Source: Thermoplasmatota archaeon
GTDB taxonomy: Archaea; Thermoplasmatota; Thermoplasmata; Halarchaeoplasmatales; Halarchaeoplasmataceae
Direction of reading: 5' to 3'
Length of the DNA: 32,878 bases
Assembly: GCA_018334835.1 (NCBI GenBank)
Contig: JAGXLF010000001.1
Coordinates: 1-32,878, forward strand
Shown here one piece after another: positions 1 through 32,878 of the stretch. A program made the position numbers and the translations under genes. Within the stretch, counting starts at the first letter, position 1, and each line of letters starts with the position of its first letter. Under the pieces are notes generated by a model. The model did no database searches. It saw nothing but the letters and a program-made list of their open reading frames with translations, and was not told the origin of the DNA.

Positions 1-826
1 CATCGGAAAAGAAGAATAGATAGACCGCTAAACTTATGAAAAAAAGGGACGGGACGAATTTCAAAGCCCTTTTGTACAGTTTTTTCCCGACCTTCTCTAG
101 ATGGCTATAGCCTCTCACCTTTCCCTTCTTTTCTTCCTCTTTTTTTAGTCGCTCGAGTTCGTTTAGGACCCCGTCCATTTTGCTCTCTGGTATCACACTT
201 AGAATTTTTTTATTTTTTGATGATTGATATATTCTTTTAGCCATATACTCCAATCTTTCCTTTTTTACCTCGTCTGCTACCTCGGGCGCGAACCGTCCTA
301 GAGCCGCTATAACCCCTTCCACTAGGTCATCCTGGGATTCCATCCCTTCCACAGAGTCAGATTTTATCTCTTCAGAAAACGAGAGCATCGCGGATTTGAA
401 GTACCAGGCCATCTTCAATTTCTCTAGGGGGGACATGTTTCCATATGCTCTTTTAAAAGTTAGAGTCACGTCTCTATCGATGAATTCTATGTCGATTTCG
501 AGGAAATCGGCCAGATCAACTAAGTTGGCCACATGGGTTTCTGGTTCGACCTGCTTGAATTTTCTGAGGTTTTCTCTTACAGCGTCGATAAAAGTCTGGT
601 AAATCAGACCCCCTGTATTTCCTTTTTGGTACGATGGGAGAAGGGGCTTATCAAGCCATTTTTCCTTTTTCTCCATTGTTTCGAAACGTTTCTCACAAAG
701 GGCGAGTCCAACAATATCAGGTTTATACTTGTCTATAAGAGCAATTAGTTCTACATCTAAACTATCATCAGAGAGATAGTCGACTCCAACTAATGTTATA
801 TTATCGTTGAAGTTTTTTACGTTCAT
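1..826 (-). CDS. TraB/PrgY-like family protein, C-terminus truncated by window edge
   Basis: Manual translation of the minus strand from ATG at 826 is open to the window edge: MNVKNFNDNITLVGVDYLSDDSLDVELIALIDKYKPDIVGLALCEKRFETM...HVANLVDLADFLEIDIEFIDRDVTLTFKRAYGNMSPLEKLKMAWYF. It resembles the archaeal TraB pattern (ITLVGTAHVS..S / DRD..VTLKRAW). Not in the ORF track, presumably because no stop lies inside the window. Confidence 0.7.
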   Translation of the reverse strand, partial: MNVKNFNDNITLVGVDYLSDDSLDVELIALIDKYKPDIVGLALCEKRFETMEKKEKWLDKPLLPSYQKGNTGGLIYQTFIDAVRENLRKFKQVEPETHVANLVDLADFLEIDIEFIDRDVTLTFKRAYGNMSPLEKLKMAWYFKSAMLSFSEEIKSDSVEGMESQDDLVEGVIAALGRFAPEVADEVKKERLEYMAKRIYQSSKNKKILSVIPESKMDGVLNELERLKKEEEKKGKVRGYSHLEKVGKKLYKRALKFVPSLFFISLAVYLFFFSD

Positions 827-900
827 GAGGATATTCTAATTCCAATGTATGAATATTATACTAAAAGTTTTTTATGTAAGTACTAAATGAAGCCACCGAA

Positions 901-1875
901 ATGTTCTTGATCTTAGGATGGACGGCGATACTAGCTATCGGTATAGTACTTTTGGTAAAGGGTGCTGATTTTTTGGTAGACGGAGGTGCCAAGATAGCGG
1001 CATATCTAGGAGTTCCCACGATCATCATAGGATTGACTTTAGTTTCTTTCGGAACTTCACTACCGGAACTCGGGGCCAGTTTGAACGCAGTTCTGAAGAG
1101 CAGGCAGGGGATATCTGTCGGCAACGTAGTAGGATCAAACATCGCTAATATCTTATTGGTGTTGGGCGTGAGTTCGATAATCAGACCGATTTCCGTCGAT
1201 GTAGACGTGATCAAAAGAGAGATTCCCATGATGTTCGGAGCGATGGCTTTATTCGTGCTTTTTGCAGGTCCTATTCTTTCCGATGGTAACAGGATAGAGA
1301 GATGGCAAGGGGGCTTGCTTCTTCTCGCGTTGGTAGCATATCTCGTCTTTTTTGCATCTATCGTCCTTAAGGGACGGGATGACGAGATCATCGATGAAGT
1401 AGAGAAAGAGGAGCGAAAAACTCTCAAAGAGGAATTCCACTGGCCAATGAATATTTTGAAGGTGACAGGTGGAATTTTTGGGATAATCGTAGGATCGGAA
1501 TTAGCTATCCGTTCAGCCATCTTCTATATAGAACGCTTCGATCTGATAGAGGGTGTAGTTGGATTAACGATAATAGCACTAGCCACATCTTTACCGGAAC
1601 TGTCGACCTCTAGTATAGCCGCATTCAAAGAAGAGGCAGATATATCTCTTGGCAACGTGATAGGATCAAACACGTTCAATATATTGATGGTCATCGGAGT
1701 CAGCGCGGTGGTGATACCTTTGACTTTCTCAGAAGAGATATATTCTAGCTTTCTCGTGATGATCATCGTAAGTGTGTTCCTCACGATATCGATTTACTTA
1801 GGAGAAAAACTCTCTAGGGTCGAGGGGATCGTGATGGTGGTAGCGTATTTTGCTTATATCCTCTACCTTTACTGA
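901..1875 (+). CDS. Calcium/sodium antiporter, CaCA family (YrbG-like)
   Basis: Two alpha repeats: GTSLPELGASLNAV..GNVVGSNIANILLVLG and ATSLPELSTSSIAAF..GNVIGSNTFNILMVIG; hydrophobic segments throughout. Confidence 0.95.
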   Translation: MFLILGWTAILAIGIVLLVKGADFLVDGGAKIAAYLGVPTIIIGLTLVSFGTSLPELGASLNAVLKSRQGISVGNVVGSNIANILLVLGVSSIIRPISVDVDVIKREIPMMFGAMALFVLFAGPILSDGNRIERWQGGLLLLALVAYLVFFASIVLKGRDDEIIDEVEKEERKTLKEEFHWPMNILKVTGGIFGIIVGSELAIRSAIFYIERFDLIEGVVGLTIIALATSLPELSTSSIAAFKEEADISLGNVIGSNTFNILMVIGVSAVVIPLTFSEEIYSSFLVMIIVSVFLTISIYLGEKLSRVEGIVMVVAYFAYILYLY

Positions 1876-1876
1876 C

Positions 1877-2464
1877 TCAATAGCCGAAATCGAAGATAAA
1901 TCTGTTCTTCACTATAAGAATTAGAGCTAGAAATGAAAGGAACAGACCTATGAAGGTGTAGGGGAGAGATAGACGCTGACTGAATATCAAGAAATCGGAT
2001 TGAGCGTTCAGATAACCCCAGATGAGTGAACTGAATATGGCAAATATAGAACCTGTAAAGGACATTACGAAAGATCTCCTCTTATAACTGTTGAAAATGC
2101 CGAGACCCACAAAAAGACAGAATATAGAGCCCGCTAAACCTATAGATTTGTGGGCAAGAGTGAACGAATCTAGAATCAATAAGGAGAGTACACCGATAGA
2201 AAAAAGGATTACAGCCGAAAGAAGTGAAAGACCAGCGATCTTTAGTTGGAGTGGATCTCCTTCACTCGATATCAATCCGATATGTATCCTGTTATAGGTC
2301 TCCCAATTGTATTTCATTTCTTTTATACGAAAATCATCTACTCTATCTGTGTAACGAAAGTTGCAGTAGGGGCAAATGACATCTACTTTTTCAGCCCCTT
2401 CTTCTTCAGCATCGACGTAAAAACCCCTTCTACAGCGAGGACAGTGGGTCCACAGTTTTCTCAT
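1877..2464 (-). CDS. Zinc-ribbon membrane protein of unknown function
   Basis: N-terminal CPRC...CPYC zinc ribbon followed by about four hydrophobic segments; convergent with the exchanger. Confidence 0.7.
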   Translation of the reverse strand: MRKLWTHCPRCRRGFYVDAEEEGAEKVDVICPYCNFRYTDRVDDFRIKEMKYNWETYNRIHIGLISSEGDPLQLKIAGLSLLSAVILFSIGVLSLLILDSFTLAHKSIGLAGSIFCLFVGLGIFNSYKRRSFVMSFTGSIFAIFSSLIWGYLNAQSDFLIFSQRLSLPYTFIGLFLSFLALILIVKNRFIFDFGY

Positions 2465-2813
2465 CGTATTTTAATAGAGGGTATAAGGATAAGAGTTTTT
2501 TGATTTATCCTCCCTATCCGAGAATAAGTTTTTGACAGCAGGAGCGGCAAGAGGGGTTGATGAAGTTTAGTCTATTCTAGTACCTTTCTGCAGTGCCCCC
2601 TTATACATAGTGTGTCAAGTTTTTAGTAATATAGCCGATCTGTCCATGAGATTCGTCGTCCTTAAATAATATATGATATATTTCAAAAACCTCTATAACG
2701 TGGAAAACCACTAAATTTTTGACATCCTCCTCTGTCTAGCCCAAAAATATAATAACATAGGTTTCATACAATTTTATAGATGTAGTAAAAAACTCCTCCG
2801 TAAAAGAGGTGAG

Positions 2814-3818
2814 ATGATTAGAGCCGATGGTAAGGATACCAGAGGAGGCGAAGGAGATAAAAGAACTACTTCTGAGATTGAAGTCTCTTCTCTCAATAAA
2901 TCGGTTCGAGATGTCATAGAAGACTTGGAAAGTGACCATGAAGTTTATGGAGATGAGACAGTTAAAAGGGCTACTCTAAAGTGTTTAAAACATCTTCAAG
3001 ATAAAAAAGAATTGTCTCACAAAGAATTGAAGATGAGTATATATCTCGATTTTTTAGATAACCCAACATTAGATTTAGAAAAAGGAATGGGAGTAGATTT
3101 TAAGGGACCTCAAAAAGAAGATCTTTGGGAGATGGGCAAGACAGGTCTAGATTATCTCGAAGAGAAAACTAGCCTTGTTGAAAGTTCCATAGACGAAAAG
3201 GGTAGAAGATATAGATGGAAAACTGACGGAGCTGAGACGATGTCCTTAGAAGAGAGAGATTTAGAGGACAAACCGCTTGAAGATTTGGATAAACAAATCT
3301 TGATCGAGAGTGGAAAACAATTCCTAAACACAATCTATGGCGAAAAAGAGAAAGAAGAAAAGCCCGTATTGGAAAAAGGAGAAAGTTACCTTACTAAAGA
3401 TAAAAAACCAAAAAAAAGCTTAGAGTTTTCTCTGAAAAAGATGGAAAAAGAAGGAAAAGGGTATGTCTTGAGCAGTATAAATCCAGATAAGATCAATAGA
3501 AAATACGAGGTCAATGAAGATTCGATTTCATTCAATTGGCTCACAGGTCTTGAGGGAAAAAATAGATTTAAACCATCTAACCTTCACCTGATCGCACACA
3601 GTATGATCAATTTTCTAGAAGATAAAAACGGACCAATTTTTATTGGAGGGGTAGAGATCATTTTAAAACACAATTCCTTCGATAGATTTTTGGGTTTTTT
3701 AAACCACCTTGTAGATGTTGTTTCTGAAGAAAATGGAATCTTGGTTCTCAGTCTAGATCCTAGAATACTTTCTGATCAGCAGCTAGCTAAGATAGAGAGA
3801 AAATTTGAATATCTTTAA
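2814..3818 (+). CDS. DUF835-like domain protein with charged N-terminal region
   Basis: C-terminal YVLSSINPDKI...PSNLHLIAHSMINFLEDKNGPIFIGGVEIILKHNSFDRFLGFLNHLVDVVSEENGILVLSLDPRILSDQQLAKIERKFEYL matches the DUF835 pattern (hxxGhEYLhxxNxFxxhLxFLxxLxDxVxxxxxxhhhxhDPxxLxxxxLxxLER). Confidence 0.7.
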   Translation: MIRADGKDTRGGEGDKRTTSEIEVSSLNKSVRDVIEDLESDHEVYGDETVKRATLKCLKHLQDKKELSHKELKMSIYLDFLDNPTLDLEKGMGVDFKGPQKEDLWEMGKTGLDYLEEKTSLVESSIDEKGRRYRWKTDGAETMSLEERDLEDKPLEDLDKQILIESGKQFLNTIYGEKEKEEKPVLEKGESYLTKDKKPKKSLEFSLKKMEKEGKGYVLSSINPDKINRKYEVNEDSISFNWLTGLEGKNRFKPSNLHLIAHSMINFLEDKNGPIFIGGVEIILKHNSFDRFLGFLNHLVDVVSEENGILVLSLDPRILSDQQLAKIERKFEYL

Positions 3819-3907
3819 ATTTCTTAAATGAGTTGGAAAATAAAGATAAAAGATTTACTAGGGGTGAGGAAAATAACGAATCCTACTACTACTCAACATT
3901 TTGATAG

Positions 3908-4004
3908 TGCTCCCGGGGGGATTCGAACCCCCGTAATCGGCTATCCCTGGCCTTGCATCGGCCTCGAAAGGCCGAGATGATTGGCCGGACTACACCACAG
4001 GAGC
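3908..4004 (-). tRNA. tRNA-Glu (anticodon TTC) with a 22-nt intron at position 37/38 (intron about 3943..3964)
   Basis: Minus strand: GCTCCTG acceptor pairs with CGGGAGC, then discriminator A; T-arm GGGGG-TTCGAAT-CCCCC; anticodon stem TCGGC/GCCGA with loop CTTTCG|A interrupted by AGGCCGATGCAAGGCCAGGGAT. No CCA encoded. Confidence 0.93.
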
Positions 4005-4206
4005 AAAATGTGAACGCAGTGAGCATTTTGTGACTCAGTGGAATGATGTTCCACATCAGGAGCGTATTGATAAGTCACAACGGGGTTGATTTAGATAACA
4101 ACCCCAATAAATAGTTTACTCCCACCCCATTCTCGTCCAATATCGTATTTCCATTTTCATCCGAAAGATTTATAGTTTTACTAATGATGATTCGAGCGGT
4201 GGTTAT

Positions 4207-5304
4207 TTGAGAGAAGATCCGTTCGTATATGCTCATGAGAAAGAGAAAGAAATAGTTTGGATGAGTCAAAACACCAATCAATTGGAGACCACACCGAAGA
4301 TAAATGAGAACATAATCGAAGCTGTTGAAGAAAATAAGTATAATCTTTATCCTCATAAGCAGGGAATTTTGGGCCTAAAAGAGGTTCTGCTCAAGGACTT
4401 GGGTCTCACTGAGGGTTTTGACGCCTTGATCACGAACGGAGCGATCGAAGCTACCTACGGGTTGACTAGAGCTATGCTTGAAAGCGGTGATAATGTAATA
4501 GCTTCAGATCCGAGTTTCATGCCTATACATCATCAGGTTGAACTATGTAGTGCGGAGATGAGGGAGATAGATGTTTACGAACCTCCCTATAAGATGACCG
4601 TGGAAGAGATTAAAGAACAGGTCGATGAAAATACAGAGATGATACTTCTGATCGATCCACTCAACCCTCTTGGCTCCACCTATGATAGAGAGGAGGTGAA
4701 AGCTATATGCGACATCGTTGAAGATGAAGATCTTTGGATAATTGACGATATCACATATCGTGACTTCGCTTTCGATCACACTCTAACCACAGAATTCGTT
4801 CCAGAGCGTACCTTTTTGGTTTACAGCTTTTCGAAGAACTGTGGGTTTGCCGGTATGAGACTAGGAGGTCTCATCATGCCGAACGAATTGTCGGACCGTC
4901 TTCACAAATACCGCACTAACGTTTTATCCGCTAACGTACTCGCCCAAGTCGGTGCAAAGACAGCGTTGGAAACTAAAGATCAATGGTTGGATGATATGGT
5001 GGAACAGGCGAGGAAAAATCAGCGCTTGATAAAAGAGTGCGTTGAAGAGATAGATGATGTATTTTTACCTATCTATCCTTCCAACACTAACATGTTTGCT
5101 ATCGACATCGGAGGAACTGGTATAAGTCCTGAGAACCTTCAGGAAAAACTTCTCTATGAACATGACGTCTTCGTGAGATCGGGAACCTACGTTTCGAAAA
5201 GCTCAGGAGAGGATTTCATAAGGGTCTCCTTCACAGTTCCCGAAGAGGGAGTGAGAAGATTTATTGATATTTTACCGGATGTTATAGAAGAGTTGAGATC
5301 ATGA
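4207..5304 (+). CDS. PLP-dependent aminotransferase, class I/II
   Basis: TTG start; GDNVIASDPSFMPIHHQVEL, LLIDPLNPLGSTYDREEV (NPxG motif), WIIDDITYRDFAF, VYSFSKNCGFAGMRLGG (PLP Lys SFSK). Confidence 0.9.
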   Translation: MREDPFVYAHEKEKEIVWMSQNTNQLETTPKINENIIEAVEENKYNLYPHKQGILGLKEVLLKDLGLTEGFDALITNGAIEATYGLTRAMLESGDNVIASDPSFMPIHHQVELCSAEMREIDVYEPPYKMTVEEIKEQVDENTEMILLIDPLNPLGSTYDREEVKAICDIVEDEDLWIIDDITYRDFAFDHTLTTEFVPERTFLVYSFSKNCGFAGMRLGGLIMPNELSDRLHKYRTNVLSANVLAQVGAKTALETKDQWLDDMVEQARKNQRLIKECVEEIDDVFLPIYPSNTNMFAIDIGGTGISPENLQEKLLYEHDVFVRSGTYVSKSSGEDFIRVSFTVPEEGVRRFIDILPDVIEELRS

Positions 5305-5948
5305 AACCCGTAGATGTAGGCATATATGAAAAGGATGGGAAATACTATACTTTGAATCTCATACCAGGGCAGGATGTGTATGGAGAAGAACTAGTAGAGG
5401 AGGAAGGTTTTGAATATAGAGAATGGGACCCTAATAGAAGTAAATTATGTGCTTTCCTCGAAAAAGAGGGATCGATACCGATTCAACCTGATATGGATAT
5501 CCTCTACTTGGGTGCAGGAGATGGAACGACTGCTAGCCATATGTCTGATATAGTGACTGAGGGCAAAATATTTGCACTAGAGGTCGCACGAGAACCGTTC
5601 AGGAATCTACTTTCCCTTTCAAAGGATAGAAGAAATATTTTTTCAATCATGGCCGATGCTAGGAATCCAGAAAGATACGAGGAAATCGTAGGAAAAGTAG
5701 ACTTTATTTATCAGGATATTTCTCAGAAAGACCAGACTGAGATATTTTTGAAAAACCTCAGGTTTCTTAAAGAAGATTCAATCGCTATCATCGTAGTGAA
5801 GGCTAAGAGTATGGACGTTTCTAGATCTCCAGAGCAAATATATGAAGAAGTAGAAGATAAGTTAGGAAAAGAAGGGTATGATATTCTCCTTAAAACCGAT
5901 ATCTCGCACCGACAGAAAGATCATGCGATGATCGTTATAGAAAAATAA
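5301..5948 (+). CDS. flpA: Fibrillarin-like rRNA/tRNA 2'-O-methyltransferase
   Basis: YREWDPNRSKLCAFL, DILYLGAGDGTTASHMSDIV, ADARNPERYEEIVGKVDFIYQDISQKDQTEIFLKNLRFLK, VVKAKSMDVSRSPEQIYEE; ATGA overlap with the upstream gene. Confidence 0.95.
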   Translation: MKPVDVGIYEKDGKYYTLNLIPGQDVYGEELVEEEGFEYREWDPNRSKLCAFLEKEGSIPIQPDMDILYLGAGDGTTASHMSDIVTEGKIFALEVAREPFRNLLSLSKDRRNIFSIMADARNPERYEEIVGKVDFIYQDISQKDQTEIFLKNLRFLKEDSIAIIVVKAKSMDVSRSPEQIYEEVEDKLGKEGYDILLKTDISHRQKDHAMIVIEK

Positions 5949-6006
5949 TATCTCAATCACCTATCATTCCAAAAACATTTTACCCTCCTGATTATATTCA
6001 CTCTCG

Positions 6007-6735
6007 ATGATCGGCATATTAAAAGAGGAGGAGGAACTATACGAGAACATCTGGGGTAAACTATTCCTGTTCTTTGTCCCCTTTATTATAGGATTTTCAT
6101 ATGTAGGTTTACTTTACTTGATATTTGGTAATACTAACACGTTTTGGATTGTAGGTTCTGCGATGTTTGCGTATCTTTTTCCTCCTTTTGGAAAGGAGAC
6201 GGTGATCCCTACTACTATATTCACCCTCCTCGGATTGCAATCCTTACAATTATCGCCTATTTTATCTATCTCTGTAGTTGCTGGATCCGTCGCCTATGTA
6301 GATGTAGTCACTTCATACTTTCTCTTATATAATTTTTACATAGCTAAAAAAATCCCTCTGTTAGGAAAATGGATAGATAAGTCCCAAAAAATAGGGGCTA
6401 GAAAGATGAGAAAAAACGAGTGGATAAAGAGATTAGCTTTTTATGGAGTAGCGGCCTTCGTCGTAGTTCCATTTCAGGGAAGCGGCGGTGTCGGCGCTTC
6501 TATCCTCGGGAGGGTCATTGGTATGAATAAATATTATGCATGGATATCGATAATTACAGGAGCTTTCATCGGTAGTTTCTTGATAGGGATCGTAGCATAC
6601 TACACAGGAGGAGCAATCATCAGGGTATTTGGGGCCAATATCCTCATATGGGTTGTTGGAGTATTTCTAGTCATCGTAGCTTTTATATTCTTATACAACT
6701 TTCTAAAACCCCGGTTCTTCGCTGAGTCGGAATAA
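6007..6735 (+). CDS. Integral membrane protein, putative small multidrug export (PF06695-like)
   Basis: Multiple TM segments; FPPFGKETVIPTTIF and VPFQGSGGVGASILGRVIGMNKYYAW resemble the small multidrug export family. Confidence 0.6.
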   Translation: MIGILKEEEELYENIWGKLFLFFVPFIIGFSYVGLLYLIFGNTNTFWIVGSAMFAYLFPPFGKETVIPTTIFTLLGLQSLQLSPILSISVVAGSVAYVDVVTSYFLLYNFYIAKKIPLLGKWIDKSQKIGARKMRKNEWIKRLAFYGVAAFVVVPFQGSGGVGASILGRVIGMNKYYAWISIITGAFIGSFLIGIVAYYTGGAIIRVFGANILIWVVGVFLVIVAFIFLYNFLKPRFFAESE

Positions 6736-6750
6736 AGATGAGATGGTAAA

Positions 6751-7716
6751 ATGAAATTGAAAAACAGAAAGATACTCGTGACAGGCGCAGCAGGATTCAT
6801 AGGAAGTCATCTAGTAGATGCCTTAGTCGAAGAGAATAAAGTGATCGGATACGATAATCTCTCTTCCGGAAAAAAGGAACTTGTGGAGCATCTCGAAGAT
6901 GAAGACAATTTTGAACTAGTGGTTGAAGATGTTTTGAATAAAGAAAAATTAGATGAAGAGATGGAAAGATGCGACATGGTTTTTCATCTCGCTGCTGATC
7001 CGGACGTGAAAGTCGGAGCGGAGGATACCTTTGTACATCTTGAACAAAACATCATCGCTACTTACAACATTTTGGACGCGATGAGAGAGAACGATATCCA
7101 AGAGATTGTTTTTACTTCATCTTCTACAGTTTACGGTGAAACTGAAGTGATACCCACACCTGAAGATTTAGGGCCTTTGAAACCGATCTCTCTTTATGGC
7201 TCTTCTAAACTCAGCTGTGAAGCTTTGATCTCTTCCTTCTGTCACACCTTCGACATGCGATCCGCCTCATTTAGATTTGCCAATGTTGTAGGTCCTAGAA
7301 GTACTCATGGCGTCACTTATGATTTCGTAGAAAAATTGAAGGACGATCCTACCGAACTCGAGATCCTAGGAGCTCCTCCGGGTACGACAAAATCTTACTT
7401 TTACATAACCGACTGTATCGACGGGATGTTATTTGGAACAAGAAACGCAGAAAATATAGTAGAATACTTCAACCTCGGTTCAGAAGACTATATTAACGTA
7501 AAACAGATTGCTGATATCGTCTGCGAGGAGATGGGTCTAAAAGATGTAGAGTATGATTGGACAGCCGGCTCTGAGGGTGATAAAGCCGGATGGAAGGGAG
7601 ATGTAAAGACTATGCTGCTTTCGTTGGAAAAGATTAAAAATTTAGGATGGTCTCCCAAACACGATAGTGCCGAATCTATTGCAAAGACAGTAAGGGCATT
7701 ACTAGAACCTAAATAA
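6751..7716 (+). CDS. NAD-dependent epimerase/dehydratase (UDP-glucose 4-epimerase-like)
   Basis: Rossmann motif KILVTGAAGFIGSHLVDAL; SSSTVYGE; YGSSKLSCE (YxxxK); RFANVVGPR. Confidence 0.93.
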   Translation: MKLKNRKILVTGAAGFIGSHLVDALVEENKVIGYDNLSSGKKELVEHLEDEDNFELVVEDVLNKEKLDEEMERCDMVFHLAADPDVKVGAEDTFVHLEQNIIATYNILDAMRENDIQEIVFTSSSTVYGETEVIPTPEDLGPLKPISLYGSSKLSCEALISSFCHTFDMRSASFRFANVVGPRSTHGVTYDFVEKLKDDPTELEILGAPPGTTKSYFYITDCIDGMLFGTRNAENIVEYFNLGSEDYINVKQIADIVCEEMGLKDVEYDWTAGSEGDKAGWKGDVKTMLLSLEKIKNLGWSPKHDSAESIAKTVRALLEPK

Positions 7717-7721
7717 GAGGC

Positions 7722-7853
7722 TTACAAAATAGAGGCTAGAGTATTGATCGGGTCTGCGACCCAGATGGCGACCAAAAGACAGCTGATGAAATAAACATAG
7801 TAAAGGATATTGTACTTGTATTCATCCAGTTTATCTATCAGTTTTTCCGTCAT
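7722..7853 (-). CDS. Putative 43-aa single-TM small protein
   Basis: Manual translation: MTEKLIDKLDEYKYNILYYVYFISCLLVAIWVADPINTLASIL*, a charged N-terminus then a hydrophobic segment. Below the ORF-track length cutoff. Confidence 0.45.
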   Translation of the reverse strand: MTEKLIDKLDEYKYNILYYVYFISCLLVAIWVADPINTLASIL

Positions 7854-8018
7854 ACTTATCACGTTAAAACGTCAGACCTTTTTAAGACAAATTTATGAAA
7901 AACCTCGCATTATAAATATTTTTTCCAAAAAAGAGCCTGTTAGTCGGCACAAATTCCTTACAGACCAAAAAATTATAAGTAGTTAATTTGCTATCTCCTA
8001 AATAATTGAGGAATCTGA

Positions 8019-8180
8019 ATGGATAAAAAAATCCATAAAAAGATAGATAAGAATGATGAATCTTTAACCATTGATGATATCCAAAAGATGATCAAGAAGA
8101 TACAGGAGGAGAATCCAGATCGTGAAGTATTTTTTGATGGAGACGAATACGCCATCTGTAGCAGAAAAAAGGAAGGGTAA
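8019..8180 (+). CDS. Putative 53-aa small protein preceding isopentenyl phosphate kinase
   Basis: Manual translation: MDKKIHKKIDKNDESLTIDDIQKMIKKIQEENPDREVFFDGDEYAICSRKKEG*. Ends 4 nt before the ipk start; AT-rich TATA-like sequence (aaaaattataagtag) upstream. Confidence 0.55.
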   Translation: MDKKIHKKIDKNDESLTIDDIQKMIKKIQEENPDREVFFDGDEYAICSRKKEG

Positions 8181-8183
8181 TCT

Positions 8184-8933
8184 TTGATTTTAATAAAATT
8201 AGGTGGAAGTGTTTTGACCGATAAGGAGAAATCTTACTCATTTAAGACCCGTATAGCTAAAAGACTTTTGAAGGAAATCGACGAAAGTTCAGTTGATGAA
8301 TTTATTATAATCCATGGTGGTGGAAGCTTCGGTCATCCAGGGGCTAAAAAATATGCCCTCAATGAGAAAGAGTCGAAAAACTCTATTGAAGGCCTATCTA
8401 AGGTACAATTAGATATGAGGAGGATGAACAACCGCCTTTTAGAGTTAATGCAAGAGCAAAAGATGTGGGGTGTTTCCATCCCTGGTGGTTTGGCTACTTC
8501 TTTTGAGGATGGGAACTTGCAAAAAATCAATCAAGACTTATTCAAAAGTTATCTATCATTAGGTGCTATTCCAGTTGGTTTTGGAGACGTAACCATCGAT
8601 ACTGAAAGGGGAATAACTATATGTTCTGGAGACGATCTAATATTGGGATTGTCTTCACTGTCTGAGAAAGCTGTATTTGTGACCGATGTCGATGGTATTT
8701 ATAAAGGTGGAGAACTCGTGAGGCTTTTTGAAAGAGACATGCTACCTCTGAAGGAAGGTGATTTCTCTAGAACTGAGAAAACAGTAGATGTTACCGGTGG
8801 TATGAATAAGAAGGCCGAAAAAATTTTTGATATATCTGAGGAATGTGAAACCCATATTGTAAATGGGGAAAAAGTTGGAAGACTACGTAAAATCCTAGAT
8901 GATGAAAGAGTAATCTCTACCCAGGTGAAATAA
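8184..8933 (+). CDS. ipk: Isopentenyl phosphate kinase
   Basis: MILIKLGGSVLTDKEKSY...IIIHGGGSFGHPGAKKY...CSGDDLILGLS..VFVTDVDGIY..DVTGGMNKKAEKIFDIS (amino-acid-kinase fold with IPK-type GSFGHP). Confidence 0.93.
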   Translation: MILIKLGGSVLTDKEKSYSFKTRIAKRLLKEIDESSVDEFIIIHGGGSFGHPGAKKYALNEKESKNSIEGLSKVQLDMRRMNNRLLELMQEQKMWGVSIPGGLATSFEDGNLQKINQDLFKSYLSLGAIPVGFGDVTIDTERGITICSGDDLILGLSSLSEKAVFVTDVDGIYKGGELVRLFERDMLPLKEGDFSRTEKTVDVTGGMNKKAEKIFDISEECETHIVNGEKVGRLRKILDDERVISTQVK

Positions 8934-9973
8934 TGATAGAATCGAGAAAGGAAGATCACGTGAAAATAAGTTTAAAAGAGGATGTAGATTCAAGTAAGAA
9001 TTATTGGGAAGATATCGAGTTCTACCATCATTCCGTACCAGAAATAGATTTTCAGGACATAGATATAGGAGTAGATTTTCTAGATAAGAGTTTGGATGCC
9101 CCTCTCATGATTGCTGGTATGACTGGTGGATATGAAGGAGCTGAGGATTTTAATGAAAGATTGGCATCAGTTGCAGAAACGTTGGGTATAGGTTTTGGAG
9201 TGGGAAGTCAAAGAGCGGCTTTAGAGAACGACGAACTCAGAAAAAGTTATGAAACGGTAGCTCGATATTCTCCTCCCATGGTTCTAGGAAATATAGGTGC
9301 TCCACAACTCATAAAACAAAAGGCCTCTGAAGCCCTAAGTTTAGCTGAAGCAAATGAATTGCTGGAAATGATCGAAGGGGATTATTTGGCGGTCCATTTC
9401 AACTATCTTCAAGAAGCGGTGCAACCTGAAGGTGACTTGAAAGCAAAGGGAGTAATCGATTCGCTGAAAGAATTATCTTCTAAAGTACCGACGATAGCAA
9501 AAGAGACTGGAGCTGGAGTATCACCACAAACGGCTTTAACCTTTCAGAACGCCGGTGTAAAGGCAATAGATGTTGGTGGAAAAGGAGGAACCTCTTTTTC
9601 CGCCGTAGAACACTATAGGAATCAAGAAGACAAGATGAAAACTATCTCAAAAAACCTATGGAACTGGGGTATACCTACACCGGTTTCTATAGTCGAATGT
9701 CGTGGATCGGTGTCTCTCCCTCTTATCGCTACTGGAGGTATAAAGAATGGCGTACAGGTGGCCAAGGCGATATCACTTGGAGCCGATATCGTAGGGATGG
9801 CTGGAGGTGTCCTGAGAGCGCTAGCAGACGAAAAGAGGACAGTAGAAGAGTATTTTGAGAGAGTGATCAGGGAACTCAAGACAGTGATGTTTTTATTGGG
9901 TTGTGAAGAGATAGATGAGCTTCTGAACGTTAAAAAAATATTTACTGGTGACCTAAAAAATTGGATAGATTGA
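8933..9973 (+). CDS. fni: Type 2 isopentenyl-diphosphate delta-isomerase (FMN-dependent)
   Basis: RKEDHVKISL, APLMIAGMTGGYEGAEDFNERLASVAETLGIGFGVGSQRAAL, AVHFNYLQEAVQPEGD, KETGAGVSPQTA, DVGGKGGTSFSAVEHYR, IATGGIKNGVQVAKAISLGADIVGMAGGVL. Confidence 0.96.
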   Translation: MIESRKEDHVKISLKEDVDSSKNYWEDIEFYHHSVPEIDFQDIDIGVDFLDKSLDAPLMIAGMTGGYEGAEDFNERLASVAETLGIGFGVGSQRAALENDELRKSYETVARYSPPMVLGNIGAPQLIKQKASEALSLAEANELLEMIEGDYLAVHFNYLQEAVQPEGDLKAKGVIDSLKELSSKVPTIAKETGAGVSPQTALTFQNAGVKAIDVGGKGGTSFSAVEHYRNQEDKMKTISKNLWNWGIPTPVSIVECRGSVSLPLIATGGIKNGVQVAKAISLGADIVGMAGGVLRALADEKRTVEEYFERVIRELKTVMFLLGCEEIDELLNVKKIFTGDLKNWID

Positions 9974-9994
9974 AAAAATTGGAGGAGAGGAATC

Positions 9995-10975
9995 ATGGAC
10001 TTGATAGAAGAGATGGAGGAAAGAAAGGAAGTCGTTGAGCAACGGATGGAAGAAATATTCCGAAAAGAGAGGGCTCATCCTCTCTGGGAATATATGTTTT
10101 ATTATCCTGAATCCGGTGGAAAGAAGTTAAGACCCTTTTTAGCTATGATCACAGCTGAAGCTTTTGGAGAGTCTAAAAACAAGGCACTACCTTATGGAAT
10201 ATCGTTGGAGCTTGTACATAATTTTACCCTTGTCCATGATGATATAATGGATCAGGACGACCTCCGGAGAGGCAAACCTACACTTCACCAGAAGATAGGA
10301 GATGCAGAAGCGATCAATGCAGGGGATGGTCTTTTCGCACTATCTTTTAATATCTTATCTCAAACTGATGTTGAAGGCGAAAAGATAAGAAGATTACTAG
10401 AAGAATTATCTTCTTCGATTTTGAAGATCGCTGAAGGTCAGGAGGAAGATATGCGATTTGAGGATACCTTTGAGATAAGGGAAGAAGATTTCATTCAAAT
10501 GATTAAAAAGAAAACCGCGTACCTTTTTAGCGCAGCAACAAGAGGAGGCACTATGATAGCTGACTGCGACGACAAAGAGATCGAAAGGATGGGAAACTTC
10601 GCTAAAAAGATGGGGATCGCATTTCAGATACAAGATGATTACCTTGATTTAGTTGGAGATGAAGACAAGATAGGAAAAGATGTTGGAAGCGATATAAAGG
10701 AGGGGAAAAGGACTTTAATGGTTATAAAGGCGTTGTCTGAATTGCCAGAGAGAAAAAAAGACAGATTGATAGAGATCCTTGAAGAAGATAATGATCAAGA
10801 AGATATCAAAGAAGCTATGGACTTGATGAGAGATGCGAGGGCTATAGAGTATTCTAAAAATCTAGCGAAAACTTATGCTGAAGAAGCTAAATCTGAGTTA
10901 GAAATAGTCCCTGATCCTGAGTATAGAAGTATCCTTGAGGAAGTCGTAGATTTCGTAATCTCTCGGGAAAAGTAG
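9995..10975 (+). CDS. idsA: Polyprenyl (geranylgeranyl/farnesyl) diphosphate synthase
   Basis: First Asp-rich motif DDIMDQDDLRRGKPT, second FQIQDDYLDLVGDEDKIGKDVGSDIKEGKRT; GGKKLRPFLAM. Confidence 0.95.
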   Translation: MDLIEEMEERKEVVEQRMEEIFRKERAHPLWEYMFYYPESGGKKLRPFLAMITAEAFGESKNKALPYGISLELVHNFTLVHDDIMDQDDLRRGKPTLHQKIGDAEAINAGDGLFALSFNILSQTDVEGEKIRRLLEELSSSILKIAEGQEEDMRFEDTFEIREEDFIQMIKKKTAYLFSAATRGGTMIADCDDKEIERMGNFAKKMGIAFQIQDDYLDLVGDEDKIGKDVGSDIKEGKRTLMVIKALSELPERKKDRLIEILEEDNDQEDIKEAMDLMRDARAIEYSKNLAKTYAEEAKSELEIVPDPEYRSILEEVVDFVISREK

Positions 10976-11012
10976 AGGATACAGTCCGATCTCACTTTAA
11001 GAGTCAAATTTT

Positions 11013-14000
11013 TTAGTCTTCCCCATTTTCTTCATTTTCATCCTCACTTCTTTTTCTCTTGAACTCACTTTTTTCTACTTCTTCTAACAGTTCTTTTAAA
11101 ACTCCTTGAGTTTTTTGTAGATCTTCGAAATCTCCACTCTTCCTTATCTCTTCTGCCTTCTTTTCTAATTTTAATTCCCTTTTCTCTAATTCCCCTTCTC
11201 TTTCCTCCAACTCATTTTCCCATTCCTGTAAGGAATCTTCTTTTCCATCTAATTCATCTTCCAAAGATTGGAGTTCGCCTTCTTTTTCTTCCAAGTCATC
11301 TTTTCTGCTTTCCAATTTTTCTTCAAGCTCCTTTAGTTCGGATTCTTTTCCCTGCAGCTCTTCTTCTTTTTCGCCGAGTTCTTCTTCGAGAGATTGGAGT
11401 TCGTTTTCTTTTTCCTCTAGATTTTCTTTTCTATTTTCGATATCGCTCACTAGTTCATCCAATTCTTCCTCTTTCTCTTGGACTTGTTCTTCTTTATCTT
11501 TTAGTTCTTTCTCAAGTGACTCGACCTCAGTTTTTTTATCATCGACTTTACTATCGAGCACCTCTAATTGTTCTTCTTTATCTCCTAATTTATCTTTCAA
11601 AGACTCGAGTTCGTTTTCTTTTTCTTCTAAGTTCTCTTTTCTACTTTCCAGTTCTTCTTCAATATTGTCTAACGCAGATTCTTTTTCTTGTATTTGATCG
11701 TCTTTTTCATCTATTTCTTCTTCTAGTGACTTTAATTCATTTTCTTTCTCATCTAAGTCGTCCATCTTGGTTTCAATATCACTTTCTAATTCTTCCAAAC
11801 GGTCTTCTTTTTCATCGAGTTCCTCGGCTAGCGATTGTAATTCGTTTTCCTTTTCCTCTAAATTGTCTTTTCTATTTTTGATGTCGCTTTCTAGTTCATC
11901 CAACACTTCCTCTTTTTCTTGTATTTGATACTCTTTATCGCTGAGTTCTTCTTCGAGAGATTGGAGTTCATTTTCTTTCTCATCCAGATTTTCTTTTCTA
12001 CTTTCCATTTCATCTTCGATCTCATTCAGTTCTCCCTCTTTATCCTGTAGATGTTCATCTTTCTCACTAAGTTCTTCTTCGAGAGATTGCAATTCATTTT
12101 CCTTTTCGTCTAAACTTTCTTTTTTACCTTCTAGTTTAGATTCGAGTTCTTTCAGTTCTACCTTTTTTTCCTGGACCTGTTTTTCCTTATCGTTAACTTC
12201 ACCCTCTAAAGATTGTAGTTCGTTTTCTTTCTCCTCTAACGTATCCTTTCTATTTTCGATGTCACTTTCCAGTTCATCTAATTTTTCTTCTTTTTCTTGT
12301 ATTTGATCCTCTTTACCATTTAGTTCATCTTCTAGTGATTGCAGTTCATTTTCTTTTTCAGTTAATGTCTCCTTTTTATCTTCAATTTCATCTTCTAAAT
12401 CTACCAATTCCCTCTCTTTTCCTTCCAATTGTTCCTTTCTTTCTTCTAGTTTCTCTTTAAGTTCATTCAATTCATCTTCTTTTTTCTGTAGCTCCTCATC
12501 TTTCTTTTCCAGTTCTTCTTCCAGAGACTTTAATTCATTTTCCTTCTCATTGAGGTCGGTTTTTCTACTTTCTAGTTCCTCTTCGAGTTCGTTTAGTTCA
12601 CCTTCTTTATCCTGCAGTTGTTCATCTCTCTTTTCCAATTCTTCCTCTAGAGACTGTAATTCCTTTTCCTTCTCCTCTAGATTTTCTTTTCTACTTTCGA
12701 TATCGTCTTCAAGCTCATTCAATTCAGTTTCTTTTTCCTCTAGCTGATCATCTTTTTCTTTGAGTTCTTCTTCGAGAGATTGTAGTTCATTTTCCTTCTC
12801 CTCTAGACTTTCTTTTCTACTTTCGATATCCTCTTCAAGTTCCTTCAGTTCTTCCTCTTTTTCCTGCAGTTTTTCATCTTTCTCACTAAGTTCTTCTTGG
12901 AGAGACTGAAGTTCGTTTTCTTTCTCATCCAAACTTTCTTTTCTACTTTCGATATCCTCTTTTAATTCCTTCAATTCAGTTTCTTTCTCCTCAAGTTGTT
13001 CTTCCTTATCACCCAGTTCGTCTTCGAGGGATTTTAGTTCGTTTTCTTTCTCATCCAAACTTTCTTTTCTACTTTCGATATCCTCTTTTAATTCCTTCAA
13101 TTCAGTTTCTTTTTCTTGGATTTGCGATCTCCTTTCATCTAGTTCGTTTTCGAGGTCAATTAATCCGTTCTCTTTTTCCACGAGATCGGTTTTTAGATCA
13201 TCTAATTCCTGTCTTCTGCTTTCCAATTTCTCCTCCATTTCGTTCAATTCATTTTCTCTATTTTCTATCTCCTCTTTTGTCTTCGTTAACTCTTTCTCTT
13301 TTGCTTCTAACTCTTCTTTTCTTTCTTTCAGTCTATTTTCCTTCTGTTCCAACTCACTTTCCCATCCTTCGTTTTTGACCTCTCTCAAGTCAATATCATT
13401 CTCTCGCTCATCCAACCTGTTTTCCCAATCTTCAAATTCTTTCTGTTTATCGGTCAGTTCATCTTCCATCTCTTCTAGTTCCTTTTTCTTAGTTTGAAGT
13501 TTTACCTCTTGATTCGATAGTTGTTTGTCTCGGCTGTTTAAAACATCCTGGTATGAATCTAGATCATCTTCCCTCTCATTGAGACGGTCCTCCAACTGGG
13601 TAAGAGTTTCCTCCCAACTCTCGATCTCGTTTTCGACCTGACTAAGCCCTTTTTCTTTCTCTTCTAATTTTTCTTCTCTATCGGAAAGAACCGTTTCTCT
13701 TTCGTCGAGTCGATTCTTCCGTTCATCTAATTTTATCTCTTTATCTTGTAGGTCGTCATCTTTCTCTTCGAGTTCCTCTTCCAAGTCCTTCAATTTTGAA
13801 TATTCGTTATCAAGCTCTTGTTCTCTTTCCTCAATAGACTGGCTCCATCTTTCTACGTGTTCTTCCCTCTCCTGGATCTTATCTTCTAGTTCATATAAGA
13901 CTTCCTCTCTTTCATCTAATTTTTCTTCAATTGTCTTTACACGTTTTTCTTTCTTCTGTACTTTCTCTTTCTTATCTTTCAGTTCTTTTTCTAATTCATC

Positions 14001-16130
14001 CAATTCTTCTTTTTTACTATCTAATTCCTTCTCCCTCTCGTCAAGATCGTTCTCTCGTATTTCTATCTCAGAATACCTCTCATCTAGCCCCTCCTCAATG
14101 GTCCCCAATTGTTCCTGCCAAGTATCTAACCTTTCTTCCCTTTCTTCTATGTATTCTTCTAGTTCTTGGATCTTATTAGAGCTTTCTTCTAACTGGTCTT
14201 CATAATCGATCAACTTTTCTTCCCAAACATTAATATCTTCTTTTGTTTCGATCAATATTTCTTCTCTTTCATCTAGCTTTTTCTCCCTCTCCTTAAGATT
14301 GTCTTCTCTGTTATTAAGATCCATTTCCCACCCTTCGAGCTTTGTTTCCTGGATATCCATATTGTACATCTTCCTTGAAACTTCTTTTTCTTTGTCTTCA
14401 AGATTGTTCTCCCAATGTTCTAATTCTTCTTTTATTTCTTCAACAGATTTTTCTCTTTTTTCTAGATCTTTTTCCATCTCTTCAAGGTTTTCTCTTTCGT
14501 TTTCCAATTCATCTTCGTATTTCTCAAGTTCCTTTTTCCTCTCCTCGATCTCACTTTCTTTTTGCTCGAGTTTCTCACTCTTTTCAACGAGTTCTTCATC
14601 TTTTTTGGAAAGATTTTCTTCCCATTCTTCCAATTCAGCCTCTCTAAGGTCCTGTCTTTTTATTCTTTCTTCCAACTCTTTTTCTTTTTGATTTAAAGAT
14701 TCAGAACGTTCATCTAGTTTTTCTTCTCTTTCTTCTAAGTTCGATTCCCATCCCTCTAAAGAATTTTTTTCCTTTTCCAATTCTTCTTCTAGTCCAAACA
14801 AATCATTTTCCCAATTTTCCAGTTCATTTTTAGTCTCGATTATCTCCGACTCTCTGTTTTTCAATTCCTCTTTTTCATTCTCAATATCGTCTTTAGTTTC
14901 CTCAAGTTGCTCCTCCCATCCTTCTAAATTGGTTTCTTGCATGCCCAATTTCATATCTTTTTTCTCTAGATATTCTTCGAAATCCTCTAATTCCTTTTCT
15001 TTTTCTTTTACCGTTTCTTCCCATTCTTTTATTTCTTCTTCTTTTCCCTCTTGTTCCTTTTCTTTTTCTTCCAATTCCTGCTGTTTTTCCTTGGTTTTCC
15101 CTTTCTCTTCTTCCAATTCCTGTTCGATATCTTCTATTTCCGCTTCTCTTTGTTCTAATCTCCTTCGCTTTCCCTGTAAAGTATTCTTTTCGGATTCGAT
15201 CTCTTCCCTCATCTCTTTGAGACTCTTTCTCTTCTGTTCTTTTTCTGCTAATCCAGATTTTAATTTTTTTTCTTGTTTTCCGATACTTTTCTTAATTTGC
15301 TCTAGACTTTCTTCCCTCTTTTGCAGTTTTTTTTCCTGTTCTTTGATCTTTTGTTCTTTTTCTTTTATCTCATCTTTTTTTCTTTCTAACAACTCTTTTT
15401 CCTTTTCTATATCTTCTCTTTTTGGCTTTTTCATCTCAGATTGTTTTCTCTTGAGTTTTCTTTCTCGCTCTTCAAGTTCCTGTTCGAACTGTTTCAGTTT
15501 ATTTTCTTTATTTTCAAGATCTTTTTCCTTTTTCAATAGTTTTTCTAGTAACTCATTTATTTCTTCTAAATTAGCATCCGAATCTGTTTTCCCTTCATTC
15601 AAGTCTTGAATATCGACTTTATTTTCTTTGATTAATTCTTTAACAGATTTTTCCTTTTTCACATCTAGAGCCTCAGATTCCTCACTAGGGTGGTCTTTTT
15701 TTCTTTCGTACTCTATCCCGCTCTCTAGTCTTTCATGGCTACTAGTACCCAACTCCAAAATCAGATCGATGTCGATATTATCAGTGATTTTACAATCTTC
15801 GAACTTGGAGATGATCTGGTCCACATAAAAATTTGGGGTGGAATGGGAATAGGAATAAAGCTCTATGATGTTTTCGTCGTTCGAGGAGAGCTCAGCTATT
15901 TCAGTTAACGCTTCTCTTCCCTGATATCTTTTCTCAGTTTTTTCAACCTCAGCAGCCACAGGGCTAGCATTTTTAAAAACGATTTTACCTTCATATTCAA
16001 AGCCCCCCTCCTCATGGATGAGTTTCATGTATCCATCGATATTTTGTCTCTTTGACTCATCGATCAGCTTTTTTAAAGGTTCATCACCTCCTAAAGAGTG
16101 CAATATCCTTTTACCGGCCGGTATTTCCAT
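11013..16130 (-). CDS. Giant (about 1,705 aa) heptad-repeat/coiled-coil protein with N-terminal globular domain
   Basis: Open frame to 16166. ATG at 16130 is preferred because it has an SD (aaggaggagtttcaccATG). N-terminal GYMKLIHEEGGFEYEGKIVFKNASPVAAEVEKTEKRYQGREALTEIAEL, then about 1,500 residues of E/K/L/R-rich heptads ending in a charged tail. Confidence 0.92.
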   Translation of the reverse strand: MEIPAGKRILHSLGGDEPLKKLIDESKRQNIDGYMKLIHEEGGFEYEGKIVFKNASPVAAEVEKTEKRYQGREALTEIAELSSNDENIIELYSYSHSTPNFYVDQIISKFEDCKITDNIDIDLILELGTSSHERLESGIEYERKKDHPSEESEALDVKKEKSVKELIKENKVDIQDLNEGKTDSDANLEEINELLEKLLKKEKDLENKENKLKQFEQELEERERKLKRKQSEMKKPKREDIEKEKELLERKKDEIKEKEQKIKEQEKKLQKREESLEQIKKSIGKQEKKLKSGLAEKEQKRKSLKEMREEIESEKNTLQGKRRRLEQREAEIEDIEQELEEEKGKTKEKQQELEEKEKEQEGKEEEIKEWEETVKEKEKELEDFEEYLEKKDMKLGMQETNLEGWEEQLEETKDDIENEKEELKNRESEIIETKNELENWENDLFGLEEELEKEKNSLEGWESNLEEREEKLDERSESLNQKEKELEERIKRQDLREAELEEWEENLSKKDEELVEKSEKLEQKESEIEERKKELEKYEDELENERENLEEMEKDLEKREKSVEEIKEELEHWENNLEDKEKEVSRKMYNMDIQETKLEGWEMDLNNREDNLKEREKKLDEREEILIETKEDINVWEEKLIDYEDQLEESSNKIQELEEYIEEREERLDTWQEQLGTIEEGLDERYSEIEIRENDLDEREKELDSKKEELDELEKELKDKKEKVQKKEKRVKTIEEKLDEREEVLYELEDKIQEREEHVERWSQSIEEREQELDNEYSKLKDLEEELEEKDDDLQDKEIKLDERKNRLDERETVLSDREEKLEEKEKGLSQVENEIESWEETLTQLEDRLNEREDDLDSYQDVLNSRDKQLSNQEVKLQTKKKELEEMEDELTDKQKEFEDWENRLDERENDIDLREVKNEGWESELEQKENRLKERKEELEAKEKELTKTKEEIENRENELNEMEEKLESRRQELDDLKTDLVEKENGLIDLENELDERRSQIQEKETELKELKEDIESRKESLDEKENELKSLEDELGDKEEQLEEKETELKELKEDIESRKESLDEKENELQSLQEELSEKDEKLQEKEEELKELEEDIESRKESLEEKENELQSLEEELKEKDDQLEEKETELNELEDDIESRKENLEEKEKELQSLEEELEKRDEQLQDKEGELNELEEELESRKTDLNEKENELKSLEEELEKKDEELQKKEDELNELKEKLEERKEQLEGKERELVDLEDEIEDKKETLTEKENELQSLEDELNGKEDQIQEKEEKLDELESDIENRKDTLEEKENELQSLEGEVNDKEKQVQEKKVELKELESKLEGKKESLDEKENELQSLEEELSEKDEHLQDKEGELNEIEDEMESRKENLDEKENELQSLEEELSDKEYQIQEKEEVLDELESDIKNRKDNLEEKENELQSLAEELDEKEDRLEELESDIETKMDDLDEKENELKSLEEEIDEKDDQIQEKESALDNIEEELESRKENLEEKENELESLKDKLGDKEEQLEVLDSKVDDKKTEVESLEKELKDKEEQVQEKEEELDELVSDIENRKENLEEKENELQSLEEELGEKEEELQGKESELKELEEKLESRKDDLEEKEGELQSLEDELDGKEDSLQEWENELEEREGELEKRELKLEKKAEEIRKSGDFEDLQKTQGVLKELLEEVEKSEFKRKRSEDENEENGED
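11215..13130 (-). repeat. Tandem about 42-aa (126-bp) coding repeats in the C-terminal part of the giant protein
   Basis: Recurring unit EKENELQSLEEELSEKDEKLQEKEEELKELEEDIESRKESLE, about fifteen degenerate copies, some shortened by one heptad. Confidence 0.85.
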
Positions 16131-16255
16131 GGTGAAACTCCTCCTTGCTTCTCGAGATATTCTCACCTTATATGAATAGACCTAATCATATAGAAGTTTC
16201 GGTTGATTTCCAGATGTAAAGGTGTAATAAAAAATGAAAAAACCTTTTAGAACTT

Positions 16256-16798
16256 TTAAATTTTTTCATCCAAGAATTTTTCAGCTTTGTATAATGCGAT
16301 GGCGGTATGTGGATGGGTGATATCATTCTTTTTCAACATTTCGTAGGCCCTCTCCACTGAGATTTTTATCACCTCTATATCCTCTCCTTCGTCGTGATTT
16401 ATTTTTCCTCCTTCTTCAGCATCTCCCCAAAAAAGATGAGTTTTTTGGTCATTCAAACTTGCAATAGGATGATACTCACACAATTTTTTACAACTTTTGA
16501 GAACATATCCCGTTTCCTCTTCAAGTTCTCTCTCAGCCGCATCCTCCGGCTTTTCACCTTCTTCTATAAAACCAGCGGGAAGTTCTATAATCTTTTTGTC
16601 AATAGGATGCCTGTAATTTTTGATCAAAACCAACTCATCGCCGATCAGAGGTAAAACACCCGCAAAATCTGGTAGATCCAAAATCGTATAGATTTTCTCA
16701 GTTCCATCTGGAAGGACTACGTCCTCCTCTTTCAATGTAAAAAAAGTGGATTCCGCAATCTTTCGAGTATCTTTCTTTTCCCATCGAGGCATATTCAC
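16256..16798 (-). CDS. NUDIX hydrolase, ADP-ribose pyrophosphatase-like
   Basis: NUDIX box GFIEEGEKPEDAAERELEEETGY; preceded by NYRHPIDKKIIELPA. Confidence 0.93.
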   Translation of the reverse strand: MNMPRWEKKDTRKIAESTFFTLKEEDVVLPDGTEKIYTILDLPDFAGVLPLIGDELVLIKNYRHPIDKKIIELPAGFIEEGEKPEDAAERELEEETGYVLKSCKKLCEYHPIASLNDQKTHLFWGDAEEGGKINHDEGEDIEVIKISVERAYEMLKKNDITHPHTAIALYKAEKFLDEKI

Positions 16799-16825
16799 AC
16801 AAAAGCGATAGGACCTATTTTTTTA

Positions 16826-17401
16826 TTACCCAAAGAATAGGACTTCGAGAAGAAAAATGACTCCCAAGATAAGGAAAATACTGCCGGCGATCATATCTAT
16901 CTTTTTGCTCTCTATAAATTCTCCAATTTTAGACCCTAAAAGAACGCCTATAGCTATGATAGTTCCCATGCCGATTAGAGCACCTATCAGAACAAATAAA
17001 GGTGAACTGTACCGCGCGACCAATGCTACGATAAGGAGCTGTGTTTTGTCACCCATCTCCGCAAAGATGGAAAGTAAAAAAGAGCTCGTGAAAACACCAC
17101 CTCTTCTTTCTGCTAACTCTATCTTTTCTTCATCCTGAAAAAAAAGAGTATTTATCCCAAAGAAGATGAAAAGTATAGATGCGATCATCTTGACGTAAAT
17201 TAAAGGTATTAGTTGAAAGACTATAGCTCCAACAGCTACGGCTAGTATAGTAATGACTGCTATTCCCGAAAAGACACCTAAAAAAACGCTCCTGTTTTCA
17301 TATTTTGAAGCTAGAGATATTGTAATCAGTTGGCTTTTATCTCCTAGTTCCGCCACGAACACGGATGAAAATGTAATCGCGATTATAAACAACCAAATCA
17401 T
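16826..17401 (-). CDS. GDT1/UPF0016 (TMEM165) family cation transporter-like membrane protein
   Basis: Duplicated signature motifs AELGDKSQL and AEMGDKTQL within a multi-TM protein. Confidence 0.93.
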   Translation of the reverse strand: MIWLFIIAITFSSVFVAELGDKSQLITISLASKYENRSVFLGVFSGIAVITILAVAVGAIVFQLIPLIYVKMIASILFIFFGINTLFFQDEEKIELAERRGGVFTSSFLLSIFAEMGDKTQLLIVALVARYSSPLFVLIGALIGMGTIIAIGVLLGSKIGEFIESKKIDMIAGSIFLILGVIFLLEVLFFG

Positions 17402-17549
17402 CGAGACATCTTCTATTTAAAGATATAAATAGCTTTTGCCGATAGATTGGTTTTAAATAAGCAGAAAAACTTTCTATAAATAGTATCAAGCATTCGATTC
17501 ACATTAGGTTTATATCGGAAGAGGTTATAGATGAAAGAGGTGAAAAATC

Positions 17550-18584
17550 TTGAAAATTTCACCGTTAATTCTACAACCACATCATATGGATTTCTTCAAA
17601 AATCTGTTCCACGAGTTGAGAAAAGAAGGGCATACCGTGGGATGTTTGGTGAGAGGCGATAAGATCAATCGCCGTATTCTTTCAACATCTGATTTGAAAT
17701 ACAGTTTTTTTGGTAATGAACCCCGAGGTCATCTTCCTGGTTTCGTGACTACTACCCGGAACAAGATGTCTCTCGTCAGCAAACTACTCGTTTTTAAACC
17801 CGATCTCATATTGTCAGTCAATAGTCTTCCTCCTTCCCCTTTTAATTCGATATCTAGTATGAAATCCATAGTCTTCTTAGATACCAAGCTCAGAAAAAAA
17901 GATGAAAGAAATTTATTCAATTACGCTGACAAGATAGTGACACCTGATTGTTATCCCTTCGATGTACCGACTAAAAAACATCTTTCTCACCCAAGTTATC
18001 ACTCTCTCGCGTATCTTCATCCGAATAGGTTCAAACCTGATCATCAGGTATTAGAGAAACTTTCTATTGCTAAGAAAGATTATGTCTTCGTGAGCTTTGC
18101 AAGGAAGGATAGGTTCGATCATAAGGATAATAATTTACTTCAGAGGAGAGAAAAGATAGACATCGTTAGAAAATTGGAGGAGCATTGTGAAGTTGTAGTC
18201 GATGGAAGGGGTTCTGTCCCTAGACCTTTGAATGAGTGTGTCCCATCGATCTCTCTTGATGAGTATAATCATCTTTTGGCTGATGCTAAATTGGCGGTGG
18301 GCGACGATCCTATAATATCTTCTGAAGCGGGAGTCTTAGGAGTTCCTTGGATTTTCATATCCAACTCTACAGACCCAACTCTAGAAGAGCAGGAGATCCA
18401 ATATGAGATAGGGAGTAGGGTACCCAATATTGAGGAGGCAGAAAAACTTGCAGAGATGATATTGACTGAAGAGATCGAGCCGGACATCGAACAGGCCCGA
18501 AAAAGAATATTGACAGACAAGATTGATTTAACGAAAGGTATGATGAAGATTGTAGAAGTTTATGACCGAACACTTGAAAGATGA
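17550..18584 (+). CDS. DUF354 family (UDP-GlcNAc 2-epimerase/glycosyltransferase-like) protein
   Basis: HHMDFFKNLFHELRKEGHTVGCLVRGD..., FKPDLILSVNSL, YVFVSFARKDRFDH, GDDPIISSEAGVLGVPWIFIS; TTG start with SD gaggtga. Confidence 0.75.
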   Translation: MKISPLILQPHHMDFFKNLFHELRKEGHTVGCLVRGDKINRRILSTSDLKYSFFGNEPRGHLPGFVTTTRNKMSLVSKLLVFKPDLILSVNSLPPSPFNSISSMKSIVFLDTKLRKKDERNLFNYADKIVTPDCYPFDVPTKKHLSHPSYHSLAYLHPNRFKPDHQVLEKLSIAKKDYVFVSFARKDRFDHKDNNLLQRREKIDIVRKLEEHCEVVVDGRGSVPRPLNECVPSISLDEYNHLLADAKLAVGDDPIISSEAGVLGVPWIFISNSTDPTLEEQEIQYEIGSRVPNIEEAEKLAEMILTEEIEPDIEQARKRILTDKIDLTKGMMKIVEVYDRTLER

Positions 18585-19371
18585 ATTAAAATCATTCAAA
18601 GCTGGAAGTGGTTGGTTAAATATGGGTAGATGGTTCGAAGATGAATCCTTCTGGGAAGAGTTTAAACAGATTTTGTTTTCGGAGGAGAGGATAAAGAAGA
18701 CGCCATATCAGGTCGATAGATTTATCGAACTTCTTGATTTGAAAAGAGGGGATAAAATCTTAGACCAATGCAGTGGGATAGGCCGCCATTCTCTAGAGTT
18801 AGCTAGAAGGGGATACGAAGTGACCGGTGTAGATATCACTGGAAAATATTTAAAGGAGGCAAGAGAAAAAGCTGAAAATGAAGGATTGAATATAGAGTTC
18901 GTTCAGGCAGACATTAGAGACTTCAAAAGAGATAATTTTTATGATGCATGTATCAATTTTTATACGTCCTTTGGATACTCTGAAGATGAGGATGAAAATA
19001 TCAAGGCTATCGAAAACGTTCACTCTTCTTTAAAACCAAAGGGAAAGTTTTTGTTAGATGTGATGGGAAAAGAGGTATTAGATGAGATATACACCGATGA
19101 GGATCTATGGAGATTGGACGACGGATATTTTCTAGAAAAGAGAAAGATCAGGGATGATCTCGACATGCTGGAGAGCAAATGGAAATTTATAAAAGATAAC
19201 GGCGAAGTCAAAGAACACAAATTTATGTACAAACTTTATACTGAGGAAGAGATCAGAAAACTTTTGAAAGAGGTGGGCTTTGAAGAAATAAATATTTACG
19301 GAGACCTTGACGGCTCTAGATATGGTAAACAGGCAAGTAGATTGATAGCAGTCGCCCAGAAGCAAATCTAG
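18562..19371 (+). CDS. SAM-dependent methyltransferase, class I
   Basis: ILDQCSGIGRHSLELARRGYEVTGVDITGKYLKEAREKAENEGLNIEFVQADIRDF; overlaps the 3' end of the preceding gene. Confidence 0.85.
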   Translation: MTEHLKDELKSFKAGSGWLNMGRWFEDESFWEEFKQILFSEERIKKTPYQVDRFIELLDLKRGDKILDQCSGIGRHSLELARRGYEVTGVDITGKYLKEAREKAENEGLNIEFVQADIRDFKRDNFYDACINFYTSFGYSEDEDENIKAIENVHSSLKPKGKFLLDVMGKEVLDEIYTDEDLWRLDDGYFLEKRKIRDDLDMLESKWKFIKDNGEVKEHKFMYKLYTEEEIRKLLKEVGFEEINIYGDLDGSRYGKQASRLIAVAQKQI

Positions 19372-19443
19372 ATGTTGCATATTTTTTAAAGCCGAGATCA
19401 AGGGGGAAATATTATATCCTATATGCTTAGTTGAACATTTTGA

Positions 19444-20367
19444 ATGATAGACCCTTATGGAAGAGAGATAACGAATCTCCGCATTTCGCTCACGCAGGAT
19501 TGTAATCTGAGATGTTTTTATTGTCACCGTGAGGGAGAAGACCAAGCAATCGAGAATACAAGTCTAGAACTCGATGAAGTAAAACGACTATTAGAAACCG
19601 CGTCGGAACTTGGGGTGTACAAGGTGAAATACTCCGGTGGTGAGCCTTTGCTCCATCCTGAAATAGAGAACATCGTAGAATATTCCTCGAATTTGATGGA
19701 TGATGTCTCCTTGACCACCAACGGCGTTCTTCTCGGGCAGAAAGCAAACACGTTGTCTGAGGCGGGTCTAGACAGAGTGAACGTAAGTTTAGATGCCGAT
19801 AATCAACAAACCTACAAAAAAATAACTGACGAATCTAAACTCTATGAAGTCAAAAGAGGGATAAAAAGAGCTAATGAGGTTGGAATTTACCCTGTAAAGA
19901 TAAATATGCTGTTGATGAAAGGATTGAACGATGACTCTATCGAGGAAATGATAAACCTTGCTAGCGAAACAGGCTCAATCCTCCAGATTATAGAAATGAC
20001 CAGTAACGAGGAAGGGAAAAATAGGAGTTTCTACCAAAAATATCATATTTCTTTGAAAGAACTAGCTACTGAGCTTGGAAAAAGAGCCGTCAGAACAGAA
20101 ACTAGAAATATGCATGCTAGGAAAAAGTATTTTTTAGAAAATCCTGAAGTAGAAGTAGAACTAGTGAGGACTATGCATAATTCAAAGTTCTGTCAAAACT
20201 GTACTCGATTGAGAGTTACTTCAAAAGCAGAATTGAAACCGTGTTTGTTGAAAACCGATAATCATGTCCCGGTTAGAAAGACTATACAGAACGGTGGAAA
20301 CATAAAAGATAAGTTTATCGAAGCTATAGAGAGGAGAGAACCCTATTGGGGCGATGGAGATGGATGA
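19444..20367 (+). CDS. moaA: GTP 3',8-cyclase (molybdenum cofactor biosynthesis)
   Basis: DPYGREITNLRISLTQDCNLRCFYCHREGE (CxxxCxxC), YSGGEPLLHPEI, and C-terminal cluster CQNCTRLRVTSKAELKPC (Cx2Cx13C). Confidence 0.96.
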   Translation: MIDPYGREITNLRISLTQDCNLRCFYCHREGEDQAIENTSLELDEVKRLLETASELGVYKVKYSGGEPLLHPEIENIVEYSSNLMDDVSLTTNGVLLGQKANTLSEAGLDRVNVSLDADNQQTYKKITDESKLYEVKRGIKRANEVGIYPVKINMLLMKGLNDDSIEEMINLASETGSILQIIEMTSNEEGKNRSFYQKYHISLKELATELGKRAVRTETRNMHARKKYFLENPEVEVELVRTMHNSKFCQNCTRLRVTSKAELKPCLLKTDNHVPVRKTIQNGGNIKDKFIEAIERREPYWGDGDG

Positions 20368-20797
20368 AAAAAAAGCTATAGTGACAGAAGAAGATTTCGA
20401 GATCAGCGAATTGAAAGATCGGGTTATGTCCCGAAAGGATGGCGCAGTAGTTGTATTTAACGGGGTTGTGAGAGCAGATAATAACGGTGAAAAAGTCAAA
20501 AAGCTAGAGTTGCAAAGGTACGAAGGGATGACTGAGAGTGAATTAGAAAAGGTTAAAGAAGAGGCTATTAACAATTTTGAAATCACCGACCTTGTGATAG
20601 TTCATAGGCACGGTGAAATGGAAGTGGGAGATAATATTGTCGGGATAGTTGCTAGTGCCCCTCACCGAACAGAGGCGTTCGAGGCCTGTAAATATTCAAT
20701 TGACAGGATAAAGGAAAAAGTCCCACTTTGGAAAAGAGAAACCACAGAAAGTGGAGAATCTCGATGGCTGGACAGACAGGGTGAAGAAAAGAGGTGA
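20354..20797 (+). CDS. moaE: Molybdopterin synthase catalytic subunit
   Basis: GAVVVFNGVVRADNNGEKVKKLELQRYEGM, VIVHRHGEMEVGDNIVGIVASAPHRTEAFEACKYSIDRIKEKVPLWKRE. Confidence 0.95.
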   Translation: MEMDEKKAIVTEEDFEISELKDRVMSRKDGAVVVFNGVVRADNNGEKVKKLELQRYEGMTESELEKVKEEAINNFEITDLVIVHRHGEMEVGDNIVGIVASAPHRTEAFEACKYSIDRIKEKVPLWKRETTESGESRWLDRQGEEKR

Positions 20798-21249
20798 ATG
20801 AAGTGGGAATGGTTGATATAGGTGGTAAGAAAAAGGTTACTAGACTCGCGAAAGCTAGGGGTATAATCGAACTCACTGATGATAGTATAGAAGCTATCCA
20901 AAAAGGCGAGGTTAAAAAAGGAGACGTCTTCCAGGTAGCGGAGATATCTGCGATTCAGGCAGTTAAAAAAACTCCTGAATCCATCCCTCATTGTCATCCG
21001 ATTCCTATAGAAGGCATCGAGGTATCGTCTGAAATAAATGATAACGTTATCGAGGTGGAATGTGAAGTTAAGGCGGTTTATAAAACAGGGGTGGAGATGG
21101 AAGCTCTTGCAGGGGTCAATGCCGCGCTATTGACCATCTGGGATATGGTAAAGTACTTGGAAAAGGATCAAGACGGCCAATATCCCAAAACCCGTATTAA
21201 AAACATTTCTATTTTGAATAAAAAGAAGGTGGATAATGATGGGCCATGA
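20794..21249 (+). CDS. moaC: Cyclic pyranopterin monophosphate synthase
   Basis: MVDIGGKKKVTRLAKARGII, ISAIQAVKKTPESIPHCHPIPIEGIEV, KTGVEMEALAGVNAALLTIWDMVKYLEK. Confidence 0.96.
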   Translation: MNEVGMVDIGGKKKVTRLAKARGIIELTDDSIEAIQKGEVKKGDVFQVAEISAIQAVKKTPESIPHCHPIPIEGIEVSSEINDNVIEVECEVKAVYKTGVEMEALAGVNAALLTIWDMVKYLEKDQDGQYPKTRIKNISILNKKKVDNDGP

Positions 21250-21730
21250 AGAACACAAACACAATGCTCCAGATCATGTGAGATGTGGTGTCATAACAGT
21301 TAGTGATACGCGAATTGTGGATAACGATGAATCCGGAAAAAAGATCCGAGAGATGTTGATGGAAGAGAAACATGAGATAGTCGGATACGAAATAGTTAAA
21401 GATGATCCCGAGGAGATAAAAAGTGTTATCGAATCGATCGATGCTGAGGTCTATATACTGAACGGAGGAACGGGGATCAGTAGCAGGGATGTGACCCCCG
21501 ATGTTCTCAAAGAGATTCTAGATAAAGAACTCCCTGGGTTCGGCGAGGCATTTAGAAATTTTAGTTTCCAAGAAATAGGTTCTGCTTCGATATTGAGCAG
21601 AGCTCTAGCCGGTATTTCTGATAAAGAGATTTATTTCGCTTTACCGGGTTCCACATCTGCAGTCGAACTTGCCATGGAGGAACTTATCTTACCTGAGATA
21701 GGCCATATGGTTTACGAGGTGAACAAGTGA
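21236..21730 (+). CDS. moaB: Molybdenum cofactor biosynthesis protein MoaB/MogA family
   Basis: CGVITVSDTRIVDNDESGKKIREML, YILNGGTGISSRDVTPDVLKEILDKELPGFGEAFR, FALPGSTSAVELAMEELILPEIGH. Confidence 0.95.
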   Translation: MMGHEEHKHNAPDHVRCGVITVSDTRIVDNDESGKKIREMLMEEKHEIVGYEIVKDDPEEIKSVIESIDAEVYILNGGTGISSRDVTPDVLKEILDKELPGFGEAFRNFSFQEIGSASILSRALAGISDKEIYFALPGSTSAVELAMEELILPEIGHMVYEVNK

Positions 21731-22947
21731 TGGAGAAACAGCGTCCCTTCGGTGAGCTAGTACCTTATGATGAAGCTTTATCCTCTCTTTTGAAAGAAGT
21801 GGAGCCGGTAGATAGAAAGGAGACGATATATCTTGATGACGCCTTCGAGAGAGTTTTAGCAAATGATGTAGAAAGCGATATGTTTGTTCCTCCTTTTGAT
21901 AGAGCGGCCATGGATGGTTTTGCTGTAAAAGCTAAAGACACTTTTGATGCCGGTAAATTCGATCCGGTCGATATGAAAAACGTAGACAAACTTCACGCCG
22001 GAGATTCACCCGAAAAAGCCTTGAAGAAGGGAGAATGCATCCAGATAGCCACTGGTGCCCCGATGCCGGAAGGAGCTGATGCGGTCGTTAAGGTTGAGGT
22101 GACCGAGAAGGAGAACGACCTAGTGAACATATATCAGCCAGTTCATCCGGGCGAGAACGTTTCACCAAAAGGAGAAGATATCGAAAAGGATGAGACAGTT
22201 TTGAAAAATGGTCTATTTCTTACTTCATCGAGAATCGGTGCTCTAGCGGCTATGGGAAAAGAAAAAGTAGGAGTGTACGAAAAACCGAAGATAGGTATTA
22301 TACCTACAGGGGACGAAGTGGTGCCGATCGACGGAGAATTAGGTCCGGGTCAGATTTACGACGTGAACTCTCATACCCTTACCTGCGTGGTAAATAAAAA
22401 TGGGTGCAGACCTTTTAGTGAGGAAGTGGTTCACGATTCTATTGAAGGTCTGAAAGAAGGCATCAGGAGGGAGACAGGGGAAATGGAAATGGTAATTTTC
22501 TCTGGAGGTAGTTCTGTGGGGGATAAGGACATCCTTATCGATGCTTTAGATTCGATCGGCGAGGTTATCTTTCATGGCGTAAAACTAAAACCCGGAAAAC
22601 CCACCTTGTTCGGTAAAGTCGAAGGTACTCCTGTTCTGGGTATGCCTGGATATCCCACCTCATGTTTAAATACAGCTCAACAATTGATCAAACCTGTATT
22701 GAGAAAGTTATCAAGGCTGCCTGAACCCTCTGAAAGACATACTAAAGCGGTACTTCAAAAGAGAATAACGTCTTCACTCGGGCGACAGCAGTACATGACC
22801 ATAAAACTTGAGGATGGAATGGCTCACCCCGTATACAAACAATCGGGTGCGATAACTAGCATGGCTAAAGCTGATGGTTATTTTGAAATACCAGAAAACG
22901 TTGAACTGGTAGAAAAAGGAGATAAGATCACGGTCACTTTGTTCTAA
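21727..22947 (+). CDS. moeA: Molybdopterin molybdenumtransferase
   Basis: PPFDRAAMDGFAVKAKDT, IATGAPMPEGADAVVKVE, GIIPTGDEVVPIDGELGPGQIYDVNSHTL, SGGSSVGDKDIL, GMPGYPTSC. Confidence 0.96.
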   Translation: MMEKQRPFGELVPYDEALSSLLKEVEPVDRKETIYLDDAFERVLANDVESDMFVPPFDRAAMDGFAVKAKDTFDAGKFDPVDMKNVDKLHAGDSPEKALKKGECIQIATGAPMPEGADAVVKVEVTEKENDLVNIYQPVHPGENVSPKGEDIEKDETVLKNGLFLTSSRIGALAAMGKEKVGVYEKPKIGIIPTGDEVVPIDGELGPGQIYDVNSHTLTCVVNKNGCRPFSEEVVHDSIEGLKEGIRRETGEMEMVIFSGGSSVGDKDILIDALDSIGEVIFHGVKLKPGKPTLFGKVEGTPVLGMPGYPTSCLNTAQQLIKPVLRKLSRLPEPSERHTKAVLQKRITSSLGRQQYMTIKLEDGMAHPVYKQSGAITSMAKADGYFEIPENVELVEKGDKITVTLF

Positions 22948-22955
22948 CTGGCACT

Positions 22956-24797
22956 TCAATCTACTATTTTGACATCTTTTCCCCGGTTTACATCTTTTAT
23001 CAGTTGTTGTGCCACTCTCGTTCCTTTTCTTATCTTTATAGAACCGTCTTGCCCTACGGTCACTGTGGAGAGATATTCATTTCCTGAGAAGAGGTCTACT
23101 GTTTTTCCGACTCTCTCTCTGCCCGCTTCGATAATCACTTTTTCTTTCTCAATTAAAACATCTACACTTTCTCCCCCTGTCTTGTTTTCTACCACTTTTC
23201 CTCGTTCTCCTCTATCTTTCAAGGGTTGTACGTCTATCTTCAAACCCAGATGATCCTCTATCCTTGAGATATTTTTTCCGTTTTTGCCGAGGAGTCTTGG
23301 TATCTCACTATCGGGGACATAAACAGTCACTCTATCAGAACCAGAAACCTCGACCTCTGTTCTTCCACTGACGTATCTGTTGATCTCTCTCTTGATTTCT
23401 TTCTCTGCTATTTCGTGGACTGGTTTACTTCTCTCTTTTCCCTCCACCGGCATAACGACCACCTGTTCTCCGTAGGAGTATACTTCATATTCCGTAACAC
23501 CCGATTCAAAATCTCTCACCTCTATAACAGGTCTAGCAAGGTCCTCTTCAACCATGCCTTCAGGTACCTTTACGGTATAAGTTATATCATAAACCTTTCT
23601 GATCTGGGCTTCCTCCACAAAAACTATCGTGTCAACGACCTGAGGTACCATACCGAGTTCGATCCTGCCTATCAATCTCTGTAGCGCATCTATAGCTCGG
23701 TTGGCATGAGTGACGCCTATCATGCCTACCCCTGCTAATCTCATATCTGCAAACACTTTGAAGTGAGGAGTTTTTCGAACCTCATCGTAGATAGTATAAT
23801 CTGGTCTTACAAGAAGTAGTATATCGGCTGTATTTTCCATCTTACCGTCTAATCCGCTGTATTGGGTTATATCGTCCCCTACTTGAAGATCTCTTGGGTC
23901 TTCCATAGTCTTGACAGTAAATTCCTTATCCTTCAGATATTCTGCGATAGCCTGTGCTAGAGTGCTCTTGCCGGCTCCAGGTGAGCCGGCAAGTAGAACG
24001 CCCCTTTGTCTTTCCGATAATCTACCCTTTAATTCTTCTGACATCCTATAATCTTCTAAAGAAACTTTCGCTACGGGTCTAACCGCCGTTATCTCGAATC
24101 CGTCAGAGAAAGGAGGTCGAGAGATGACGATACGGATGTCTTCGAGTTGAACCACCGTAGCTCCTCCCTTGTCCACTTCGATGAACCCATCTGATGATCT
24201 TTTAGCGTTCTCTATTATGTTACGGGCCAAGTCCTGAAGATCTTTTTCGGTCAAAACTTCTTCCCCAATCACTTCCGTTCTGATGTCCCCTGGTATGCCT
24301 TTTTTTGCCTTTGGTTTGATTCCCTTTCTTAGATGGATCGACATCACGTCTTCGTCGAAATAATCTACGATCTCGTTTTTGTGCTCTTCCTCTTTTATTT
24401 CAGGTTCTAAATATTCTATCTTGCACCCTTTTGCTCTCCCTACTTCAGCCTGGACGATATCACTAGTTAATAGGATGGCGTTTTCCTCCATCGCAATCGA
24501 TCTTATCATCGAGTCGATCTCGCCGCTTGAGGCCAATTCTTGATCTCTCGCCCCCGGTCTTTTTCCTTTGAAAAAAAGATTTATTTCCCCTTCCTCGTCA
24601 AATTTTTTCAATTCTTGGATCTCTTCGAGACCGCTCATCCCGGTCTCCTGTCCTCTATTGGCTTGTGATTCGAGTTCAAATATGACCGCTTCAGGTATGA
24701 TTATATCTGCACCTCTGTACACACCGTCCTCTAACTTGCTTGTGATGCGGCCGTCGACGATAACGCTAGTGTCGGAAACGATCTTCATGTTTATCAT
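22956..24797 (-). CDS. PIN domain - PilT/VirB11-like ATPase - KH domain protein
   Basis: N-terminal PIN ([12 protein letters not shown]...[26 protein letters not shown]), Walker [40 protein letters not shown], and KH-like [25 protein letters not shown]. Confidence 0.93.
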
Positions 24798-24993
24798 TCA
24801 ATAAACCTTTCGTTAAATACTTTTGCTCATCACTTCTCGATCATTAAGTAACTTAAAACATCAACGGCATTCCTATATCGGCTCATATCTGTAGATAGAC
24901 TCTTGGTATTTTACCTTTCTAAATTGTCAGACGATCGAGACATTCAAGGCTGAAAACACCCTATTTTGACCCGATATAGCCTGGATATTAGGG

Positions 24994-25010
24994 AAATATA
25001 TTTATATTAA
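24994..25010 (+). promoter_or_regulatory. TATA-box-like promoter element for the 73-aa gene
   Basis: gggaaatatatttatattaa lies about 70 nt upstream of the ATG; strongly AT-rich in a 270-bp intergenic region. Confidence 0.6.
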
Positions 25011-25072
25011 TAGTCTATTAAGGGTCTGGGAGAAGGGTATGACGCTCTCCCTCGAAATAAGGAGGAAAAAAT

Positions 25073-25294
25073 ATGAGCATGGAAAAAATAAGTGTAGCGA
25101 AAGCCAAAGAGATTGCGGAGAAAAAGAACCTCAAACCGGGCTTAGTAAAAGGCACTGACGGGATACAGTTCACCAAGGGTAACAACGACAGGATAAAAAC
25201 GGTATCCTGGCGAGAATTTGAAGAAAAACTCGAAGAAAGAGATCTTGCAGTTTACGAGTCTGGCGGCTGGATGAAGATAATGAGCGAAGAATGA
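25073..25294 (+). CDS. Small (73 aa) protein of unknown function
   Basis: Strong SD (ggaggaaaaaatATG). MSMEKISVAKAKEIAEKKNLKPGLVKGTDGIQFTKGNNDRIKTVSWREFEEKLEERDLAVYESGGWMKIMSEE. Flanked by a clear promoter-like element and hairpin terminator. Confidence 0.85.
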   Translation: MSMEKISVAKAKEIAEKKNLKPGLVKGTDGIQFTKGNNDRIKTVSWREFEEKLEERDLAVYESGGWMKIMSEE

Positions 25295-25295
25295 A

Positions 25296-25335
25296 GGGGA
25301 CTGAGCAATACTCAGTCCTCTTTTTTTATTTTATT
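25296..25335 (+). terminator. Hairpin + poly-T terminator
   Basis: GGACTGAG-caata-CTCAGTCC (8 perfect bp, extendable by a G-U and a G-C pair) followed by TCTTTTTTTATTTTATT. Confidence 0.8.
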
Positions 25336-25370
25336 CTATCTTATTCAAGATAAACCTTTTTAACTTTGAA

Positions 25371-27074
25371 TTGTTGTCTTTAATCATAATGATAGAGATA
25401 ACACACAGATGGGGCTTAGCTAAGAGAGGAAAATGGAATATAAAGGATAAAGAGATCGTAGTACCTAACATTTTTTTTCTAGATGGGGTTTCATTTGATT
25501 CGCCAAATGAAGCCGAAGTAACTATTTCTACAGAATCTAATCCTTCCTTAAAGATTCCTCCTTCTTTTTTTAAGGAGACTGAGACTAATAACGAGTATGA
25601 TTTCCCGTATACGTTTGCTTATCCTGAAGGATTATCAGATGGCCTGATCGAGGAGAGGGGAGGGAAGCAAAAAATACAGATCTTATTCGATCAGGAGCCA
25701 AATCTAGAGGCAGAACTGTATGTTCTTGGTAATGCTCCCCAGCTTTTACAGAGGAGCGGGAAACTATACGATAAAATAATAGAGTTGAGAAAAAAGATAG
25801 ATTATCACAAATTGATCTACACACCGGGTATAGCCCAGCCGAACAATATGGCTTTATTGTCATACTTAGGAGTGGATCTTTTCGATTCTTCTTTTTCGGA
25901 GATGATGTCCGCTGAAGGTGTAGAACTATTTGATTGGATTGGTTTTCCGGGAAACGTTGAAAATAATCCACGACACCTTTTAGATGAGCTTGAACTTATC
26001 AGGAAAAGCATAATAAAAGGCAGGATAAGAGAACTCGTTGAAAACCGAGTCAAGTCTGAACCTTGGATGGTCGAAATATTGAGGAGAGCTGACAAGGACT
26101 ACGGACTCTTTTCGAAAGGAACACCTGTAACTGGAGACGATTTTTCCGTCACCACTCGAGAGAGTCTTACACGTCCCGATATCGAGAGATTCAAAGATAG
26201 GATAAAGGGTAGGTACAATCCTCCTGATAGAGACGTACTCCTCTTGTTTCCTTGTTCCGCTAGAAAACCTTACTTCCAATCGAGATCTCACAAAAGGTTC
26301 AGGGAGGCGACGCAGCAAGTGAACTGGACAGATATTCACGAGGTATCACTGACTTCGCCTCTCGGTGCAGTCCCGAGAGAACTTGAATTATTTTATCCAG
26401 CACAGCAATATGATATCCCGGTCACACACAAATGGTTCGAAGAAGAGAAAAAGATGATCCTAGATCAGCTTCGTCATGTTGTTGAGAAGGGAGATTACAA
26501 TCACATGATTTCTCATCTTCCTCCTGATCTGTCATTTGTAGGCGAAGAAATAGAATGTGTCGATACTGCAAAAGATTCTCATCCCACTTCTAGTCAGGCT
26601 ATCGATAGACTTACCGAAACACTCAAAGAGCACGTAGGAGAGAAAAGAGGCAAAAATCAGAAGTTTTTACTGGAGAATTTAGAATCCTTTGCTAGATTCC
26701 AGTTTGGCGAGGGTAGTGAAAAACTCCTAGAGGCTTCCAATATCAAGGGGAAATATCCTTGGTACAAGATAATGGGAGAGGAGGCCCAGAGAGGTATGTT
26801 GGTTCCTGAAAGAGGATTGATATCTTTGACTTTAGAAGGAGCAGAGGTATTAAAGAAGATGGGGATAAATCTTGTGGAGATAGACGATTTCGATCCGAAA
26901 GGCAGCGTCTTTGCTGTAGGTGTTAGAGATGCTGATGAAGATATAAGACCGGAAGACGAGGCGATAGTAGTTCACGAGGGCGAATTAAAAGGTGTAGGAC
27001 CTGCAGTGATGTTTGGAGAGGAGATGAACGAGGCCAATAGAGGTGAAGCGATCCGACTTCGACACTACGCATGA
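25371..27074 (+). CDS. arcS: Archaeosine synthase (TGT-like paralogue with C-terminal PUA domain)
   Basis: LLLFPCSARKPYFQSRSHKRFREA (ArcS-type PCSxxKPY..S), LTSPLGAVPRELELFYPAQQYDIPVTHKW; C-terminal PUA-like GSVFAVGVRDADEDIRPEDEAIVVHEGELKGVGPAVM. The likely start is an internal Met (MIEITHRWG...). Confidence 0.88.
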   Translation: MLSLIIMIEITHRWGLAKRGKWNIKDKEIVVPNIFFLDGVSFDSPNEAEVTISTESNPSLKIPPSFFKETETNNEYDFPYTFAYPEGLSDGLIEERGGKQKIQILFDQEPNLEAELYVLGNAPQLLQRSGKLYDKIIELRKKIDYHKLIYTPGIAQPNNMALLSYLGVDLFDSSFSEMMSAEGVELFDWIGFPGNVENNPRHLLDELELIRKSIIKGRIRELVENRVKSEPWMVEILRRADKDYGLFSKGTPVTGDDFSVTTRESLTRPDIERFKDRIKGRYNPPDRDVLLLFPCSARKPYFQSRSHKRFREATQQVNWTDIHEVSLTSPLGAVPRELELFYPAQQYDIPVTHKWFEEEKKMILDQLRHVVEKGDYNHMISHLPPDLSFVGEEIECVDTAKDSHPTSSQAIDRLTETLKEHVGEKRGKNQKFLLENLESFARFQFGEGSEKLLEASNIKGKYPWYKIMGEEAQRGMLVPERGLISLTLEGAEVLKKMGINLVEIDDFDPKGSVFAVGVRDADEDIRPEDEAIVVHEGELKGVGPAVMFGEEMNEANRGEAIRLRHYA

Positions 27075-27087
27075 TATGAAAGTCTAT

Positions 27088-28602
27088 TCATATATTCTTT
27101 ATATCTGGATGGGTTTCAAGGATCATCCCCTCGACTTTTAGTGGTTTTAGATGATTAGCGAGGTCTATAGCCTCCTTCAACTTCGATTTGTATTCCGAGT
27201 AGATCGTGTATTTCTGCTCGTCAATTTCCACTTTATCTCCTTTTTTCTTGTTTAACATTATCCCTGCCTTTTTGCTGTTCGGTCCCCCAGCGGCTCTCAC
27301 TATTTTGATTATCTCATCATTGTTTATACTGTCTACATACCCCTCTTCATCCGAATATATTTTCTTTGAATGTTTTCCTATCTCGATGTCTTCTGAACTT
27401 ATTTCAGGATCGCCACGCTGCCTCTCTATTATCTGTTTCATTTTTTCTAGAGCTTCGCCGCTTTCTAAGAGTTTTTTTGCCTCTTCCTTTCCATCTCTTA
27501 TTCCTCCTTTTTCGAGCACCATCCCTGCTAGAGTGGTAGATTTTTCTATCAAACTTGATGGTACTTCTTTTCCTTCAAGAGCCATCAAGGCTTCTTTTGC
27601 TTCGATAGCAGGTCCTATAGTATTTCCTATAGGTTGTCCTCCGTAACTCAGAGCACATGAGGTTTCAATCCCTATATCCTCACTAAGAGAAACAAAATCT
27701 CGCGCATATTTTCGACCGAGTTCTATGTTTTCGACCTTCGTGTTCGCACCCACTGGAATATCCATCACGAGGTATTCCGCTCCAGCTGATTTCTTCTTCG
27801 AGAGCACAGAAGCTAGGACCTGCGGGTACGGATCTATCCTCAATGGATATTCTGCTCTTATTATCATATCGTCGCTGGGAGCTAGATTCACCGCTCCTCC
27901 CCAGGCGATCGTACCTCCGACATCCTCTGCTATCTCTTTGATTTCACCTATACTGAGATCTACCTCGGCTAGAGTTTCAAATATATCTGCGGTGCCGCCA
28001 GCACTCGATATAGCTCGGGAACTTGTTTTAGGTATCATCAATCCTGCGGAAGCTACGATCGGAACGATCAGCAGAGTTATCTTGTTGCCCGGTACCCCTC
28101 CTATGCTATGATGGTCAAAGACTGGATGCCTGTCATATTCGATTGTGTCACCTGTTTCTATCATGGCATTGATAAGATATTTTATTTCGCGGTTGTTCAT
28201 ACCCTGGGAATATATCCCTGAAACATAAGCGGATAATTCAATATCGGAAAGGCGTTTATTAACTATATCTTGGATTATCTCCCTTATCCCGTGTTCTGAA
28301 AGTTCTTGTCCATCTAATTTTTCTTTTATATGCTCTACAGATTCCGGCTTTCCGGTCGGTTTGATCGTAACGATAGAGCCCTCTTCTACCTCGAGAAATT
28401 CCATCACATTCTCTACAAGGCCGATATCACCTTTCTCTACGAGGCTCTTTGATGTTTCGACTATCGTGGTACAGGTATTCTCTCCATGGTTCACATTCAC
28501 CCTATCCTGACTTCTAAGCCCTATATCTTCTGCATCTGCGCTATTCAAGATGACCAGCTGGTCCCGTGCTTCGATATCAATTTTTTTTGCCTTGAGCTCC
28601 AT
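27088..28602 (-). CDS. deoA: AMP phosphorylase
   Basis: VFDHHSIGGVPGNKITLLIVPIVASAGLMIPKTSSRAISSAGGTADIFETLAEVDLS; AMP-phosphorylase-type N-terminal domain; next to rbcL and e2b2. Confidence 0.95.
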   Translation of the reverse strand: MELKAKKIDIEARDQLVILNSADAEDIGLRSQDRVNVNHGENTCTTIVETSKSLVEKGDIGLVENVMEFLEVEEGSIVTIKPTGKPESVEHIKEKLDGQELSEHGIREIIQDIVNKRLSDIELSAYVSGIYSQGMNNREIKYLINAMIETGDTIEYDRHPVFDHHSIGGVPGNKITLLIVPIVASAGLMIPKTSSRAISSAGGTADIFETLAEVDLSIGEIKEIAEDVGGTIAWGGAVNLAPSDDMIIRAEYPLRIDPYPQVLASVLSKKKSAGAEYLVMDIPVGANTKVENIELGRKYARDFVSLSEDIGIETSCALSYGGQPIGNTIGPAIEAKEALMALEGKEVPSSLIEKSTTLAGMVLEKGGIRDGKEEAKKLLESGEALEKMKQIIERQRGDPEISSEDIEIGKHSKKIYSDEEGYVDSINNDEIIKIVRAAGGPNSKKAGIMLNKKKGDKVEIDEQKYTIYSEYKSKLKEAIDLANHLKPLKVEGMILETHPDIKNI

Positions 28603-28608
28603 AATAGA

Positions 28609-29838
28609 TCACATCCATTTCTCCAATGCTTTTCTTAATTCCCGATGTTTTTCTGCATATTCTTTCAGATCGACACCTTCAGAGACAGCATCCACTGCTT
28701 GTCTCAGCGCTTTAGCTCCAGATCTAACCCCATCCGGATGTCCAGATACACCACCACCAGCTTGTATCTGAACTTCCATACCGCTCATCTTTATCAGTTC
28801 TGGTACCAGCCCCGGATGCAGTCCTCCACTCGCAACCGGCATCAATTTTGGAAGACCATGCATATCTCCTAGAAGTGTCTCTTTGCATTTGAGTTCTTCA
28901 TCTACCTCTGCATGCATCTTTCCTGTTCCATAGGTCCCTATATGGAGAGCGTCTCCACCTGCCATCCTGACTATCTTCGAAATGACTGACATTGATATGC
29001 CATGGTGGGGATTTTTTGTTATCGCCCCGTGCATGGCTCTGTGTACGTGTATCGGCACATCAACTGAAGGGTCTTCTGCTAGCGCCTGAAGGCCAGAAAA
29101 TCCAACAGTTAACACGTCTATCATCAACTGTCTAGCTCCGTTTTCTAAAGCGAGATCGGCGGCTTCCAATATCTTATGAGAAGTGGTGCTTATATTATGT
29201 GCATGGATCATCTTGTATCCCTCCTCTTCAAGTATATCTAGCTTTTCGCTGACTTCACTCACTCTCTCTTCGAGCGGACAAAAGTCTTGATCCACCAATG
29301 TTTCATCATCTTTAGAGTTGGTGAGTCCCCCTCTTCCAGCCTGATATACATAATCTGCGAACTCTTTTGGTGGTAGACCTATTTTCGGTTTAACGATGGT
29401 TCCGACAAGAGGCTTCTCGGGTCTATCTAAAATATTTCGTAGTCTGGTTATTCCGAACTGTGGCCCTGGATATTGTTTTACAATCTCCGAGGGGAGCTCT
29501 AATTGTACAAGCCTGACCCCTTCTAGTGACTCCAGCCCGAAAAGGTTACCGGCGATGATACTCAGGATCTGCGGTATTCCTCCTATATCGCCGGAGAAAT
29601 CAATGACTGGATAGCCTATCCTGACTCTATTTCCCTGTGCTTTTGTGACTTTCGCACCATAATTTTTGAAAATATCCTCTGAAAGCGTTGTAGGATGGGT
29701 CCAAGTCCCCGTTGATTCTTCTTCTGCTATCCTCTTTCCTGCGGTTTTTATATTCAAGTCACTCTTAACGGTGTATTCACATATTATGTAGTCCTCTTGA
29801 TCTAGTTCTTCATCCAAGGCAAGATAATCTATACTCAT
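28609..29838 (-). CDS. rbcL: Ribulose-bisphosphate carboxylase, archaeal form III
   Basis: EEESTGTWT, AGNLFGLESLEGVRL, GTIVKPKIGL, GGLTNSKDDETL, PIHVHRAMHGA, GGDALHIGTYGTGKM, PVASGGLHPG, QAGGGVSGHPDG. Confidence 0.95.
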   Translation of the reverse strand: MSIDYLALDEELDQEDYIICEYTVKSDLNIKTAGKRIAEEESTGTWTHPTTLSEDIFKNYGAKVTKAQGNRVRIGYPVIDFSGDIGGIPQILSIIAGNLFGLESLEGVRLVQLELPSEIVKQYPGPQFGITRLRNILDRPEKPLVGTIVKPKIGLPPKEFADYVYQAGRGGLTNSKDDETLVDQDFCPLEERVSEVSEKLDILEEEGYKMIHAHNISTTSHKILEAADLALENGARQLMIDVLTVGFSGLQALAEDPSVDVPIHVHRAMHGAITKNPHHGISMSVISKIVRMAGGDALHIGTYGTGKMHAEVDEELKCKETLLGDMHGLPKLMPVASGGLHPGLVPELIKMSGMEVQIQAGGGVSGHPDGVRSGAKALRQAVDAVSEGVDLKEYAEKHRELRKALEKWM

Positions 29839-30752
29839 TCTTCCATCTCCTTTATTATCCTATATGCCCCATCAGGGGAGATCACGCCTTTTTCAGTTAT
29901 GATAGAATCTACGTATTTAGAAGGTGTCGCATCAAAAACGGGATTGTTTATATTCACCTCAGGAAAATCAGCTGGATCGACTATCTCTGACGGATCGCGT
30001 TCTTCGATCTCGACCAGCTCTCCGAATGTAGTCTTGTTTGAAAACTTGTAGGTTTCGGCACAAACTGTTAACGGGACTCTACTCTCGTGAGCACATAGAG
30101 CGACCTGGGAGGTCCCGATCTTGTTTATCACGGCTCCATTAGAAGCTACAGTATCGGCGCCAACATATACTTTATCGACGCCCCTCATCTTATATCTCAC
30201 CGCGGAATCGACTATAAGCGTAACTGGTATCCCGTATTCAGAGAGTTCTTTGATGGTGATGTATCCTTGTCTTTTTGGTCTTGACTCTGTCGCTATCACC
30301 TCTATGTTTTTTCCCTCGTCCCAGGAATATTTTATTGCTCCTATAGCCATGGAACTGTTACAGTGGGTAAGAATCACATCTCCGTCGGTTATCCTTTTCC
30401 CTCCATATTCAGCGATCTTATCTTTTGCTTCAAGCGATTTCTCTATGAATCTTGATGCTCTATTAACTATTTCTTTCTTCAATCCCTCTACTCCTTCAGA
30501 TTCGACCGTCATAACGTAATTTATTGCATTTTCCAAGGAAACCGCGGTGGGTCTAGTCGAGCGTAGTCTTTTCGCGCCTTTCTCGAGCTCTGATTCAAGA
30601 TCTTCAACGTCGTCTCCATCATAATTCTCGACGAGTCTTTTTAGAGCTAAGGCTCCAGCCCTAGCTATCTTTGCAGCTCCTCTTATCTCCATATTTTGGA
30701 TCTTCTTGGCTATATCCTCTAGATCGTCACCCTCTAGTTCATCTAGATCCAT
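29835..30752 (-). CDS. e2b2: Ribose-1,5-bisphosphate isomerase (eIF2B-like)
   Basis: IRGAAKIARAGALALKRL, SLENAINYVM, ILTHCNSSMAIGAIKY, ESRPKRQGYITIKELSEYGIPVTLIVDSAV, KVYVGADTVASNGAVINKIGTSQVAL; ATGA overlap with rbcL. Confidence 0.95.
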   Translation of the reverse strand: MDLDELEGDDLEDIAKKIQNMEIRGAAKIARAGALALKRLVENYDGDDVEDLESELEKGAKRLRSTRPTAVSLENAINYVMTVESEGVEGLKKEIVNRASRFIEKSLEAKDKIAEYGGKRITDGDVILTHCNSSMAIGAIKYSWDEGKNIEVIATESRPKRQGYITIKELSEYGIPVTLIVDSAVRYKMRGVDKVYVGADTVASNGAVINKIGTSQVALCAHESRVPLTVCAETYKFSNKTTFGELVEIEERDPSEIVDPADFPEVNINNPVFDATPSKYVDSIITEKGVISPDGAYRIIKEMEE

Positions 30753-30802
30753 GATATTATGTTTAATACTCCTAGTAGCATAAAATATTTTGGTGAATTA
30801 AG

Positions 30803-31438
30803 TCATAAAAAATCCAATAAAAGACTAAGGTCTTTCTCTTCTATGATAATATCAGATGCCTCTTTTACCTTTTTATCGGCTGGGTTGAAAGCTATCCCCG
30901 TACCTGCTTTTTTTAACATGGGGGCATCGATATGGCTATTTCCGATAGCTACTGTTTCTTTCTCCTCAAAATTCATCTCTGATAATAGTCTATCAAAAGC
31001 CTTACCTTTGTTTTTCAGTTCAACTTCTAAAATGCCTTCCCCTGTTAATCTACCATTTTTTTCTTTAAGATCGTTAGCCATAATCATATCGAAATAACTT
31101 TTTCCGATATATTCTGCGAGGGGTTTTAGCCCTCCACTTATAATCGCTGTCTCGTATCTTTCGCTGAGAACGGGGATACAATTTTGAAAACCGTCTATCA
31201 AAGGCACGTCTTTCAGTATTTCTACGATATCATCTCTGGAAATGTATCTATTAGTTCTTTTCCAAAGCTTAATATCCTTTTTCATGAAGTCCAAATCATC
31301 TATTTTACCATCCATAAAGGCCTTCAAAGAATCCTCATTATTTGTCCCAAAGTGTTCATGGACCCAGGCCCATGAACTGTGAACATCTACGAGTACTCCG
31401 TCCATATCAAAAACTACAAGTTCGGGTTTAGAGGTCAT
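30803..31438 (-). CDS. HAD-superfamily phosphatase (phosphoserine phosphatase-like)
   Basis: VVFDMDGVLVDVHSSW (DxDG), AIISGGLKPLAEYIG, KGKAFDRLLSEMNFEEKETVAIGNSHIDAPMLKKAGTGIAFNP. Confidence 0.88.
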   Translation of the reverse strand: MTSKPELVVFDMDGVLVDVHSSWAWVHEHFGTNNEDSLKAFMDGKIDDLDFMKKDIKLWKRTNRYISRDDIVEILKDVPLIDGFQNCIPVLSERYETAIISGGLKPLAEYIGKSYFDMIMANDLKEKNGRLTGEGILEVELKNKGKAFDRLLSEMNFEEKETVAIGNSHIDAPMLKKAGTGIAFNPADKKVKEASDIIIEEKDLSLLLDFL

Positions 31439-32878
31439 GTATTCTCAACGATCCTTTCCATCTCTTCTTTGTAATTTTTCAAAGCTTCAAAGCTTTCTTC
31501 TAGATCGTTTTCTTTTTTCGCTCGATTAGCCTTTTTTAGAAAATCGATCGGTTTGGTCACATCGATATCTTCATCTGCGACGTCTTTGAGTTTTTTCTTA
31601 GCATTTTTTATCTCATCCTTTAGGAAAGATACTAGTTTTTTCTTTATCGTTTCTTGACAAGTCTGGATATGACCTTCAGCCTCGTCCCATTCCTCTTCTT
31701 CGATTTTTTCCTTTGCTTTGTCAAGAGACTTTTTTACTTTCTCGATTTCAAAATCTAAATTTTCAGTGTGGCCGATTATCCTTTCGATTTTGGATATATC
31801 AGCGGAAAATTCGTCTTTAATTTCTTTTTGACTTCTTATACTTTTTTTAGTCTCTTCGATCAGCTCAAAAACTTTTTCGTATTCATTTTTCTCTTTAAGT
31901 TCTTCAACTTTATCTAAAGGAAATTCCTCCTCAAATATATCTTCATCTACGCCTTCTTTCAACGAATCGATTCTTCCTTCTATCTTTTCCTTGGATTTTT
32001 CTAGATAATGTTCTTCTAACTCCTCCAACTTAGCAAGTCCTTCTTCATAGTCGTTCTCTTTTTTATATCTTTCAGCTTCATCTATCATCTCTTCTCCTTC
32101 ACTCATCGTGATATCGAACTCTTCAGCCCTCTCCAAAACGGACTTCATTTCGGATATCCTTTCCTCTATTTTTTTGTTGAGTTCCCGTGTTTCACCTTCC
32201 TTCCGCTCATACCTTTCCAATCTATCTTGCATATTTTTTATAGACTCTTCTATGATCTCAAAGGCGGCTTCTTCTTCACCTGATTCAATTTTTTTTATTG
32301 TATGGTCTATATCTTCAGTATATTCCCAGGCATCTATTCCCCTTCGTTTTATATCTCCCAAATAGGCGTTTGCCTCTCTGATCTTCTCCGATACTTTAGA
32401 AACATTAGAAGCCGAGTTTAATGCATCTATCACTTTATGAATACTTTTATCTATTTCCCCTTCATTTTTTGCTGATATTCCCCCCTCGATTTTCTCTTCT
32501 ATTCTTTCTATATCTATATCCGATTCGATGCTAGATATCATCTCATTTGCTTCCTTGATCTTTTCTTCTATCAGATCATTCAGCCATTTTTTCTCTTCAA
32601 ATTCGTCTAGCTTTCCTAAAATATCTTTTTGTATATCTTCGGCCCTTTTAGAAGCAACCTGATATTCACCGATCTCACACCCCTCATAAATTTTGTCTAT
32701 CTTTTTTTCCATCTCAGAGACATCTATTTTTTTTGATAGGATACTTAGAAAATTTTCACATTTGTTTATGATCCTCATTATATTTTCTACATGCTCTATT
32801 TTCTTCTGTATTTTATCTGAGACTCTTTCACACTTATCTTCGTCTCCCTCCTCTTGGCCTTCTTTCAATTCACTTAGA
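31435..32878 (-). CDS. Long helical-repeat/coiled-coil protein, 5' end truncated by window edge
   Basis: The ORF track starts at a TTG (32868), but the frame stays open to the edge (...LSELKEGQEEGDEDK...), so the true start probably lies outside. Repeated helical units with A..Y..E.D(Y/L/W)EE patterns (AERYKKENDYEEGLAKLEELE; ANRAKKENDLEESFEALKNYKEE; AKEKIEEEEWDEAEGHIQTCQE). ATG/stop overlap with the HAD gene. Confidence 0.75.
   Translation of the reverse strand, partial: LSELKEGQEEGDEDKCERVSDKIQKKIEHVENIMRIINKCENFLSILSKKIDVSEMEKKIDKIYEGCEIGEYQVASKRAEDIQKDILGKLDEFEEKKWLNDLIEEKIKEANEMISSIESDIDIERIEEKIEGGISAKNEGEIDKSIHKVIDALNSASNVSKVSEKIREANAYLGDIKRRGIDAWEYTEDIDHTIKKIESGEEEAAFEIIEESIKNMQDRLERYERKEGETRELNKKIEERISEMKSVLERAEEFDITMSEGEEMIDEAERYKKENDYEEGLAKLEELEEHYLEKSKEKIEGRIDSLKEGVDEDIFEEEFPLDKVEELKEKNEYEKVFELIEETKKSIRSQKEIKDEFSADISKIERIIGHTENLDFEIEKVKKSLDKAKEKIEEEEWDEAEGHIQTCQETIKKKLVSFLKDEIKNAKKKLKDVADEDIDVTKPIDFLKKANRAKKENDLEESFEALKNYKEEMERIVENT

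Follow-up and report, generated by a model that had tools for sequence, protein, structure and literature searches.

The window, that is, the whole stretch of 32,878 nucleotides that was analyzed, represents 32.9 kb of the 1.7 Mb genome of an uncultured, halophilic archaeon, in 114 contigs with a completeness of about 84%. The relatives bearing names were Thermoplasmata MAGs, including 'Candidatus Halarchaeoplasma', and a salt-in strategy was proposed for the saline-lake archaeal order of the host (PMC11332174). The proteins encoded in the window were acidic, with a median pI of 5.0. On the minus strand, a coding frame of 1,705 aa extended from an ATG at 16130 to a stop codon at 11013, with a strong ribosome-binding site AGGAGGAG (16145-16138) 5' of the ATG; an alternative in-frame GTG at 16166 was the weaker start. 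The original prediction had given the coordinates 11013-16130 and a length of about 1,705 aa, both of which were right, and had not stated the strand. The gene sits between Nudix and GGPPS genes and its neighbors were mostly metabolic. The features of the gene were as follows.

11013..16130, minus strand: complete coding sequence of a putative DUF2226-type head and a giant coiled-coil rod (open frame, AGGAGGAG ribosome-binding site, purifying selection among repeat units)
16138..16145, minus strand: Shine-Dalgarno-like AGGAGGAG, read straight from the sequence
15741..16130, minus strand: globular alpha/beta head, residues 1-130 (AlphaFold2, DUF2226 match, homologues in 123 of 300 class genomes)
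15411..15740, minus strand: charged linker and coil start, residues 131-240, with the register still unfixed and the final proline at 236 (model helix break 231-237)
11127..15410, minus strand: coiled-coil rod of 204 heptads that share a single register, residues 241-1668 (periodicity, register, and coil scoring)
14913..14951, minus strand: KLGxxExxLxxW element, residues 394-406, at a model helix break; it resembles the residue-310 motif of the relatives and is not significant alone
13281..13466, minus strand: segment 889-950 (IDLREVKNEGWESELEQK), common to the congener giant rods with a helix-hairpin-helix head (z 4.8, 4.8, and 2.2)
11187..13202, minus strand: array of about 16 tandem units of 42 residues (126 bp each) in residues 977-1648, detected by Tandem Repeats Finder at period 126
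11013..11126, minus strand: stop codon, preceded by a short and charged C-terminal tail (residues 1669-1705)

Elsewhere in the window, an AMP-pathway set of the kind ordinary in archaea (nucleoside phosphorylase, RuBisCO large chain, and IF-2B-family isomerase) was located at 27088-30752. The tRNA gene at 3907-4004, which scored 46.2 bits with the Rfam tRNA model and was left unassigned by ARAGORN (two-base anticodon), possibly contains an intron. A charged helical-repeat protein was encoded at 31435-32877, and its N-terminus, on the same contig (L154), carried a zinc-ribbon-like CPICDSSLSGEERECPN.

The 204 heptads of residues 241-1668 followed a single register with no slip. The power at the period of 3.5 residues was 86 in residues 191-900 and 133 in residues 901-1640, whereas 200 shuffles gave at most 11, and the power at 3.6 and 3.67 did not exceed 0.5 in either range. 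The non-hydrophobic core residues of the rod were only 297K, 346T, 360Q, 493Q, and 920N. Moreover, 106 heptads in a row had no core exception, the longest chance run being 9 in 300 shuffles. The COILS-type probability, an approximate value, was above 0.9 over residues 191-1668. The long 3.5-residue hydrophobic periodicity of a coiled coil was therefore present, and the near-unbroken heptad pattern that had been described from the sequence was confirmed. If fully helical, the 1,428 residues would measure about 212 nm at 0.1485 nm per residue, and the earlier estimate for such a helix was over 200 nm. The last proline was residue 236, which left a Pro-free stretch of 1,469 residues, and glycine made up about 1.8-1.9% of the rod; the earlier wording 'virtually no Pro or Gly' was thus accurate for proline and overstated for glycine. 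The core position was L, I, or V in at least 93% of the heptads. This regular hydrophobic position had been ascribed to much of the N-terminal half and was found in both halves. The other core position, said to be often K, R, or W, was indeed K or R in 50-64% of the heptads at +3; L or W accounted for much of the remainder. Coil scoring was ambiguous as to whether the core leucine occupies position a or d.

In a single-sequence AlphaFold2 model, residues 191-790 formed four long helices, with breaks near residues 231-237, 396-402, and 593-599. The breaks near 396-402 and 593-599 could be hinges, in which case the protein would not form one straight rod. The Pfam matches of the rod to RNase_Y_N, Exonuc_VII_L, Fez1, and ATG16 were rejected as matches of coiled-coil composition, and NCBIfam gave nothing meaningful on the head or the rod.

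With its extreme charge and one fully hydrophobic position per heptad, the rod might also be read as a charged single alpha-helix serving as a stiff monomeric spacer, and the original prediction had placed it between a coiled coil and such a helix. However, the opposite-charge pairs at i+4 numbered 108 versus 125 ± 8 and 88 versus 96 ± 7 in shuffled sequences, and those at i+3 were likewise at or below the shuffled level, so the enrichment that marks a single alpha-helix was not seen. No 40-residue window scored like the (E4K4)n control, and the hydrophobic stripe at period 3.5 was continuous. The single helix is thus very improbable, and the intermediate description did not hold. The longest coiled coils in prokaryotes are those of SMC, Rad50, SbcC, and MukB, according to a survey of 22 proteomes (PMC1322226). 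The window protein shares with these proteins, or with an S-layer protein, the overall length and coil content only; it differs in having no ATPase head, hinge, zinc hook, signal peptide, or obvious membrane segment, all of which were looked for in the sequence and by Pfam. An SMC/Rad50-like or S-layer protein is hence scarcely credible, in agreement with the earlier view of a giant archaeal heptad rod apart from SMC and Rad50, with no SMC hinge, ATPase head, or transmembrane segment.

The C-terminal part of the rod was repetitive, with a self-identity of 54% at lag 42 in residues 977-1648. The 42-residue unit corresponds to six heptads with a consensus near ESRKESLEEKENELQSLEEELSEKDEQLQEKEGELNELEEDI, and the strongest self-matches all fell at whole-heptad offsets (42, 189, 84, 147, and 126). 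In the five best-matched adjacent in-phase unit pairs, pS was 0.50-0.65 and pN was 0.11-0.25. The lower pN between units therefore supports a frame that is translated and under constraint, part of which is imposed by the coil pattern itself. The rod may have grown by duplication in whole heptads, in 42-residue units, with the hydrophobic stripe kept continuous. Such steps would provide a route to four times the family rod length without breaking the core.

The head, residues 1-130, lies outside the coiled coil and was confidently predicted by AlphaFold2 from 18 sequences to be alpha/beta (pLDDT 90.5, pTM 0.86). Pfam DUF2226 (PF09987) matched residues 1-128 with 24.4 bits against a cut-off of 22, and the match covered only positions 16-98 of 252. 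No DUF2226 match was obtained with a longer query of 193 residues, and the protein was also absent from the output of the whole-genome family search, so the Pfam name is borderline. The homology to other Thermoplasmata heads was clear, with a best E-value of 1.9e-16 and similar values across relatives, and P4, G6, G14, G33, and G48 were invariant in the head profile. A profile search of Thermoplasmata found the head in 123 of 300 class genomes (about 40%), often two per genome. In the PDB, the fold search gave nothing at E ≤ 0.001 (best 0.11, TM < 0.35) and the sequence search gave no match; there was also no match in phage records. The head consensus is similar in its general pattern to the PATAN/DUF4388 domain. 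A link to DUF4388 was not supported, since the DUF4388 profile gave hits in 0 of 150 class genomes and matched 1 of 14 heads at E 0.13. No paper in the literature searched names DUF2226, and the head family behind the giant rod appears to be undescribed.

In congeners, the head also occurred on a DnaA-type ATPase together with DUF835; as judged from these fusions, it behaves as a portable module. The fusion was seen at L111-L114. At L121 and L122, the head occurred without the ATPase, and the C-terminus of L121 was DUF835-like by eye. Proteins of 550-570 aa considered as same-genus orthologues were rejected, as they carry the head on the DnaA-type ATPase and DUF835 and have no coiled coil. Within the window, a DUF835 protein without the head was encoded at 2814-3818. 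The gene beside it (1877-2464) has relatives that, in two congeners, lie next to the head-DnaA-DUF835 gene; the 2814-3818 gene may be a reduced copy. Weaker paralogues that bear the head and measure about 700-790 aa (L115-L124, e.g., L116:4984-8660) were arranged tail to tail with a helical zinc-ribbon protein; thiC was often close by, as were gyrase genes in some families. As heptad coils, these paralogues were rejected by register analysis.

The original prediction called the protein a candidate novel filament or molecular ruler and named no homologues. Relatives do exist, and the head family is widespread in the class. The Thermoplasmata coiled-coil proteins with a DUF2226-type head, on which no publications were found, are mostly 710-830 aa in length and combine a head of this kind (identity of about 23-32%) with a long heptad rod behind it. 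Their rods keep a single register for about 50 heptads; a stutter comes next, usually with about 200-225 further residues, whereas the window rod has 204 heptads and no stutter and lacks their KGALxRKEN element. The longest single-register block was 50 heptads in 10 of 21 head-plus-coil homologues and 47-53 in 20 of them, with 31 heptads in the remaining one, which makes the window protein an outlier. Members in its own archaeal family were 746-771 aa in length, with a norm of about 760 aa, and only 39-67% identical. Between families, the rod identity at zero offset was 0.213 compared to 0.18-0.21 elsewhere, a weak peak that suggests strict colinearity of the blocks of about 50 heptads. The proposed molecular ruler thus gains indirect support from the near-constant block in the relatives, while the window protein itself breaks the length.

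The window protein therefore has the homologous N-terminal head of this family, and its rod does not follow the family pattern of a homologous stretch of about 50 heptads, a stutter, and a C-terminal coil. The likeness of KLGxxExxLxxW was promising for orthology between the rods, but the position-specific profile of the family rod scored 0.0 against a null of 1.2 ± 2.0, and this orthology was rejected. With no position-specific match, a function of the family is therefore not transferable through the rod.

The usual slot of the family gene was flanked by an ArsR-type regulator and argF, and in some genomes an aminotransferase gene was also adjacent. No coiled-coil gene was found in this slot in the host genome or four congeners, nor between the Nudix and GGPPS genes in the four congeners. 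In sister genera, the Nudix/GGPPS slot was occupied by a zinc-ribbon gene plus a 1,296-1,331-aa coiled coil in the same orientation. At these loci (L187:3932-9238, L189:2858-7983, L152:3434-8677, and L153:2589-7831), a zinc-ribbon coiled-coil gene of 407-432 aa was followed by the longer coiled coil, which starts with MGLREK, and three of the four share KGALxRKEN with the DUF2226-head family.

Giant charged rods with a helix-hairpin-helix head were also encoded in the same genus (L185 and L186; truncated in L188 and L199), with 126 and 141 single-register heptads in L185 and L186, respectively. They share an IDLREVKxEGWE segment with the window protein in L185, L186, and L199, and differ in the head and in a C-terminal folded domain that is absent from the window protein. 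The rare-residue test, with 12 shuffles per target and about 45 targets, matched segment 889-950 to these rods, and the site was the same in each of the three congeners (z 4.8, 4.8, and 2.2). The top z of 5.7 (L190) was a single unrepeated match and was set aside, weight being given only to the segment recurring in three congeners; block-shuffled-target alignment scores and diagonal scans did not discriminate between rods and were not used. The congener giants (L185:1885-7587, L186:3491-9487, L188:3-4784, and L199:6440-7783) reach at least 1,998 aa, and their helix-hairpin-helix head, where the N-terminus was visible, was weak. Their C-terminal domain of about 190 aa is also a stand-alone protein across the class, and the L185 giant is interrupted by a TAA. 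The host species also encodes a giant of the helix-hairpin-helix type, cut at a contig edge. In the simplest account, the window protein appears to be a chimera of a Thermoplasmata-family head and a genus-type giant rod.

The architecture of head and rod is well supported. The length could be a non-adaptive expansion, in which a duplicated low-complexity rod is tolerated, the coil extends in heptad steps, and its length has no function. The norm of about 760 aa in the archaeal family of the host, the congeners without the gene at both loci, and the slippage-prone tandem units agree with such an origin. However, the units are far diverged synonymously with the protein conserved (pN well below pS), and the near-flawless register over 204 heptads points to selection, which leaves this account improbable.

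We propose, with about even confidence, that the protein is a cytoplasmic homodimeric tether or scaffold. The 130-residue head would dock a partner, and the 204-heptad rods of two copies would pair; the simplest arrangement would be a parallel two-stranded coiled coil with both heads at the same end. The paired rod could then serve as a tether or scaffold arm with a reach of about 210 nm. At low salt, however, a simple parallel dimer would be weakened by the K or R residues at +3 in the core and by the E residues flanking it.

Such a rod could alternatively be part of a filament-forming cytoskeletal protein, the rods of which would join side by side and end to end to form an intermediate-filament-like network supporting the cell. 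The very long rod with a small head, a short tail, and no obvious membrane segment would suit a filament, as would the presence in each lineage of several giant rods that differ in their heads, and the high-salt cytoplasm proposed for the order (PMC11332174) could screen the strong negative charge. But no assembly motif was identified in the window protein, and the class-wide fixed rod of about 50 heptads resembles a defined spacer more than an open polymer; we regard the filament as unlikely. A scaffold for chromosome organization or segregation, a DNA-linked arm bridging nucleoid sites or DNA and membrane, is doubtful to a greater degree. The rod segment in common with the helix-hairpin-helix giants, one of which belongs to the host species, argues for it, whereas the window protein has no recognized DNA-binding domain or ATPase, has a head that is not known to bind DNA, and lies among mostly metabolic genes.

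Among known systems, the bacterial coiled-coil-rich filament proteins and KfrA-type proteins also have a long coil without an ATPase. The KfrA-type proteins are described as a globular N-terminal head with a long coiled-coil tail (PMC7002697; PMC7821693). The likeness of both groups to the window protein is one of architecture.

For the class as a whole, we tentatively suggest that Thermoplasmata may use register-perfect coiled-coil rods, whose heads can be exchanged (DUF2226-type, helix-hairpin-helix, and others), as spacers of a set length inside the cell, about 52 nm in the family, and that one halophilic lineage moved the head onto a rod of 204 heptads and about 210 nm. The slip-free rod of 1,428 residues is well beyond the other rods measured in the same analysis. 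If the block of about 50 heptads reflects a real cellular distance, it would offer a direct handle on the internal architecture of Thermoplasmata, and the length of the rod and the partners that it connects become testable questions.
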